DNA of 64,000 nucleotides from Nitrospinota bacterium (GTDB taxonomy: Bacteria > JADFOP01): the NCBI GenBank assembly GCA_022562795.1, contig JADFOP010000005.1, forward strand, positions 1 through 64,000, read 5' to 3'. Of the stretch, positions 1-64,000 are shown in pieces; positions within the stretch are counted from its first letter, which is position 1, and every line of letters begins with the position of its first letter. Under the pieces are notes generated by a model. That model saw only the letters and a list, made by a program, of their open reading frames with translations, had not been told where the DNA came from and ran no database searches. Position numbers and translations under genes: made by a program.

Positions 1-8
1 TTCTTTTT

Positions 9-41
9 CTGCGGCGGATGAATTTAGAGCTGTGAGTGGTG
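9..41. repeat. attC-like 3' half (left copy)
   Basis: These 33 bases match positions 944-976 at 29 of 33 places. The right copy is the 3' half of an attC-like element, so this is probably the 3' half of the previous cassette's attC, with its 5' half beyond the window edge. It lies 120 bases before the start of the first gene, where a cassette boundary would be expected. It is inferred from the repeat alone. Confidence 0.4.
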
Positions 42-162
42 CTTGAGCCTGTGGGGCAAGGGGAGCTAGACCTTGCAATCTGCTGGACGTATTATCTGGA
101 AACCAGATAATCAATAGTTGGGCCGACTTTGGGGAGTGCAACAGGATAGGGGGGGACTAGAA

Positions 163-897
163 ATGCGGGTCTTTGCAAGATCAGGGGGAATGCTGGTGCT
201 GCTGACGATCCTTGCAGTCGAAGGCATATGTGCTCAAGACTCGATCGAGACAGCTCTGGACCGGATTCATCGCGAATACTCTGCGGCTACACAGGATGTC
301 GCACGACTCGTGCTCCTCGATCAGGAACTGAGAGAATTGATTCCCTACTATGCCTGGAAGGAACGCCCGTGGTTGCCAGCTACCTACCTAAGACCTGATT
401 ACGACAACATCGGCATTTTCCCTGATCTGTTCGAGCGGGACGTCCTTACTTACTCTGGGAAATTGCTGGCTGAGGCTCATGCACACAATCCCAATTCGCC
501 GTTTCGAAATTATACGCTGTATTCGACAATCTTCGGTAAAGCAGGTGAGACCTCAAACGGTGTACCGTCGCCTGACGCCGCAGAGGCATACGTGCGTGAG
601 TTCCCACAAGGACCATTTATCGTAGACGTTCATCTGGTGGTAGCGCACTTCTACGACGACCTTTTCAAGGTGATTACACTCGAAGAGGCCGGCCAACGGA
701 TAGGCTACAAGTTCGACTGCTACGATACCTATCTGAAAGCGCAGCCTCTTGCCGAGCAACGGCAAAGGGCTCGCGAATCAGCGATCCGGCACTATGAGCG
801 ATTGGTTGATTTGTTGCCCAGGAATGCGGATCAGGCGCGATATCTAGCTGATCTCCGGCAGGAAAAGAGTCACGGTTGGTTCTACTGCGGAGACTAG
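163..897 (+). CDS. secreted protein of unknown function, probable integron cassette gene
   Basis: A 244-residue protein that I do not recognise. I chose the ATG at 163 over an upstream in-frame TTG at 118. A G-rich Shine-Dalgarno run sits just before 163, and the protein then begins with a clean signal peptide: MRVFARSGG, a hydrophobic stretch (LVLLTILAV) and an Ala-rich cut site near residue 24. The mature part is helical and rich in charged and aromatic residues. Its last third (ESAIRHYERLVDLLP) resembles a single TPR-like helix pair. The C-terminus has an isolated Cys (WFYCGD). It is flanked on both sides by copies of an attC-like sequence and has no operon partner, which is typical of integron cassettes. 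Function is unknown. Confidence 0.7.
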   Translation: MRVFARSGGMLVLLTILAVEGICAQDSIETALDRIHREYSAATQDVARLVLLDQELRELIPYYAWKERPWLPATYLRPDYDNIGIFPDLFERDVLTYSGKLLAEAHAHNPNSPFRNYTLYSTIFGKAGETSNGVPSPDAAEAYVREFPQGPFIVDVHLVVAHFYDDLFKVITLEEAGQRIGYKFDCYDTYLKAQPLAEQRQRARESAIRHYERLVDLLPRNADQARYLADLRQEKSHGWFYCGD

Positions 898-1462
898 CTT
901 CGGCGGCCCAACAAGCCACTGCACCTGACAGCCGCTCGCGAAACTGCTGCGGATGAATTTGGCGCCGTGAGTGGTGGGTAGAATCGTCCCGAAACTTATT
1001 TTTTAAATATATGGCTGGGACGGGCTGAAATGTCGTTGGGTTATGAGCCTACACGCGTGTTGTCCCGTCTTTCCTGCTCAATCATTTACGTCCTTCTTGT
1101 TGCCTGGTGTTTCCTGTTGTTCGGGGAGTTCTGTGGTAGAAATGTGGTAGAAATGCTGGGCCTGCTGAGGATTCTCCGAGCCCATAGACACCACGCCAAG
1201 CCGTGATATGCGGATCAGTATAACCCTGCCGCTCCGGGCGGCATGTTTATTGTAAGTCCTCGCGAGTAAGCGCATTACGGCGGGGTTGTCTCCTATTTTG
1301 CTTGCGTCTTATGCGGACAACCGGGTTATTATACTGATCAGCATAAACATTGTTAGGCCACGAGGACGGCGGGATTGTAACCGGCAATAACACTGAACCG
1401 AGCGCGGGGGCCGTCGCCGACCGTGACGCGTACCTAGCTTTTTAAACACGAAAGGTGGCTCT
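898..1462. other. 565-base non-coding stretch with repeats
   Basis: Apart from the attC-like site, this holds an AT-rich patch near 1000-1015 and an exact tandem duplication of an 11-base unit (TGTGGTAGAAA at 1132-1142 and 1143-1153). It also holds a pair of inverted repeats: GATCAGTATAACCC at 1213-1226 against GGGTTATTATACTGATC at 1323-1339. I see no convincing gene. The small open frames at 1078-1275 and 1309-1560 (minus) have no recognisable product. The stretch reads like the junction between a cassette array and the ordinary chromosome. Confidence 0.5.
905..981 (+). mobile_element. attC-like recombination site
   Basis: Immediately after the first gene stops, GCCCAAC (906-912) fits the attC R'' consensus RYYYAAC. 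The next arm CCACTGCAC (about 917-925) pairs with GTGAGTGG (967-974) apart from one extra G, which is the extrahelical base expected in attC. The distal R' box is degenerate: GGTGGGT at 973-979 against GTTRRRY. The 3' half is repeated at 9-41. This is what is seen. That it is a working integron site is inferred, because no intI gene lies in the window. Confidence 0.45.
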
Positions 1463-2200
1463 ATGGCATCTCTCACTGGAAAGGTGGCAGTTGTGACCGG
1501 CGGTTCGAGGGGTATCGGGCGTGCGGTTGCCGAACGTTTGGGCAAAGATGAGGCATCCATTGTGGTGAACTATGTGCGGAACGCTGACAAAGCTGGCGAG
1601 GTGGTCTCAGCGATTCAATCGGGAGGGGGAAGTGCGCTCGCCGTGCAGGCCGACGTGTTCAAGCTGGCCGATATTCACCGCCTGTTCGAGGAAACCGTCG
1701 ACCACTTCGGCCACCTGGATATCCTTGTACATAGTGCCGGCGTGTTTCTGTCTAAGGAGGTCTCCGAGGTGACCAAAGAGGATTTCGAGGCTACCTTTGC
1801 GCTGCAGGCGAAGGGTACCTTTTTCGTCCTGCAAGAAGCAGCACGTCGGATTCGGGACGATGGAAGGATCATCAACATCTCATCCTCAGCTACGGCGCTG
1901 ATTTTTCCGGGAGCGGCGCTCTATGTCGGGAGCAAGGCCGCGGGCGAACAATTTACCAAGACTCTGGCCAAAGAACTGGGCGGGCGTGGCATCACTGTGA
2001 ACTCCGTGTCTCCCGGCTACACCGAGACCGACATGCTGCCCAAAGACCCCGGCTTTAGAGAGATGGTGGCGAAGCAGTCTGCGTTTGGCCGGCTCGGACA
2101 GCCAGTGGACGTTGCCGACGTCGTTGCGTTTCTAGCCAGCGACCAGGCGCGCTGGCTCACCGGACAGAATGTCCAAGCCGGCGGCGGGTTAGTCATGTAG
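1463..2200 (+). CDS. short-chain dehydrogenase/reductase (FabG-like)
   Basis: A 245-residue classical SDR, the usual length for the family. The NAD(P)-binding motif TGGSRGIG is at residues 12-19. The catalytic Ser lies in NISSS near 140, followed by Y154-x3-K158. The usual NNAG structural motif reads HSAG (90-93), as in many SDRs of the 'glucose dehydrogenase / 3-oxoacyl reductase' type. The C-terminus has the typical SDQARWLTGQ-x-GGG ending. It should be a cytoplasmic NAD(P)H-dependent carbonyl or alcohol oxidoreductase. An NADP preference is plausible from the Arg in the glycine loop. A ribosome site (GAAAGGTGG) precedes the ATG. It stands alone, so the substrate cannot be guessed. Confidence 0.9.
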   Translation: MASLTGKVAVVTGGSRGIGRAVAERLGKDEASIVVNYVRNADKAGEVVSAIQSGGGSALAVQADVFKLADIHRLFEETVDHFGHLDILVHSAGVFLSKEVSEVTKEDFEATFALQAKGTFFVLQEAARRIRDDGRIINISSSATALIFPGAALYVGSKAAGEQFTKTLAKELGGRGITVNSVSPGYTETDMLPKDPGFREMVAKQSAFGRLGQPVDVADVVAFLASDQARWLTGQNVQAGGGLVM

Positions 2201-2317
2201 CCCTAGGCTCGCGCTTAACTTGCCGCTAAGCTGCGGCCGGACTATTGCTGTCAGCGGAACTCGCGATGTTCTGTTTCTACTCTTTCCCTGTTGTCCATCA
2301 CAAGACGCTTCCACCGC

Positions 2318-2785
2318 CTAAAGCTCCAGCGGTGGTCCCACTATATCCATGTTGTACTTCTCGGCTAAGGCTTTGGCTTTGGCAACATAAGCTTCTGTGT
2401 CCGTAACATCCAGATCAACCGCTTCATCAAAGAACTGCTCAAATCCTGCTGGAGAAAAGATGGCGAGTAACTTGGCAGGCTCCTGCCCGATCCGAGAAAA
2501 GGCATGAACCGTTCCCCTGGGGATGAGTACGAAAGAACCGGCTGTCGCTTTAAAAGTGCGTTCTCCCAGCAGGACGTTAATCTCTCCCTCTAAGACATAG
2601 AAGGCTTCATCCTCGGTTTTGTGTATGTGTTGTGGCGGTCCGTCACCGACTAGCTCAACTTCCAACAGTGAATACGCGCCATCAGTGTCTGCACCAACCA
2701 CCTTATGCGTTATCTTGTGACCTGGCACTGGAATTGTTTGGCCTTCTCCTGGGCTAAGCACTATATTTTTATCGCTAGTAAACAT
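2318..2785 (-). CDS. cupin-domain protein
   Basis: A 155-residue single-domain cupin. The two conserved cupin motifs are visible: motif 1 in the stretch GPPQHIHKTEDEAFYVLEGE (about residues 50-69, with His-x-His and Glu metal ligands) and motif 2 in FVLIPRGTVHAFSR (about 84-97, with the last His ligand). The family binds a divalent metal and covers isomerases, dioxygenases and sensors. Nothing here fixes the reaction. The gene is convergent with the SDR at 1463-2200. It has an upstream AT-rich region (2786-2880) and a G-rich ribosome site (AAGGGGGG) before the ATG. Cytoplasmic. Confidence 0.85.
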   Translation of the reverse strand: MFTSDKNIVLSPGEGQTIPVPGHKITHKVVGADTDGAYSLLEVELVGDGPPQHIHKTEDEAFYVLEGEINVLLGERTFKATAGSFVLIPRGTVHAFSRIGQEPAKLLAIFSPAGFEQFFDEAVDLDVTDTEAYVAKAKALAEKYNMDIVGPPLEL

Positions 2786-2884
2786 GATTTATTCCCCCCT
2801 TGCTTATTGCAACACTTCTCTAACTGTGAATCTTACATAACAATTGCGTTGCACTTTATAAAGATTAGGGTATTATCAAGCCAA

Positions 2885-3451
2885 TTAACCAGAGCCAGTC
2901 AGCTCCGTGACCTTTGTGTCGCCGAACCGTCGAGTATCGACGACCCGCCAGCCCCCCTTTTCAGCGACCTCAATTTCCTCGCTGACCGCATGCTCCCAAA
3001 ATAGCCTGCCCCCAGCCACGAGCAGGGGGCTCCCCGCGAGCCTCTTCAGGGCCACCAGGCCCGCCTCGCTCCGATACGGGGGATCGAGGAAAATGAGGTC
3101 GAAAGCCTCCCCCTCCTTTTCAAGGTAAGCTACGGCCCTAACCAAAGCCATAGGCAGAATGGTCCAGATCCTCCCCTCCTCCTCGGAAAAGCCGGCCAGC
3201 CCCAAGTTCTCCTCGATGCACCGACGGGCCCGCCGATCGCTTTCGACGAAGACGACCCGCGAGGCGCCTCGGCTTAGGGCCTCGATCCCAACGGCGCCGC
3301 TTCCCGCAAAGCCGTCGAGAAAGCGCCTGCCCCTGAGGTCGCCAAGCCTATTAAAGAGGCTTTCGCGCACCTTCTCGGGCGTAGGCCGGATATCGTAGCC
3401 AGGCAGGGTCCTCAACCTGCGGCCTTTGGCGACTCCCGCGATTATCCGCAC
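2885..3451 (-). CDS. rsmD: 16S rRNA (guanine966-N2)-methyltransferase RsmD
   Basis: A 188-residue SAM-dependent methyltransferase that modifies 16S rRNA. It opens with the family signature RIIAGVAKGRRL. It has the SAM-binding loop FLDGFAGSGAVGIEALSRGA (about 43-62) and the amino-methyltransferase catalytic motif DPPY near residue 122. The start is a GTG with a good ribosome site (GGAAAGGATGCGGA). It is the last gene of the leftward heme run, 41 bases after the PfkB-kinase gene, and probably rides on that transcript. Confidence 0.93.
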   Translation of the reverse strand: MRIIAGVAKGRRLRTLPGYDIRPTPEKVRESLFNRLGDLRGRRFLDGFAGSGAVGIEALSRGASRVVFVESDRRARRCIEENLGLAGFSEEEGRIWTILPMALVRAVAYLEKEGEAFDLIFLDPPYRSEAGLVALKRLAGSPLLVAGGRLFWEHAVSEEIEVAEKGGWRVVDTRRFGDTKVTELTGSG

Positions 3452-3492
3452 TCCGCATCCTTTCCCTGACCGGAAATACCCACGGATAGATG

Positions 3493-4434
3493 CTAGCTGC
3501 CCAGTCCAAGGTGGACAAACTCATCGGGGTCGAGGTCTTCGAAGTGAACCAGCCGCCGAAAGGCCCTGAAGCGGTCGTGGATTTCATCGTAGGTGACTCC
3601 CTTGAGCCGATCGAGGCTGAAGGCCTCAACGTTGAAGCTAGCCATGACGCTCCCCATGATAATCGCCTGACGGATGGTATCGTCCGTCACATTTCCGACG
3701 TTGGCCAGGTAGCCCATGAATCCACCGGCAAATGAATCCCCCGCTCCGGTTGGGTCGAAGACCGTCTCCAAGGGGTAGGCCGGTGCGGCGAAGACAGTAT
3801 CATTGTTGAACATGAGGGCCCCATACTCTCCCCGTTTGATGATGAGGCCGGATGGCCCCATGGCGAGAATCGCCTGGGCTGCCTGATAGATATTGGCCTG
3901 GCGACCCAGCTCGCGAGCCTCGCTATCATTGACGGCTAGAATATCAACGTGGCGAAGCGTATCGGTGAGCTCATCGGGCTTGCCTTCGATCCAAAAATTC
4001 ATCGTGTCGCACGCCACCAGCTCGGGCGCTTCCATCTGCTCCAGAACCCGAAGCTGGAGCACCGGATCGATATTTGCCAGAAAAACGTACGGGCACGTCC
4101 GGTAGCTCTCAGGAATCTTGGGATCAAAGGTCTCGAAGACGTTAAGGTGGGTGGCCAATGTGGTCGCATTAAGATCGAACCCATACTCCCCGCTCCAGCG
4201 GAAAGTCTCGCCCGCACGGCGCTCCAGGCCCTCTATATTGACCCGGTGATCACGAAAGAGCTCGACGCACTCGTCGGGAAAATCGTCCCCGACCACGGCC
4301 ACCAGGTTTACGTCGGTGAAGAAGCTGGCGGCAATTGAGAAGTAGGTCGCCGACCCGCCCAGCACCCCCTTAGCCTCCCCAAAGGGGGTCCGAACATCGT
4401 CAAATGCCACACTGCCTACGACGAGAAGACTCAC
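3493..4434 (-). CDS. PfkB/ribokinase-family sugar or nucleoside kinase
   Basis: A 313-residue PfkB-family kinase. The second PfkB signature, DPTGAGDSFAGGFMGYLA, lies near residues 232-249 and contains the catalytic Asp in GAGD. The N-terminal glycine-rich substrate lid (GGSATYFSIAASFF) is also present. Such enzymes move the ATP gamma-phosphate to a hydroxymethyl group of a sugar or nucleoside. The close fit to the 'sugar kinase' clade with VAVVGDDFP leaves substrate choice open. It starts with GTG 18 bases after hemB and probably belongs to the same transcript, though no link to heme synthesis is apparent. Confidence 0.85.
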   Translation of the reverse strand: MSLLVVGSVAFDDVRTPFGEAKGVLGGSATYFSIAASFFTDVNLVAVVGDDFPDECVELFRDHRVNIEGLERRAGETFRWSGEYGFDLNATTLATHLNVFETFDPKIPESYRTCPYVFLANIDPVLQLRVLEQMEAPELVACDTMNFWIEGKPDELTDTLRHVDILAVNDSEARELGRQANIYQAAQAILAMGPSGLIIKRGEYGALMFNNDTVFAAPAYPLETVFDPTGAGDSFAGGFMGYLANVGNVTDDTIRQAIIMGSVMASFNVEAFSLDRLKGVTYDEIHDRFRAFRRLVHFEDLDPDEFVHLGLGS

Positions 4435-4452
4435 GGCACAGCCCTGCCTTTC

Positions 4453-5433
4453 TCAGATTAGATCCCGTAGGTAGCGGGCGGCATCTTTGGCGTGGTAGGT
4501 AAGAATAATGTCGGCCCCCGCCCGCCGGATGCTGGTCAATACCTCCATGACAACCCTGTCTTCCTCCAGCCAACCACGGGCCGCAGCGGCCTTGACCATC
4601 GCGTACTCGCCCGAGACGTTGTAAGCGGCCACGGGAACGTTCAGCTCGTCCTTGACCCGGCGGATGACATCGAGGTAGGGGAGCGCCGGCTTGACCATGA
4701 CGATGTCGGCCCCCTCCTCGATATCGAGGGCTGCCTCGCGGATGGCCTCGTCGCTGTTGGGCGGGTCCATCTGGTGGCTTTTGCGGTCGCCGAAGGCCGG
4801 GGCCGAGTGGGAGGCGTCACGGAACGGCCCATAGAACGCAGAGGCGTACTTAACGGCATATGACAGGATGGGCGCCCCCTCGAAGCCCTCCTCGTCGAGC
4901 CGCGTTCGGATGGCCAAGACCCGACCGTCCATCATGTCCGAGGGGGCGACCATGTCGGCCCCGGCCCGCACGTGCGAGAGCGCCGTGGCAACCAACGGCT
5001 CCAAGGTGGCGTCGTTGTCTATGCGGCCGTCGACGACAATTCCACAGTGGCCGTGGTCGGTGTAGGCGCAGAGGCAGACATCGGTAATCACAACCAGGTC
5101 CTCCACGTGGGCCTTGAGGGCGGCGACAGCCCGCTGGACTACGCCGTCGTCGCGGTAGGCTTCGCTCCCCTTGGGGTCTTTGTGCTCGGGTACGCCGAAT
5201 AGGATGACCGCAGGGATGCCGAGCTCCCGGACCTCCTTGGCCTCGAGGACGAGCTGGTCGGCCGAGAGGTGATAGACCCCCGGCATGGAGGGAATCTCCT
5301 CGCGGATCGACTCCCCGGAGACCGTGAAGAGGGGGTAGATGAGGTCGTCCACCGAAAGGCGGGTCTCTCTGACCATGCGTCTAAAGCGCTCGTCCTCACG
5401 GAGCCTGCGAGGCCGACGAATAGGAATGGGCAC
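4453..5433 (-). CDS. hemB: delta-aminolevulinic acid dehydratase (porphobilinogen synthase)
   Basis: A 326-residue enzyme that condenses two 5-aminolevulinate molecules to porphobilinogen. The Cys-rich metal site [15 protein letters not shown] is of the zinc-binding type. The two active-site lysines lie in [17 protein letters not shown] and [12 protein letters not shown]. The C-terminus ([16 protein letters not shown]) is standard. The start is GTG with GGGGAG upstream. It is the fourth hem gene in hemA-C-D-B order and is separated from hemD by only 2 bases, so translational coupling is likely. Cytoplasmic. Confidence 0.97.
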
Positions 5434-5435
5434 CG

Positions 5436-6242
5436 TCAGAAACTCCCCTGCGCCGTTGCGAAATGCGTTATAAGAGCTTCGACCAATCCCTCGACGGTAT
5501 AGCTATCCGCCACCACCGCAGGGGCCAGCCCCGCTCTGCGGGCCGTCTCAGCGGTGATAGGCCCGATGCAGGCTACCGACACCTTGTCAAGAAGCGCCTT
5601 AGAGCCGTGGTCCGCCATAAGCGCCAGGAAGTTGGTCACCGTCGAGGAGCTTGTAAATGCCACGGCATCGATCTCGCTTGCAGCCAACCGCCTGGCGAGT
5701 TCAGCGGCCGGCGCCGAAGGGGGCGCCTCCGTACGGTATGCCTCCACCACGTCGATGATTCCGCCGAGGGCTCGAATCGACTCCGGCAATACCTCCCGCG
5801 CAAACCGTGCCCGGGGAAGGAGTATCCGACTGCCAGAGAAGTTCGTAGGGCCGATGGCCGCTATGATTGCCTCCGCCCTATACTCATTAGGCATGCAGTC
5901 AACGGTCAGCCCCAGGTCCTCCAGGGCCTTGGCCGTCTTGGGGCCGATCGCCGCCAGCTTCAGCCCGGCTAGGGCCTCCGGGCTCTGGGCGCGCTCAGCG
6001 AGGCGTTTAGCAACCGCCTCCACACCCCGGGCGCTGGTGAAGATGCACCATTTGTACGAAGAGATCCGGTCAAGGGCCGTATCGAGCGGCCCCATGTTCT
6101 TCGGCGGATGGATGACGATGGTCGTAAAGCAGACTGCCTCGGCCCCTTGGGCCTCCAAGAGGGAGACGAATGGAGCCGCCTGCTTCTTGGGTCGGGTCAC
6201 AACGATTCGCCGCCCGGCGAGGGGCATGGTCGCTCTCGGCAT
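5436..6242 (-). CDS. hemD: uroporphyrinogen-III synthase
   Basis: A 268-residue HemD. It closes hydroxymethylbilane to uroporphyrinogen III while inverting ring D. The family is poorly conserved, but the opening [20 protein letters not shown], the [12 protein letters not shown] segment and the [11 protein letters not shown] motif near residue 195 are characteristic. It has two Rossmann-like halves and no added methyltransferase domain. It lies between hemC (12 bases before) and hemB (2 bases after). Confidence 0.93.
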
Positions 6243-6254
6243 TCGTAGATTCCT

Positions 6255-7208
6255 CTAGGCCCCCCCCGGCAGGGGGTGGTCCTCCCGGTAGACCTCTTCG
6301 AGAATTGGGCCGGCCCCTTGAGCGAGGAGATCCTCGGCCAGAACCTGGCCTATGGCTAGGGCCTCCTCCAAGGGGCCGGCCCGCTCCCCGTAGAAGATCG
6401 GCTCCCCCCTGGGGTGGCCCACCATGCCACGGAGGACGAGACGCCCCCCATCCACCTGGCCGAAGCAACCAATGGGGACCTGGCAGCCGCCTTCAAGCCT
6501 CTTGAGAAAGGCCCGTTCCGCCAGGACCGTCCGGTGGACGAGGTCGTTGTCGAGGGCCGCCACGATCTCGTTGACCCACCCGTCGTCGCCTCGGGCCTCA
6601 ATGCCCAACACCCCCTGGCCGACGGCAGGCAGCATCAGCTCGGGAGAAAGGATCTCGGATATCCGATCGGCCACCCCGAGCCTATTCATCCCCGCCGCTG
6701 CTAGGATGATGGCATCCAGGCCCTCTTCCTCCAGCTTGCGCAGCCGGGTATCAACGTTGCCCCTCAGGGCTCTCAGGTCGAAATCGACCCGGAGGCGCCT
6801 AAGCTGGACCTGGCGCCTCAGGCTGGAGGTACCGATGACGGCCCCCGTCGGGAGCGACAGCAAGGGGGCTCCGTTGCGGGATACCACTGCGTCACGAGGG
6901 TCCTCCCGATCTGTCATGGCGACGATGGCGAGGCCCTCAGGAAGATCCGTGGGGACGTCTTTCATGCTGTGAACGGCGATGTCAATCCGGCCCGCCATGA
7001 GGGCTTCTTCGATCTCTTTGACGAAGAGCCCTTTGCCGCCGACCTTGGCGAGGGCCACATCGAGAATTTTGTCCCCCGTGGTCGTAATCTTCTCGATCCG
7101 GCAGGCCAGCCCCGTGTGGGCGGCCTCGAGGCGATCCCTTACCCACCCCGCCTGCCACAGGGCAAGTTTACTGCCCCGCGTCCCTATAACAAGTTCACGT
7201 TCGGGCAC
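6255..7208 (-). CDS. hemC: porphobilinogen deaminase (hydroxymethylbilane synthase)
   Basis: A 317-residue HemC that polymerises four porphobilinogens. Visible features are the start ELVIGTRGSKLALWQ, the substrate-binding arginines in GTSSLRRQVQLR (about 128-139), and the dipyrromethane cofactor cysteine in LEGGCQVPIGCFG. Length is normal. It starts with GTG 8 bases after the hemA stop codon, which points to coupling in the heme operon. Confidence 0.97.
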   Translation of the reverse strand: MPERELVIGTRGSKLALWQAGWVRDRLEAAHTGLACRIEKITTTGDKILDVALAKVGGKGLFVKEIEEALMAGRIDIAVHSMKDVPTDLPEGLAIVAMTDREDPRDAVVSRNGAPLLSLPTGAVIGTSSLRRQVQLRRLRVDFDLRALRGNVDTRLRKLEEEGLDAIILAAAGMNRLGVADRISEILSPELMLPAVGQGVLGIEARGDDGWVNEIVAALDNDLVHRTVLAERAFLKRLEGGCQVPIGCFGQVDGGRLVLRGMVGHPRGEPIFYGERAGPLEEALAIGQVLAEDLLAQGAGPILEEVYREDHPLPGGA

Positions 7209-7216
7209 GGGCCGCC

Positions 7217-8479
7217 TCAGCCGAGCCTGAAGAGGCGCCGGGCGATTTCCAGAACTTTGCCTCCCTCTTCACCATCAGAATGCTTCTTCAGGGCTACAAT
7301 GGGGTCGTGCATAATCTTCTTGACTATGGCGTCCGCCATAGCTTCCACGCTTTGGCGCTCCATGTCGCCCATGCTTCCGAGCCTGGCCAGGGTCTTAGCC
7401 ACCTCTTCCTCGCGGATGCGGTCGGCCTTCTCGAGCAATTCAACGATCGTAGGCACTGCATCGAGGGATGCGAACCAATGCATGAAGGTACGAACCTCCC
7501 GCCTTAGAATCTCCTCGGCCTTGACGGCCTCACGCTGGCGCTCCTTGACGTTGGACTCCACCACCGTCTCAAGGTCGTCAATATCATAGCGATAGACGTT
7601 AGCCAACTCATCGACCGCCGGATCGATGTCTCTGGGAACTGCAATGTCGATAAAGAACATTGGGCGGTTTCGTCGGACCCTGAGAGCCTTCTGGACGCTC
7701 TTCTTTGTTATGATGGGCTGAGGTGAGCCGGTGGAGCTGATGACGATGTCGACCTCGGGGAGGCGCTCCTCCAGGCTCTCGAAGGCGACTGCCTCGCCAA
7801 GGAACCCCCGGGCGGTCTCCACCGCTCGCTCGTAGGTCCGGTTGGTCACCAAGACCCGCCCCACCCCGTGGCTCGTCAGGTGCCGGGCAGCCAGCTCGCT
7901 CATCTTCCCCGCCCCTATGATCATGACGGCTCGATCACTTAAGTCCGCGAAAATCTTCTTGGCCAACTCCACGGCGGCGAAGCTCACAGAGACGGCGTGC
8001 GCCGCCACCGCCGTCTCGGTCCGCACCCGCTTGGCCACGTTGAAGGCCCTTTCAAAGAGGTTGTTCAGGACGGGGCCGGTGGCTTTATGTCTCTTCGCCT
8101 CGAAATAGGCCTCCTTGACTTGCCCAGTAATCTGGGGCTCGCCGACAATCATGGAATCAAGGCTAGAGCCCACCCGAAAACAATGTCGGACGGCCTCTTC
8201 ACCCAGGTAGAAGTAGGAGTGGTTCTCGATATCCGCCGCCTCGAGGAGATGGAAGCGGCTGATGAGGTCCCGAATGAGCTCTGGCCTGGCGTACCGGTCA
8301 GAGGCCCGTCCGTATATCTCTACCCGGTTGCAGGTCGAGAGGACGACCGCCTCATCCAGGTGGCACTCCTCGCCGAGGCATTCCAGAATGTTTTTAAGCT
8401 CCCCCGGCGGGAACGCCAGCTTCTCCCGAAACTCAACCGGGGCCGTCTTGTGGCTTACGCCGTATAGGAGAATGCGCAT
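7217..8479 (-). CDS. hemA: glutamyl-tRNA reductase
   Basis: A 420-residue GluTR, the first committed step of C5-pathway heme synthesis. It reduces glutamyl-tRNA to glutamate-1-semialdehyde with NADPH. The catalytic Cys lies in the motif STCNRVEIYG (about residues 48-57). The NADPH domain shows GAGKMSELAARHL near 190. A C-terminal helical dimerisation region follows. No hemL is seen in the window. It lies 30 bases after ccsA, and both are read from the promoter at 9370-9399. Confidence 0.97.
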   Translation of the reverse strand: MRILLYGVSHKTAPVEFREKLAFPPGELKNILECLGEECHLDEAVVLSTCNRVEIYGRASDRYARPELIRDLISRFHLLEAADIENHSYFYLGEEAVRHCFRVGSSLDSMIVGEPQITGQVKEAYFEAKRHKATGPVLNNLFERAFNVAKRVRTETAVAAHAVSVSFAAVELAKKIFADLSDRAVMIIGAGKMSELAARHLTSHGVGRVLVTNRTYERAVETARGFLGEAVAFESLEERLPEVDIVISSTGSPQPIITKKSVQKALRVRRNRPMFFIDIAVPRDIDPAVDELANVYRYDIDDLETVVESNVKERQREAVKAEEILRREVRTFMHWFASLDAVPTIVELLEKADRIREEEVAKTLARLGSMGDMERQSVEAMADAIVKKIMHDPIVALKKHSDGEEGGKVLEIARRLFRLG

Positions 8480-8509
8480 TGGCTTAACGCCTAAGCCCGA
8501 CCGTAGTTC

Positions 8510-9325
8510 CTATTGAAAGGTGTGATAGCCTTTCAACAACAGGCCGACACCCACGAAGGTGAACATTACGGTGCAAAATCCCACGATGTTGAGAAGCGCC
8601 GCCCTGCGGCCGCGCCACCCCGCCGTAAGCCGCCCGTAGAGCAGCACGGCGTATATGAACCAGGTGATGAGGGCCCAGGTCTCCTTGGGATCCCATCGCC
8701 AGTAGGTGCCGAAGGCGTACTGGGCCCAGATGGAGCCGGTTATAATGCCCAGCGTCAGTACGGGAAATCCGAACGAGAGGGCCCGGTAGCCGAGCTCGTC
8801 TAGCGCTTCGAGGCTCGGGAGCCTATAGTAAAAGGCTCCGGGCCTCTTCCTTTTGAGCTGGTGCTCCTGGAGGAGATACATGATGCCGGCCCCGAAGGTG
8901 ACGGCGAAGGCCGCGTAGCCGAGAACGGCAAGGGTCACGTGAATCCCAAGCCACGAGCTTTTTAGCACCGGCAGCAGGGGCCTTACCTCGCTAGGCAGGA
9001 CGGCCGCGTACCCCAGCGTGATGAAGGCAAGAGGCATGACGAATGCCCCTAAAATCTCAATCCGGTATTTGTACTTGGAGATGAGGAAGGCCAGCGTGAT
9101 GGTCCAGGAAAAGAAGGTCATCGACTCGTGGAGGTTGCTGAGCGGGAGGTGGCCCACCGCCTGCGCCCTTAAGATAATCGCGGAGGTGTGAGCGAGGAAT
9201 CCCACCAGGACGAGCGCGGAGCCCGCCGTCCCGACCCTCTTGTTCTTGTAGTAGAAAAAGACGAGGAAGACCACCGCGGCCAGAAAATAAGAAACTATCG
9301 TAATATTAAAGAAGAAAGTGGTCAC
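8510..9325 (-). CDS. ccsA: cytochrome c assembly protein CcsA/CcsB type (system II or CcmC-like)
   Basis: A 271-residue integral membrane protein with about eight hydrophobic segments. The heme-handling WWD-type motif appears as WRWDPKETWALITWF near residue 215, with flanking histidines (for example NLHESMTFF near 64 and WLGIHVTLAV near 127). Proteins of this kind move heme across the inner membrane for attachment to c-type apocytochromes. Its place directly ahead of hemACDB, on the same transcript, is a common arrangement. The start is GTG. A CcsB/ResB partner is not in the window. Confidence 0.88.
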   Translation of the reverse strand: MTTFFFNITIVSYFLAAVVFLVFFYYKNKRVGTAGSALVLVGFLAHTSAIILRAQAVGHLPLSNLHESMTFFSWTITLAFLISKYKYRIEILGAFVMPLAFITLGYAAVLPSEVRPLLPVLKSSWLGIHVTLAVLGYAAFAVTFGAGIMYLLQEHQLKRKRPGAFYYRLPSLEALDELGYRALSFGFPVLTLGIITGSIWAQYAFGTYWRWDPKETWALITWFIYAVLLYGRLTAGWRGRRAALLNIVGFCTVMFTFVGVGLLLKGYHTFQ

Positions 9326-9369
9326 GGCGCATCCCAGGGCTGAGAAGACACAAATAGACTCAACCAGTT

Positions 9370-9399
9370 ATGATAGCCTTGCTCTCAGGGATATGTCAA
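9370..9399 (-). promoter_or_regulatory. sigma70-type promoter of the ccsA-hem operon
   Basis: On the minus strand TTGACA (9394-9399) and TATCAT (9370-9375) are separated by 18 bases. This gives a transcript starting about 40 bases before the ccsA GTG and reading through hemA, hemC, hemD, hemB, the PfkB kinase and rsmD with only small gaps. Confidence 0.7.
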
Positions 9400-9416
9400 C
9401 GGGGCGATGCGGGTTG

Positions 9417-9917
9417 CTAGGCGGGCGTCTCCTGACCAGGTACGGCTTCTTCCTCCCTGCGGCGGCTCTCCTTCAACAGGTCCTGAAGCTCTTCCATGAA
9501 CTCGTTTATATCCTTGAACTGCCGATAGACTGATGCAAAGCGCACGTAGGCCACCTCGTCGGCGGATTGGAGCTCTGCCATCACGGCGTCACCGATGATG
9601 TTGCTCGAGACCTCTCTCTCCCCCTTCTCCTGGAGAAGCTTCTCAATGCGAGAGATCATCTGGTCTCGCTCCTCAATGCTAATGGGCCTTTTTTCGAGAG
9701 CCTTATCAATGCCAGCACGCAGCTTCTCCTTGTCGTAGGGCTCACGGCGGCCATCCTTCTTAGAAATGGCAGGCATCGTTTCCTCGGTCCTCTCGTACGT
9801 GGTGAAACGCCGGCCACAGGCAAAGCATTCCCGTCGGCGACGTATGACATTCCTTTCCCTTGAGACTCGGGAGTCGATGACCTTGTTTTCAAGGTGCGCG
9901 CAGGACGGACATCTCAT
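9417..9917 (-). CDS. nrdR: transcriptional repressor NrdR
   Basis: A 166-residue NrdR, the nucleotide-sensing repressor of ribonucleotide reductase genes. It has an N-terminal zinc ribbon (CPSC at residues 3-6 and [13 protein letters not shown] near 32-44), then an ATP-cone domain (about 49-139). The Lys-Lys-Asp-Gly-Arg-Arg opening of the cone is clear. It binds NrdR boxes in DNA when loaded with dATP. It is last in an rpiB-glyA-nrdR run, and no nrd gene is in this window. Confidence 0.96.
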
Positions 9918-9959
9918 GGAAGTCTCTCTCGCCCAATCCGCAACCGGGAGGCTTCAGCG

Positions 9960-11222
9960 TCACGAGACCCGCCGCAAAGTCTCCTGGTAGACGGGAAACT
10001 GATCTGTGAGGCCTCGCACATCGTCTTTCACGGAAGCCTTGACATCGTCTCGGTCGATGTCGTTGAGCACTCTTGAGATGAGGTCCCCTATTACCTCCAT
10101 CTCAGGCTCTCCCATGCCACGGGTTGTAACAGCCGGGGTCCCGATGCGGATTCCGCTGGTCACGAAGGGGCTTCGCGTCTCGAAGGGGATGACGTTCTTA
10201 TTGACCGTGATGCCGGCCCGATCGAGAGCCTCCTCGGCATCCTTTCCGGTAATGTCAGTCTCCCTAAGGTCAAGGAGCATCATGTGCTTGTCCGTCCCAC
10301 CCGAAACGAGGCGATAGCCGTTACGCTGGAGAGAGGCGGCCAGGGCCTGGGCGTTCTTCACAATTTGAGCCGCATATAGGCGGAACTCATCTGTGAGCGC
10401 CTCTTTGAAGGCCACCGCCTTGGCAGCGATGATGTGCATTAGAGGGCCCCCCTGCATGCCCGGAAAGACCATCTTGTTAATGATCTTGCCGTACTCTTCC
10501 GTGCACATAATCATGCCGCCCCTGGGCCCCCGGAGGGTCTTATGGGTGGTTGAGGTGACGATTTCAGAGTGAGGCACTGGGCTCGGGTGAACCCCGGCGC
10601 AAATGAGACCTGCCGGGTGGGCTATGTCGGCCATGACGATAGCCCCCACCTCATCAGCCACTTTCCGGAAGCCGGCGTAGTCGAAGTTGCGCGGATAAGC
10701 CGAGGCCCCTACGATGATGAGCTTTGGGTTGTGCCGTTTGGCGAGGTCCATGACTTCGTCCATGTCCACCACTTCGGTGTCTTTATTCACCCCGTAGAAG
10801 ACCATCTTGTAGTACAAACCGGAGAAGTTGACTGGGCTTCCATGTGTGAGGTGTCCGCCGTGGGAGAGGTCCATCCCCATGATTGTATCGCCGTGCTCCA
10901 AAAGAGCCGAGTAGACAGCCATGTTTGCTTGACTGCCGGAATGGGGCTGGACGTTGGCCACATCGACCCCGAAGAGTTGCTTGGCCCTCTCAATGGCCAG
11001 CTCCTCGGCGATGTCGACGAACTCGCACCCGCCGTAATAACGCCGACCAGGATACCCTTCAGCATACTTGTTGGTCATGACACAGCTCATGGCCTCCATT
11101 ACGGCCTCGCTGACAAAATTCTCCGACGCAATGAGTTCGAGATTTACCTGGAGCCGCTCGGTCTCTAATCGAATCGCCTCAGCAATTTCGGGGTCAACGT
11201 CCACGAGCCTCTTAGAATTCAC
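9960..11222 (-). CDS. glyA: serine hydroxymethyltransferase
   Basis: A 420-residue PLP enzyme that interconverts serine and glycine while charging tetrahydrofolate with a C1 unit. The PLP lysine is in [16 protein letters not shown] (about residues 225-240). The active-site segment [14 protein letters not shown] and the [18 protein letters not shown] block are typical. The start is GTG with GGAGGGAG upstream. It sits 15 bases after rpiB and 42 before nrdR. Confidence 0.97.
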
Positions 11223-11237
11223 GGTATTCTCTCCCTC

Positions 11238-11705
11238 CTAGGCGGAGCGCTGAGTCTCCCCTTCCATGATCTTCGCCACCCGCCGGGCGTGGCGATCCCC
11301 ACTAAATGGTGTCGTCAAAAATATAGTGGCAATCTCCTCGGCAAGGCCCTTGCCAATGATGCGGCCCCCGAGAGCGAGAACGTTGGCGTCGTTGTGCTCC
11401 CTTGCCATTCGGGCGGTGAAGCCGCAATGGCACAAGGCGGCCCGGATGCCTGGCACCTTATTCGATGCAATGCTCATGCCGAGTCCAGTTCCGCACATAA
11501 GAAAACCGACCTGGAATCCCCCTCCAGCCACCGCCTCAGCCACCTTCTTGGCAAAATCGGGGTAGTCGACCGACTCCTCGTTGTAGGTGCCGCAGTCTTC
11601 AACGGAGTGGCCCTGCCAGGCCAAGAAACTTTTTAGGTGTTCTTTAAGCTCGAAGCCAGCGTGATCACTTCCGATTGCGATGGTGGTTGGCGTCATAGGA
11701 TGCAC
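11238..11705 (-). CDS. rpiB: ribose-5-phosphate isomerase B
   Basis: A 155-residue RpiB, which interconverts ribose 5-phosphate and ribulose 5-phosphate. The signature segments IAIGSDHAGFELKEHL and FLMCGTGLGMSIASNK (catalytic Cys in CGTG) are present, as is CHCGFTARMAREHNDANVL. The GTG at 11705 follows AGAAGG at a good distance. The ATG at 11696 is an alternative. It leads the rpiB-glyA-nrdR run. The upstream 11706-11950 is strikingly AT-rich and should hold its promoter. Confidence 0.95.
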   Translation of the reverse strand: MHPMTPTTIAIGSDHAGFELKEHLKSFLAWQGHSVEDCGTYNEESVDYPDFAKKVAEAVAGGGFQVGFLMCGTGLGMSIASNKVPGIRAALCHCGFTARMAREHNDANVLALGGRIIGKGLAEEIATIFLTTPFSGDRHARRVAKIMEGETQRSA

Positions 11706-12089
11706 AACTTAACCTTCTACCCTTCAACGGTTTACGGCACAAGAGGTGATATTCTATCGAAGGTCAAATTCCTCAAGATGTGGTAGTATATATTGCTCTA
11801 ACAACAATATCTAGTAGCCCATCGGTGAGCAAGTTTACTCAATTAGGTACTCTTTGTCAAGGAAAAATCCCTACACTACAATAACCAGTAGAATGAGACA
11901 TAATAGATATATTTTAGACAAGTTACATGTATATTCTTAAAGTTGTTTCTTAGGCTCAGCCGATGCAGTTCTCGGGGGGAGATTCGTGCAGGCCCCCGGT
12001 ATTCTTGACTTCCTCGCAAGCTTACCATAATATGGCGCCCAATCAATCTGCGGACCAACTGCCGGAGGTTACTCCGTCCACCCTTTATA
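11706..12089. other. 384-base divergent intergenic region
   Basis: This lies between the divergent rpiB and TPR genes. Its first 240 bases are clearly more AT-rich than the surroundings, as expected for promoters. I find a plausible plus-strand promoter (listed separately) but no clear one for rpiB. The small minus-strand frame at 11876-12058 has no recognisable product and I do not count it. Confidence 0.5.
12005..12033 (+). promoter_or_regulatory. candidate sigma70 promoter of the TPR gene
   Basis: TTGACT (12005-12010), a 17-base spacer and TAATAT (12028-12033) lie about 50 bases before the TPR gene start. The hexamers are moderate matches to consensus. Confidence 0.5.
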
Positions 12090-13463
12090 ATGCTATCAGC
12101 CCATACCCATAGATCTTATTTCCTCGCGGGATCCTTAATTCTTCTTGTCCTTATTGCTCTGCCGACCCCTTTGGGGGCGCAGGTCTCCAGAAAAGCGAAA
12201 CCCCTGGTAGCTCTGGCGCCGATCGTAGACCTAAACCCCAAACCAGCCACCTCCTGGCTTCCTCCATCCATCCTGTGGGGCTTAACTTACACCTTCCGAA
12301 AACTCTCCTCCATCGAACTCCTCGATCAGGCGGATATAGAGAAGCTCTTACAGGCAGAGAAGCTCAAGCCGGGCCAGGAGGTAGACGACCAGCGGGCCGT
12401 AGCCATCGGTCGAAAGTTGAACGCCGACCTCGTGGTAGTTGTCGCCTACGAGCTTATCGAGGACGAGAAAGTATCGCTTAGCGTTCGGCTAATTGAACCT
12501 AAATCGGACAAAGTCAATAAACCCATGACGGTCGAGGCCCCGATTGACCCACTCCTCTACTCCCTCGCTACTATCGCCTTACGAACCGCATCCAACATGA
12601 AATACGAAGTCACCAGTGAGGAACGCCGTTCGGTGAATAACCCTCTCACCTTTTCATTTCGAAGCTTTTACGATTACCGACGCGCCCTTTCTGCATATGA
12701 TCCGGAGGCGGGTACCGGCAACCTATCGGAAGCGATGGCTCTGTTGACCAACGCCGTCATGCGTGACCCGCGCTTTCCTGAAGCCCGCTTTTTGCTAGGT
12801 CTCCTGGCTGCTCGTCAAGGCCGTTCGGAACAAGCCGCCACCCACCTCCAGCAGCTGGTTCAGGATAACCCGGCTCATCCCAACTCCCAGCACAACCTCG
12901 GGCTGGCAAGGCTCAACCGGGGCGACTACAGCGCGGCCCGTGGCGAATTGTTGAAGGCCTACCAGACCCATCCACGCCGGGCAAACATCCTCAACGACCT
13001 TTCCCTGGCTGCCTACTACCTCAAAGATTACGAGGCAGCGCGGAGCTACTTGACCAATGCGAGCGAGCTCGCCCCAACTAGCTCGGTCATCTGGAATAAC
13101 ATGGGTATTATGGCCTACGCTCAGGGGGCGTTCACCGAAGGCAAGCAAGCGTACGCCAAGGCCGTCCAGCACAACCCCAAGTCCGTGACCTCCCACTACA
13201 ATCTAGGGCTGACCTACCTCCAGCTTGCCGAGATGGAAAAGGCCCAAGAGGCGTTTCAAAAAACTTTGGAGCTCGACCCCCGCCACGCCAAAACATATTA
13301 CTCAATGGCCCTAATAGCCGAGGGCGACGGGACGGGCAAAGCCGCGGCCTACTGGAAAAAGTACCTGGAACTTGCCAAAGCGGACCCGGCCGAGCAGCCA
13401 TTTGTCGCCTTTGCACAGGGGGAGCTGGAAAAACAGCCCGCCTCGAAAACACCTCAACCTTAA
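12090..13463 (+). CDS. secreted TPR-repeat protein
   Basis: A 457-residue protein with a signal peptide (hydrophobic FLAGSLILLVLIALP after a short basic start, then Ala cleavage near 30). Residues about 55-170 form an N-terminal domain that resembles the GNA1162/CsgG-like part of periplasmic TPR proteins (ELLDQADIEKLLQAEKL, then ADLVVVVAYELIEDEKVSLSVRLI). From about 205 there are at least five TPR units, such as SEAMALLTNAVMRDPRFPEAR, SQHNLGLARLNRGDYSAARG and TSHYNLGLTYLQLAEMEKAQ. It probably acts as a periplasmic or outer-membrane-associated scaffold. The ribosome site is weak. It stands alone and converges with aroA. Confidence 0.8.
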   Translation: MLSAHTHRSYFLAGSLILLVLIALPTPLGAQVSRKAKPLVALAPIVDLNPKPATSWLPPSILWGLTYTFRKLSSIELLDQADIEKLLQAEKLKPGQEVDDQRAVAIGRKLNADLVVVVAYELIEDEKVSLSVRLIEPKSDKVNKPMTVEAPIDPLLYSLATIALRTASNMKYEVTSEERRSVNNPLTFSFRSFYDYRRALSAYDPEAGTGNLSEAMALLTNAVMRDPRFPEARFLLGLLAARQGRSEQAATHLQQLVQDNPAHPNSQHNLGLARLNRGDYSAARGELLKAYQTHPRRANILNDLSLAAYYLKDYEAARSYLTNASELAPTSSVIWNNMGIMAYAQGAFTEGKQAYAKAVQHNPKSVTSHYNLGLTYLQLAEMEKAQEAFQKTLELDPRHAKTYYSMALIAEGDGTGKAAAYWKKYLELAKADPAEQPFVAFAQGELEKQPASKTPQP

Positions 13464-13511
13464 AGAGCCCTTCGCCCTTTCCGAAAAACACGCTCTCAAT
13501 CGAGGTACGCT

Positions 13512-14789
13512 TTAGGAACTCTGGAGATTCATCTCGGCGCCCAGGCTCGCCATAAGCTCTACGAAGGTGGGAAAGGTAACGTCTATCGCCTCTGCCGTGG
13601 TGACAGTTGTCGGCCCGTCCGCCCTGAGGCCCGCCACGGCGAGGGCCATAACGATGCGATGATCGCTCCAACCTTCGACCACCGCGCCCCTAAGGGCGCT
13701 CTCGTGGACGATTAGACCGTCGGGCAGCTCCTCCACCCGGCCGCCGAGCTTTGTAAGCTCCGCCGCCATTACCGTGATCCGGTCGGTCTCTTTGATGCGG
13801 GCCTGGGGGACATTGCGGAGCGTCGTTTGGCCCCGTGCGAAGCAGCCAACCACGGCGAGCGCCGGCAGGGCATCGGGGGTGTCGTTGAGGTCAAACTCCT
13901 GCCCGACGAGCTCTCCCGGCCCAACGGTAATGCTCGTCCCATCAATGTCAATGCGTGCCCCCATCGCCTGGAGCATCTCGACCACCGCCTTATCACCCTG
14001 TGTATCGGCCATGTCGAGTCCCTGGAGGGTAATGGTCCCTGCCCCGATGGCCCCGGCCGCAAGAAAAAAGGTGGCCGAAGAGAAATCACCAGGGACGGAT
14101 ACTTCATCGGCCCGGTAGCTCTGGCCTCCCTTGACAAAGAAGCGCTCAAAGCCCTCTCGTTCACACACGATTCCCTGGCGGTCGAGCCACCACAGCGTCA
14201 TCCCAACGTAGGGCTTTTCATGGAGGTCGAGCACGGTTATCTCCGTGGACTCCGGGGCCAGGGGGGTGGAGATTAGAAGGCTCGTCACGTACTGGGATGT
14301 GATGCCGCTGACTGTGACCGCCCCGCCCTGGATGGGGCCGGTGACCACCACCGGGAGAGTCCCATCGCCCTTCTTTGAGAAGGCCTTCGCCCCAAGGGTA
14401 TTCAGCGCCTCTAGGAGGGGCCCCATGGGGCGGCGGCGGGCTTGATCATCGCCGGTAAATTCGCTCGTGCCAGGACAGAGGCCAGCCACCCCAAGGCCGA
14501 TACGGCAGGCGGTGCCTGAGTTGCCCACATCGACGACATCGTCGGGCGCCCGAAGGTCTCCTCCCGTGCCCTCAACAATCCACCGCCCAGGGTCCGACGT
14601 GTCGATCGAGGCGCCAAAGGCCCGGGCCACGGCCACGGAGCTACGACCGTCGGCAGAGTCGAGGGGGTTTAAGATGGTCGAGGCGCCATCGGCCAAAGCC
14701 GCGATAATCACCGCCCGGATTGTGTGGGATTTGCTCGATGGGATGGTAACGGCTCCCGCGAGGGAGGAGGGAAGGACAACCAGGTTCAC
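13512..14789 (-). CDS. aroA: 3-phosphoshikimate 1-carboxyvinyltransferase (EPSP synthase)
   Basis: A 425-residue EPSP synthase, which adds enolpyruvate to shikimate 3-phosphate. I chose the GTG at 14789 because it lies 11 bases after the aroC stop, follows a TAGGGA ribosome site, and starts the protein at VNLVVLPSSLAGAV-IPSSKSH. The longer frame upstream runs inside aroC and is not family-like. Visible motifs are the PSSKSHTIRA loop, DVGNSGTACR (PEP-binding NSGT), VPGDFSSATFFLAAG, and KETDRI near residue 340. It follows aroC in a two-gene shikimate pair. Confidence 0.95.
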   Translation of the reverse strand: MNLVVLPSSLAGAVTIPSSKSHTIRAVIIAALADGASTILNPLDSADGRSSVAVARAFGASIDTSDPGRWIVEGTGGDLRAPDDVVDVGNSGTACRIGLGVAGLCPGTSEFTGDDQARRRPMGPLLEALNTLGAKAFSKKGDGTLPVVVTGPIQGGAVTVSGITSQYVTSLLISTPLAPESTEITVLDLHEKPYVGMTLWWLDRQGIVCEREGFERFFVKGGQSYRADEVSVPGDFSSATFFLAAGAIGAGTITLQGLDMADTQGDKAVVEMLQAMGARIDIDGTSITVGPGELVGQEFDLNDTPDALPALAVVGCFARGQTTLRNVPQARIKETDRITVMAAELTKLGGRVEELPDGLIVHESALRGAVVEGWSDHRIVMALAVAGLRADGPTTVTTAEAIDVTFPTFVELMASLGAEMNLQSS

Positions 14790-14799
14790 GGTGGGGTCC

Positions 14800-15882
14800 C
14801 TATGGCTCGTCGGTCTGAAGGCGAGCCAAACGCTGGCGGAGGAAATGGTCGGCCAACACGATAGCCACCATGGCCTCGGCCACCGGCACCACGCGCGGGC
14901 AGACACATGGGTCGTGCCGCCCCTTGACCGAAAGCGTCGTCTCCTCTCCCTCCACCGTCAGGGTCCGCTGCTCGCGGGCGATTGAGCTTGGGGGTTTGAC
15001 CGCGATACGGCAGAGAATCGGCATGCCCGTCGAGATCCCGCCAAGCACCCCTCCAGACAGGTTTGTGGCCGTCCTCACACCCTCCGGCGTCTGGATGAAG
15101 GGGTCGTTGGACTCACTCCCCCGCATTCTGGCGCTGGCAAATCCACTGCCGATTTCGACCCCTTTTATGGTGGGAATGCTCATCAGGGCTTTAGCCAGGT
15201 CGGCATCGATCTTGTCGAAGACGGGCTCCCCAAGGCCGGGAGGAGCGCCTGTGGCCTCCACCGCCACCACGCCCCCAATACTATCGCCATCGGCGCGGAC
15301 CTCCTCGATGAGCTCCAACATTCGCTCGGCCGCCTCGGGGTCGGCACACCGGATGGGGTTGGTCTCGATGACTGCCTCGTCGAAGGTCTCGGCCACTACA
15401 TCGCCCACCTGGACCGTGTGGGAGACGACCCGGACCCCTGCCTCCGCCAGAATTTTCTTAGCGATAACGCCGGCTGTCACCCGTGCGAGGGTCTCGCGGC
15501 CCGAGGACCTGCCTCCGCCGCGGTGGTCACGGTGGCCGTACTTGGCCTGATAGGTGAAATCGGCGTGGCCGGGCCGAAAGAGATCCCTCAGCTCATCGTA
15601 GGCCTTCGGGTCGTGGTCTTTGTTGTAGACAACAAAGGCGATGGGGGTGCCCGTCGTTCGGCCCTCATAGACCCCCGAGAGAATCTGCACCTGGTCGGCC
15701 TCTTGGCGGGAGGTGGTCGCAACGCTCTGGCCGGGTCGGCGACGGGCCATATCGCGCTCAAAATCCTCCTCCCCAAGAGAGAGCCCTGCAGGGCATCCGT
15801 CGACAACGACCCCCAGGCCTACTCCGTGGGACTCACCAAAGGTCGTGACCCGGAAGGTTTCTCCTATTGTATTGCCCGCCAT
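14800..15882 (-). CDS. aroC: chorismate synthase
   Basis: A 360-residue AroC that makes chorismate from EPSP using reduced FMN. It begins with the signature [20 protein letters not shown]. It also has [20 protein letters not shown], the [13 protein letters not shown] segment, and the C-terminal [19 protein letters not shown]. Length is normal. It starts 9 bases after the rml relic, so its transcription and perhaps translation now depend on the leader once belonging to the lost rml operon. Confidence 0.97.
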
Positions 15883-15891
15883 AACCTGCCC

Positions 15892-16101
15892 TCACCTCTT
15901 ACCGGCCACAAGCCGCCGTCCCACCAAATAAAGCGCCAAGGCCCCTTGCCAGGCCTCCAGGGTCACACCCGTATCCCGCTGAAATTTTGTCGTATCCAGG
16001 ACCGAGTATGCCGGTCGTCTGGCCGATTGTTCCAGGGCCTCCGTTTTAATAGCCTCCAACGGCGCCTCTCCCCTGCCTCCACTGAGAATGAGCCCTTTCA
16101 A
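15892..16101 (-). pseudogene. deletion relic: RmlA-like start fused to RmlD-like end
   Basis: A 69-codon frame that begins like a glucose-1-phosphate thymidylyltransferase (MKGLILSGGRG). After about residue 11 it continues as the C-terminus of a dTDP-4-dehydrorhamnose reductase (RRPAYSVLDTTKFQRDTGV, then LEAWQGALALYL). Neither part holds an active site. The simplest reading is a single in-frame deletion from the first codons of rmlA to the last quarter of rmlD, removing a dTDP-rhamnose operon. The TTG start keeps an excellent ribosome site (AAGGGGTGAT), and an upstream promoter candidate survives. It may still act as a leader for aroC, 9 bases downstream. No such product is known to function. 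Confidence 0.7.
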
Positions 16102-16161
16102 AAACGATCACCCCTTTTAGGGTCTCTCCGACCCCTCTCTACGTAGCTCGCACACCGCTCT

Positions 16162-16190
16162 CTAGTAGCACTTAAGCGCTGTAATATCAA
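16162..16190 (-). promoter_or_regulatory. candidate promoter for the rml relic and aroCA
   Basis: On the minus strand TTGATA (16185-16190), 17 bases, then TACTAG (16162-16167). The spacer holds a near-palindrome (GCGCTTAAGTGC). It lies about 60 bases before the TTG of the relic and would drive aroC and aroA. The -10 match is weak. Confidence 0.4.
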
Positions 16191-16316
16191 GGCTAAAATC
16201 CCTCCCCAGGCTGGCGCGCAGGCCGGTATCGCTCTACTCTCTTCCAGGCCGACCGTTCGAAAATCTACCATTGGAGTTGTCACCCGAAGGAAAGTCTGTT
16301 GCACGGTCTTACGCAA

Positions 16317-17624
16317 TTAGCGGTCCAGCAGGGCTAAAGATGTCTCTTCGAAGAGGGCGATGGCCTCACCCGCCAGGTAGAGGCTTCCGGCGATAAGGCA
16401 TAGGCCCTCATTGGGCAACTCAGCGAGGGAAGCCTTGAGGGCCGTATGCAGGTCTGGCGCCACCATGAGGTCTCGGGCCTGCCCGACGGTCCTGGTGGCG
16501 ACGTCGTGGGGGTCTGCCGAGCGCTCGGGAAAGCTCGAGACCGGCACGAGAACCACCCGCGAGGCCAGAGGAAATAGGGCCTTCGCCATGCGCAGATAAT
16601 CCTTGTCTTCGAGAACCCCAAAAACGAGGGTAAGGGGACGGTTGGACCAGAGCGATCGGATCTCTTCGGCCAGAGCCAGTGCAGCCATCTCATTGTGTGC
16701 TCCATCCACGACCACCAACGGCTCCCGGTTGAGCACCTGGAGGCGTCCCTCCAAGCGAACCTTCGAAAGACCATCCCGGACAGCCTCTTCCGACCAAGCA
16801 AGCCGCCCCTCCTTGCACAGGAGCCGGTAGGCCCGCACCGCGCAAGCGGCGTTGTCGGCCTGATAGGCGCCGAGAAGGGGTAAGTGAAGGTCTTCCAGCT
16901 TGAGGCCAGCATCCATGTACGTAAAGAGCTGACCCTCATCCATTGTAGCCCCACGCTGAACCCGAAACGCACTTCCCAGGACTGAAAGCGGCGCCCGATG
17001 TTCGTGGCAGACGGTCTCAACAACCCGGAGGGCTGATCGCGGCTGACGGCCGCAGACCACGCTACGGCCGGGCCGAACGATAGCCGCCTTTTCCTTCGCC
17101 ACCGCCTCCAGGGTGGAGCCTAAAAGATCGGTGTGATCAAGGCCGATTGGGGTAAGCACACAAAGCTGTGGCTCCACCGAATTGACCGCATCCCACCGGC
17201 CGCCGAGCCCAACTTCGAGGACGACCCAGTCGGGATCAGCGCCCCTGAAATAGTCTAGCGCTATGGCCGTTACAAACTCGAAGTAGGTCGCCTCGCCTGC
17301 TTTCTCGAAGACCTCCCTCACCCGCTCAAAATGGCGCGCAAAATCCACCTGCGTGATGGGCTTTCCGTTAATCGCGATCCGTTCACTCAGGCGGCGCAGA
17401 TGGGGGGAGGTGTAAGTTGCTACAATCGACCCGGATGCGCCCAAAATGCTGGAGAGACACGCCGCAACTGACCCTTTTCCGTTGGTCCCGGCTATGGTCA
17501 CCGCCTGGAGACGTTCCTCCGGATGGTCAAGGGCCTCCAACAGGCGGCGAATACGGTCCAGGCCCGGACGAACAACGGCAGGATTGAGCTGCTGCAGGAA
17601 GGCCTCAATGGCCGAAGCGACCAT
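16317..17624 (-). CDS. folC: bifunctional dihydrofolate/folylpolyglutamate synthase
   Basis: A 435-residue Mur-ligase-fold enzyme that adds glutamate to dihydropteroate and folates. The ATP P-loop reads TIAGTNGKGSVAACLSSIL (about residues 43-61), followed by TYTSPHL and the FEFVTAIALDYF block. The Mur C-terminal domain begins near 300 with VVDGAHNEMAALALAEEI. It starts 6 bases after accD, the classic accD-folC pairing. The 215 bases downstream hold a promoter candidate and no convincing gene. Confidence 0.95.
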   Translation of the reverse strand: MVASAIEAFLQQLNPAVVRPGLDRIRRLLEALDHPEERLQAVTIAGTNGKGSVAACLSSILGASGSIVATYTSPHLRRLSERIAINGKPITQVDFARHFERVREVFEKAGEATYFEFVTAIALDYFRGADPDWVVLEVGLGGRWDAVNSVEPQLCVLTPIGLDHTDLLGSTLEAVAKEKAAIVRPGRSVVCGRQPRSALRVVETVCHEHRAPLSVLGSAFRVQRGATMDEGQLFTYMDAGLKLEDLHLPLLGAYQADNAACAVRAYRLLCKEGRLAWSEEAVRDGLSKVRLEGRLQVLNREPLVVVDGAHNEMAALALAEEIRSLWSNRPLTLVFGVLEDKDYLRMAKALFPLASRVVLVPVSSFPERSADPHDVATRTVGQARDLMVAPDLHTALKASLAELPNEGLCLIAGSLYLAGEAIALFEETSLALLDR

Positions 17625-17630
17625 AGCGTC

Positions 17631-18494
17631 TTAAGAGTCTTTTTCTAAAGGTTTTGCCAGGAAAAACTTGAGAGATTGGATTAAAGTTTCCTTGAGCTCC
17701 CGCCTATCCACTATTTTATCCACCATTCCGTGCTCCAAGAGGAACTCCGACCGCTGGAACCCCTCGGGCAGCTTCTGAAGAATGGTCTGCTCGATGACCC
17801 GTGGGCCTGCGAATCCGATAAGTGCCCTCGGTTCAGCAAATATGAGGTCCCCCAGCATTGCGTAGCTAGCCGAGACTCCTCCAGTCGTGGGGTCGGCGCA
17901 CACCGATATAAAAGGTGTGCCCTGCTCGCTGAGTCGGGCAAGGGCGGCCGATATCTTGGCCATCTGCATAAGGGAGAGAACGCCCTCCTGCATTCGAGCG
18001 CCACCTGAGATGGAGACGATAACGAGGGGCATTTGGTGTTCGATGGCCCTCTCGATAGCCCGCGTGATTTTTTCCCCAACAGCGCTCGCCATGCTCCCTC
18101 CGAGGAAGGCGAACTCCATGATGCAAAGCTGTATGGAGATGCCGCCGAGCTTCGCCTCTCCACATATAACAGCCTCATTGAGACCGGTCTTCTTCACATT
18201 CTCCTTAATGCGGTCTTTGTAGAGTTTGGAGTCCTTAAATCCTAATGGGTCGAGGGAGGTTATCCCTTGGTCGAACTCCACGAAGGTGTCCGGATCGGCC
18301 AACTGCTCCAGGCGCTGATGGGCGCTAATCCGGAAATGGAAATCGCATTTGGGGCAGACGTTAAGGTTTTTTTCGAGCTCTTGCTTATAGACGATCTCCT
18401 TGCAAGCGTCGCACTTCACCCAAAGCCCCTCGGGCATCTTGACCTTCTTCTCTCGAATTAGGACCTTAGGCTTAATTTTTTTAAACCACTCCAT
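17631..18494 (-). CDS. accD: acetyl-CoA carboxylase carboxyltransferase subunit beta
   Basis: A 287-residue AccD that transfers carboxyl from biotin carrier protein to acetyl-CoA, together with AccA. It carries the N-terminal four-Cys zinc finger (CDACKEIVYKQELEKN, then CPKCDFHFR; about residues 28-51). The crotonase-like core follows (VSISGGARMQEGVLSLMQMA near 158-177 and PTTGGVSASYAMLGD). It is followed at 6 bases by folC and preceded by leuA. accA is not in the window. Confidence 0.97.
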   Translation of the reverse strand: MEWFKKIKPKVLIREKKVKMPEGLWVKCDACKEIVYKQELEKNLNVCPKCDFHFRISAHQRLEQLADPDTFVEFDQGITSLDPLGFKDSKLYKDRIKENVKKTGLNEAVICGEAKLGGISIQLCIMEFAFLGGSMASAVGEKITRAIERAIEHQMPLVIVSISGGARMQEGVLSLMQMAKISAALARLSEQGTPFISVCADPTTGGVSASYAMLGDLIFAEPRALIGFAGPRVIEQTILQKLPEGFQRSEFLLEHGMVDKIVDRRELKETLIQSLKFFLAKPLEKDS

Positions 18495-18559
18495 AGAATT
18501 TCTTCCTGGTGGTCTCGGGGACGCCCAGGCGGATAATACGGGAACCTCCCCTCACACTC

Positions 18560-20122
18560 TTACGGTGTTCCTCTCGGATCTTCCACCTCCCCGGTGGGCT
18601 TGCGCTGCCAGTAGATTACCTTGTTCACAGCGTTGAGATAGGCCTTGGCGCTCGCCTTGATAATATCTGTCGAGTGGCCGATTCCCGTCGTCGCCTCCCC
18701 GTCGTAGAAGGATACCTTGACGACCACTTCGCCCTGCGCATCCTTGCCGCTCGTTACGGCCCTGATGGAATAAGAGAGCAACCGTCCGGGTATCTCTGTA
18801 ATGCGATCGATAGCTTGGTACGTCGCATCGACCGGCCCTTCACCGATAGCGGCATCTAGGAAAACATCCTCGCCCCGGGAGAGCCGAATCGTGGAAGTCG
18901 GCACCGTATCGGTCCCGCTGCTGGAATGGAGGTAGACGAGCTTAAAGGTCTCCGGCACCGGCAATGTATGGTCACGCATAAGCGCCATCAGGTCTTCGTC
19001 AAAGACCTCCTTTTTCTTGTCAGCCAGGCGTTTGAAGGCTACGAAGGCGTCGTTCAGCGCCCCGTCGTCCAATTGAAAGCCCAGCTCCTCCAAGCGCTTG
19101 CGAAGGGCGTGGCGCCCCGAATGCTTCCCAAGCACCAGATCGCTCTTTAATTTCCCGATCGATTGGGGTGTCATAATCTCGTAGGTGGTGGCATCCATAA
19201 TGACCCCGTGCTGGTGGATGCCCGCCTCGTGGGCGAAGGCGTTCTTGCCCACAATCGCCTTGTTGGGCTGGACGGGAATCCCCGTGATCGAAGTGAGCAT
19301 CTGGCTCGTGCGGTATATTTCGTCGAATTTGATGTTGGTGTAGTGGTGGAGGAAGTCCCGCCGAACCTGTAAGGCCATGACGAACTCCTCCAAGGAGGCG
19401 TTGCCCGCCCGCTCGCCGATTCCGTTGATGGTGCACTCGACCTGTCGGGCTCCGTTTTGAATCGCCGACAGAGAGTTGGCTACGGCCAGGCCCAGATCAT
19501 CGTGGCAGTGGACGGAAAGGACGGCTTGTTCAATATTAGACACACGCTCGCGGATCGTGGCAATACGGGCCCCAAATTCATCCGGCGTAGCATAGCCCAC
19601 GGTGTCGGGTATGTTAACCGTCGTGGCTCCAGCGTCGATGACCGCGGTGAGCACTTCACAGAGGAAATCCATGTCCGTCCGCGCAGCATCCTCCGGGCTG
19701 AACTCCACATCGTCGGTATACTGACGGGCGTGGCGAACCCCGGCCACGGCCGCCTCAACAACCTCCTTAGGGGTCATCTTCAGCTTATGTTCCATGTGAA
19801 TCGGGCTAGTGGCAATGAACGTGTGGATGCGCCCCTGGCGGGCATGCTGGAGAGCTTCCCAGGCACGATCGATGTCCTTCAAGACCACCCGCGAGAGTCC
19901 AGCAATAGTAACCCCGGGGGCATCGACAGTCTGGGCGACGGCCTTGACCGCCTCGAAATCTCCTTCCGAGGCGATGGGAAATCCCGCTTCGATGACATCC
20001 ACCTGGAGCCGTGCAAGCCGGTCGGCCATCTGGACCTTTTCGTCAAGGTTCATACTGAAGCCGGGCGACTGCTCGCCGTCGCGCAACGTGGTGTCGAAAA
20101 TTTTAATGCGTTCACCCTTCAT
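18560..20122 (-). CDS. leuA: 2-isopropylmalate synthase
   Basis: A 520-residue LeuA, the first step of leucine synthesis (acetyl-CoA plus 2-oxoisovalerate). I chose the ATG at 20122 because the protein then starts at [20 protein letters not shown], the normal family start, behind GAGAGGACAAGGACT. Metal ligands are in [11 protein letters not shown] and [14 protein letters not shown]. The [11 protein letters not shown] motif near residue 295 is present. The C-terminal third is the leucine-sensing LeuA dimer domain. Transcription is controlled by a T-box leader read from a promoter inside the pssA 3' end. It is the last gene of an ilvC-psd-pssA-leuA cluster. Confidence 0.96.
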
Positions 20123-20280
20123 AGTCCTTGTCCTCTCTCGTCCCCCGGCCTGAGAGCCGACCGGGAAAAGGTTGATGATTCTACCAAACCCACTTCGACA
20201 ACGCAACCCTAAGGACAGCTTCGGGCGACCGCTTCTCTGGGATGCTCCAGATTGCGCCCATTTGCCCTCCTCTCAATAAG
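20123..20280 (-). other. leuA leader between T-box terminator and start codon
   Basis: About 158 transcribed but untranslated bases lie between the T-box terminator and the leuA start. It has no U-rich structures or open frame of note and ends in the purine-rich ribosome site. Confidence 0.4.
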
Positions 20281-20305
20281 AAAAGCCCTCGTCCCGAGGG
20301 ACGAG
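20281..20305 (-). terminator. conditional terminator of the leuA T-box
   Basis: An intrinsic terminator made of CTCGTCC and GGACGAG arms with a four-base loop, followed on the minus strand by GGCTTTTCTT. Its 5' side overlaps sequence needed for the antiterminator, as in other T-boxes. Confidence 0.85.
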
Positions 20306-20537
20306 AGCAAAGCTCCCGTGGTACCACCCTCTTTTAGCACCCGCGCCTAGCAAGGCGGAAGCGCCCTTCTTTTAGCCCTTGACGCAGGCATCACGGCGCG
20401 AGCTAGACCCTGGCTTAGGACTTCACCCGCGCGGCTCGAGAGGCGAGTTCAGCATGTCCGAGGACCGGCTCCCAGCAACCACCGGCTCTCTGAGCCTCGG
20501 AGTTCCGCCTACTATTCCTCCGTCAACGCCTTTCCTA
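20281..20537 (-). promoter_or_regulatory. T-box riboswitch (leucine) controlling leuA
   Basis: Read on the minus strand, this has all parts of a T-box leader. There is an AG box and distal loop (AGAGAGCCGGTGGTTGCTGG, about 20476-20495). The specifier loop carries GAACTC (20445-20450), whose CTC codon (20445-20447) is leucine. The antiterminator holds the invariant core GGTGGTACCAC (about 20318-20329). The terminator stem CTCGTCCC/GGGACGAG (20288-20305) is followed by CTTTTCTT. Uncharged tRNA-Leu should stabilise the antiterminator and turn leuA on. The specifier fits the gene it controls. Confidence 0.93.
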
Positions 20538-20543
20538 TTTAGG

Positions 20544-20572
20544 AATTTAATAGGCCGCAACTACTCTGTCAA
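20544..20572 (-). promoter_or_regulatory. promoter of the leuA T-box transcript
   Basis: On the minus strand a perfect TTGACA (20567-20572), 17 bases, then TAAATT (20544-20549). The -35 box lies inside the last codons of pssA, so leuA has its own start of transcription even though it follows pssA in the same direction. Confidence 0.75.
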
Positions 20573-21289
20573 GTCCGTTACGGCTTCACGCCGCTCGCGA
20601 ACCTGGAGGAACGTCCACTCCATAGGCCCCGAGACGGCGTAGGCTAAAAATGCCCCGAAAAGAGCAACCTCTGGGATAAGAACGAATATATACAATGCAA
20701 GGACGGCGGCGAGAAAGACCTCAAAGGGCTTCCGCCGCCAAAGAGTCATCTTCTTAAAACTTCGATACCGAATAGCGCTGACCATGAAACCAGCTAGAAT
20801 GTAGAGCCCCAAGGCAACAATGATCGGTTTGATAGCCGCCGCCTTCGGCACCTCAAGGACAAAGATGACGTAGGAGGCAACAAGCCCGGCCGCCGCCGGA
20901 ATAGGGAGCCCGGTGAAGCGGTTCGTGGTCGTCTCGGCGACCTGGACGTTGAAGCGTGCCAGCCTTATAGCTCCACACAGAACGAAGAGGAAGACCGCCA
21001 GCCAACCAACACGGCCAAAGGGCTTGAGGCTCCAAGTATAGAGGAGCAACGCCGGGGCCACGCCGAACGAAATGAGGTCGGCCAGGGAGTCGTACTCCAG
21101 CCCGAAGTCGGTGCTCGTTTTCGTGATGCGTGCCACCCGCCCATCGAGCGTATCGAAGAGAATGGCCACGAGAATAGCTACAGCGGCCCGGTAGGGCATG
21201 CCGTTGTAGGCGGCTATTATCGCGTAAAAGCCGCAAAAACAATTGCCTGTCGTAAACAGGCTCGGAATTATTTTAATGCCTCGTTTCAC
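20561..21289 (-). CDS. pssA: CDP-diacylglycerol--serine O-phosphatidyltransferase
   Basis: A 242-residue membrane enzyme that makes phosphatidylserine from CDP-diacylglycerol and serine. The CDP-alcohol phosphotransferase motif D-G-x2-A-R-x8-G-x3-D-x3-D is complete in DGRVARITKTSTDFGLEYDS (48-67 or so) followed by LAD. About seven hydrophobic segments follow. It overlaps psd by four bases (ATGA type), giving the psd-pssA pair that makes phosphatidylethanolamine. The leuA promoter lies within its final codons. Confidence 0.95.
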   Translation of the reverse strand: MKRGIKIIPSLFTTGNCFCGFYAIIAAYNGMPYRAAVAILVAILFDTLDGRVARITKTSTDFGLEYDSLADLISFGVAPALLLYTWSLKPFGRVGWLAVFLFVLCGAIRLARFNVQVAETTTNRFTGLPIPAAAGLVASYVIFVLEVPKAAAIKPIIVALGLYILAGFMVSAIRYRSFKKMTLWRRKPFEVFLAAVLALYIFVLIPEVALFGAFLAYAVSGPMEWTFLQVRERREAVTDLTE

Positions 21290-21966
21290 GTCGCTCTCGC
21301 TGCCTCCTCAGGCGCCAGGCGAGCTATTATGGTGCTTCCGCCCTTGACCTTTGCCCCTTCTTGGACCAACAACGTCGCCGAAGCCGGCAGATCCACCTCC
21401 ACGCGGGACCCGAAACGTATCAACCCGATCCGTTGGCCTCGCTCCAGTGAGTCGCCTGGGCCGACCCAGCAGACGATCCGCCTTGCCAAGAGGCCCGCTA
21501 TTTGCCTAACGACAATCGGCGTCCCACCAGCGTTGAAAAGAATCGAATTGCGTTCGTTGGACTGAGAGGCCTCTCCTCGAAATGCAGGGAGAAATTTCCC
21601 CGGCGTATACTCCGTACGCTGAACATCGCCCCCGCACGGCGCGCGGTTTATATGGACGTCAAATAGCGAAAGAAAAATTTTTACCGTTTGAACCTCGCCT
21701 CCCAGCTCCGGACACCCATCGCTTTTGCCGACAGCGACCACCCGCCCGTCCGCCGGTGAGACTACACACCCAACCGCCTGGGGGATCGGCCGCTCCGGGT
21801 CTCTGAAAAAAAACCCTACGAAGCCTGCCGCGCCGAGCCCTATCCAGCCAATGATGCTCCAGCCGAATGCAAGGGCGATAACCCCTACAACGAGAGGGGG
21901 CGTCAGGAAAATCCACCCATCACGGGCCAGGTAGAGCCACGACGTCCGCCTGCTCGGCTGCTCCAT
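21286..21966 (-). CDS. psd: phosphatidylserine decarboxylase (short, PSD-A type)
   Basis: A 226-residue pro-enzyme that makes phosphatidylethanolamine. I use the ATG at 21966 (GGGAG upstream) rather than an upstream TTG at 21993. Two N-terminal hydrophobic segments anchor it. The VSPADGRVVAVG segment and DVHINRAPCGGDV block are conserved. Self-cleavage to create the pyruvoyl group should occur in the GGST motif near the end (KVKGGSTIIARL), between Gly and Ser. It is translationally coupled to pssA. Confidence 0.94.
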   Translation of the reverse strand: MEQPSRRTSWLYLARDGWIFLTPPLVVGVIALAFGWSIIGWIGLGAAGFVGFFFRDPERPIPQAVGCVVSPADGRVVAVGKSDGCPELGGEVQTVKIFLSLFDVHINRAPCGGDVQRTEYTPGKFLPAFRGEASQSNERNSILFNAGGTPIVVRQIAGLLARRIVCWVGPGDSLERGQRIGLIRFGSRVEVDLPASATLLVQEGAKVKGGSTIIARLAPEEAARAT

Positions 21967-22052
21967 AATAAGGCGGCTCCCAGGGAAAGGCAACCAAAAA
22001 TTCGCAAGAGCCCGCCAGCGTATGGCCTATGACTCCCGCCCAGGGCCTGGCT

Positions 22053-23093
<1,041 letters not shown>

Positions 23094-23197
23094 TCACGTC
23101 GCCTGGACGGCCTAGCGCTCTTTGAGCGTCACCGAGCCACGAGCTATGGCTGCTTTGCCCGTCCTATCGACTACGTGTTTGAAGTTGGGTTTGATTG

Positions 23198-23252
23198 GGC
23201 TAAGGGCAGACTCATGCTCATGTGTCTTCCAATTCATTGTCTGCCCTTAGCC
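23198..23252. repeat. 14-bp inverted repeat after the ThDP-enzyme gene
   Basis: GGCTAAGGGCAGAC (23198-23211) and GTCTGCCCTTAGCC (23239-23252) are perfect complements with a 27-base loop, starting 9 bases after the stop codon of the ThDP-enzyme gene. There is no U-tract on the minus strand, so it may be an RNA-stabilising or processing hairpin rather than an intrinsic terminator. Confidence 0.6.
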
Positions 23253-23260
23253 GACAGATC

Positions 23261-25030
23261 CTACAGATAGAAATCGGTTGTCAAGTTCAACAGTCGGGCG
23301 TTAAGACCGACCACCTGCTCAGTATCGACAGGGATTTCAATCAGAATGGACTGGCCCTTCGTCTCGTAGCAGGCGTCCATGATTTCTTTCAGGTTGCTTA
23401 GGTCGGGCTTGACGTTGTAGCCATCCCAGCCATGGGCCTTCGCCGCCTGAACGAAATCGATGTTTGGCAATTTCGAATGGTATCGGGGCTTCTCCACCGT
23501 CGGGATGATGAGCTCAAGCCCCTTATCAACAATCCCGTAAGTTCCGTTGTTGATGATGAACAGGCGAAGGTCCATCCACGCCGCGTCAGCCAAGCAGCCG
23601 CCGAAGAGCCGCCAGCACCCGTCCCCGGAGAAGATAAAGGTGTGGAGCGACGGGTCGGCCATCTTCGCCCCTACGCCCATCCCGAAGGCCCCGCCCATGG
23701 CCGAGCCGTGATGACCGGACCAGAACGGAATATTCGGGTGAGGTCGCTGGGTCACATACTGCCGGTCCTTATAGGAGATGCAGACGTCGTCGAACCCGAT
23801 GCTGTTGGGCTGCCAGTACTGGGGGAGCTCCTCGTAGAAGGCCATGAAGTCAACACAGTCCTTGCGGACGTCTCGCCAGACCTCCCGGTCGTTTAAATTA
23901 TCATAGGTCGGGGTGTCCGGCCGGTCCTTATCGACGCCCATCGCCTTAAGCTGCGAGATGACCTCATGAAGCGTCAGGCCAATGTCGCCCCGGACCTGCC
24001 GGTAATCGCCCGTAACCCGGTGGGACAAATCGCCGTTCATATGGCCGTAGCCCGACACATGCTCGCCGAAGTGCCACGTGCACTTGGCCTTGATCTTCTC
24101 GAGGTTGATAGAGTACTCCCCGGCGCAGAAGCCGAGGGTGATGCAGATGTCCGCCTCGGGGTCCATATTCTTCCAGAGCTCCATGCCTTTTTCATTCCCG
24201 CCCATCATGATGTAGCCGTAGCCGTAGGGGTTGTCAGGATCGACGGCATTGGCGCCGTTCATGGACCAAATGGTCGGAGCCTTTAGAAGCGTAGAGAGCT
24301 CGGTGCTTAGCTCTTGGATGTTCGGGTAGTAGGCGGCCTCCTCCCCGACGTAAATTACGACCCGGCGCCCCTTGACCTGCTCCGGGAACTCGGCCAGGAA
24401 ACGCTCCACATCGGCCTTATTATAGGTCCGGGCCTTATCCCGTTTTGGAACATGGAGCTGAATGTCTCTGGAGAGGACGTCGGGATGGAACGCGATCGCA
24501 ACGGGCTTCTTCTGGTGTAGGAGCTCCTGGACTTTCGTGAGGTCTTCCTCGAGCCGGTTATGGTTGTCGATGACAATACAGGCTTCCCCGATCTCGGCCT
24601 TTAGTTGCGGGACGATGTGCATCCCATGTTCCGACACGTCCTGCAAGGGTGAATCCCCAATAGATGTCGTCGAGTTCAAGGCGAGGAGATACAAAGAGGG
24701 GATGTCGTGAACTTTCGCCTCGGTGATACCACTCGCGCCCAGTTTCGTGGCCGCTCCGGTGGTCGTGAAGCAGCAGCCAACATTGCCAGAGGCCATATAG
24801 TAGCCAATTGGCACGAAACCTGACGCATACTCCCCCATCGTTAACATCCGAGGAACGCCATCCGTTATTTGCGACATTTCCGTAAGCGGCTCTAAATACT
24901 TGGTGGTGTGGATAATTCCACCCCCATTGACGCCGGCGTAATGGACGATCCCCCACTCCCGCAGAGTCTCGATCAAGGCATAGTTGCCGACGTGTGTCTC
25001 CAGGCCTGGAGTACCCGCTTTTATAGTCAT
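23261..25030 (-). CDS. thiamine diphosphate-dependent enzyme, acetolactate-synthase-like
   Basis: A 589-residue ThDP enzyme with the three-domain layout of acetolactate synthase / pyruvate decarboxylase relatives. The N-terminal PYR domain carries the ThDP-activating Glu67 in LTMGEYASG. The middle domain spans about 195-350. The C-terminal PP domain has the metal/diphosphate motif GDGCWRLFGG with the closing NNGTYG about 28 residues later. Sequence between the motifs is unlike ordinary IlvB (for example no HEQGAAH stretch). It sits upstream of ilvC, where ilvB-ilvN normally lie. An acetolactate-synthase role is therefore a fair inference, but a 2-oxoacid decarboxylase or sulfopyruvate-type role is possible. 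It has its own promoter with operator-like repeats. Confidence 0.8.
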   Translation of the reverse strand: MTIKAGTPGLETHVGNYALIETLREWGIVHYAGVNGGGIIHTTKYLEPLTEMSQITDGVPRMLTMGEYASGFVPIGYYMASGNVGCCFTTTGAATKLGASGITEAKVHDIPSLYLLALNSTTSIGDSPLQDVSEHGMHIVPQLKAEIGEACIVIDNHNRLEEDLTKVQELLHQKKPVAIAFHPDVLSRDIQLHVPKRDKARTYNKADVERFLAEFPEQVKGRRVVIYVGEEAAYYPNIQELSTELSTLLKAPTIWSMNGANAVDPDNPYGYGYIMMGGNEKGMELWKNMDPEADICITLGFCAGEYSINLEKIKAKCTWHFGEHVSGYGHMNGDLSHRVTGDYRQVRGDIGLTLHEVISQLKAMGVDKDRPDTPTYDNLNDREVWRDVRKDCVDFMAFYEELPQYWQPNSIGFDDVCISYKDRQYVTQRPHPNIPFWSGHHGSAMGGAFGMGVGAKMADPSLHTFIFSGDGCWRLFGGCLADAAWMDLRLFIINNGTYGIVDKGLELIIPTVEKPRYHSKLPNIDFVQAAKAHGWDGYNVKPDLSNLKEIMDACYETKGQSILIEIPVDTEQVVGLNARLLNLTTDFYL

Positions 25031-25098
25031 TGATCCTCCTCCTTTTGAAAATTGACTGCCCTATGCACCGTCACCTTCTCGAAAAATGGCACATATTT

Positions 25099-25193
25099 GT
25101 TTCCAAAGGTTGAATGATAACTGAAGGTTGGAAATAAACTAACCCTTCCCTCACCCCTTTGTCAATAAAAAACTTGAGGTTTCCAACGTTTGA
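25099..25193. promoter_or_regulatory. three operator-like TTTCCAA repeats
   Basis: GTTTCCAAAGGTTGA (25099-25113), its inverted relative (TGAAGGTTGGAAAT, 25122-25135) and GTTTCCAACGTTTGA (25179-25193) bracket the ThDP-gene promoter, two downstream of the -10 box and one upstream of the -35 box. The layout suggests a repressor, but no regulator gene lies nearby. Confidence 0.5.
25136..25165 (-). promoter_or_regulatory. candidate promoter of the ThDP-enzyme gene
   Basis: On the minus strand a perfect TTGACA (25160-25165), an 18-base spacer, then a weak TAGTTT (25136-25141). A weak -10 beside operator-like repeats fits a regulated promoter. Confidence 0.5.
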
Positions 25194-25270
25194 TTTTGGG
25201 GGCGCCTCGGCGGCGGGAGCTCGGGGATGCCTGTCATCGGCTCGGGCGCCCTGCTTTTTGTGTGATGTAG

Positions 25271-25356
25271 CCCGCCTGAGGTCCGCCTGAGGCGAATGGG
25301 TGTCCGCCTAAAAAGGTGTCGGGGTTCCGCCTTAGATCACCCTGAGGCGGAAGGCG
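25271..25356. repeat. CGCCTGAGG repeat cluster, copy A
   Basis: Several direct and inverted copies of CCGCCTGAGG/CCTGAGGCGG plus the word GGTGTCGGGGT (25315-25325). The reverse complement of 50841-50882 contains the same words, so this is a dispersed repeat with at least two copies here, both in intergenic DNA. Confidence 0.55.
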
Positions 25357-25460
25357 AATTGACCGGGGTGGGGTTTTCATTCCCTCTCCTGTTGTATATC
25401 CTAAGAGGCGCTATTCTACGACCACATGGAACGCTTCATTGGGCAACATGAGGAGGGGAA

Positions 25461-27140
25461 ATGGTCCAAAAACTGAACAAATACAGCTCTCGAATCACCG
25501 AGCCAAAATCCCAGGGCGCCTCCCAGGCGATGCTGTATGGCACCGGCTTGACGGAAGAGGACATGCAGAAGGCCCAGGTTGGGATTTGCAGCGTCTGGTA
25601 CGAAGGCAATACCTGCAACATGCACTTGCGTGAGCTTGCGGCCAAGGTGAAAGAGGGCGTGGTTGAGGCAGGCTTCGTCGGGATGCGATTCAATACGATT
25701 GGGGTAAGCGACGGCATCTCGATGGGAACCGAAGGCATGAGCTTCTCTCTACAGTCCCGCGATCTCATCGCCGACTCCATCGAGACCGTCATGAGCGCCC
25801 AATGGTACGACGCCAATATCACCGTGGCGGGTTGCGATAAGAACATGCCCGGTTGCGTGATTGCCATGGGGCGCTTGAACCGTCCCTCTCTCATGGTCTA
25901 CGGCGGTACCATCAGGGCGGGCCACTGGAACGATAAGGTGCTCGATATCGTCTCTGCCTTCCAGAGCTACGGCGAATACCTGGCGGGCACGCTGGACGAA
26001 GAGAGCCGTAAGCAGATCGTGAAATTAAGCTGCCCGGGCCCCGGCGCCTGCGGCGGCATGTATACGGCCAATACCATGGCCTCCGCTATCGAAGCCCTCG
26101 GCATGTCTCTGCCCTACAGCGCTTCGGCCCCGGCCGAGGCCCCTGAGAAGCTGGAGGAATGTTTCAAGGTGGGTGCGGCGATCCGTAACCTGATGGAAAA
26201 GGACATTAAGCCGCGCGATATCATGACCCGCGAAGCGTTCGAAAACGCAATCGCGGTGACTATGGCGCTCGGAGGCTCCACCAACGCTGTCCTCCATCTT
26301 ATCGCGATGGCGAGGGCCGTGGAGGTTCCCTTAACCATAGATGACTTCCAAACGGTCAGCGACCGCGTTCCATTTCTGACGGACATAAAGCCCAGCGGCA
26401 GATACGTGATGGAAGACCTCCACAATGTCGGCGGAACGCCTGCCGTGATGAAGGCCCTCCTGGAGAAGGGGTTGCTCCACGGCGACTGCTTAACCGTGAC
26501 TGGGAGGACGATCGGCGAAAACCTGAAAGACCTTCCAGGGTTCAGCGAAGGGCAGGATGTGGTTCGGCCCCTGGAGGACCCGATCAAAAAGACCGGTCAC
26601 ATCCAAATCCTCAGAGGCAACCTGGCCCCGGAAGGCGCGGTGGCCAAGATAACCGGCAAAGAGGGCAATATGTTCTCAGGCCCAGCCAAAGTCTACGACT
26701 CTGAAGAGGAAATGCTCGCCGCCCTGGAGAGAAACGAAATAGTCAAGGGCGACGTGCTGGTCATTCGCTTTGAAGGACCCAAGGGTGGGCCCGGAATGCC
26801 GGAGATGTTGACGCCTACCTCCGCTATCGTGGGGGCCGGGCTGGGTAAGGATGTGGCCCTGATAACAGACGGAAGATTCTCCGGTGGTTCTCACGGCTTC
26901 CTTGTGGGACACGTTACCCCGGAAGCACAGGATGGGGGACCGATCGCCCTTCTTAAAGACGGAGACCTAATCACCATTGATGCAAAGAAAAACCGTATTG
27001 ACGTCGAAGTCGACAAGAAGGAGCTTTCCGCGCGAAAGGCCCAGTGGAAGGCTCCGCCCTACAAGGCCACGCGCGGCACTCTCTACAGGTATATTAAGGA
27101 CGTCAAGTCAGCTTCGGAGGGCTGTGTTACCGACGAGTAG
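25461..27140 (+). CDS. ilvD: dihydroxy-acid dehydratase
   Basis: A 559-residue Fe-S dehydratase of valine and isoleucine synthesis. The conserved blocks [20 protein letters not shown] (about 113-132) and [20 protein letters not shown] (about 190-209) hold the cluster cysteines. The C-terminal [20 protein letters not shown] segment is present. The ribosome site GAGGAGGGGAA is strong. It is divergent from the ThDP gene and so shares its control region, completing the ilv set together with ilvC. A weak hairpin follows the stop. Confidence 0.97.
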
Positions 27141-27153
27141 AAGGCCAAGATCC

Positions 27154-27176
27154 CCCTGCTTAGCGCGCAGGGTTCT
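27154..27176 (+). terminator. possible terminator after ilvD
   Basis: CCCTGC (27154-27159) and GCAGGG (27167-27172) form a short GC stem with a seven-base loop, followed by TTCT. The T-tract is poor, so this is tentative. Confidence 0.35.
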
Positions 27177-27258
27177 CCAGGGCCATTGGGCTACGTAACT
27201 CGCGGAATATGAATGGATTAGGTGTTACGGGGGAATGCTACCTGACGATTCTGGGCTA

Positions 27259-27483
27259 TCAATCCTCTTGTTGATATTCGCGGAGGATAATAGCCATTCG
27301 ATCCTTTTTGCGGAGCTTCTCTTTTTGAAGGATTTTGCGCTCGACTTCTTGATCGGAGGTGAGGAAACGAAGCTTGTTGAACTCCTCAAGCTCCATTTCT
27401 AAGGCCTGGTGCTCTTGGAAAAGTTCGCCAAATTCCGCGTTTTTCCGAATAACACGCTCAACCAACTCCTGCTTATCGGTCAT
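27259..27483 (-). CDS. DUF465 / YdcH-family small coiled-coil protein
   Basis: A 74-residue, highly charged, all-helical protein. The central FGELFQEHQALEMELEEFNKL and the C-terminal KILQKEKLRKKDRMAIILREY fit the DUF465 (YdcH) family, which ends with a K-x2-KL-x-KD motif. No enzymatic function is known for the family. It follows tsaB by 72 bases on the same strand and converges with ilvD. Confidence 0.8.
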   Translation of the reverse strand: MTDKQELVERVIRKNAEFGELFQEHQALEMELEEFNKLRFLTSDQEVERKILQKEKLRKKDRMAIILREYQQED

Positions 27484-27555
27484 AACCTCTACTCCTCCTC
27501 CAAAACATTGGAAAGTAGGATGACGCCCGTGACGTCCTCCCTCATGGTCACCACG

Positions 27556-28239
27556 TTACGCCTCAGCCAGCTCCGCCTCCGAGGGCCTACCGTATATGGG
27601 CCTCAGCGCAGCCGGGTCAGCTCCGGCGCCTTGCGCCAATAGATCGGCCCCCAATCGAGCAACCCGCAGAGCGTTGGAGAAGGCAAGGTCGGTCGGTCCA
27701 AATCGGGCCCTGGCGCCCAAAGAGGCCTCCAGCTCGGCTCGATAAGCCGCCGCACCCTCACCGACGAGCAGCAGGCTCTGATCCCCGACCTTGGAGGCCA
27801 AGCCTTCCGGTGAACGGGCGACCGGAGGCCATAGCTCCACCGGCACATCACCATCCCACCGATAGCCTGCCACATAGACCTCTTTCTTTCGGGCGTCAAC
27901 CATCGGGCAGAGGATCCCATCCACACCCGGCAATGCGTGAACGTACGCCTCAAGGGTCGGCACGCCCACGACCGGGAGACCGCGACCCTCCGCCAGCCCC
28001 TGGGCCGTCGCGATCCCAACCCGAAGCCCGGTAAAGGAGCCCGGTCCCACCGCGCACGCGAGAGCATCTAATCCCCCCAAATCCAGGCCGGCTTGAGCTA
28101 AGACAGCATCGATAGCCGAAAGAATGTGAGCGGCATTTGAGCGACCTCTGGCTATCGCCATTGAGGCCAACCCAACACCTCGTTGGGAGACGGCTACGCT
28201 TACGACCGGAGTGGAGGAATCGAAGGCTAGTATTAACAT
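27556..28239 (-). CDS. tsaB: tRNA threonylcarbamoyladenosine synthesis protein TsaB
   Basis: A 227-residue member of the ASKHA fold that supports TsaD in making t6A37 of ANN-decoding tRNAs. I chose the ATG at 28239 (AGAGG upstream). The protein then starts MLILAFDSSTPVVSVAV, as in the family, rather than at the longer frame. The signature GGLDALACAVGPGSFTGLRV (about 60-79) and the PMVDARKKEVYVA motif are clear. TsaD, TsaC and TsaE are not in the window. Confidence 0.93.
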   Translation of the reverse strand: MLILAFDSSTPVVSVAVSQRGVGLASMAIARGRSNAAHILSAIDAVLAQAGLDLGGLDALACAVGPGSFTGLRVGIATAQGLAEGRGLPVVGVPTLEAYVHALPGVDGILCPMVDARKKEVYVAGYRWDGDVPVELWPPVARSPEGLASKVGDQSLLLVGEGAAAYRAELEASLGARARFGPTDLAFSNALRVARLGADLLAQGAGADPAALRPIYGRPSEAELAEA

Positions 28240-28261
28240 AGCCTCTACGTGGGCTCGACGT

Positions 28262-28480
28262 GATAAATAAGGCGGGGTCAACGAGCCCCGCGGATTGGAC
28301 TGAAACCAGGCTCCGCCACCTTAAAGGCACTAATTCCACGGGGGCTTCCCAGTTCCTTCTTTGCCACCGCCGACGGCAACGCTCCCCGCCCAGGCCGGCC
28401 ATGCCCGTATGGCGTGGGGGTTACCCGGTGGGGCGGCCAGGCAGACACGGGGGCCACGCCGGGGAGAGCTCAGCCCTCTT
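28262..28480 (-). ncRNA. candidate structured RNA between atpE and tsaB (6S-like?)
   Basis: A very GC-rich non-coding stretch that folds well on the minus strand. GGGCTGA followed by GCTC (about 28468-28478) can pair with GAGC and TCAGTCC (about 28297-28312), closing a rod of about 185 bases. Inside it CTCCCCG (about 28462-28468) can pair with CGGGGAG (about 28382-28388). A terminator-like hairpin follows. Size and rod shape recall 6S RNA, but I cannot confirm the family and see no clear promoter. It could also be a long structured 3' region of the atp transcript. Confidence 0.35.
28264..28290 (-). terminator. intrinsic terminator upstream of tsaB
   Basis: On the minus strand GCGGGG, an eight-base loop and CCCCGC are followed by CTTATTT. 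It would end transcripts coming from atpE or from the structured RNA before tsaB. Confidence 0.6.
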
Positions 28481-28502
28481 CCCGGCCCGGTAAATTCGCA
28501 GC

Positions 28503-28535
28503 TTAGGTGCGACGGGACTGCGCCCTAGCACCTAA
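28503..28535 (-). terminator. hairpin at the atpE stop codon
   Basis: TTAGGTGC (28503-28510) and GCACCTAA (28528-28535) are perfect complements overlapping the atpE stop. The loop can form an inner GGGC...GTCC stem. It has no U-tract, so it may protect the mRNA end rather than terminate. Confidence 0.45.
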
Positions 28536-28897
28536 ATCCCAAAGGGATTCACGAAAAGGATAATGAGCACCACCACGAGCGTGTAAATGACCAGCGACTC
28601 AATGAGGGCGAAGCCGATAATCATAGCCACCTGAATCCTGCCCGTGGCTCCCGGGTTGCGCGCGATACCCTCCAGGGCGCTGCCCAAACCGCGCCCCATG
28701 CCTAACGAGCCCCCGAAGGCTGCAAGGCCAATCCCGATGGCGCAACTGAAAGCAGCTACCTTGAAATAGTCAATCTTCGCTGTGGCGGAAGCCGCCACGG
28801 CCTGCTCGGCCGCCGGCTCGGCCGCTAACACCAAGGGCGCAGCAAAGGCTGCCAGCAAGGCCACAGCGAATAGTGCAAGAACCACTTTCGTCCGCAT
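28532..28897 (-). CDS. atpE: F0F1 ATP synthase subunit c
   Basis: A 121-residue proteolipid that forms the rotor ring of the F0 sector. The ATG at 28897 follows AGGAGGAG and gives an N-terminal hydrophobic leader (VVLALFAVALLAAFAAPLVLAA) before the usual two-helix hairpin. The longer upstream frame is not plausible. Helix 1 holds GIGLAAFGGSLGMGRGLGSA, and the polar loop ARNP follows. Helix 2 has the ion-binding Glu in GFALIESLVIYTLV. An extended or signal-like N-terminus is seen in several deltaproteobacterial-type c subunits. It is preceded by atpB. The F1 genes are elsewhere. Confidence 0.95.
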   Translation of the reverse strand: MRTKVVLALFAVALLAAFAAPLVLAAEPAAEQAVAASATAKIDYFKVAAFSCAIGIGLAAFGGSLGMGRGLGSALEGIARNPGATGRIQVAMIIGFALIESLVIYTLVVVLIILFVNPFGI

Positions 28898-29009
28898 AGA
28901 CACTCTCCTCCTTTCATAGAACGGTTTCCACATGGAGTTTGGTCTCCCTCGGCAGCCAGGAGCGGCAAATCCCCCACTCTGGCCTGTCCGTGTTGGACCA
29001 GCTAGCCCG

Positions 29010-29690
29010 TCAGTGCTCCTCCTCCAATGCAAGGGCGATGTAAATAACCGAGAGGAGCACGAAGACAAAAGCCTGGATGAAGCTTATAAAAATCCCTAGA
29101 AACAACATGGGCAAGGGCGCCCAGAAGATGAAGATGCTCAATCCTCCTAGGATTCCCAAGACGATAACTACGATATCGTGACCCATGATGTTGCCGAAGA
29201 GCCGAATTGAGAGGCTCATAATCCGGGCAAAGTGCCCTATGAGCTCGATGGGCATGATTAAAGGCGCCAGCCAGATTATGGGGCCCATGAAATGCTTCAA
29301 GTAGGCTACAAACCCGTGTTTTTTTATCCCAACGTAGTGATAGATGCAAAAGACCGTTATGGCCATAGCCAAGTTCGTGTTCAAGTTGCTCGTCGGGGAG
29401 GTAAAGCCAGGTATCATCCCAATCAGATTGCTCGTGAGAATGAAGATGGCCAGGGTGCCGATTAAGAAAATATACTGCGGGCCTTCGGGCCCAATCACAT
29501 CCTGCATGAAGTCCGATATCCCCTCCAGCACCAGCTCAAAGAAGTTCTGGAGAGTCGAGGGGATGAGAGTTAAGGCTCGGGTAGTGGCAAAGGAGACCGC
29601 AGCCAAGACAATCATGAGCACCCACGTGTAGGTTACATGGGGATAGGCCTCCAGGCCAGGAATTTGAATATAAAGAATTGGATGCTCCAT
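29010..29690 (-). CDS. atpB: F0F1 ATP synthase subunit a
   Basis: A 226-residue proton-channel subunit with about six transmembrane helices. I chose the ATG at 29690, five bases after the atpI stop, giving MEHPILYIQIPGLEAYPHV. The essential Arg lies in HFARIMSLSIRLFGNIMGHD (about 164-183), and the last helix has the FVLLSVIYIALALEEEH ending. It sits between atpI and atpE in a compact F0 operon. Confidence 0.95.
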   Translation of the reverse strand: MEHPILYIQIPGLEAYPHVTYTWVLMIVLAAVSFATTRALTLIPSTLQNFFELVLEGISDFMQDVIGPEGPQYIFLIGTLAIFILTSNLIGMIPGFTSPTSNLNTNLAMAITVFCIYHYVGIKKHGFVAYLKHFMGPIIWLAPLIMPIELIGHFARIMSLSIRLFGNIMGHDIVVIVLGILGGLSIFIFWAPLPMLFLGIFISFIQAFVFVLLSVIYIALALEEEH

Positions 29691-29694
29691 GCAG

Positions 29695-30093
29695 CTATCC
29701 CGCCAAGTCAACCGGCCTTGATGACCGGAGGCTATGGAGAAGGCCCGCGACGACCACAGCCAGGGTCACGACGCTTAAACCCACAAGCAAGCCGACGAGA
29801 TCGACCCGAGGGCTTTTAATCAGCAACCAAAGGACCACAGCGAGAGCAAGGTAGCGGACGGCAACACTCAAATGGGTGAGCGTTTTCATCAATCGCCTAT
29901 CAGCCGTTAAAACCACTCGAAACGTGAAAAACTGTAGCCACCTGAAGTTAAGGGTCGCCAACAACCCACCCACTGCAACGCTTGCACCAGCGGCTACTCC
30001 CCCAACAACCCAACCGGCAAGCGAGAAACAAGCGGTGAGCCCCAGAGCCCACTTCTCAATCCATCCTACAAGTAGCAGGGGTTCCTTACCCAT
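29695..30093 (-). CDS. atpI: ATP synthase subunit I-like protein (AtpI family)
   Basis: A 132-residue membrane protein with four predicted helices, located directly ahead of atpB as AtpI proteins are. Features are an N-terminal cytoplasmic stretch, a GG-rich helix pair (GWVVGGVAAGASVAVGGLL), then NFRWLQFFTFRVVL and two further helices. AtpI helps c-ring assembly or Mg2+ supply in other species. The sequence is weakly conserved, so the call rests on topology and context. Its start overlaps the end of atpZ. Confidence 0.75.
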   Translation of the reverse strand: MGKEPLLLVGWIEKWALGLTACFSLAGWVVGGVAAGASVAVGGLLATLNFRWLQFFTFRVVLTADRRLMKTLTHLSVAVRYLALAVVLWLLIKSPRVDLVGLLVGLSVVTLAVVVAGLLHSLRSSRPVDLAG

Positions 30094-30350
30094 TATTCAC
30101 CTTTGTTGATGTACTTTCTGGTTATACGAAATAAGTTGAGAAAACCCGCCACTATGCCGAAAATGGTAAAGACGATGACCCCCCACGGGGCGGTTCCAAA
30201 CCAGCCATCCACCAGGTAATGTCCCACAAAAACCCCAAGGACGATGGACAGGGCGATGCTGAGCCCCAGGGTGAGGAGTTCGCCTAACTTGGTTATGTCC
30301 CGGAACTTGCCTCGTAGCCCCTCTCGCTCCCCCTCATGCTCTTTAGTCAC
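30093..30350 (-). CDS. atpZ: AtpZ/AtpQ-like F0-associated membrane protein
   Basis: An 85-residue protein with two helices (LTLGLSIALSIVLGVFVGHY and WGVIVFTIFGIVAGFLNLF) joined by the short loop LVDGWFGTAP, and a basic C-terminus RITRKYINKG. This is the AtpZ pattern, and it leads the atpZ-atpI-atpB-atpE run. AtpZ with AtpI can form a Ca2+/Mg2+ transporter in other bacteria. The start codon is GTG. Confidence 0.8.
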   Translation of the reverse strand: MTKEHEGEREGLRGKFRDITKLGELLTLGLSIALSIVLGVFVGHYLVDGWFGTAPWGVIVFTIFGIVAGFLNLFRITRKYINKGE

Positions 30351-30523
30351 GCTCTATCCCAACATCTAAACGGGGCAAAACATCTGGGAATTGGAAAACC
30401 GAGGGATTGAGGGACGTCTACTCGAGGCCCTGTTCCATACTTTCACAAACCAGACTCCTCTCTAGCATACCATAAAAATCACTGTCAAGTCTTTTTGCTC
30501 CGCTTCGCATAACAGGGGCTATC

Positions 30524-30856
30524 CTAGGGGTTATCAGCCGTGGTACAGCTCTCCTCCACCCACTCGAGATAAGGGCGGAAGCCGCTCTCTATCGGTATGG
30601 CGAGGACTTCAGGAACCTCGTAGCTGTGGAGCTCTTCGACACATGCCATCAGGGCGGCAATCTGCGCCACGTGGGTCTTGGCAATGAGCAGGAGCTCCTG
30701 CTCGTCGCATACCTTCCCTTCCCACCGATAGATAGAGCGCACCGGCTGGATGATGTTGACACAGGCGGCCAAGCGTTGCTCCACCAAGGCCTTGGCGATT
30801 CGGACCGCCTCCTCCTCGGCCCCCGCGGTGATGAACACGATGCGATACGGCGTCAT
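30524..30856 (-). CDS. cutA: divalent-cation tolerance protein CutA
   Basis: A 110-residue CutA1-type trimeric protein with a ferredoxin-like fold. The signature run is intact: LAACVNIIQPVRSIYRWEGK (about 32-51), ELLLIAKTH, ELHSYEVPEVLAIPI and YLEWVEESC. It is linked to copper or divalent-metal tolerance, but its exact role is unsettled. It stands alone between the F0 operon and the EEP gene. Confidence 0.93.
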   Translation of the reverse strand: MTPYRIVFITAGAEEEAVRIAKALVEQRLAACVNIIQPVRSIYRWEGKVCDEQELLLIAKTHVAQIAALMACVEELHSYEVPEVLAIPIESGFRPYLEWVEESCTTADNP

Positions 30857-31066
30857 ACATCCTCCCTACGACTAAATGCACTAAACACAATGGAGCAAAC
30901 TATACCTGTCGCCACCCGGGCGGGCAGGCTCATCATCAAAAGTTCGCCCGCTTGATGCTCTCCCAGAATGTATTAGGCACCCACAAGGTAAAGAGTCTAT
31001 GGTAATGTAACTTGCTCAATCGTTTGCACAGGTTTCTGAAAGTCGCGCGGCCCAAGGGCACACCGA

Positions 31067-31984
31067 CTAGCCTTGGCTGATGATCTGATCCAGCTCCTGC
31101 GTCAGCTTGTTGATCGCAAACTCCGCCCAAAGCGGGCGGTGATCGCTGATCTCCTTTTTAGCGCCTCTCGACCCATTCTCTTTGAACAAAACCTCACCGA
31201 AGGGAACGGTGTTAAATTTCCCGGTGAAGGTGAACGAATCTCGAGGCACCCACGCTATCTTGTCGTACGTTTTTGTTCCATCGAAGTTTGTACCCAGTGA
31301 ATCCATACCCTTGGGCATCTCAAAGCCTTTCGCAACCAAGGCGTCGAAGTACTCTGATTTGGGATCAGGAATGTTGAAGTCCCCCACGATAAAAAAATCC
31401 CTGTCGAATACCTTTTCTCTCTCTTTTGTCGACCGCCCATGGATGAATTCAACCAACGCCTCGATTTCGACCTTCCGGAATTTTTTACCTTTGCCCTTAC
31501 CAAAGTAAATGTGGTTACTTACGATCACGAAATCGAAACGACCAGACTTGAACGAAACGCAATAGGGCATGCGATGAAGTTGAAAAGCGGTATGATCTTC
31601 TTTCGATACGACGAATCCAACTTCGCACGCCAGTCCGGTTGGTATCACTGTCCGCTTGTCGTAGAGAAAGGCAAACCGCTCATTGTTTCCCGTCGGGTCG
31701 GTCACTAGGGTTTTGTAGTTCCCTGGGAGCTTCTGCAGCAACCGGCTCAAACCAAGCAGGTTGGTCTTGACCTCTTGAAGGGCGATAATATCGAAGCGTT
31801 CGCAAATGTCAGCGATATACTGAATGGCCCGGGCGCTGTGGCGGCTTCCGAAATGCTGAATATTCCACGTAGCGATCATGATGTTCTCGTCCACGCGGCG
31901 GCTGGGGATTGCGTACGTCCCTGTGTCCATAAGATTCATCAAGGTTTGACGCTCGCTGGCAATATGCACATTTTGATTGGCCAT
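31067..31984 (-). CDS. endonuclease/exonuclease/phosphatase (EEP) family protein
   Basis: A 305-residue EEP-fold enzyme of the DNase I / sphingomyelinase type. The metal and catalytic motifs are visible: IATWNIQHFG with Asn (about 38-47), DIIALQEVKT with the Glu metal ligand (about 69-78), HIYFGKGKG, FFIVGDFNIPDPKSEYFD with the Asp/Asn pair (about 205-222), and KEISDHRPLWAEF with the last Asp-His (about 278-290). There is no signal peptide. It has a strong ribosome site (GAGGAGGGACAAC). The gene is a little less GC-rich than its neighbours and has no partner, so recent acquisition is possible. The substrate (DNA, phosphodiester or phospholipid) is unknown. Confidence 0.85.
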   Translation of the reverse strand: MANQNVHIASERQTLMNLMDTGTYAIPSRRVDENIMIATWNIQHFGSRHSARAIQYIADICERFDIIALQEVKTNLLGLSRLLQKLPGNYKTLVTDPTGNNERFAFLYDKRTVIPTGLACEVGFVVSKEDHTAFQLHRMPYCVSFKSGRFDFVIVSNHIYFGKGKGKKFRKVEIEALVEFIHGRSTKEREKVFDRDFFIVGDFNIPDPKSEYFDALVAKGFEMPKGMDSLGTNFDGTKTYDKIAWVPRDSFTFTGKFNTVPFGEVLFKENGSRGAKKEISDHRPLWAEFAINKLTQELDQIISQG

Positions 31985-32200
31985 GAGTTGTCCCTCCTCA
32001 AGTCGGGGAGCCCATTAAAGCTTGACTAGGAAATGGTTTTCACCATCCTAACCGACGGTGTCGCGGGGGTCGCTCGAAGGCCTCAATGGCGTGCACTATG
32101 AAGGGTTTCGCGACACACCACGCCTTCCTCTATGGACGACCAAGGCAGACACCTGCCCTAGAACACGAGGAACGGCTCTAGCGGCGCACCCAATGAGGAC
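31985..32200. other. non-coding gap
   Basis: 216 bases between the EEP gene and the CoA-transferase-like operon. I see neither a strong promoter nor a conserved structure. Confidence 0.3.
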
Positions 32201-32920
32201 TCAGGCGAATTCCAGGTAGCGGATGCCATCGGGGTCGATCGCCTTTAGGGCTTGGCGCTCCTCAGCGGACGGTGGGGCTGTTGTTGCCATGGGCTCAGGC
32301 CTCGCTAACTCGAAACCGGTGGCTTCCTGGAGAGCCTCAAAGGTGACACCGGGGTGGAGGCTTTTCGGCCGCAGATCTCCTTCGTGGCGCTTGAGGACGG
32401 CCATCGGCGTGATCACCCACTCTACATTGCCACAGGCGGTAACAAAATCCAGGCTCTCGACAAATGACTGGGTGTCGTGACGGGTTCGCCAAAGGATGGT
32501 CCTGCCTGCAGTCGGCGCCAACAGAGCGCTGCCCGCTCCCCCTGGGAGCCGAACCTTGGGATTATCAAAGGGCCCGATGACGCTCAGGTTGAAGTTTCCA
32601 TGCCGGTCGATCTGGGCGCCTGAAAGAAATACGGTATCGAGTCTCCTACGGGCTGAAAGGTCAAAGAGGTCCGTTAGGGTGACGAGACAGGCAGCCCCCT
32701 CTAAGAGGGCCGGGTCTACGGTGGATTTGGGAAGCCGGGTCGGCCTGGGGTTCACGGCGCCGCCGATATTTAGATAGACGATGTCAGAGGCGTGAGTGGC
32801 CCTAGCCAGGAGGATCGCCACCAAGGGCAGGTTCGAAGCGACCCCGTGGAAAACCGTCTCTCCGTTAGAGAGAAGGCGAGCCATGGCACAGGTCATGACA
32901 TCGGCCGGGTGGTCGCTCAC
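32201..32920 (-). CDS. CoA-transferase-like subunit B (GctB/IpdB family)
   Basis: A 239-residue class I CoA-transferase fold, beta-type subunit. The run VFHGVASNLPLVAILLARAT is the family opening, and DRHGNFNLSVIG followed by KVRLPGGAGSALLAP is the core. In glutaconate CoA-transferase B the catalytic Glu lies in a short stretch after the second strand. Here that stretch reads LNIGGAVN, without a Glu. The related IpdAB enzymes also lack it and act as ring-opening acyl-CoA hydrolases. A hydrolase or lyase role is therefore as likely as CoA transfer. The GTG start overlaps the stop of subunit A by four bases. Confidence 0.82.
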   Translation of the reverse strand: MSDHPADVMTCAMARLLSNGETVFHGVASNLPLVAILLARATHASDIVYLNIGGAVNPRPTRLPKSTVDPALLEGAACLVTLTDLFDLSARRRLDTVFLSGAQIDRHGNFNLSVIGPFDNPKVRLPGGAGSALLAPTAGRTILWRTRHDTQSFVESLDFVTACGNVEWVITPMAVLKRHEGDLRPKSLHPGVTFEALQEATGFELARPEPMATTAPPSAEERQALKAIDPDGIRYLEFA

Positions 32921-33750
32921 GATGGTCCCCCTTCGGCCAGCGCAGGCGGCTTCATAACGTGCTCCTCAAGGAAATCCCGGTACGTTGCCTCGCTCTTGGA
33001 TGCCTTCACGTAAGCCGTTAAGTACGCCTCATCGACCGGATAGAGGCTCCCTAACGAGCATGGCCACGCTCCCCTGGGCGCGTGGACTACGGCGTCCACC
33101 AGGTAGCCCGGGATAGAAGCATGGGCTCCCTCGGCTATTAGGGTCTCCGACGGCGCCACTTCCTCGGCCGTCACAATCACTCGGTCGGCGGCGTTCGCCA
33201 TGAGCAGGTCCTCAAAAAGAGAACCCCTGATTAAGGCGTTTCCTTCTCGATCGGCCAGTTCAGTGTGGATAATCGCCCAGTCAGGGGCAAGACGAGGGAT
33301 AGCGACCAGCTCTTCGCCCGAATACGGGTCGTAGACGGTCTTCCACCCACGGGCCGGTACGACATCGGAGCCGAACATGCCCGCCACGGGCAAAAAGGGC
33401 ACTCCCTGAATGGATGCCCGAAGGCCCGTTATCACCGTATAGCAGGCATGCTCTTCCACCACCAGGCGGCCTTCCTCTGCGGCCCGCCTGTAGTTGGGGG
33501 CCAAACCATATAGCGCTTCGAATCCCACATATCCAACGGCGGCGCGGTTAATGGAGCCCGCACCGGCCAGAATATCGATGTCGTAGGCCCCAGCAGTTTT
33601 CACCGCCCGCAGTTCCTGCTTGCCCTGGCGCACGAGCTCGTGGACCGCCGCTGAGGGGCCGCGATGGAATGTATTGCCGCCCAAGGCGACTGTGGCCCCA
33701 TCGGGGATTTGCGCCACGGCCTCCTCCAGACTCATCACTTTATCCTTCAT
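32917..33750 (-). CDS. CoA-transferase-like subunit A (GctA/IpdA family)
   Basis: A 277-residue alpha-type subunit. The family pattern shows in DGATVALGGNTFHRGPSAAV (about 17-36), DILAGAGSINRAAVGYVGFE (about 59-78), and the late ADRVIVTAEEV and IPGYLVDAVVHAPRGAWP blocks. It pairs with the next gene to make an A2B2-type enzyme acting on an acyl-CoA of unknown identity. It starts 7 bases after MeaB, inside an operon that also codes for a B12-binding protein. Confidence 0.85.
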   Translation of the reverse strand: MKDKVMSLEEAVAQIPDGATVALGGNTFHRGPSAAVHELVRQGKQELRAVKTAGAYDIDILAGAGSINRAAVGYVGFEALYGLAPNYRRAAEEGRLVVEEHACYTVITGLRASIQGVPFLPVAGMFGSDVVPARGWKTVYDPYSGEELVAIPRLAPDWAIIHTELADREGNALIRGSLFEDLLMANAADRVIVTAEEVAPSETLIAEGAHASIPGYLVDAVVHAPRGAWPCSLGSLYPVDEAYLTAYVKASKSEATYRDFLEEHVMKPPALAEGGPS

Positions 33751-33757
33751 TTTTCCC

Positions 33758-34738
33758 TCACGCCTTCAGCCGAGCCAGAATCTCATCGGCGGCTGTATAG
33801 GGGTCTATCTTTCGACTGGCGATAGACGCCACCAGCTGATCCAAGGCGCCGTCGGAGAGTATCTCATCCAGGACGTATCGGGACAGAGTCTCTTCGAGAA
33901 CCGCCAAGAAGTCCGTGCGGCACTTGGCCAGATGAAACCTCTCCAGCTCACCCGTGGCGACGAAGTGTTCGTAATGTTGATCGAGGGTCTCCAACAGCTC
34001 ATCGATCCCCTCGCCAGTAGTGGCCACGGTGCGGATAACAGGCGGCCTCCATTCTTCCTCGGCAAACTCCTTGAGGGCAAGGACGGATTGAACCTGTTTG
34101 AGCGCCATATCGGCTCCTTCACGGTCGGCCTTGTTGATGACGAAGCAATCGCCTATTTCCATCACACCTGCTTTCATCGCCTGGACATCATCGCCCGCCC
34201 CGGGGATGAGCATCACTATCGTCGTGTGGGCGTACTTAGCAACCTCCACCTCGTCCTGGCCTACACCGACCGTCTCAACTATAACGATCTCCTTTCCCAT
34301 GGCCTCCATTACGGTTATGCTGTCCGATGTGGCCCTGGCAAGGCCCCCGAGACGTCCCCTTGTAGCCATCGACCTGATGAACACCCCTGTGTCGGTTCCG
34401 TGACGTTGCATCCTGATCCTGTCGCCTAGGATTGCGCCCCCGGTGAAAGGGCTCGTCGGGTCGACGGCGATAACACCGACCGACTGGCCCCTTGCGCGAA
34501 GAAGCTCCACAAGCTGGTCAACCAGGGTGGACTTGCCAACACCGGGAGCACCGGTGACCCCAACGATTTGGATCTTTCCTGTATGAGGGAACAAGCGACG
34601 GATGGGGTGGCGGATTTTAAGGGGCTCATTCTCGGCCATGCTTATCAAGCGCGCGGCCGCCCGAACATCACCCTCGAGAACCCGATCGGCCAGGGCGTCG
34701 GAATTATGAGGTTGATTTGGAGCCAATGGTCTCTTCAA
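33758..34738 (-). CDS. meaB: MeaB/ArgK-type GTPase, methylmalonyl-CoA mutase chaperone
   Basis: A 326-residue G3E-family GTPase that protects and reloads adenosylcobalamin in acyl-CoA mutases. The P-loop is [17 protein letters not shown] (about 60-76), switch segments follow ([20 protein letters not shown], then [13 protein letters not shown]), and the NKADREGAD base motif is near 200. The start is uncertain: TTG at 34738, which overlaps the previous gene by 35 bases, or TTG at 34726. Both keep the conserved [17 protein letters not shown] opening. The neighbouring B12-binding protein strengthens the call. Confidence 0.93.
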
Positions 34739-35111
34739 GGAACTCGATGACCTCCCGGGTCGTTGTGCCAGGAGTGAAGATTGCCTTCACCCCGGCGTCC
34801 AGCAATCCCTGGATGTCCTCCTGAGGTATAATCCCTCCTCCGAAGACGATAACATCCTCCATGGACCGCTCCTTGAGAATCTCGCAGACGCGGCGGAATA
34901 GGTGGCCGTGAGCGCCGGAAAGAACGCTCAAACCTACAGCGTCAATGTCTTCTTGCTCGGCAGCTGCGACGATTTGCTCGGGGGTCTGATGGAGACCGGT
35001 GTAGATAACCTCCATGCCCGCCTCCTTGAGGGCTCGGGCGATAACCTTCGCCCCACGGTCATGACCGTCGAGACCGGGTTTCGCAATAAGGACTCGAATC
35101 CTACGCTTCAT
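34704..35111 (-). CDS. cobalamin-binding domain protein, small subunit/C-domain of acyl-CoA mutase
   Basis: A 135-residue stand-alone B12-binding domain. The cobalamin motif D-x-H-x2-G is in [18 protein letters not shown] (about 10-27), and the S-x-L and GG parts appear as [10 protein letters not shown] and [14 protein letters not shown]. It matches the C-terminal domain of methylmalonyl-CoA mutase and the small subunits of split mutases (2-hydroxyisobutyryl-CoA mutase type). I use the ATG at 35111, which overlaps the P1 peptidase stop by 11 bases. The catalytic large subunit is not in the window. Confidence 0.9.
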
Positions 35112-36111
35112 TCGCAACCGTCGCCTCCCACTCAAGCTGGTCGAGGGGCTCTAAATCACAGGCCGCGGGGAGGTCCTCAACCCTCTTGGCATAGATTACG
35201 GCTCTCCCAATGGCTCTGGCCAGGGCATCCTGAGCCAGAAGACCAGCGGTGTTAACATCCGCTGGCTCCCCCCCCATCGAGAAGGCAAAGACCACGTCGC
35301 CGTCGAAGTTGGTGTGGGCTGGTGAGATTACGCGGGCCAGACCGGTCTGGGCCATCCGAGCGACGTGGATGCACTCCTCGCGGCTCATCGCGCCGCCGAC
35401 TACAACCGCCCCGATCGTGGTATTCTCCCCACCAAAGGTGAAGCGCGAAGCGCCCTGCCGCATGCATTTGGCCGTGTCCACCAGGCGGGTTCCGTTTTCA
35501 TCCCGAGCCCCCGCCAGCAGACGCCCCGACACAGGGTCTCGAACATCGCCAAAGGCATTTACGGCGGCGGCGGCACCGACGATGATGCCCCCAGGCTCCC
35601 GGCAGCTCGCAGTCCCAAAACCCCCCTTCATCCCTCTGGAAATGCCAAAGAGCTTGCCCACCGTCGCGCCCACCCCCACCCCGACGTTGCCTTGGGGGCT
35701 AGCCTCCTGGATGGCGGCCTCCGTTGCTGCGTAGCCCATAGCAACATCAGGACGGACATCGGGCTTTCCCAACGAGAGGTCGAAGATGATGGCTGTCGGT
35801 ACGATAGGGACGGTGGTTACTCGAACGGGGAATCCAATCCCCTGGCGCTCAAGGCAAGACATAACGCCCCCGGCGGCGTCCAGTCCATAGGAGCTGCCAC
35901 CGGCCATACATACCGCGTGGACCTGCTGGACCAAGTGGGTCGGCTCCAGAGGCCCTAGGGCTCGCGTTCCGGAGGCTCTACCCCGGATGTCAACGCCACC
36001 GGTGGCCCCAGTGGGAAAGAGAATCACCGTGCAGCCCGTACAGGCTACGGGATCCTCCGCGTGGCCAATGGCCACCCCGGGGACGTCGGCCAGACAATCC
36101 CTAGCGGCCAC
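35101..36111 (-). CDS. P1/DmpA-family aminopeptidase (peptidase S58)
   Basis: A 336-residue N-terminal-nucleophile hydrolase. Family signatures are [49 protein letters not shown] and the maturation site [13 protein letters not shown]. Self-cleavage would occur between Gly166 and Thr167, making Thr the nucleophile in place of the Ser of DmpA. Many P1 proteins have Thr here. Members cut D-amino-acid or beta-aminopeptide bonds. The start is GTG. It heads the operon with the B12-binding protein and MeaB, which is an odd pairing with no obvious metabolic reason. Confidence 0.9.
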
Positions 36112-36229
36112 CGTCCCATCCTTGTGGGTAAGCCATGCCGCCCGTCCAACTCCTATTAGGACATCGAATAAACCAATTCACTATAACACGCCGTCTTGGA
36201 GACCGTCTAGCACTTTAGCCTCCCGTAGG

Positions 36230-36266
36230 TTTAAAGCAAAACCCCATCACCTAAAGGATGGGGTTT
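36230..36266 (-). terminator. intrinsic terminator after the DUF151 gene
   Basis: Perfect 10-base arms AAACCCCATC (36239-36248) and GATGGGGTTT (36257-36266) with an 8-base loop. On the minus strand the hairpin is followed by TGCTTT. It lies about 35 bases after the DUF151 stop. Confidence 0.75.
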
Positions 36267-36300
36267 GGCAGCTATAGGCAAGAAGGAGGAAGAACTGTGA

Positions 36301-36789
36301 CTACATCTCATACTTCCCGAAGTCTTCCGGCCGGATGTTCTCAAGCCACTCCTTCCACTGCTCATCGTCCTCCTTAAGCTTCATGTCGGTGAGATCGATG
36401 GAGCGCGCTTCATCGAGAACCTTCTTGGCAACGAAAATAGGAGCATCAACCCTAAGGGCCAAGGCGATCGCATCCGAGGGTCTTGAATCAACCGATATCT
36501 CGTTGCCATTTAGGAATAAAAAAATCTCTGCGTAGAAAGTGTTGTCCTTGAGGTCGCTGACGACAATCCGGCTTACATTGGCATCGATCCCCTCGAGGAT
36601 ATTCTTGATTAGATCGTGGGTCATTGGGCGAGGAGTAGGGACGCTTTCCATCTCCAGGCCAATGGCATTGGCCTCGAAAATGCCAACCCAAATGGGCAAG
36701 GCCCTCTCCTCCTCTAAGTCTTTCAGAATGACGATGGGCATGTTCGTCAACGGGTCCATCGTCAACCCCCTGACTTTCATCTCCAACAT
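36301..36789 (-). CDS. bifunctional nuclease (BFN) / DUF151 protein
   Basis: A 162-residue DUF151 protein. The conserved core is [18 protein letters not shown] (about 31-48), [12 protein letters not shown], and [20 protein letters not shown] (about 100-119). Some members show DNase and RNase activity, and others act in stress tolerance. The start at 36789 has a strong AAGGAGGAAGG ribosome site. It follows miaB by 39 bases and ends in a good terminator, so miaB-DUF151 is likely a two-gene transcript. Confidence 0.9.
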
Positions 36790-36828
36790 GAGTCCTTCCT
36801 CCTTTACGAATGAATATAATTGAAACCG

Positions 36829-38145
36829 TTAGTTTAGGGGCAACTCCCCCTCTAGCGAATGGAGCTTCGCCCGAGTGATTGTTATCTCTGCCAAATCGCC
36901 AACGGCTAGACCGGTCCCGACGGGAAAATGCACGAGCTTGTTGGAGGGGGTACGACCGGTGAGCTTTGTCGCATCCCTTTTACTCTCGCCTTCCACCAGG
37001 ACCTCGACGGTGCGCCCTACCAGGGTCTCGTTGCGACGCTTGCTTATGGAGGCCTGGAGCTCTAGGGCGCGCTGAAATCTCTCTTGGGTAACCTCCTTAG
37101 GGACCTGGTTAGCCATTTCCGCAGCCTTGGTCCCAGGCCGGGGGGAATACTTGAACAGAAATATGCTATCAAATTCAACATCTTCCAAGAGTTCAAGGGT
37201 GGCCTGGAAGTCCTCTTCCGTCTCACCAGGAAAAGCGACGATGACATCGCTCGTCAGGCTCAAATCGGGCATCGCCTTTCTAAGAGCTGCCACCGTGGCC
37301 CGGTAGTGCTCAGCGGTGTAGCCCCGGGCCATCGCCTCCAGGATGCGATCGCTACCGGCCTGAACGGGCAGGTGGAGATGCTCGCACACCTTCGGCAATA
37401 TCGCCATCTGCTCGATAAGATGGGCCGAAACGTCCTTCGGGTGGGAAGTAATGAAACGTATTCGGGCGATCCCGTCAACCTCGTTGACGGCGCCGAGGAG
37501 ATCGGGAAAGTCGATGTCGGCCTTGTAGGAATTGACCGTCTGGCCGAGCAGAGTGACCTCCTTATAGCCCTCAGCGGCCAAATTACGCACCTGCCGTATA
37601 ATCTCTGCGCTAGGCAGGCTATTCTCCGGCCCCCGAGTCATGGGCACAACGCAGAAGGTGCACCGATGATCGCACCCTGACATGACGGTCACCCAGGCCT
37701 GGAGGTCGCTGGTGCGCTTGACGGGGAGATCGTAATCGGCGTCCTCGGGGAGTGTGGGGGTCACGTCAGCCACGGAAACCCCGTTGAGGCGATGTTCCGC
37801 CAATAAAGCTGGCAGGCGCTGGATGTTTCGAGTGCCAAAGACAATGTCCACGTAGGGGGCTCGATCCACTATGGCTGAGCCCTGCACCTGTGCCACACAT
37901 CCGGACACGGCTATCAACAGCTCCGGATTGGCGCTCTTAAGCTCCTTCAGCCGACCGAGCTGGCTATACAATTTCTGCTCCGCCTTGTCCCGAATACTGC
38001 AGGTGTTTACCAGGATGAAGTCGGCCTCTGCCAACTTCTCGGTGGCCTCGTATCCTTCGTCATCCAAAATGCCCTCGATGACCTCGGAGTCGTATTTGTT
38101 CATCTGACACCCGAAGGTGATGATGGCTGCCTTTTTTCTTTTCAT
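36829..38145 (-). CDS. miaB: tRNA-2-methylthio-N6-isopentenyladenosine synthase
   Basis: A 438-residue radical-SAM methylthiotransferase acting on A37 of tRNA. The UPF0004 domain has FGCQMNKYDSE, VNTCSIRDKAEQK and SGCVAQ with three cluster cysteines. The radical-SAM motif C-x3-C-x2-C is CDHRCTFC near residue 156. A C-terminal TRAM domain (RTVEVLVEGESKRD, then VHFPVG) binds RNA. The ATG follows GAAAGG. A near-consensus promoter lies about 30 bases upstream. Confidence 0.96.
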   Translation of the reverse strand: MKRKKAAIITFGCQMNKYDSEVIEGILDDEGYEATEKLAEADFILVNTCSIRDKAEQKLYSQLGRLKELKSANPELLIAVSGCVAQVQGSAIVDRAPYVDIVFGTRNIQRLPALLAEHRLNGVSVADVTPTLPEDADYDLPVKRTSDLQAWVTVMSGCDHRCTFCVVPMTRGPENSLPSAEIIRQVRNLAAEGYKEVTLLGQTVNSYKADIDFPDLLGAVNEVDGIARIRFITSHPKDVSAHLIEQMAILPKVCEHLHLPVQAGSDRILEAMARGYTAEHYRATVAALRKAMPDLSLTSDVIVAFPGETEEDFQATLELLEDVEFDSIFLFKYSPRPGTKAAEMANQVPKEVTQERFQRALELQASISKRRNETLVGRTVEVLVEGESKRDATKLTGRTPSNKLVHFPVGTGLAVGDLAEITITRAKLHSLEGELPLN

Positions 38146-38176
38146 ATTAGACCTTTCTCGGGTATCGGCTTCTCAA

Positions 38177-38205
38177 AATATAGCAACGGGCCGGGGGCTT
38201 GTCAA
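38177..38205 (-). promoter_or_regulatory. promoter of miaB
   Basis: On the minus strand TTGACA (38200-38205), 17 bases, TATATT (38177-38182). This is a strong sigma70-type match with a short leader before miaB. Confidence 0.75.
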
Positions 38206-38259
38206 TTTAAGCCAATTTTGATTACCTAAATAAATGCATCTACCCGCTCTCGCTGAAGG

Positions 38260-39198
38260 CTAGATAGCGTGGAAGGACTCGATGCGGCGAATAACGCGAC
38301 TGCGCAAGGCTAGGACGAGGGACTGGGTGTATGCGGCCCCGGGCACGAAACGGACGCCTTTAAGGAGGTCCCCATCAGTTACGCCCGTCGCTGCAAAGAC
38401 TAGGTCCTGGCCACGCGCCAGGTCGTCGATGTATAAAATCTGGTCGGGATCGTCCAGCCCCATGGCCAAAGCAGCCTCTCGCTCGGCAGGGTTTCGAAAT
38501 TTCAAGCGACCCTGAAAGTCTCCTCCAACGCACTTGAGGGCCACCGCCGAAAGCACTCCCTGGGGAGCGCCACCAATGCCTACGAGACAATCGACGCCGG
38601 AGCCCTCCATTGCTGTGGCTATGGCGGAGCTTACGTCGCCGTCGCCAATGAGCCTAAGCCTGGCGCCAAGGCTCCTGATGGACTCGACGTCCCCTCTGTT
38701 GCGGGGACGGTCTAGAACGACCACCGTTAGCTCTTCAATATACTTCCCAAGAGTCCCAGCTACAGTCTTCATATTCTCTTCCAGGGGGCGTGATAAGTCT
38801 ATAGCCCCTCGCGCCTTGGGCCCGACGGCCAACTTCTCCATGTAGACTTCGGGCACGGGCAAGAAGCTTCCGGGCTCGTCCACCGCCACAATGCTTATTG
38901 CGTTCGGGCCACCTGTGGCGCAGATGTTGGTGCCCTCTAGAGCATCCAGTGTTATATCAAGATTGATCTCACCCTGCCCTACCCTAATGCCCGATGGGAG
39001 GAGCGCCCCCGAGGCAGGCGTACCCTCCCCAAGGACCACCGTTCCGGCGATTGGGAGCTCCTTGAGGCCTATGGCCATAGCCTCAACGGCGGCTGTATCG
39101 GCAGCGGCTTCGTCACCAGCCCCCATAAGCCTGGCGGACGCCATGGCTGAAGCCTCTGTAACCCTAACGATATCGAGGGCCAATCTCCGTTCCAACAT
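38260..39198 (-). CDS. glpX: fructose-1,6-bisphosphatase class II
   Basis: A 312-residue GlpX. I chose the ATG at 39198 (AGAGGAC upstream) because it gives the family start MLERRLALDIVRVTEASA, while the longer frame adds 21 unlike residues. Conserved parts are VVLGEGTPASGALLPSG, the metal site in TLDALEGTN, and GIGGAPQGVLSAVALKCVGG (about 220-239). It hydrolyses fructose 1,6-bisphosphate, and in autotrophs often sedoheptulose bisphosphate. It has its own promoter. Confidence 0.95.
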   Translation of the reverse strand: MLERRLALDIVRVTEASAMASARLMGAGDEAAADTAAVEAMAIGLKELPIAGTVVLGEGTPASGALLPSGIRVGQGEINLDITLDALEGTNICATGGPNAISIVAVDEPGSFLPVPEVYMEKLAVGPKARGAIDLSRPLEENMKTVAGTLGKYIEELTVVVLDRPRNRGDVESIRSLGARLRLIGDGDVSSAIATAMEGSGVDCLVGIGGAPQGVLSAVALKCVGGDFQGRLKFRNPAEREAALAMGLDDPDQILYIDDLARGQDLVFAATGVTDGDLLKGVRFVPGAAYTQSLVLALRSRVIRRIESFHAI

Positions 39199-39237
39199 TA
39201 GAAGTCCTCTAAAGACTATCGGGTACGGCCAAATGGT

Positions 39238-39265
39238 ATCATAGGCCCCCGGGGGGCGCAATTAA
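39238..39265 (-). promoter_or_regulatory. candidate promoter of glpX
   Basis: On the minus strand TTAATT (39260-39265), 16 bases, TATGAT (39238-39243), about 45 bases before the glpX ATG. Confidence 0.5.
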
Positions 39266-39280
39266 ACGGCATGCCGTGCG

Positions 39281-39309
39281 TTGACTTAGATGGAACGTTT
39301 ACCTATCAT
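39281..39309 (+). promoter_or_regulatory. candidate promoter reading toward corA
   Basis: TTGACT (39281-39286), 17 bases, TATCAT (39304-39309). It is a good match but lies about 310 bases before corA, implying a long leader if real. Confidence 0.45.
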
Positions 39310-39623
39310 CTATTCATAAATATTTATTGAACCACCGTGTCGCGTCCTGCGCCGAGGCGAGAAACCTCATAGACCCTTCATTCAACCGGTATAGTAGTTT
39401 ACAAAACCCCGGGTCGTTTCTTACCCGAAGGGTTCGGGGACGACTGGTGATGTGCTCTAGATTTTAGGTTGACAGCAGTTTCATTAGGATGTACCAGTGT
39501 ACTCGTTCTCCAGGAGCCTTTGAGAATGGCGAGGCTTGACCCGCCAGCGGGAACCATTAAGACTGAACGCGTGGCCCTGTAAGCCGGGCATGGCGCTTAG
39601 AGGCGACTTTGGATGATGGCACA

Positions 39624-40598
39624 ATGATTGACGCCTTTCTACTGCTTAAAGACGGCACCCTCAAACGCAGCCAGGATGTGGAAGAGGTCTTCCGCTTGGT
39701 TGAGGAGGCGGGTGATGGTTGGAATCTCTGGCTTGACTTGGAGGCTCCACACGAGGAGGAGTTTGGCCTCCTTACGGCCCTATTCAACTTCCACCCCTTG
39801 GCCCTGGATGCTTGTTTCAACCAAACCCATCATTCCAAGATGGACGACTACGACGATCATCTCTACATCATTTTCAATACTCCTCTATGGGGTGAGGAGG
39901 GTGTTAGAATTAAGACCTCCCGGCTCGACTGTTTCCTGGGACCACACTTCCTCGTTACTCACCACCTGGAGCCCTTTCCATCCATCCAGGAGGCCAAGGT
40001 GCGATGCCTTAAAAGAGAAGATGCTCTCAGCCGAGGCGCCGATTACTTGCTCTACATAATCTTGGCCGTCCTAGTGGATAATTACTCCCCGGTGCTGGAA
40101 AGAATCGGTGATGCTGTTGAGGCCGCCGAGGCAGAGGTGCTCGCCAAGCCCAAGCCCTCGACTCTAAAGCGCCTCTTCTCGCTCAGGAAGGAAGTGGCCC
40201 GTTTGTGGCAGCTCGTTTTACGACAAAAAGAGATTCTCTTGCGGCTGAGCGATGAGGAGCATTCATCAATTCGCCGAGAACAGGCCGTCTACTATCGGGA
40301 CGCTCACGGCCACCTTGCCCGTATGTCGGACCTAATGGAATCGCACCGTGACACCATCGCCGGAGCGGTAGAGGCCTTTACCTCGCTTACGAGTAACCGC
40401 AAGAACGCGGTGGTCAGAATCCTAACCGTTCTGGTCATCCTGATGTTTTCCCTTGCGCTCATCGCCGGCATCTACGGTATTAACCCCCGGTTCATGCCCG
40501 AGCTTCCGTCGCCATACGGCCAATACGCCGTGTTAGGATTCGTGGCCTTCATAGCCATAATCATGCTTGTTTTCTTCCGATGGAAGAACCGGCTCTGA
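39624..40598 (+). CDS. CorA-type divalent metal transporter
   Basis: A 324-residue 2-TM-GxN transporter. A large cytoplasmic N-terminal domain (to about 260) is followed by two C-terminal helices (TVLVILMFSLALIAGIYGIN and YAVLGFVAFIAIIMLVFF). The pore motif reads YGIN instead of the usual YGMN, while the adjoining MPEL is kept. Met-to-Ile changes in this motif are uncommon and could alter selectivity, for example Zn2+ efflux rather than Mg2+ uptake. The ATG at 39624 is preferred to a TTG at 39609, though neither has a strong ribosome site. The Trk/Ktr K+ genes follow 27 bases later. Confidence 0.88.
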   Translation: MIDAFLLLKDGTLKRSQDVEEVFRLVEEAGDGWNLWLDLEAPHEEEFGLLTALFNFHPLALDACFNQTHHSKMDDYDDHLYIIFNTPLWGEEGVRIKTSRLDCFLGPHFLVTHHLEPFPSIQEAKVRCLKREDALSRGADYLLYIILAVLVDNYSPVLERIGDAVEAAEAEVLAKPKPSTLKRLFSLRKEVARLWQLVLRQKEILLRLSDEEHSSIRREQAVYYRDAHGHLARMSDLMESHRDTIAGAVEAFTSLTSNRKNAVVRILTVLVILMFSLALIAGIYGINPRFMPELPSPYGQYAVLGFVAFIAIIMLVFFRWKNRL

Positions 40599-40625
40599 CC
40601 GCTGTCTCCGCCGTAAAGGCCCAAA

Positions 40626-42371
40626 ATGCTCGCCTATCTAAACTCCCATCTTACAACCCGGTGGATCTTCCGGGCGCCCTTCTACCTCTTGGGCCTTGGT
40701 GCAACCGCCATCCTTGTGCTCCAGTACGGTTTTGGGTGGTCGCTAGGCAGCAATGGAGCAATGGTGGCCGTCCAGCGGGGCTTTCTTTATGGCTTCGTCG
40801 GCTTCTACCTTATGGTGGCCGCATTCATAACTCCCAAAACTCTTCTGCTGCGAAGCGGCTTGGTGGAGACGTTGCTCAGCGCCTTGGTGATATGGACCGA
40901 GGTTGAGCCGTCAACGATTATCCCATCGTCGGCAGTCCTGCTGGCCGTGGAAGTTTACGCCGCATTTGCACTCTTATACGCCCTAAGCACTTTACTCCTA
41001 AACCCGGAACTCGTGGTCAGTCGTTGGGGAAACCTTCGGCTCAGCAGGCCCCAACTCGTCGTCTTCAGCTTCCTTGCCGTAATCGGCCTGGGCACCCTCG
41101 GACTCAGCCTCCCCAAGGCGACGGTCTCCCCGGACGGCATAGGGCTCATCGACACCATTTTTACGGCCACCAGCGCTGTCTGCGTCACGGGCCTGACCGT
41201 CATCAACGTCGCACAAGACCTCTCGACTCTTGGCCAAGGCTTCCTGCTTGCCCTCATCCAGCTAGGGGGTCTGGGGCTGATGACATTCACCGCCTTTTTC
41301 TCCCTGATCCTGGGCCGGGATCTAAGCCTCAGGGGTGAGCTCGTCTTGAGAGACACTCTAGATGTTCGGACCGTAGGCCGTATCACAAGCCTCGTTCTCG
41401 GGATCCTCACTATTACCATTATCGCCGAGGGTATCGGGACCATACTCCTCTTCGTCTCCTGGCCCACCGATCTCCCATCGACGGCACACGGAATTTTCTG
41501 GAGCCTATTCCACTCTGTCAGTGCTTTTAGCAACGCCGGCTTCAGCCTTCTTCCCACGAACGACTTTTCCATCTACCGTGGAGCGTTCGTCGTCAACTAC
41601 ACCTTGATGGCCCTTATCGTGGTTGGAGGAGTAGGCTTCTTCGTCATCCAAAATCTTTTGCGGGTAAGCCCGTGGGGCGGTGGAACCGATCAGAAACGGC
41701 CCCGCCTCACGCTCCACACTAAGCTAGTTTTAACCATAACGGCTGTCTTAATATTAATCGGTGCGACGTTGTTCTTCACCTTAGAGCGAAATGCCTCCAT
41801 GGCCGGATACACTATCGGCGAGCAGATAACGGCCTCCCTATTCCAGGCCGTTACCTCAAGGACGGCAGGCTTCAGCACTGTCCCTATCGGTCAGCTGACC
41901 TATTCAGCGGCTTTCCTCCTCATGATTCTTATGTTTATCGGAGCCTCTCCGGGCTCGACTGGCGGTGGGGTAAAGACCTCGACCATAGGGATTCTACTTG
42001 GGACCATCCGGAGCATCCTCAAAGGTCGGACCGAAACCGAGATATTCAATAGGACCATCCCTCAAGATCAGGTCAACCGAGCTTTGGCCATCATTTTTAT
42101 CGCTTTCGGCGTTATCTCTGCATCAGTCTTTGCCCTTATGATAGTGGAAGGCCGACCTTTCATAGATGTCCTCTTTGAGACCATCAGCGCCTTCGGAACC
42201 GTGGGCCTTACGCGGGGGATGACGTCGGAGCTCTCTTCTGCAGGCAAGGTAATACTCATTTTCACCATGCTGGCGGGGCGTATAGGCCCTTTGACTCTGG
42301 CACTGGCCATCGCCGAGCGGGGAGTCAGGGGTGAGTATGAATATCCCCAGGAATATGTCATGCTAGGGTAA
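40626..42371 (+). CDS. TrkH/KtrB-family potassium uptake protein
   Basis: A 581-residue K+ transporter with the four pore-loop repeats of the SKT family. The filter-like segments are ATSAVCVTGLTVIN (about 180-193), FHSVSAFSNAGFSLLP (about 295-310), AVTSRTAGFSTVPIG (about 410-424) and SAFGTVGLTRGMT (about 520-532). The N-terminal 120 residues add extra helices. It forms the ion-conducting dimer, with gating by the next gene product. Inner membrane. Confidence 0.93.
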   Translation: MLAYLNSHLTTRWIFRAPFYLLGLGATAILVLQYGFGWSLGSNGAMVAVQRGFLYGFVGFYLMVAAFITPKTLLLRSGLVETLLSALVIWTEVEPSTIIPSSAVLLAVEVYAAFALLYALSTLLLNPELVVSRWGNLRLSRPQLVVFSFLAVIGLGTLGLSLPKATVSPDGIGLIDTIFTATSAVCVTGLTVINVAQDLSTLGQGFLLALIQLGGLGLMTFTAFFSLILGRDLSLRGELVLRDTLDVRTVGRITSLVLGILTITIIAEGIGTILLFVSWPTDLPSTAHGIFWSLFHSVSAFSNAGFSLLPTNDFSIYRGAFVVNYTLMALIVVGGVGFFVIQNLLRVSPWGGGTDQKRPRLTLHTKLVLTITAVLILIGATLFFTLERNASMAGYTIGEQITASLFQAVTSRTAGFSTVPIGQLTYSAAFLLMILMFIGASPGSTGGGVKTSTIGILLGTIRSILKGRTETEIFNRTIPQDQVNRALAIIFIAFGVISASVFALMIVEGRPFIDVLFETISAFGTVGLTRGMTSELSSAGKVILIFTMLAGRIGPLTLALAIAERGVRGEYEYPQEYVMLG

Positions 42372-42385
42372 GGAAGGAGAGAGTT

Positions 42386-43078
42386 ATGGCTCGGTTCGCT
42401 GTAATAGGCCTGGGGCGATTTGGGATGAGCTTGGCTACCCACCTAACCGAGGCTGGGGCTGAGGTCGTGGCCATCGACGCAGACCGGCGGGTCATCGAGA
42501 ATATTAAAGACGAGGTGACGGTGGCCGTGGCCCTAGACGCCACCGACGAACACGCCCTGCGGGCGCAAAACCTGGAGAAGGTTGATGCAGCCATCGTCTG
42601 CATAGGGGAGAGCTTTGAGGCAAATCAGCTGGCTACGTTGCTGCTTAAAAATATTGGTGTAAAAAGAATCATCGCCAAAGCCAACACCACTACGCAGCGC
42701 CACATCCTCCAGCTCATCGGCGCTGACCAAGTCATCTCCCCTGAGGAAGAGATGGGAGCAAAGCTCGCCAAACGTTTGCTTGTCCCATTCGCCCTGGAAA
42801 TGATTCCCCTCGCAGAGGGCTTTAGCATGATTGAAATAAACGCGCCTGCCGCCTTCGTCGGTAAGGCGCTCAAAGACCTAAAGCTCCGTCAACGCTTCGG
42901 CATTAATGTCGTTGCCATCAAAAAACACCATCCGCCGGAGAGCGAGGGCGCCACCCTCGTCATCGCCTCGATCGACAACCTGCCAAGCCCCGAAAGTATC
43001 ATCAATGAATACGACATTCTAATCATCATCGGACACGAGGATGGACTGCGCCAGCTCGGGAAGCACTCAGGGAGCTGA
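42386..43078 (+). CDS. TrkA/KtrA-type K+ channel regulatory protein
   Basis: A 230-residue RCK protein with an N-terminal Rossmann domain (FAVIGLGRFGMSLATHL with GxGxFG, about 3-19, and the acidic end of strand 2 in VVAIDADRRVIE) and a C-terminal TrkA-C domain (about 140-225). It binds nucleotides and gates the TrkH/KtrB-like protein upstream. The spacing of 14 bases and the ribosome site GGAAGGAGAG indicate one operon. Confidence 0.94.
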   Translation: MARFAVIGLGRFGMSLATHLTEAGAEVVAIDADRRVIENIKDEVTVAVALDATDEHALRAQNLEKVDAAIVCIGESFEANQLATLLLKNIGVKRIIAKANTTTQRHILQLIGADQVISPEEEMGAKLAKRLLVPFALEMIPLAEGFSMIEINAPAAFVGKALKDLKLRQRFGINVVAIKKHHPPESEGATLVIASIDNLPSPESIINEYDILIIIGHEDGLRQLGKHSGS

Positions 43079-43128
43079 TGGGGTATAAAGGCAGGATTGA
43101 TCGTGACGGTGTGAGGCGCTGAAGGAGG

Positions 43129-43832
43129 CTATGAATCTTCCAGGGCGCCACCTTTGGCTGCGGGAAGTCGCTGGTCGGCTGAGGATTCCTCGGCGAATCG
43201 GGGCTTATCAATCCCCTCACTCCGCCCGCGCGGGTAATCCCTAGACAGCCGCCTGTAGAGAAGGAAGCCCAAAACAGCTAACACTAATACTACAGCTGTG
43301 ATGATCCTTACCCCTTGAATGGTGCGCCGTAAGTTGTCGAGCTTTTCGCTCAGAAAATACCTAACAGGGTGACGAGGGGAACGCTGACGGCGGCCCCGCA
43401 CAAATCCGTCAAAATGAACTTCTGCGCGTTCATCCGGATGCTGCCGGCAACGAGGTAAACGGCCATCCGAAAACCAGCAAAGAAGCGAGCGAAGAAGATT
43501 GTTTTGCCGCCATAGCGGTCAAAATGGTCGTGGATTCTCGAAAGGCGATGGCTCGTCAACCAGCGACTAAGCCTAGGGTGTCCCAGAACGTTAGAGCCCC
43601 ACTTGCGCCCTAGGTAAAATACCAAGTAGTCACCGACTACGGCGCCTGTGATGGAGATGGCGATTGTCAGATATAGGTCAGTGTAGCCCGCCCAGGATAA
43701 AAATCCACCGATAAGCAGCAGAAGGTCTTCAGGTATTGGAGCCCCAAGTCCCCCGGCGAACAAGCCAAAGAATATGAAAATATAGATAAACGGCGCCGTA
43801 TAACCGGTCATGAAATCAACGAGCGTCCACAC
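43129..43832 (-). pseudogene. DedA-family membrane protein with a one-base frameshift
   Basis: The first frame (43832 to 43350) codes for a DedA protein, with GAPIPEDLLLLIGGFLSW, VVGDYLVFYLGRKWG and the family motif FFARFFAGFRMAVYLVAGS. It then runs into a TGA just after VPLVTLLG. The next frame (to 43129) continues in the expected way with YFLSEKLDNLRRTIQGVRI and a last transmembrane helix. One missing T near 43354-43361 (GGTATTTTC for GGTTATTTTC) explains the break. Repaired, the protein has about 234 residues, which is normal. It is either a real recent pseudogene or a sequencing error beside a four-T run. The start is GTG. Confidence 0.85.
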
Positions 43833-44282
43833 GTTCCATTATCCCCGTTGGCGGTCGGCTGCATAGGTCACAAAAAAATGTTACCCAATTTTGCCACATG
43901 AAGTCAAATGTAAACCTCTAAAAGGGTGAGGTCTATCTTTTTTAATTGCACCTGCCCAACTATCCAGTATAATTGCACTTGTGTCGATTCTGTTACCCTG
44001 GTGACGACGGAGATTTTATCAACCTGTTAATGCGGGGAATTCCGGAAAGGGCTTTGGCGAATTCCCGGACGTGATCGAGGAAACCCATCACGTTCCCCGC
44101 CCCCACCCCATGAGCCTATCTCCTTTGCACAACATAGCCCGTCGTGGGGTCTTCATCATAATGCGCATTACGGAACTGGCGACCGACGAAGGTGAGAGCC
44201 GCACTCCTGCCATGAAGACATATCCCCACAAAGCCAGGCTATGTAGAATGTGGCAATAATTTAGAACTGTTGAGGCAAAGGT
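43833..44282. other. 450-base divergent region
   Basis: It holds a good plus-strand promoter flanked by repeats (listed separately) and later some GAATTCC direct repeats near 44037-44065. The open frame at 44071-44259 has no recognisable product. No RNA gene is evident. Confidence 0.4.
43944..43978 (+). promoter_or_regulatory. promoter within AATTGCAC direct repeats
   Basis: TTGCAC (43946-43951), 16 bases, TATAAT (43968-43973). The word AATTGCAC occurs at 43944-43951 and again at 43971-43978, so one copy overlaps the -35 box and the other the end of the -10 box. This looks like an operator pair on a strong promoter. It lies about 300 bases before the DUF1571 gene. Confidence 0.55.
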
Positions 44283-44966
44283 ATGTACCGAAAAACCGTA
44301 TGGTGGATAATGGCGGTTTGGTTGCTGACGGGATTCACTCAGGCTGCGGAGCCCGTGGGGACGGACGACCTCTCCCCAAGGAGCTTGGTGCAGTCTGCCT
44401 ATCGAGCGTCAAAATCGCTTAACGCCTATACCTGCAAGCTTACGAACATCACCCGACACCGCGGAGCCGACGGGCGTTACAACGCCGAGAAGATAAACGT
44501 GCTCGCGTACGCTTTCCGGAAACCAGGGCAGATACGAATGAGGTGGATAGAGCCACGACTCAAGCGCGGCCAGGTCGCCGTCTACAATCATAAAATCCTC
44601 CATGTCTCTCGTTGGTGGTGGCCCTTCGCCTTGAAGGTTGACCCGGACAGCCCAACGGGCATGGATGATTTTCACCACCCCATTTATCGATCCGATTTAG
44701 CATCCTTGATGGGCATCGTCGTCCAAGATATGGTCAAAGTAACGGAGGAGGCCTATGAAGGCCAAGTGGCCGTCGGAAAACGGCGGGGTCACCGGGTGGT
44801 GTTGTATACGGCGAAGAAGCGGGTTGTGCTTACGATAGACACAGAGCATCTGTTGCCCCTGGCAATTGAGCAATACGACCGCGAGTCGGGGCTTCTTTTC
44901 GATGGCGGGTATTTCGAAGACCTGGAGCTGAGCCCCCCGCTAGAAGACTCGCTTTTCGACTTATAA
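44283..44966 (+). CDS. secreted DUF1571 (LolA-like fold) protein
   Basis: A 227-residue exported protein with signal peptide [17 protein letters not shown] (cleavage near residue 22). The mature part fits DUF1571: [38 protein letters not shown] and the late [17 protein letters not shown]. The fold resembles LolA/LolB lipoprotein carriers, so a periplasmic lipid- or lipoprotein-related role is possible but unproven. ftsH follows 78 bases later with its own promoter. Confidence 0.8.
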
Positions 44967-44990
44967 GGAGGGAGTGGTCCTCTCTCCGCG

Positions 44991-45019
44991 TTGACATCAC
45001 GGTCGATTCCCGGTACATT
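44991..45019 (+). promoter_or_regulatory. promoter of ftsH
   Basis: TTGACA (44991-44996), 17 bases, TACATT (45014-45019), giving a leader of about 20-30 bases before ftsH. Confidence 0.65.
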
Positions 45020-45043
45020 GAATTCAGAAAACCCGTTCTAGAT

Positions 45044-46984
45044 ATGGGGCATATGGCCGTGGCCACCAAAAGGCGACCGGCGCCTACTAAACGCAAACGT
45101 CGCGACGAGCCCTTCGATCTAATGGAGTGGCTCAAAAGCAAAACTAGTGTGGGAGGCAAGCCAGGCGACAAGCGCGCCAGGCGGAAAAAAACGCAATTCT
45201 CCCTATGGTATTTTGTCGCAGCCTTCCTCATCCTTTCGTTCATCAACACGCAACTCTTACGAGAGGAAATCACCCACCTTCCGTATAGCGAGTTTAAAAC
45301 GCTGCTAGCTTCGGGCCGGGTCGTCACGGCGGAGATAGAACGAGAGCATATTAAGGGGACCATTAAGGAAGGCGACAAGACGAAAAAATTTCGAACCGTT
45401 CGGGTTGAGGATCCCAAGCTTGTAGAGCTCCTCGGAGCCCATGATGTCGAATATACCGGTCAAGCGGAAAACACCGTTCTTGCGAACCTTCTCTCCTGGG
45501 TTATCCCGCCGCTCATAATCCTCGCCATATGGATCGTCATCCTGAGGCGGATGGGGCCCGGCGGGGCGGGTGTGATGTCATTCGGCCGAAGCCGGGCGAA
45601 AATCTACGCCGAGGACGAGACGAAGGCGTCTTTCGACGATGTGGCCGGAGTGGATGAGGCCCAAGAAGAGCTTGAGGAGATTATCGAGTTCCTTAAACAC
45701 CCGGAGAAATTCCGCCATCTCGGGGCTACCATCCCCAAGGGAGTTCTGCTGGTCGGCCCTCCAGGGACCGGCAAGACACTGCTCGCCAGGGCAGTGGCCG
45801 GCGAAGCAAAGGTCCCATTCTTCTCCATTTCCGGAAGCGAGTTCGTGGAGATGTTCGTCGGTGTAGGCGCCGCCCGGGTCCGGGACCTCTTCTCCCAAGC
45901 GGCCGAGCGAGCCCCGTGCATAATCTTCATCGACGAGCTCGACGCCATTGGTAAGGCCCGAGGAGCCAATCCCCTTGGAGGCCATGACGAGCGCGAGCAA
46001 ACGCTCAACCAACTCCTTGTGGAGATGGACGGCTTCGATCCGCGAATGGGCGTCATCATCATGTCGGCCACCAACCGGCCTGAAATTCTCGATCCAGCCC
46101 TCTTGCGCCCCGGTCGCTTCGACCGCCAAGTGGTTGTAGACAGACCCGATTTGCTGGGGCGGGAGGCGATCCTCGGTGTCCATGTGAAGAAGATTAAGCT
46201 CTCACCCGACGTTGATCTCAACGTCGTGGCCCGGCGTACCCCCGGCTTCGTCGGAGCAGACCTTGCGAACATCGTCAACGAAGCAGCCCTCCTGGCCGCC
46301 AGGCGCGAAAAGCAGCTTGTCGAGATGGAGGAGATGGACGAGGCCATCGACCGGGCGATTCTCGGCCTCGAAAAGAAAAGCAGGGTCATCAGCCCCCGCG
46401 TAAAGGAGATAGTTGCGTATCACGAGTCGGGCCACGCGCTGGTGGCAGAGTCGGTCGAGCACGCCGATCCGGTGCACAAAATTTCCATCGTGCCGAGAGG
46501 TGTGTCGGCGCTCGGCTACACGGTCCACACCACATCGGAAGATAACGTCATGGGCTTCGCCACGAAGGCGGAGCTTCTCGATCAGATGGCCGCCCTCCTC
46601 GGAGGGAGGGTGGCCGAAGAGATCGTATTCGCCGATGTATCCACCGGAGCCCAAAACGACCTCCACCGCGTCACGAACATAGCTCGAGACATGGTGAAGG
46701 AGTACGGGATGAGCGATCGGCTCGGGCCCATCTCTTACGAGAAGGAGCGGCGACCGCTCTTCATCGGCGCCCCCGGCCTGTCGGGGGGGCGGGAATACAG
46801 CGAGGAGACTGCCCAGGCGATCGACGAAGAGGTCAAGAAAATCATCGAAGGCACCTACGAGCGCGTCCGCACAATCCTCCAGGACCAGCGCAACATGCTC
46901 GACAGACTTGCCAAGCTGCTCCTGGAGAAAGAAGTGGTGGAAGGCGACGAGTTGAGAGACCTCATAAAAGCCGAGGAAATTTAA
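45044..46984 (+). CDS. ftsH: ATP-dependent zinc metalloprotease FtsH
   Basis: A 646-residue membrane AAA+ protease that degrades misfolded membrane proteins and regulators. Its parts are a transmembrane helix near 48-65 and another near 155-172, then the AAA module with Walker [18 protein letters not shown], Walker [13 protein letters not shown] and the SRH region [20 protein letters not shown]. The protease domain has the zinc motif HESGH (near residue 464) and the third ligand in [15 protein letters not shown]. The N-terminal 40 residues are unusually Lys/Arg-rich. The start is ATG at 45044 or at 45053. It should form a hexamer in the inner membrane. Confidence 0.97.
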
Positions 46985-47189
46985 CCCGAATGCGGAAAAT
47001 CGCGGAAAATCGGCCCTGCGTCCGCAACTCGCGCCTTTGCGTTAGGCCTGATAAAATTCGCCTGGTAGTGAAATTTATCAAACCCCGCATCCCCAAACCA
47101 GGCGCAGGCCGGGCCGGGAGTCATGCCACAATGACCTCTATCACCATTTTCGACAGCCTCGCTAAGACCCCCTCCACGAGGAATCCACG
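46985..47189. other. intergenic region with an imperfect 32-bp palindrome
   Basis: TGATAAAATTC (47049-47059) and GAAATTTATCA (47070-47080) are complementary at 10 of 11 positions around a 10-base centre. It lies 110 bases before the ROK glucokinase gene and has the look of a dimeric-regulator operator. No other feature is evident. Confidence 0.45.
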
Positions 47190-48197
47190 ATGACCGCCGC
47201 TCCGGGGTCGAAACGCAAGAAACCGAGTCGGAAGAAGGGCATCATAGGTGCCCTGGACCTCGGAGGGACGAACATCAAGACCGCCCTGGTTGACCGTAGC
47301 GGCGCCATCGTAGCCAGAGACCATCGGCCCACCGAGGCCCACGGCGGCTCTCGCCACGTGATAGGCCGGATGGCTGAAGCCATCGGCGACCTCTGCTCTT
47401 CGACGGGCATCTCTGTCACTACTCTTGTCGGCGTGGGGGTCGGGTTCGCAGGCCCCCTCAACCCAGAGGAGGGAGTGATCTACCACGCCCCCAACCTCCC
47501 CGGCTGGTCGCGGGTGCCTCTCAGGGCCCGGTTGGAAAAATCCCTCGGCCTGCCCGTAGTCATAGAGAATGACGCCAACGCATGGACCCTGGGAGAGCAC
47601 CGCTTTGGGGCTGGCCGTGGCTTAAGTCACATGGTTTGCTTGACCCTGGGCACCGGCCTCGGCGCGGGAATCATCTCCGATGGACGGCTTCTCCACGGCA
47701 CCCGGGGTTTGGCCGCCGAGCTGGGCCATATGACCATCAACGCCCGAGGCATGCGATGCAGCTGCGGCAACCGCGGGTGTTTAGAGCTCTACGCATCGGC
47801 GCCCGCCGTCGTTAGGGCCGTCCGTCGCCACCTGCGGGGAGCGGTTTCCTCGAAGGTTCTGGCACTGGCGGCCGGCGACCCCGGAGGCCTCACGGCCAGA
47901 GTCGTCTCCCAGGCCGCGCGCCAAGGCGACCGGCCGGCCCAAGCAGCCCTTGAAGATGTGGGCCGCGCCCTCGGAGTAGGGATCGCCAACATCGCAAACA
48001 TCCTCAACCCCGAGATGGTCGTCATAGGCGGAGCCGTGGCGGGAGCAGGACGCTACATCCTCGAACCGGCGCGAAAGGAAGCCAAGCGACGGGCATTTCG
48101 CGGCGCCACCGAGCGGCTGAAGATCGTCCGGGCGAAGCTCGGCGAGGATGCAGGCATGCTCGGCGCTGCGGCGCCCTTTATAGGGAGCCGGCCATGA
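47190..48197 (+). CDS. ROK-family glucokinase
   Basis: A 335-residue sugar kinase with an N-terminal basic tail (about 17 residues). The ATP phosphate motif is IIGALDLGGTNIKTALVD. The catalytic Asp lies in VVIENDANAWTLGEH (about 124-138). The ROK zinc motif is complete in C-x-C-G-x2-G-C (CSCGNRGCLELYAS), with the upstream His/Glu in LAAELGHMTIN. There is no DNA-binding domain, so it is an enzyme, most likely making glucose 6-phosphate. The ATGA overlap with the DUF3108 gene shows co-translation. Confidence 0.92.
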   Translation: MTAAPGSKRKKPSRKKGIIGALDLGGTNIKTALVDRSGAIVARDHRPTEAHGGSRHVIGRMAEAIGDLCSSTGISVTTLVGVGVGFAGPLNPEEGVIYHAPNLPGWSRVPLRARLEKSLGLPVVIENDANAWTLGEHRFGAGRGLSHMVCLTLGTGLGAGIISDGRLLHGTRGLAAELGHMTINARGMRCSCGNRGCLELYASAPAVVRAVRRHLRGAVSSKVLALAAGDPGGLTARVVSQAARQGDRPAQAALEDVGRALGVGIANIANILNPEMVVIGGAVAGAGRYILEPARKEAKRRAFRGATERLKIVRAKLGEDAGMLGAAAPFIGSRP

Positions 48198-49084
48198 GGC
48201 CCCAGGTAAGACGAAGCCCGTCGGCGCTCTGGCTACTCTGCGCCCTCGCGGCGGCCCTGACGCTCGCCGCGACCAGTCTGGCAGGGACCGAAGATAAGCA
48301 GACGGCGACCCCCGCCACAGCCGACCATTCCGCCACCGGCGCCTACTCCCTGCCCTTCGCGCCCGGAGAGGAGCTTACCTACAGGCTGTCTTGGTTTGGG
48401 ATCCCCGCCGGCACGGCTGTTACGACGGTCAGCGAAGCAAGCCCACACAATGGCCACTCCGTATGGCGGATCACTTCCCTGACATCCTCGTCGAAGTTCA
48501 TGGACATGTTCTACAAGGTCCGCGACCGGGTCGTCAGCCTCTTTGACCCCGAACTCCGAGCGCCCCGTTTTTACAGAATCGACCAACGGGAGGGCCGTTA
48601 TCGGGCACGGCGAATCATCACCTTCGACCAGGAAGCGGGCCAGGCCACCTACATCAAGAACGACAACCCTCCTCAGGTGAAAACCATCCCCACGGGCGTT
48701 CAGGACGCCCTAAGCGTCCTCTACTACTTCCGGGCGCTTAAGACCGAGCCGGGCACAACTGTCACGATCCCTACCCTTCCGGGAAAAAAGCTCCACCATG
48801 TGAAGGTCGACGTCCTGCGACGGGAAACCATCACAGTGCCGCACCTGGGCCGCGTGGCCACAATCGTCGTCCAGCCACACATGGATTTTATCGGCATTTT
48901 TCGCAAGGCGGGCAATATCTTAATCTGGATGACCGATGATGAGCGAAAAATCCCCGTTAGAATGAAGACGACGATCGTCTACGGCCAGGTGTCGGCAGTT
49001 CTCGTGGAGGCGCGCGGGTGCCGAAAAGCCGCCCAAAAAGAGGGCGAGAAGGAGTTGCCACCAGGCGAGGTCTGTAAGACGTAG
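48194..49084 (+). CDS. secreted DUF3108 protein
   Basis: A 296-residue protein with an N-terminal signal sequence (ALWLLCALAAALTLAATSLAG). The DUF3108 domain starts at LPFAPGEELTYRLSWFGIPA (about 54-73) and continues through MFYKVRDRVVSLFDPEL, TGVQDALSVLYYFRAL (about 160-175) and the WMTDDERKIPVRM end motif. The family is periplasmic or outer-membrane linked and of unknown function, with a predicted beta-rich fold. It overlaps the ROK gene by four bases. Confidence 0.88.
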   Translation: MRPQVRRSPSALWLLCALAAALTLAATSLAGTEDKQTATPATADHSATGAYSLPFAPGEELTYRLSWFGIPAGTAVTTVSEASPHNGHSVWRITSLTSSSKFMDMFYKVRDRVVSLFDPELRAPRFYRIDQREGRYRARRIITFDQEAGQATYIKNDNPPQVKTIPTGVQDALSVLYYFRALKTEPGTTVTIPTLPGKKLHHVKVDVLRRETITVPHLGRVATIVVQPHMDFIGIFRKAGNILIWMTDDERKIPVRMKTTIVYGQVSAVLVEARGCRKAAQKEGEKELPPGEVCKT

Positions 49085-49104
49085 GCGGGGGCATTGCGCA
49101 GGGC

Positions 49105-49383
49105 TTAGAAGCCCCGGCGCTTCATCATCTCTTCTTCGTAGTGCTTGTTATATAGGATGTCCCACTCGGGGCTTCCCTCACGCAATTTCCGCGAGTAAGA
49201 AGCCAGGGTCCGTCGGGCCTCTTCATCAACAATCTCATCGATGGTGAGCTCATCCGTAATGATGCGAACCATCTGGAGCCGCACATCATTCGGCTCGCGG
49301 AGGAAATCCGCATGCTCGTCCTCCTCGAGGGATTCAAGCAGTAGCTTCGAGAGATGGTTGATTTTCCATCGGGACAAACGCAT
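49105..49383 (-). CDS. DUF507-family protein (copy 1)
   Basis: A 92-residue protein with the DUF507 pattern: a basic MRLSRWKINHLSKLLLESL start, a central VRIITDELTIDEIVDEEARR segment and a C-terminal DILYNKHYEEEMMKRRGF. The family has no known function and occurs in Aquificae, Nitrospirae and deltaproteobacterial-type genomes. It is the second of two tandem DUF507 genes, which differ greatly in sequence, so they probably form a hetero-oligomer or are an old duplication. Confidence 0.82.
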   Translation of the reverse strand: MRLSRWKINHLSKLLLESLEEDEHADFLREPNDVRLQMVRIITDELTIDEIVDEEARRTLASYSRKLREGSPEWDILYNKHYEEEMMKRRGF

Positions 49384-49421
49384 GGACTATTGCTCCTGAA
49401 AGCCCGAGGCAGGGGCGCCCC

Positions 49422-49703
49422 TTAGAGGACGAGACCCCTCTCCTGGGACAACTTGCGCTTAATCATGACAAACATCTTGTGGTAATCGATATTGCGCCTG
49501 TCAATATCTTCCTGGTGCTGATCTAGGATTTCGCGCACCTCCTCGTTGAGCCGGTCCTCAACCAACAAATCATCAATTATCACATTCACGAAGAGGGCTT
49601 CGAGGTCGCGCATATTCCCGTCGTAAGTGATATACCGCCGGTCGACTAGCTTCTTCGCCATTACCTGGGCGATATATTGCACCATCTCTTTCTTGAGGCG
49701 CAT
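49422..49703 (-). CDS. DUF507-family protein (copy 2)
   Basis: A 93-residue DUF507 protein with the start MRLKKEMVQYIAQVMAKKL, the core VNVIIDDLLVEDRLNEEVRE and the basic end MFVMIKRKLSQERGLVL. It precedes copy 1 by 38 bases on the same strand, so the two should be made together. Function unknown. Confidence 0.82.
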   Translation of the reverse strand: MRLKKEMVQYIAQVMAKKLVDRRYITYDGNMRDLEALFVNVIIDDLLVEDRLNEEVREILDQHQEDIDRRNIDYHKMFVMIKRKLSQERGLVL

Positions 49704-49886
49704 GGCTTCCTCCGGGAGCTACGCTCCATTATCTAACATACCCGAAGCTGCGGCGGATGACAAGAGGATAAAAACCCCTTACAGGAGCGTATTAAGGGCT
49801 CTCAGGCGGGTACGGAGGGTCCTCATGATCCATAGAACTGAAAGAGATTCGCCGAATCGAGGCGGGGTGTCCCGAGCGGTTAGCGG
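49704..49886. other. intergenic region with a tRNA-Ser-like 5' fragment
   Basis: Bases 49861-49886 look like the first third of a class II tRNA (GGTGTCCCGAGCGGTTAGCGG resembles the D-arm side of tRNA-Ser or tRNA-Tyr). No anticodon or T arm follows, so this is at most a fragment or a chance match. Nothing else is evident. Confidence 0.25.
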
Positions 49887-50726
49887 CTAAGAGGCGGCCT
49901 TCGCCCCGGCTGCTTTGCGGAGGGCCTCGACGATGTCTAGGCTGAGCTTGACCTTCCCGATGAGCACTTCAGCCTTTCCAGGACCGTGGCAGTCGGAGCC
50001 CCCGCTTGCCAGCAGGCCGTGTTTCTTCGCCAGGGAGGCGTAATAGCGGCTCTGTTCGGGCGAATGCGCCCCATGCCAAGCCTCGATCCCCCGCAGGCCT
50101 GAGCTTACCAGGCTGGGAATGAGCTCATCGACCTGCGACGTGCCCGGGTGGGCCAGGACCGGCACGCCACCGGCCTGTAGCACCATCTCGATGGCGCCTT
50201 TAGGCGTGTGGGAGCCGATCGGGACGTAGCACGGCCCGGAATCGGAGAGGTAGAGCCTGAAGGCCTCCTCGAGGGAGGCAACAGCTCCCCGCTCGACGAT
50301 GAAACGGGCGAGGTGGAGACGGCCCACGATACCACGGTGGGCGTAGGTAAGCAGCTCATCCATATCGACCACGATTCCAAAGTCCGCGAGCTTCGCCACC
50401 ATCTTCCGCATCCGCTCCACGCGCATATCAACGACGCGCTCCTGCTCGGCCAGGAAGGCGGCATTGTCAATATCGACGAAGTAACCCAGTATGTGAATCG
50501 GCCGCCTCCCCTCCGAGGCGCTCACCTCGATGGCCGGGATGACCTCGATCCCATATGCAGCGGCGGCGGCCTGGGTCTCCGCCACGCCGTCGGTGATATC
50601 GTGGTCGGTGATGGCGATGACGGCCAGGTCCCCTTCGGCGGCCACCCGCTCCACGACCTGGGCCGGCGACCAGAAGCCGTCGGAGTAGTTGGTGTGGATG
50701 TGGAGGTCGGCGAAGCCTTGAGCCAT
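49887..50726 (-). CDS. PHP-domain metal-dependent phosphoesterase
   Basis: A 279-residue PHP protein of the TrpH / 3',5'-nucleoside bisphosphate phosphatase type. The ATG at 50726 follows GGGGAG and gives MAQGFADLHIHTNYSDGFWS. The four PHP motifs are visible: DLHIHTNYSDG, AITDHDITDG, the His in VLAHPG near 180, and GSDCHGPGK near 252. It probably hydrolyses a small phosphomonoester such as 3',5'-bisphosphonucleotides or RNA ends, using several metal ions. It stands alone downstream of the rhodanese gene. Confidence 0.9.
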   Translation of the reverse strand: MAQGFADLHIHTNYSDGFWSPAQVVERVAAEGDLAVIAITDHDITDGVAETQAAAAAYGIEVIPAIEVSASEGRRPIHILGYFVDIDNAAFLAEQERVVDMRVERMRKMVAKLADFGIVVDMDELLTYAHRGIVGRLHLARFIVERGAVASLEEAFRLYLSDSGPCYVPIGSHTPKGAIEMVLQAGGVPVLAHPGTSQVDELIPSLVSSGLRGIEAWHGAHSPEQSRYYASLAKKHGLLASGGSDCHGPGKAEVLIGKVKLSLDIVEALRKAAGAKAAS

Positions 50727-50840
50727 CGAAGCTCTCCCCGCTAAAACCCAAAAAGCCAACAGGCCCACAAAGCCCTCAATATACGCTCCATTGGCGGTAG
50801 GGGCAAGGGCCAGGGTGGACAGCCCTTGTAGATGTCCGGC

Positions 50841-50882
50841 TTCCGCCTCAGGCGAACCTCAGGCGGACAGCACCCCGACACC
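50841..50882. repeat. CGCCTGAGG repeat cluster, copy B
   Basis: Its reverse complement shares GGTGTCGGGGT and CCGCCTGAGGT-CGCCTGAGGCGG with 25271-25356. It is thus the second local copy of a dispersed intergenic repeat, in the opposite direction. Confidence 0.55.
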
Positions 50883-50909
50883 ACCTGCTGAGGCGTGGAC
50901 CTTATGTAG

Positions 50910-50930
50910 GGACAGGGCTTGTCCCTGTCC
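50910..50930. repeat. short palindrome GGACAGGG...CCCTGTCC
   Basis: Perfect 8-base arms (50910-50917 and 50923-50930) with loop CTTGT. It resembles the GTAGGGACAGG-type dispersed palindromes of uncultured bacteria. A degenerate version lies just upstream near 50816-50837. Confidence 0.5.
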
Positions 50931-51025
50931 GTGGGCTGGGAGGGCAAATTGTGTGTACGGACGGGATGGGGTTCATCCTTTTCGTGGGGGGGTCATTCCT
51001 GTTCGCGGACAGCCTTACCGGCCCC

Positions 51026-51352
51026 TCACCCCTCCTCCTCCCAGGCGGCGAGGCCCCCTTCGAGGACCGAGACTTTGGAAAACCCCTTTTCTCGGATATT
51101 GGCCGCCGAACCGGCGGCCGAGCCTTCGCCCGGTCACGTTCAGTAAAAGACGACGCCCTGCTCGGGGCCCAACACCGAATAGCGTTGGTCGAGCTCCGCC
51201 TTAGGGATCGAGATGGCCCCCGGCAGGCGGTGCTCATTGAAGGACTCAACCTTCCGGACGTCCACGACGACCAGGTCGGCTGCATCTTGCATGAGCGCCC
51301 TAAGCTCCTGGGCGGTAATCCGCGGAACCTGTCCTGCTGTCTCTCCCGTCAC
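51026..51352 (-). CDS. rhodanese-like selenoprotein with two in-frame TGA (Sec-Thr-Sec)
   Basis: A 108-residue single-domain rhodanese if two TGA codons are read as selenocysteine. The GTG start follows AGGAGGTG. Residues 1-70 are normal rhodanese (VVVDVRKVESFNEHRLPGAI, then VVFY). Codons 71 and 73 are TGA (51140-51142 and 51134-51136) with Thr between. The frame then gives PGEGSAAGSAANIREKGF and SKVSVLEGGLAAWEEEG before a real stop. The TGAs fall on the two Cys of the known YC-x-CP-x-E rhodanese loop. Clear homology after the TGAs and a SECIS-like hairpin 21 bases later make a nonsense pseudogene unlikely. It probably acts on sulfur or selenium transfer, or redox. It lies 73 bases after nuoH and is likely co-transcribed with nuo. 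Confidence 0.85.
51101..51119 (-). promoter_or_regulatory. bacterial SECIS-like hairpin in the rhodanese gene
   Basis: On the minus strand GGCCGCC, loop GGTTC, GGCGGCC: a perfect 7-bp stem whose loop starts with GG. The loop begins 21 bases after the second TGA and 27 after the first, within the spacing known for SelB-dependent SECIS elements. It sits inside the coding frame, as bacterial SECIS do. Confidence 0.7.
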
Positions 51353-51425
51353 TCGGAATCACCTCCTTTCGAAACCGTCACTTTCTTAGGATAAAGACCT
51401 ACAGAGATATTTCAGGCAGACCCAT

Positions 51426-52514
51426 CTACAGGCCCTGGAAAGCAATAATAACCACGCCTGTCACCAGGACGTTGATCAGGCCCAAAGGAAGCATGTACTT
51501 CCAGCCGAGCCGCATCAGCTGATCGTAGCGGAAGCGGGGGAGCGTCCAGCGGATGGTCATAAGCAGCCAGCAGAAGAAGACCACCTTGAAGACGAAGGAG
51601 CCCACCTGGAGCAGGACGACGAGCAGGTGGGGCAGGCCGAAAAAGAAGCCGCCGGGGATGTGAAAGCCGTCGGCCAAGAGGAATGGGACCTGCCAGCCTC
51701 CGAAGAAGAGGCTCGTCACTATGCCCGCCACCATCGTAGTCTCGATGAAATCGGCGAACATGAACATGCCCCACTTCATTCCGCTGTACTCGGTGAAGTA
51801 GCCGATGATCTCGCTTTCGCTCTCTGGCAGGTCGAAGGGGATGCGTTTGCTCTCGGCCACGGAGGCGGTCAGAAAGAGGAGGAAGGCGACGGGCTGGACC
51901 ACGACCCCCCACTTCGGGATGAAGCCGAACAGGAGCTCGCCCTGGGCGCGGTTGATCTCGCTAAGCTGGAGGGTATTGAAGACCATTAGTATCCCGATTA
52001 TGGCAAGCCCGAGCGTAATCTCGTAGGAGATAAGCTGGGCCGAGGCCCGAAGGCCCCCCATCAGGGAAAATTTATTGTTTGAAGACCAGCCGGCGAGCAC
52101 AACCCCGTAGATGCCCATCCCGCCGACGGCGAAGAAATAGAGGATGCCCACGTTGAAATCGACGACCTGGAGCGGGATTGCGCGGCTCCCAATGTGGAGG
52201 ACGTCGCCGAAGGGGATGATGGCGAAGGCCACGAGCGGCGGGAAGAAGGCGATGAAGGGGGCCAGGGTGTGAAGAAATCGGTTGCCCCCAGGCGGTACGA
52301 AGTCCTCCTTGGTCATCATCTTGAGCCCGTCGGCGATGGGGTGGAAGAGGCCGATGAGGCGGAATCCGAAGATATCGGCCCTGTTGGCCCCGATGCGGTC
52401 TTGAATGACGGCGCTCTGCTTGCGCTCCACCCACGTCAACAGCCCCGCCACGTTCATGACGAAGCCGATGACAAGCAATACCTTCACCAAGTCAATGGCG
52501 GCGTCGATTATCAT
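51426..52514 (-). CDS. nuoH: NADH-quinone oxidoreductase subunit H
   Basis: A 362-residue membrane subunit at the quinone site of complex I, with about eight helices. Signatures are TWVERKQSAVIQDRIGANRA (about 28-47), FHPIADGLKMMTKEDFVP, and the acid-rich loop DLPESESEIIGYFTEYSGMK. It overlaps nuoG by four bases (ATGA) and is followed by the rhodanese gene. nuoI and the other membrane subunits do not follow, so complex I is coded at more than one locus. Confidence 0.96.
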   Translation of the reverse strand: MIIDAAIDLVKVLLVIGFVMNVAGLLTWVERKQSAVIQDRIGANRADIFGFRLIGLFHPIADGLKMMTKEDFVPPGGNRFLHTLAPFIAFFPPLVAFAIIPFGDVLHIGSRAIPLQVVDFNVGILYFFAVGGMGIYGVVLAGWSSNNKFSLMGGLRASAQLISYEITLGLAIIGILMVFNTLQLSEINRAQGELLFGFIPKWGVVVQPVAFLLFLTASVAESKRIPFDLPESESEIIGYFTEYSGMKWGMFMFADFIETTMVAGIVTSLFFGGWQVPFLLADGFHIPGGFFFGLPHLLVVLLQVGSFVFKVVFFCWLLMTIRWTLPRFRYDQLMRLGWKYMLPLGLINVLVTGVVIIAFQGL

Positions 52515-54142
52515 TCTGCAGCATCCGCCACGGCCACGCCCGTGAGCTCGCCGCTATGCCCAAGGGTGTCGTAGGAGAGCCCGGCGTAGGGGCCGACGGC
52601 CTGGGCGATGGCGTCAAAGACCTCCCGGACGTTTTTATACGGGCACTCGACGCCAATGGCCTGGGCCAGGCCCGCCCAGATATCCCACTCAGGAAGGGCC
52701 TCGCCGAGGGGCTCCATGGCTTTCATAAATCGCTGCACGCGACCTTCGAAATTGGTGAAGGTCCCTTCCCTCTCCACGTAGACCGCCGCCGGAAGAACCA
52801 CGCTTGCCAGCCGCTGCGTGCTCGTAGGGAGCCATCCGACGAAGATGAGGGTCTCCAGGCCCTCGAGGGCCTCGGCCTGGTCGCCCTCGGGGAAGAGATG
52901 GCTAAGGTCGTGGTGGCAGACGACGAGCGCCTTTATCGAGCCCTTGCGGCAGCCGGCCAAAATGCCCTTGAGACCTCGCCTGCCTTTGCCCGGCGTGAGG
53001 CCCAGGTCGGCGCAGCCGCGGGTATTGGGGTTCTTGTCGGCCTTGATGAGAATATCGTCCTCGTAGCCCTCCTCGGCCGGAGACACCCGATAGTCGATGT
53101 TTGGCACGCCCAGGCCCTCGCGGAAGAGGCTTTCCAAGACGAAGAGGTCTTCGTTAGCGCTCTGGGCCGAAGGGATGACGGCGATCGATTCGGGCCCGTG
53201 GGCCTCAATTGTCCCCCGGAGGGCCTCGGCAGCCTCCCGGATGGCCTCCGTCCAGGATACCTGGCGGAAACCCGCGCCGTCGCGGACCAGAGGAAAGAGC
53301 AAGCGGTCGGGGTCGTCCACGAACGGGTAGGCGCCGTGGCGGCCGAAGTCGCACATCCAGTGACCGTTGACCTCGGCGTTGTAGCGCGGCAAGAGCCGAT
53401 AGACCCGCTTGTGCTCGAAACGAAAGCGGCGCATGGTATGGTGGACATCGATGTTGCAGCCGCGGGAGCACCCGGGACATACGCTCTCGGTCTGCTCCAG
53501 ATACCAGACCCGGACCTGGAAGCGGAAGTCCTTGTCGGTGAAGGCGCCTACGGGGCAGATGTCCACGAGGTTGCCCGTGTAGTGGTTCTTCAGGGGCTGG
53601 CCCATGAAAGTGGTGATGGTCTTGCGGGAGCCCCGGTCGATGAAGCCCATCTCCTGGTCACCGACGACCTCGTCACCGAAGCGCACGCAGCGGGTGCAGA
53701 GGATACAGCGTTCTTGGTCGAGAACGAGCGTTCCGATATCAATGACCTTTCCCTTGACCCATTTCTTATCTTGCATCCGGCTGGAGTACAGACCGTGCTC
53801 CATATAGTAGTCCTGGAGCCCGCACTCGCCGGCCTTATCGCAGATGGGGCAATCGAGAGGGTGGTTGATGAGGAGATACTCCAGGACGTCGGCCCTGGCC
53901 TTCTCAACCTCCTCCGACGCCGTACGGACAACCATCCCGTCGGTGACGGGTGCCGCGCACGCAATGACGAGCTTGGGGCTCTTTTCCACCTCGACGAGGC
54001 ACATGCGGCAAGTGCCGTCAATGGAAAGGCCGGGATGATAGCAGTAGTGGGGGATGGATATGCCCGCCTCCTCGGCGGCATCTATGATGCTCTTCCCCTC
54101 GTCGACGTCAATGGTTATGCCGTCAATTTCAACTTTGGGCAT
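52511..54142 (-). CDS. nuoG: NADH-quinone oxidoreductase subunit G (short form)
   Basis: A 543-residue iron-sulfur subunit, shorter than the 700-900 residues usual for NuoG. The 2Fe-2S domain has HYCYHPGLSIDGTCRMC and VIACAAPV. The His-Cys3 cluster lies in HPLDCPICDKAGECGLQDYY. Two 4Fe-4S motifs follow (CILCTRCVRFGDEV, DICPVGAFTDKDF), then CPGCSRGCN. The C-terminal molybdopterin-oxidoreductase-like domain is reduced to about 250 residues. Electrons would pass from NADH (NuoF) to NuoB, but nuoE and nuoF are absent from this cluster. Confidence 0.94.
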   Translation of the reverse strand: MPKVEIDGITIDVDEGKSIIDAAEEAGISIPHYCYHPGLSIDGTCRMCLVEVEKSPKLVIACAAPVTDGMVVRTASEEVEKARADVLEYLLINHPLDCPICDKAGECGLQDYYMEHGLYSSRMQDKKWVKGKVIDIGTLVLDQERCILCTRCVRFGDEVVGDQEMGFIDRGSRKTITTFMGQPLKNHYTGNLVDICPVGAFTDKDFRFQVRVWYLEQTESVCPGCSRGCNIDVHHTMRRFRFEHKRVYRLLPRYNAEVNGHWMCDFGRHGAYPFVDDPDRLLFPLVRDGAGFRQVSWTEAIREAAEALRGTIEAHGPESIAVIPSAQSANEDLFVLESLFREGLGVPNIDYRVSPAEEGYEDDILIKADKNPNTRGCADLGLTPGKGRRGLKGILAGCRKGSIKALVVCHHDLSHLFPEGDQAEALEGLETLIFVGWLPTSTQRLASVVLPAAVYVEREGTFTNFEGRVQRFMKAMEPLGEALPEWDIWAGLAQAIGVECPYKNVREVFDAIAQAVGPYAGLSYDTLGHSGELTGVAVADAAE

Positions 54143-54168
54143 CGCGTTGTTCCTCAGAGGACCGACCG

Positions 54169-55569
54169 CTAGCGGTCCAGCTCCCCCCCGATCATGTTGA
54201 TGGAGCCGAAGGTCGGGACGAGGTCCGCCAGCATGTCACCGATTAACATCTTGTCCAATGCGGTCATCAGGGCGAAACACGGCCCTCGGCACCGAACCCG
54301 GTACGGTCGTCCTGAGCCGTCGCTCACAATGTAGAAGCCGAGCTCCCCGTTGGCCCCCTCAACGGCCTGGTAGGCCTCGCCCTTGGGGGGCTTGACGCCG
54401 TGGCCGAACATAACCAGCATGAAGTGGTTCATGAGGGACTCGATGTTTTCGTAGACCTCCTCCTTGGGCGGTAGAAATGCCCTGCGGTCGTCGGCGGCCA
54501 CAACGTCGTGGTATATCCTCTCGCTCCCTTCAAGGGTGGGATCGAGGTCGACCTTGACATCGTAAAGGTCCTTGAAAGACTCCTTTTGCTTGGCCAACTC
54601 GAGCATATACTCCGTATCTATGGGTTCCCCCGTAAGGTCGGCGAAAATGGGGCCGGGTGGCATTTGTTCTAAGCATTGCTCGATGATGCGGCAGCTCTGC
54701 TCTATCTCCTCCATTCTGAGGAGGTATCGGTCGAAGTTGTCTCCGTTCGTCCCCAGCGGGACGATGAAGTCCATCCGGTCGTAGACGAGGTAGGGGTTGG
54801 CTTTGCGCACATCGTAGTTGACACCGGTAGAGCGAAGAAACGGGCCGGTAAAGGCGTGGGCGATGGCAACCTCATCAGAGATGACCCCAACATCGCGCAT
54901 CCTATCGATGAAGATTCGGTTCCTGGTGAGCAGGCCGTGGCACTCATCGACAATTTTGCGGACCCTCTCTAAGGCCTCCCGGCAGCGGCCCTCAAAGCCT
55001 TCGGGCAGGTCGGCCTTCACCCCGCCCACCCGTCCGTAGCTGACGGTCAGGCGGGCCCCTGTGACCTCTTCGACCAGGTCGTAGAGAAACTCCCGCGCCT
55101 CGATGAGGTAGAGGAATACCGTAAAGGCCCCGAGTTCCATCGCCGATGCGCCAATACAGGTCACGTGATCGGTGATTCTCGATATCTCGGACATCAGGGT
55201 GCGGATGTACTGGCACCGCTCGGGGGTGGTGATCCCATACAGTTTCTCAACTGTCATGGCATAGCCGACGTTGTTGATTATGGGCGATACGTAGTTGAGC
55301 CGATCGGTGTACGGGATGGCTTGATTGTAGCCCCCTATCTCGCAGCTTTTCTCGAAGGCCCTGTGGAGGTAGCCGATTTCCACATCGGCGTCCAAGATCG
55401 TCTCGCCCTCCAGGTGGACGAGGATGCGAACGATCCCGTGCATGGCTGGATGAGCCGGCCCCATGTTCAAGAACATTTCCTGGAACCGAAGTCCGCCCTC
55501 ATCGCCCTCCTCATCGACATGGGACGGGATGCCCTCTAGCTCTTCTGTTGTCTTGGGCTCTTCAGCCAT
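54169..55569 (-). CDS. nuoD: NADH-quinone oxidoreductase subunit D
   Basis: A 466-residue 49-kDa-type subunit forming the quinone cavity. I use the ATG at 55569 rather than the TTG three codons earlier. Features are NMGPAHPAMHGIVRILVHLE with the quinone-contact His (about 36-55), YLHRAFEKSCEIGGYNQAIP, and the C-terminal DLVPTFGSINMIGGELDR. A 30-residue acidic N-terminal extension (EEPKTTEELEGIPSHVDEEG) is longer than usual. It follows nuoC and precedes nuoG. Confidence 0.96.
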   Translation of the reverse strand: MAEEPKTTEELEGIPSHVDEEGDEGGLRFQEMFLNMGPAHPAMHGIVRILVHLEGETILDADVEIGYLHRAFEKSCEIGGYNQAIPYTDRLNYVSPIINNVGYAMTVEKLYGITTPERCQYIRTLMSEISRITDHVTCIGASAMELGAFTVFLYLIEAREFLYDLVEEVTGARLTVSYGRVGGVKADLPEGFEGRCREALERVRKIVDECHGLLTRNRIFIDRMRDVGVISDEVAIAHAFTGPFLRSTGVNYDVRKANPYLVYDRMDFIVPLGTNGDNFDRYLLRMEEIEQSCRIIEQCLEQMPPGPIFADLTGEPIDTEYMLELAKQKESFKDLYDVKVDLDPTLEGSERIYHDVVAADDRRAFLPPKEEVYENIESLMNHFMLVMFGHGVKPPKGEAYQAVEGANGELGFYIVSDGSGRPYRVRCRGPCFALMTALDKMLIGDMLADLVPTFGSINMIGGELDR

Positions 55570-55593
55570 CCTGCTCAATCCTCACCCGGCGCC

Positions 55594-56094
55594 TCAGTTC
55601 TTCGGCCCCACGAGGGGCTGGCGACGGGAGATAGCGTAGTCCTTCCTCAACGGGTAGCCCTCGAATTCCTCATACATGAGGATGCGGCGCAGGTCGGGGT
55701 GACCCTCAAAAACGACCCCAAACATATCCCACGCCTCCCGCTCCAGCCAGTCGGCGACCGGCCAAAGCTCCACGACGCTGGCGATTGTGGGGTCGTCCTC
55801 CGCCACCGGGCACTTAATTCGGACCCGGTGGTTGTGCTCGAGCGAGTAGAGATGGTAGACGACCTCGAAGCGGGCCATGCCCTCCCGCCCGGGGTATTGG
55901 AGGTAGTCCACGCACGTTAGGTCCATTAGGAAGTTGTAGGCGAGCTTCGGCTCTTCCTTACAGAACCGCAGGAGGTCTCGGTTGGCCTCTGGCTCAACTA
56001 CAACGGTGTCGTCGCCGTGAGGGGTGTGGGCCTCAAGGATGACGGAACTAAATTGCTTTTGAAGTAATTGCAGCGTGATGCTGGGCTTGCTCAT
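55594..56094 (-). CDS. nuoC: NADH-quinone oxidoreductase subunit C
   Basis: A 166-residue 30-kDa-type subunit. The signature region is WPVADWLEREAWDMFGVVFEG followed by HPDLRRILMYEEFEGYPLRK, with the conserved end KDYAISRRQPLV. It is separate from nuoD rather than fused. It lies 8 bases after nuoB. Confidence 0.96.
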   Translation of the reverse strand: MSKPSITLQLLQKQFSSVILEAHTPHGDDTVVVEPEANRDLLRFCKEEPKLAYNFLMDLTCVDYLQYPGREGMARFEVVYHLYSLEHNHRVRIKCPVAEDDPTIASVVELWPVADWLEREAWDMFGVVFEGHPDLRRILMYEEFEGYPLRKDYAISRRQPLVGPKN

Positions 56095-56102
56095 GGGCCT
56101 CG

Positions 56103-56597
56103 CTACGCCCTGACCTGCCCCGGCAAGAATTCCTGCTTCTCGCCCTGAATCTTATCCTGGAGCATCATTAGGCCGTGGAGAACCGTCTCTGGCCGCGGCG
56201 GGCAACCCGGGATGTAGAGGTCAACGGGGATGATCGTGTCGATGCCCTGCACGGTGGCGTAGTTGTCGTAGAATCCGCCGGAAACGGTGCACACTCCGAA
56301 GGCGACAACCCACTTGGGCTCACACATCTGCTCGTAGATTTTTACCAGGACAGGAGCGATCTTGTGGCTGATGGTGCCAACTACGAAAAGCACATCCGCC
56401 TGGCGTGGGCTGAACCGCGGCAAGCCGGCCCCGAACCTGTCGATGTCGTAGTGGGAGCATGCGGTCGACATATATTCCATCCCACAGCAGGCCGTCACAA
56501 AGGGGTACTGAAAGATGGAATACTTGCGAGCCCAGCCGAGCACCTTATCAAGTCGAGACAGGAGAACGCCGCCCTCTAAAGCTTTTTCTAATCCCAT
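56103..56597 (-). CDS. nuoB: NADH-quinone oxidoreductase subunit B
   Basis: A 164-residue subunit that carries the last cluster, N2. The ATG at 56597 overlaps the nuoA end by 10 bases and gives the normal start. The cluster cysteines lie in TACCGMEYMSTACSHYD (adjacent Cys pair), GVCTVSGGF and PGCPPRPE. The frame extends upstream of this start but that part is an out-of-phase shadow of nuoA. Confidence 0.96.
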   Translation of the reverse strand: MGLEKALEGGVLLSRLDKVLGWARKYSIFQYPFVTACCGMEYMSTACSHYDIDRFGAGLPRFSPRQADVLFVVGTISHKIAPVLVKIYEQMCEPKWVVAFGVCTVSGGFYDNYATVQGIDTIIPVDLYIPGCPPRPETVLHGLMMLQDKIQGEKQEFLPGQVRA

Positions 56598-56941
56598 TCC
56601 AACGCTCCTCGTTTCCACACGTAGACCAGGGCCGCCCCCAGGATGAAGATGAAGAATGTCATCTCCACAAGGCCGAACACCCCAAGGTCGCGAAAGATTA
56701 CCGCCCATGGGTACATGAACACCACCTCTACATCGAAGATGATGAAGAGCATGGCAACCAAGTAAAACTTGACGCTGAAACGCGGGCGTTGGGGACCTAT
56801 GGGAGAGGAGCCGCACTCGAAGGGCTCCTCCTTAACGCGGGTGAGGCGCTTGGGCCCCATGAACTCGCCCATGGCGAGCATCGCGCCGGCAAGACCCCCA
56901 GCGAGAAGAATCATAAGGAACAAAGGAAAGGCTTCAGCCAC
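56588..56941 (-). CDS. nuoA: NADH-quinone oxidoreductase subunit A
   Basis: A 117-residue membrane subunit with three helices. I chose the GTG at 56941, which has GGAGAG five bases upstream. Family motifs are YECG-like EEPFECGSSPIG, RFSVKFYLVAMLFIIFDVEV (about 61-80) and WAVIFRDLG. It is the first nuo gene, behind the promoter at 57013-57041. Confidence 0.94.
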   Translation of the reverse strand: MAEAFPLFLMILLAGGLAGAMLAMGEFMGPKRLTRVKEEPFECGSSPIGPQRPRFSVKFYLVAMLFIIFDVEVVFMYPWAVIFRDLGVFGLVEMTFFIFILGAALVYVWKRGALEWD

Positions 56942-57012
56942 GTCACTCTCCACTGAGGATGATAGCTTGCAGGGCGAACCTCGGACCCAACAGAGCGAGC
57001 CCAAACAACCCT

Positions 57013-57041
57013 CTTGTACCCGATTCCCAATCCAATGGCAA
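57013..57041 (-). promoter_or_regulatory. promoter of the nuo operon
   Basis: On the minus strand TTGCCA (57036-57041), 17 bases, TACAAG (57013-57018), about 70 bases before nuoA. It should drive nuoABCDGH and the rhodanese selenoprotein. Confidence 0.55.
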
Positions 57042-57241
57042 GACCTAACCAGCGTCTACATGTCACTCACGAACCTGGAGCAACGTCAGGGAAAAGGCTT
57101 CCCATTGATAAATATTTCACGTGCAAAATACTGATTATGCGCTCCAAGGATACCCCTTGATAACCCTTCCTAAGTATGGGAAACCATAGGTCTTTTTTCA
57201 AGCCCTACCAAGTCGAGTGGCGATCGACCTCACGCCGAGAC

Positions 57242-58219
57242 CTAACTATCGGCTGGCTCGTGGTCGTCCACCAACCCTTCGGTCGCGGCCGGCAGCTCCG
57301 CCAGCAACGCCCGGGCCTGCTCGGCGTCTCTACGGATTTGGTCGGTAAGGACTTCGACACTAGGAAACCGCAACTCATCTCGCAAGCGGACGAAGAAGGC
57401 TACCTCAAGAACCTCGTCGTATAGGGTGGCGGTGAAGTCAAAGAGGTGAACCTCTAAGCGCAATGGACGGTCCGGGAGGGTTGGGCTGGTGCCGATGTTG
57501 GCCACGCCGTCATGCCACTTCCCATGCCACCGGGCCCGGACTGCGTACACCCCGTAGGCGGGGACGAGCACCTCCTCAGACAGTTGAACGTTCGCTGTGG
57601 GGAAGCCCATGACCCGGCCTTCCTGATAGCCCCCAACCACCTTTCCCGTCAGGCTGTACGGTCGTCCTAGGAGTTCGGCTGCCCGGCGTGGGTCTCCTGT
57701 CCGGAGCGCCTCCCTGATGGTCGAGGAGCTAACAGGCTCCCCGCCCCACTTCACGGGCCCCACCACGGTGACTGGAATACCGAGCTTCTCTGCTTCGGAT
57801 TCGAGAAAAGCGATGGTGCCGGTTCGATCCTTACCGAACGCGAAGTCGTGCCCTACGAAGAGCTCCCTTGCGCCGACCCGCCGATGGAGCATCTCGGTGA
57901 TAAAATCCTCGGGGGGAGTCAGCGAGAAGCTCAGAGTAAAAGGAATAATCAGGGCCACGTCGAGGCCCATCTGCCCCATAATCTCAAGTTTCTTGGGGAA
58001 GGCCGTCAGCAGGTCGGGCGAGACATCGGGCATTAGGACCTGTCGGGGAGAGGGGCGGAAGGTCACGGCCAAAGAAGTGCCCTCGACCTCGCGGGCCCGA
58101 TCCACGACTCGGCGAAATATGAATTGATGGCCGCGGTGGACGCCGTCGAAGATTCCGATGGTGACGACCGGATAGGGCAAGGCGGCGGGCAGCTGGTCCA
58201 GGGCTTCGTAAATTTCCAT
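57242..58219 (-). CDS. ribF: bifunctional riboflavin kinase/FAD synthetase
   Basis: A 325-residue enzyme that makes FMN and FAD from riboflavin. The N-terminal FMN adenylyltransferase domain has VVTIGIFDGVHRGHQFIFRR (about 19-38) and ELFVGHDFAFGKDRTG. The C-terminal kinase domain has YSLTGKVVGGYQEGRVMGFP and the PTANVQL motif (about 205-240). The supply of FMN fits the neighbouring complex I, though no operon link is seen. It starts 17 bases after the hpt stop, on the same transcript as hpt. Confidence 0.96.
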   Translation of the reverse strand: MEIYEALDQLPAALPYPVVTIGIFDGVHRGHQFIFRRVVDRAREVEGTSLAVTFRPSPRQVLMPDVSPDLLTAFPKKLEIMGQMGLDVALIIPFTLSFSLTPPEDFITEMLHRRVGARELFVGHDFAFGKDRTGTIAFLESEAEKLGIPVTVVGPVKWGGEPVSSSTIREALRTGDPRRAAELLGRPYSLTGKVVGGYQEGRVMGFPTANVQLSEEVLVPAYGVYAVRARWHGKWHDGVANIGTSPTLPDRPLRLEVHLFDFTATLYDEVLEVAFFVRLRDELRFPSVEVLTDQIRRDAEQARALLAELPAATEGLVDDHEPADS

Positions 58220-58236
58220 GGTAGCACCCGCGCGGA

Positions 58237-58809
58237 CTACTCTATGTACAGCTCCGGGTTCAGCACCCCGATGAAGGGGAGGTTCCGGAAGAGGTTTCGG
58301 TAATCGAGCCCGTAGCCGACGACGAACTTGTCAGGGATTTCGTAGCCTATGTAATCCGGCTTCAAATCTATGATGCGCCGGACCGGCTTGTCGAGAAAGG
58401 TACAAATTTTAATACTCTTAGGCTCGCGGAGCTCGAGGTTGCGGTAGAGGTAGTTCAGCGAAAGGCCCGTATCAATAAGACACTCGATGAGCAAGATGTG
58501 CTCACCCTCGATGGGGATGTCCAAATCCTTGGTTATACGCACCACCCCCGCGGGCGAGTGGGGCCCGTATTTGCTCTCGCCCATGAACTCCAGTTGAAGC
58601 GGAACGGTGATTCGGCGGATGAGGTCGGCGGCAAAAACCGTCGATCCCTTGAGCACCGAGACGGCCACAAGCGCCTCGCCAGCATAATCCCGGGAGACCT
58701 CCTCTCCCATACGCGCCACGGTCTGGGCAATCTCCTTCTCTCCAATCAGAACTTCGTTGATGCGGTCGGCATAGGCCTCTGGGACTTCCGCGGGTGGAGG
58801 AAGGGTCAT
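58237..58809 (-). CDS. hpt: hypoxanthine phosphoribosyltransferase
   Basis: A 190-residue purine salvage enzyme. I chose the ATG at 58809, which follows AGGA and lies 34 bases after the predicted transcript start, over a much longer upstream frame. Visible parts are the SVLKGSTVFAADLIRRI loop, LEFMGESKYG, the PRPP motif ILLIECLIDTGLSLNYL, and DYIGYEIPDKFVVGYGLDY. In the PRPP motif the usual Glu-Asp pair reads Glu109-Cys110. The Asp that normally contacts the ribose is missing, which could change activity. It is followed by ribF. Confidence 0.9.
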   Translation of the reverse strand: MTLPPPAEVPEAYADRINEVLIGEKEIAQTVARMGEEVSRDYAGEALVAVSVLKGSTVFAADLIRRITVPLQLEFMGESKYGPHSPAGVVRITKDLDIPIEGEHILLIECLIDTGLSLNYLYRNLELREPKSIKICTFLDKPVRRIIDLKPDYIGYEIPDKFVVGYGLDYRNLFRNLPFIGVLNPELYIE

Positions 58810-58849
58810 AATATGATCCTGGGACAATGGGCGGCAGAACGCGTCCCCA

Positions 58850-58877
58850 ATTATAATTGTCCCCCTTTTCTTGTCAA
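58850..58877 (-). promoter_or_regulatory. full-consensus promoter of hpt-ribF
   Basis: On the minus strand TTGACA (58872-58877), 16 bases, TATAAT (58850-58855): both hexamers are perfect. The -10 box lies in a 12-base palindrome (CAATTATAATTG), which may be a regulator site or just an effect of the sequence. Confidence 0.85.
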
Positions 58878-58947
58878 TTGGAATCCCCCGCGGGAATCCA
58901 GGGTAGACGGCCCAGGGGCATTTCGCCCTTGGCCGGCAACTTTCCTC

Positions 58948-58976
58948 TAGACAACCCCCTGTAGCCCAAGTAGAAT
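58948..58976 (+). promoter_or_regulatory. promoter of the TolC-like gene
   Basis: TAGACA (58948-58953), 17 bases, TAGAAT (58971-58976), each one mismatch from consensus, about 40 bases before the start codon. It is divergent from the hpt promoter. Confidence 0.65.
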
Positions 58977-59019
58977 TGCTCCCGTCGGCATGACCTCTAT
59001 TGATACAGAGGGTTACCCA

Positions 59020-60633
59020 ATGAAGCGACCGGCCGAGATGCCTCACCGTATGCCCCTGCTGGTGGGGGTGATGGGGATTCTACTGGCTGCTGGGCCGGGA
59101 GTTCGGACAGCCATGGCGCAGGCCAAGCAGGCCGCTCCATTCCAACCTTCGGCCGCCGGCCCCTCCAAGGAGCTTCCTCTTTCGATGAAGCGGGCCGTCT
59201 TGCTCGCCTTAAAAAACAACCTGCAAATCGCCATCCAGCGCTTCAACCCATCCATTCAGGCCACCGCCGTGGACGAGGCGCGGGCGGCCTTCGACCCTGT
59301 GGCTTCCACCTCCCTAAGCTTCAGCGACACCGTTACCCCATCCAGCGCCCGCACCATCACTTTCGGCGGACCCACCCGGACCGAGGACGAGAATGTCGAT
59401 TTCGAGGCCGAAATTAAACAGAAACTCGCCCTGGGCACTGATGTTGCCCTTGTCGTCTCCAACCTCCGGACGGCCAATACCTTCAACCGCTTTGAGTCCG
59501 AGTACGAGACAGACGTCACCCTGACCGTACGCCAGCCCATCCTCAAAAACTTCGGCCCCACCGTCAACCGCAAAGAGATTATCATCGCTCAAAAAGACCT
59601 GTCTAAAAGCGAAATACAGTTCGAGGAGGATGTGAGCAGAATTGTCGCCGAGGTTCAGAGAACTTACTGGGACCTTGTCTTCGCAATTGAGGATCTCAAG
59701 GTCAAGAAGCGCTCCTTGCGGCTGGCACAGGACCTACTTGAGCGAAACAAGATTCAGGTGGAAGTTGGCACCATGGCCCCCATCGAGATTGTTCAGGCCG
59801 AGGCGGCCGTAGCCAAGAGGGACGAGGACGTAATAGTCGCACAAGACGCCGTCCAAGACGCCGAGGACAAGCTCAAGAAGTTTCTTAATTTCTTTAATGA
59901 CCCCGAAAAGCGCAACGCCTCTATTATCCCCATCGACCGCCCAACCTTCTCCCCCGAGCCGGTGGACCTGGAGAAGGCCATCGCCGACGCCATGGCCCAT
60001 CGGCCCGATTACGCCAAGGCAAAGCTTGATATCGAAAAGGCCGAGCTCAATCTCCGCGCTGCGAGGAATCAGCTATTGCCCCAGCTCGATATCGTCGGCG
60101 AGGGCGGCTACAAAGCCAACAAGGGCAACCTGGGCAGCTCCGTGGATGACATATTCGACGCCAGGAACCGCCACTGGTCGTTGGGAGTGGAGCTCTCCGT
60201 CCCGATGGGCAACCGGCAGGCCAAGGCGGACTACAGCCGGCGCACGCTCGAGCTCGGGCAGGCCCGATTGCGGTTAAAAAACCTCGAGCAGGCCATCCTC
60301 GTGCAAGTCCCCGACGTGGTCCGCCAGATCGAGCCCGATCGAGTCGGGGTACGCGAGGCGGTCCGCCAGATCGAAACCGACATCAAGCGGGTTCGGGCCA
60401 CCCGGGCCGCCCGGGTGCTGGCCGAGCGGAAGCTCGACGCAGAGGAGAAAAAGCTGGCAGTTGGGATCTCGACCAACTTTCAGGTCCTGGAGTTTCAGGA
60501 AGACTTGGCGGTGGCCGAGAGCAACGAGACCAAAGCCATCATCGACTACAATAAGTCGCTCATCAATCTGGAGAGGGCGAAGGGCACAACCCTCGCGACC
60601 AATAATATCTCGTTGCAACGCCCCCCGAAGTAG
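59020..60633 (+). CDS. TolC-family outer-membrane efflux protein
   Basis: A 537-residue outer-membrane factor. The ATG at 59020 follows AGAGGG and starts a signal peptide (PLLVGVMGILLAAGPGV, cut near AMAQA). Two OEP repeats of long helices follow. The first contains LALKNNLQIAIQRFNP and VARQ-like LTVRQPILKNFGPTVNRKEI (strand and channel entrance). The second contains AIADAMAHRPDYAKAKLDIEK and LSVPMGNRQAKADYSRRTLE. It forms a trimeric channel through outer membrane and periplasm, so the cell is diderm. No pump or adaptor gene is adjacent, so its partner is elsewhere. Confidence 0.92.
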   Translation: MKRPAEMPHRMPLLVGVMGILLAAGPGVRTAMAQAKQAAPFQPSAAGPSKELPLSMKRAVLLALKNNLQIAIQRFNPSIQATAVDEARAAFDPVASTSLSFSDTVTPSSARTITFGGPTRTEDENVDFEAEIKQKLALGTDVALVVSNLRTANTFNRFESEYETDVTLTVRQPILKNFGPTVNRKEIIIAQKDLSKSEIQFEEDVSRIVAEVQRTYWDLVFAIEDLKVKKRSLRLAQDLLERNKIQVEVGTMAPIEIVQAEAAVAKRDEDVIVAQDAVQDAEDKLKKFLNFFNDPEKRNASIIPIDRPTFSPEPVDLEKAIADAMAHRPDYAKAKLDIEKAELNLRAARNQLLPQLDIVGEGGYKANKGNLGSSVDDIFDARNRHWSLGVELSVPMGNRQAKADYSRRTLELGQARLRLKNLEQAILVQVPDVVRQIEPDRVGVREAVRQIETDIKRVRATRAARVLAERKLDAEEKKLAVGISTNFQVLEFQEDLAVAESNETKAIIDYNKSLINLERAKGTTLATNNISLQRPPK

Positions 60634-60642
60634 CGCTCCCCC

Positions 60643-61077
60643 ATGGAAACGCACCGCATCCTCGCCCTGGACGTGGGACACAAACGCATCGGCGTGGCCT
60701 TGAGCGACCCTTTAAACATCATAGCCCAAGGGCTCACAACCTTGTTACGTAACGCCCCTGAAGAAGACCTGGAGGCCATACGCCAACTGGTCGAACAACA
60801 CGAGGTCAAAGCAATAGTCGTCGGCCTTCCCGTCCGCCTCGACGGCTCCGTGGGGCCCGAGGCCTCCAAAATGCAAGGGTTTATCGACGGGCTGGCAGCG
60901 GTTGTCGAATGCCCCGTCCATCCGTGGGACGAGCGGTTCACCACCGTCCAAGCCGAGCGGGCCCTGTTGGAAGGCGGGGTCCGACGATCAAAGCGCAAGG
61001 GCCTTAGAGACCAGGTGGCCGCCACCCTACTGCTCCAGAACTACCTGGACGCCCACAAAGAAACCCCTTCGGAGTAA
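60643..61077 (+). CDS. ruvX: putative pre-16S rRNA nuclease RuvX (YqgF)
   Basis: A 144-residue YqgF with an RNase H-like fold. It opens with ILALDVGHKRIGVALSDPLN (catalytic Asp9) and has IVVGLPVRLDGSVGPEASK (about 64-82), WDERFTTVQAERALLE (about 96-111) and the late DQVAATLLLQNYL motif with the last Asp. It matures the 5' end of 16S rRNA. It starts 9 bases after the TolC-like gene and ends 6 bases before mltG, the common ruvX-mltG pair. Confidence 0.94.
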   Translation: METHRILALDVGHKRIGVALSDPLNIIAQGLTTLLRNAPEEDLEAIRQLVEQHEVKAIVVGLPVRLDGSVGPEASKMQGFIDGLAAVVECPVHPWDERFTTVQAERALLEGGVRRSKRKGLRDQVAATLLLQNYLDAHKETPSE

Positions 61078-61083
61078 ACCGGT

Positions 61084-62121
61084 ATGGCCGACCGCCTCCG
61101 CGACCTCCTTAACCATCGTCGCCAGCGGGTGGCGATAGCAATCTCACTGGTAGTCGGGCTAGCCGCGGTCGGCGGATTCCTAAGCCTGCGCCACGCGATC
61201 TCAAGCCCCGCCAAACTACCGCCCGAAGACCGAACGCTCGTCATCCCAAACGGGGCCAGCCTGCCTACCATCGCCCGGCGCCTCGCCGACGCCGGGCTGG
61301 TTCGAAGCCCCTGGCGCTTTCGGCTCGCCGCACGCCTGTCGGGGGCCGCCACAAAGCTCCAAGCCGGCGAATACCGGCTCTCGACAGGGATGAGCCCCCG
61401 AGAGCTTACGCGCCTCCTCGTCGAGGGGCGCACCGTGGAGGTCAGCGTCACCATACCCGAGGGCCTGACCGTCCGGGAGGTGGCCAAGGCTATCGAGGCA
61501 GCTGGGCTGGCCGAAGTCACTGCGGTGGAGCGCCTGGCCACCGATCGGTCGTTCGTCTCCTCCCTGGGCATCGAGGCCCCAAGCCTCGAAGGCTATCTAC
61601 ATCCGGAAACCTACCGATTTCGCAAAGGCGCGGGAGCCCGCCCCGTCATCGCCGCCATGGTCGCGGCCACCATGTCCATCTTCGACGATGAAGCTGTTGC
61701 GCTGGCCTCTACCATGGGCCTCACCCCGCATGAAGTCCTTACCCTCGCCTCCATCGTGGAGAAAGAAACAGGAATGGCCGAGGAGCGGCCCCGCATCGCC
61801 GCCGTCTTCCTGAACCGTCTGGGGCGCTCTATTCTACTCCAGGCCGACCCGACCGTTATCTACGCCCTGGGCGATGGCTTCGACGGCAACCTCACGCGCG
61901 ACCACCTCAACCTGGACTCACCCTACAACACCTATCGTTACTCGGGCCTGCCGCCTACACCAATCGCAAACCCGGGTCGTGCCTCCATCGAAGCCGTCCT
62001 CCGGCCGGCCGACGTCGAGGATCTCTACTTTGTCGCCAAGCCAAACGGGAGCCACCATTTCTCCGCCACCCTGCGGGAACACGAACGGGCCGTCCGCCGT
62101 TACCAGAGGGGGAGACGCTGA
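61084..62121 (+). CDS. mltG: endolytic murein transglycosylase MltG
   Basis: A 345-residue inner-membrane enzyme (YceG family) that cuts nascent glycan strands. It has one N-terminal helix (VAIAISLVVGLAAVGGFLSL), a LysM-like segment (AGEYRLSTGMSPRELTRLL) and the catalytic domain with SLEGYLHPETYRF, LASIVEKETGMAEERPRIA (catalytic Glu) and the SPYNTYRYSGLPPTPIANPG signature. Confidence 0.95.
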   Translation: MADRLRDLLNHRRQRVAIAISLVVGLAAVGGFLSLRHAISSPAKLPPEDRTLVIPNGASLPTIARRLADAGLVRSPWRFRLAARLSGAATKLQAGEYRLSTGMSPRELTRLLVEGRTVEVSVTIPEGLTVREVAKAIEAAGLAEVTAVERLATDRSFVSSLGIEAPSLEGYLHPETYRFRKGAGARPVIAAMVAATMSIFDDEAVALASTMGLTPHEVLTLASIVEKETGMAEERPRIAAVFLNRLGRSILLQADPTVIYALGDGFDGNLTRDHLNLDSPYNTYRYSGLPPTPIANPGRASIEAVLRPADVEDLYFVAKPNGSHHFSATLREHERAVRRYQRGRR

Positions 62122-62220
62122 GGCCCCCTCCACTCGCAGCAAGGTTTGTCATAAGGAGGCCCGCGTGGTACCATCATTAGGGAGCGGGCAATACCCCTGG
62201 AGCCCTATGGAGCAACACAG

Positions 62221-62919
62221 ATGTTCTATCGTTTCCGCCGTATTTTCGTCACCGGGCTGCTGGCCTCCCTCCCCCTAGTAGTTACCTTCTTTCTGCTCTC
62301 CTGGCTGTTCACCAAGCTCGACGGCCTCTCGCCCTTGCTGACCCGCGGCCTCATCGCCCTGGGTCTCCCCCTGACGCCCGGGTTCCGGATTCCCGGCCTC
62401 GGTCTAATCTTCACAATTGCCCTCGTTTTCATCGTCGGGGCCGTCATCACAACCTTTGTGGGTCGCCGCATCGTAGAGATGGGCGAACGGATCGTGGAAA
62501 AAATCCCCCTTGTGCGGACGATCTACGGCGGGGCCAAACAGGTGGTCGATGCAGTGGCCTCGCAGCGGGGCGCGGCCTTCAACAAAGTCGTGATGCTGGA
62601 ATATCCCCGGAAGGGTATCTACTCCATTGGATTCACCACATGCGATAGCGAGGGCGAAATACAGGAATCCGACGAACGCCACCTGGTCAATGTCTTCATC
62701 CCCACTACGCCCAACCCCACCAGCGGCCTGCTGATCGTCATTCCCGAAGAAGACGCCGTCGTTCTATCCATGACCGTGGAGGAAGGTGTCAAATTCGTCA
62801 TGTCAGGCGGACTCCTATCGCCTGAGGACTACAAGTCCGCCAAGGCTAAGGCTACCCCACCCTTAGTACAAAACGCTCCAACATCCAAGCAGCCTTCCAC
62901 GCCTTCCGAAGGAGCCTAA
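62221..62919 (+). CDS. DUF502 membrane protein
   Basis: A 232-residue DUF502 protein with two N-terminal helices (VTGLLASLPLVVTFFLLSW and IFTIALVFIVGAVITTFVG). The conserved IPLVRTIYGGAKQVVDAV (about 97-114), VVMLEYPRKGIYSIGFTT and FIPTTPNPTSGLLIVIPEED blocks follow. The C-terminal 30 residues are low-complexity. The family is thought to act in membrane or LPS stability, but the role is not settled. It is 99 bases after mltG. Confidence 0.9.
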   Translation: MFYRFRRIFVTGLLASLPLVVTFFLLSWLFTKLDGLSPLLTRGLIALGLPLTPGFRIPGLGLIFTIALVFIVGAVITTFVGRRIVEMGERIVEKIPLVRTIYGGAKQVVDAVASQRGAAFNKVVMLEYPRKGIYSIGFTTCDSEGEIQESDERHLVNVFIPTTPNPTSGLLIVIPEEDAVVLSMTVEEGVKFVMSGGLLSPEDYKSAKAKATPPLVQNAPTSKQPSTPSEGA

Positions 62920-62979
62920 CACCCTTTTTCCTCAAACCCATAGACCTATTAGGCCCGCACACCCCTACCTCTATAATCC

Positions 62980-63008
62980 TTGACACTAGAAGGTTTGTGT
63001 GATAGGCA
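62980..63008 (+). promoter_or_regulatory. weak candidate promoter of the response-regulator gene
   Basis: TTGACA (62980-62985), 17 bases, TAGGCA (63003-63008). The -35 is perfect but the -10 is poor. Confidence 0.3.
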
Positions 63009-63070
63009 AAAGATCAGACGTGGGAGCGACTTCGGCGCACCTAGCAACGGGGTTTTACCAGGAGGCCGGT

Positions 63071-64000
63071 ATGGGGAAGAAAATTTTATTGGCTGACGAC
63101 AGCGTTACCTTCCAGAAAATTATTGAGCTTACCTTCGAAGGCGAGGGGTTCGACCTGGAGGTGGTGGGTAATGGTCGGGAGGCCCTCGAGCGGGCCGAAG
63201 CCTCGCCTCCAGATATTATCCTCGCCGACTTCACCATGCCAGGCCTCTCGGGGATTGAACTCTGTCGGAAGATTCGCGAGCACCCAGTCCTGAGCCCCGT
63301 TCCCGTCGTCCTCCTGACCAACATCCTCGATGAGTTTGACCGGTCCGAGGGCGATGCGGCAGGTGTCACCGCTTATGTAGAAAAACCCTTCGAGTCACAG
63401 TCCCTTATAGACCGCGTCCACGAGATTCTCAGCGGGGTCGACCCAGCCTCGATAGAGGCGCCAATCTCTCCGGCACACCCCCCCGCCGATGAGGTCTATC
63501 ACATCTCCGAGGAGCCTGAGGAGGAGGTCGTGCCAGCTTCGATCAAGACCGAACGGGATGAGCTGCTCGAAGAGTTTTACCAGGCCACCGCTCAGTCCGC
63601 ACCCAGCGTGGATGCCGAGGAGACCCTGACTCTCGTGGAGGTCGCAGAGAAGGAGACCGAGGCGCCGTCTCCCACAGCCGAGGAGTCTCAGGCTCCCCCT
63701 GTGCAGCCGGACATTTTGGCTCCCGAGGAGAAGCTGGATGAACCCCAGGTTGCCGAGGAGGAGGTGGATCAGCCCCTCGTTGCCGAGCAGAAGGTGGATC
63801 AGCCCCTCGTTGCCGAGGAGGAGCCATCGCCCGAGGCGTTCCTCTCCTGGATGGACTCCTACAGGGCCCCGACCGGCCTCGCCGAAAAAGACCGGCCAGC
63901 AGCAGAGCCTTCCACCGACCCACTGTCGGATGAAGTTACTGCCGCTGCCGGCGCCACCTTCGAGGAGGCCGCAGGTGATGCAGCTCAAGCCTACATAGAC
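63071..64000 (+). CDS. CheY-like response regulator with long acidic repeat tail (truncated by window end)
   Basis: At least 310 codons, open at the right edge. The ATG follows AGGAGGCCGG. Residues 1-120 are a receiver domain: acidic pair in ILLADDSVTFQ (about 5-15), phospho-acceptor Asp in PDIILADFTMPG (near 54), Thr in VVLLTN and Lys in VEKPFE. The rest is acidic and Pro/Glu-rich with no known domain. A 10-residue unit occurs three times (EEKLDEPQVA, EEEVDQPLVA, EQKVDQPLVA; 63725-63814), coded by 30-base tandem repeats. Such hybrid proteins occur near gliding or polarity genes in deltaproteobacteria. The output part is beyond the window. Confidence 0.85.
   Translation, partial: MGKKILLADDSVTFQKIIELTFEGEGFDLEVVGNGREALERAEASPPDIILADFTMPGLSGIELCRKIREHPVLSPVPVVLLTNILDEFDRSEGDAAGVTAYVEKPFESQSLIDRVHEILSGVDPASIEAPISPAHPPADEVYHISEEPEEEVVPASIKTERDELLEEFYQATAQSAPSVDAEETLTLVEVAEKETEAPSPTAEESQAPPVQPDILAPEEKLDEPQVAEEEVDQPLVAEQKVDQPLVAEEEPSPEAFLSWMDSYRAPTGLAEKDRPAAEPSTDPLSDEVTAAAGATFEEAAGDAAQAYID
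63725..63814 (+). repeat. three 30-base in-frame tandem repeats
   Basis: Units at 63725-63754, 63755-63784 and 63785-63814. The last two differ at only a few bases, which indicates recent expansion. They encode an acidic linker in the response regulator. Confidence 0.8.

Follow-up and report, generated by a model that had tools for sequence, protein, structure and literature searches.

Introduction

Rhodaneses containing selenocysteine (Sec) have already been described, and the 2026 catalogue, which covers 119 families and subfamilies of prokaryotic selenoproteins, includes five rhodanese forms: UxxS, UxxG, CxU (NF041203), a second UxxG and UxxxxU (TsoB) (PMC13188914). The term 'UxU' does not occur in the text of this catalogue (PMC13188914), and a search of the open-licence literature for UxU together with diselenide and selenoprotein found nothing, deposited unpublished annotations lying outside its scope. 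The window analysed here, a stretch of 64,000 nucleotides from a Nitrospinota bacterium, carries a short rhodanese gene whose frame is crossed by two TGA codons one codon apart. A first-pass annotation made from the DNA letters had proposed that both catalytic-loop cysteines are replaced by Sec, and had called such a protein rare; the rarity holds for the UxU arrangement, but not for Sec rhodaneses as such, which are already catalogued as CxU (NF041203) and UxxxxU (TsoB).

A rhodanese frame with two in-frame TGA codons

The minus-strand frame reads VTGETAGQ...VVFY-TGA-ACG-TGA-PGEGSAAGSAANIREKGFSKVSVLEGGLAAWEEEG-TGA, with 70 codons ahead of the first TGA and 35 beyond the second, exactly as first annotated from the GTG start behind a ribosome binding site (Table 1). 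The AAAGGAGGTGATTCC of this site is common to a paralogue in the same genome and to the copy in the same-genus genome G002. The annotation as a rhodanese was borne out by Pfam, in which Rhodanese (PF00581) matched residues 13-106 of the read-through protein with 62 bits (cut-off 22.2). The gene starts 73 nt after the end of nuoH on the same strand, and its predicted active-site loop is Sec71-Thr-Sec73-Pro-x-Glu. The product is very probably a selenoprotein, a rhodanese of one domain that appears to be cytoplasmic. Leader-like hydrophobic stretches stand at the N-terminus of several CxU copies and of the UxU copy of genome G318 (L045, L046, L048, L059), which are probably exported; the window protein has no such stretch.

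Table 1. Features of the rhodanese locus, in positions of the window
Feature	Position	Strand	Remarks
UxU rhodanese CDS	51026..51352	(-)	GTG start 51350-51352; 108 aa; TGA stop 51026-51028
Ribosome binding site AAAGGAGGT	51361..51369	(-)	Upstream of the rhodanese GTG
First in-frame TGA (predicted Sec71)	51140..51142	(-)	Where rhodaneses canonically have the catalytic Cys; SECIS loop 27 nt downstream
Second in-frame TGA (predicted Sec73)	51134..51136	(-)	Sec position of the CxU family; SECIS loop 21 nt downstream
bSECIS-type hairpin GGCCGCC-GGTTC-GGCGGCC	51101..51119	(-)	Stem of 7 bp; loop of 5 nt with G as its second base
nuoH	51426..52514	(-)	PF00146, 345 bits; last of a co-directional nuoABCDGH run; context only

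Reading through the TGA codons of the window yielded no second convincing Sec gene. Elsewhere in the window, a leuA-type gene (18563-20272) is immediately preceded by a T-box leader (20294-20535, minus strand; 95.8 bits, just above the gathering score of 93).

The TGA pair is conserved in related genes

A total of 386 genomes were surveyed with NF041203, and the aligned set was drawn from the loci of the 38 genomes with matches at E <= 1e-14. The pair of TGA codons occupies the same two columns in five genes in total, so that these relatives carry TGAs at these places and not sense codons. Besides the window gene, these are the paralogue on contig C20 of the window's genome (71% protein identity; the assembly comprises 84 contigs and is 97.1% complete), the copy in G002, and two copies from outside the phylum, in G034 (42% identical) and in G318. 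In all, only four genomes yielded UxU genes. A scan of genome contigs returned the same-genus record as its sole match, and a scan of viral contigs returned none. At the two loop positions, the aligned set holds five Sec-x-Sec and 12 Cys-x-Sec sequences; of the TGA-free relatives, three are Cys-x-Cys and the rest have other loops. The TGA columns match cysteines of CxC and CxU rhodaneses, and through these relatives the UxU proteins are connected with the known selenoprotein family NF041203 (CxU). The C20 paralogue (L023) has genes for SelO (PF02696) and for a radical SAM protein in its vicinity (8040-9527 and 5727-6689).

Comparison of the window gene with its paralogue gave a dN/dS of 0.15 ahead of the UGAs and of 0.10 past the downstream hairpin, and a dS of 0.10 in the hairpin codons versus 1.54 and 0.90 on the flanking sides, the counts being small, as the hairpin codons offer about 11 synonymous sites. 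By these counts, synonymous change is suppressed within the hairpin, and the sequence on either side of the TGAs is under purifying selection. Between the window gene and the G034 copy (L043), nucleotide identity is 83% from Sec71 through the hairpin versus 49% and 56% outside. The recurrence of the TGAs at the same columns in four further genes, together with the purifying selection on both sides, indicates that the pair is more than a product of chance.

In a tree built from 19 rows, all five UxU sequences group on one branch (support 94/91), which is suggestive, though not proof, of a single UxU lineage; since all five fall on this branch, independent origins are not claimed.

A SECIS-type hairpin in fixed register with the TGA pair

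All 17 Sec-type sequences have a 5-nt loop that begins exactly 21 nt past the second Sec codon, is closed by 4-7 bp and has a G at its second position, and at most 2 bp can form at this register in the TGA-free relatives (15/15). Across the hairpin alignment 97.6% of cells are paired and 13 cells are altered on both sides; the covariation score of 0.409, versus 0.196 in shuffled alignments, was reached in 0 of 500 shuffles, and sliding the partners as a control brought pairing down to 26-62%. The 38-nt hairpin stretch of the window gene has a folding energy of -22.9 kcal/mol (z -2.5). At gathering scores, Rfam reported no SECIS in the window. The published bacterial SECIS model has a spacing of 16-37 nt and a folding energy of at most -7.5 kcal/mol, and the window hairpin agrees with it in loop length, stem length, the G at the second loop base, energy and the distances of 21 and 27 nt to the two codons (PMC13188914). 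Given that both distances lie within the range of the model, one element can serve both UGAs, and we infer that this single hairpin probably does so.

The hairpin keeps a fixed distance from the second codon in the CxU as well as the UxU sequences, which would also suit a reading in which the second UGA alone is decoded as Sec under the hairpin, as in CxU proteins, and the first is either read inefficiently or taken by another near-cognate tRNA, that for Trp, Cys or Arg. We judge this very improbable: 27 nt is within the published range (PMC13188914), and the first TGA exactly replaces a cysteine and has been retained in lineages beyond the phylum, a surprising fate if its decoding were undefined.

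Sec-decoding machinery

The genome of the window encodes tRNA-Sec (selC; anticodon UCA, 77.6 bits) and a Sec-type selD that has an in-frame TGA of its own. A search of the assembly (97.1% complete) for selA and selB found neither, so that of the sel genes the first-pass annotation had proposed to look for, selC and selD are present and the other two were encountered in related genomes. In the same-genus G002 and the same-class G001, selA and selB lie side by side and adjoin scpAB; the scpAB locus of the window's genome (C34:1933-3182) was inspected and selA and selB were not found alongside, a state that fits a gap in the assembly, a relocation of the genes or their recent loss alike. Among the surveyed genomes, all 16 with TGA rhodaneses have SelB, versus 2 of the 12 with TGA-free ones.

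The selD gene is split: profile residues 1-227 end at the start of contig C27 (L079, 1-672), and residues 239-310 are found on C45 (L080), joined to an apparent histidine kinase frame, which suggests a chimeric assembly join. The 3' half of tRNA-Sec with at least 150 bp of downstream sequence is repeated about 14 kb away, with the 5' half degraded (L022, G000:C37, 1708-1950 and 15725-15964). The partial repeats flank a urease and urea ABC-transporter block; the arrangement reflects an island that inserted at selC or else an artefact of the assembly.

In this organism TGA serves as a normal stop codon, with which nuoG, nuoC, the ROK gene and also the rhodanese end. Two in-frame TGAs inside an otherwise open frame might in principle reflect reassignment of the codon to a standard amino acid, but these four stops, the presence of tRNA-Sec, and the Cys or Sec found at the TGA columns in close CxU and CxC relatives make the chance of it practically negligible.

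Another alternative is that the gene is a pseudogene or relic left by a fresh loss of Sec decoding, in which the UGAs now terminate translation and the product is confined to the 70 N-terminal residues. The missing selA and selB in an assembly 97% complete, and the scpAB neighbourhood lacking them, speak for this reading. Both rhodanese copies and selD, however, retain their in-frame TGAs and intact downstream frames, the hairpin is kept in both rhodanese copies, and tRNA-Sec is intact; the assembly of the Sec genes is also visibly imperfect, selD being spread over two contigs. Even were it true, at most one strain would be affected, and the UxU family would stand in G002, G034 and G318. We therefore hold a relic to be very unlikely.

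The conserved TGA pairs, the CxU and CxC relatives, the fixed-register SECIS, tRNA-Sec with a Sec-type selD, and the co-occurrence with SelB together support the original proposal that Sec replaces both loop cysteines. On this comparative evidence we consider it quite likely that positions 71 and 73 are both Sec, directed by the hairpin, the two UGAs being decoded by SelB and tRNA-Sec under one bacterial SECIS element. The UxU loop probably evolved out of a CxU form when one TGY codon upstream of a SECIS already in place became TGA, a codon that this SECIS still reaches; such a single base change suggests a simple path to a second Sec.

Structure model and predicted chemistry

A structure model built from a four-row alignment (pLDDT 82, pTM 0.79) has the rhodanese fold, with Z scores of about 13-18 (maximum 17.7) to solved rhodaneses and to rhodanese domains of persulfide reductases. 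The Sec-x-Sec loop lies between strand 66-70 and helix 77-88, at the site of the rhodanese catalytic loop. In the alignments the putative Sec71 coincides with the loop Cys of the relatives and of BH2092, and it is the predicted nucleophile at the catalytic loop position. The neighbourhoods of 17 rhodanese loci revealed no shared partner and none indicating the substrate. TauE/SafE transporters adjoin the G034 copy and lie about 2.4 kb from the G002 copy, a proximity that points weakly to sulfur.

We propose, tentatively, that sulfane sulfur or selenium would be taken up at Sec71, and that Sec73, which is the most consistently Sec position, might resolve the adduct with release of sulfide or selenide, leaving a Sec-Sec diselenide for thioredoxin-type reductants. 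The protein would then act as a persulfide or polysulfide (or selenium) reductase and not as a classical thiosulfate:cyanide transferase. This two-selenol chemistry draws on general selenol chemistry together with the loop, and we regard it as a fair candidate that is still somewhat doubtful.

A different function, which leaves Sec decoding untouched, would be that of a binding or detoxification site for metals or metalloids (Hg, As, Cd). Two selenolates one residue apart would make a strong soft-metal ligand, and metal binding has been suggested for several uncharacterised Sec families (PMC13188914); but no metal-resistance genes were noticed next to the UxU copies, the TauE/SafE genes near the G034 and G002 copies lean weakly towards sulfur, and the remaining rhodanese fold and loop are retained. 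A metal site thus appears unlikely. As for the broader proposal, a distinct UxU subfamily, present in three or more bacterial lineages, whose members use one SECIS for two UGAs six nt apart and so build a diselenide-forming site handling sulfane sulfur or selenium, we find the case evenly poised.

Comparison with known selenoproteins and rhodaneses

The UxU proteins extend the Sec rhodaneses to a loop with Sec at both chalcogen positions, and provide a natural case in which one SECIS apparently serves two UGAs. The system opens to direct test the reach of SelB and of a SECIS, the persistence of the hairpin through the first decoding event, and what a rhodanese gains from a vicinal selenol pair.

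Prx-like (UxxC/UxxU, PMC9312934) and FmdB-family (UxxU, PMC13188914) proteins also have two Sec close together within a short motif. These double selenoproteins have unrelated folds, and their Sec are three residues apart, whereas those of UxU are two apart.

The classical rhodaneses E. coli GlpE (1gmx), BH2092 (3o3w) and Alr3790 (3ilm) have the fold in common with the window protein (Z 14-16), and their loop Cys aligns with the first predicted Sec. BH2092 differs in having one catalytic Cys, no selenium and no second Sec or Cys two residues further on. GlpE and Alr3790 likewise have one catalytic Cys, and to our knowledge neither contains selenium or a second Sec or Cys two residues further on.

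The best-scoring NCBIfam family for the window protein is NF041203 (rhodanese_LYCAU, 'rhodanese-related (seleno)protein'), the CxU form numbered 3 among the catalogued rhodaneses (PMC13188914). The two have in common the rhodanese domain, the loop position, Sec at loop residue 3 and the SECIS register, but the window protein is predicted to have Sec, not Cys, at loop residue 1 as well, and the two strongest NF041203 members found possess a leader-like N-terminus that it does not have. The UxU proteins score below the equivalog cut-off of 115 bits (73.3 for the window protein, 79.5, 65.8 and 68.7, and 68.1 for the G318 copy), and all five sequences have Sec-x-Sec in place of the Cys-x-Sec motif of the family. 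As they fall outside on both counts, the window protein is filed beside NF041203 and not as a member of it.

TsoB (NF045694, rhodanese/DsbD fusion-like, UxxxxU) is likewise a rhodanese-type protein with two Sec, but it is a fusion of 572 positions with another Sec spacing; in the NF045694 search no match was listed for the window protein, and the G034 copy matched marginally (19.3 bits versus a cut-off of 805). The UxU rhodanese is thus a variant beyond the catalogued Sec rhodaneses CxU and UxxxxU.
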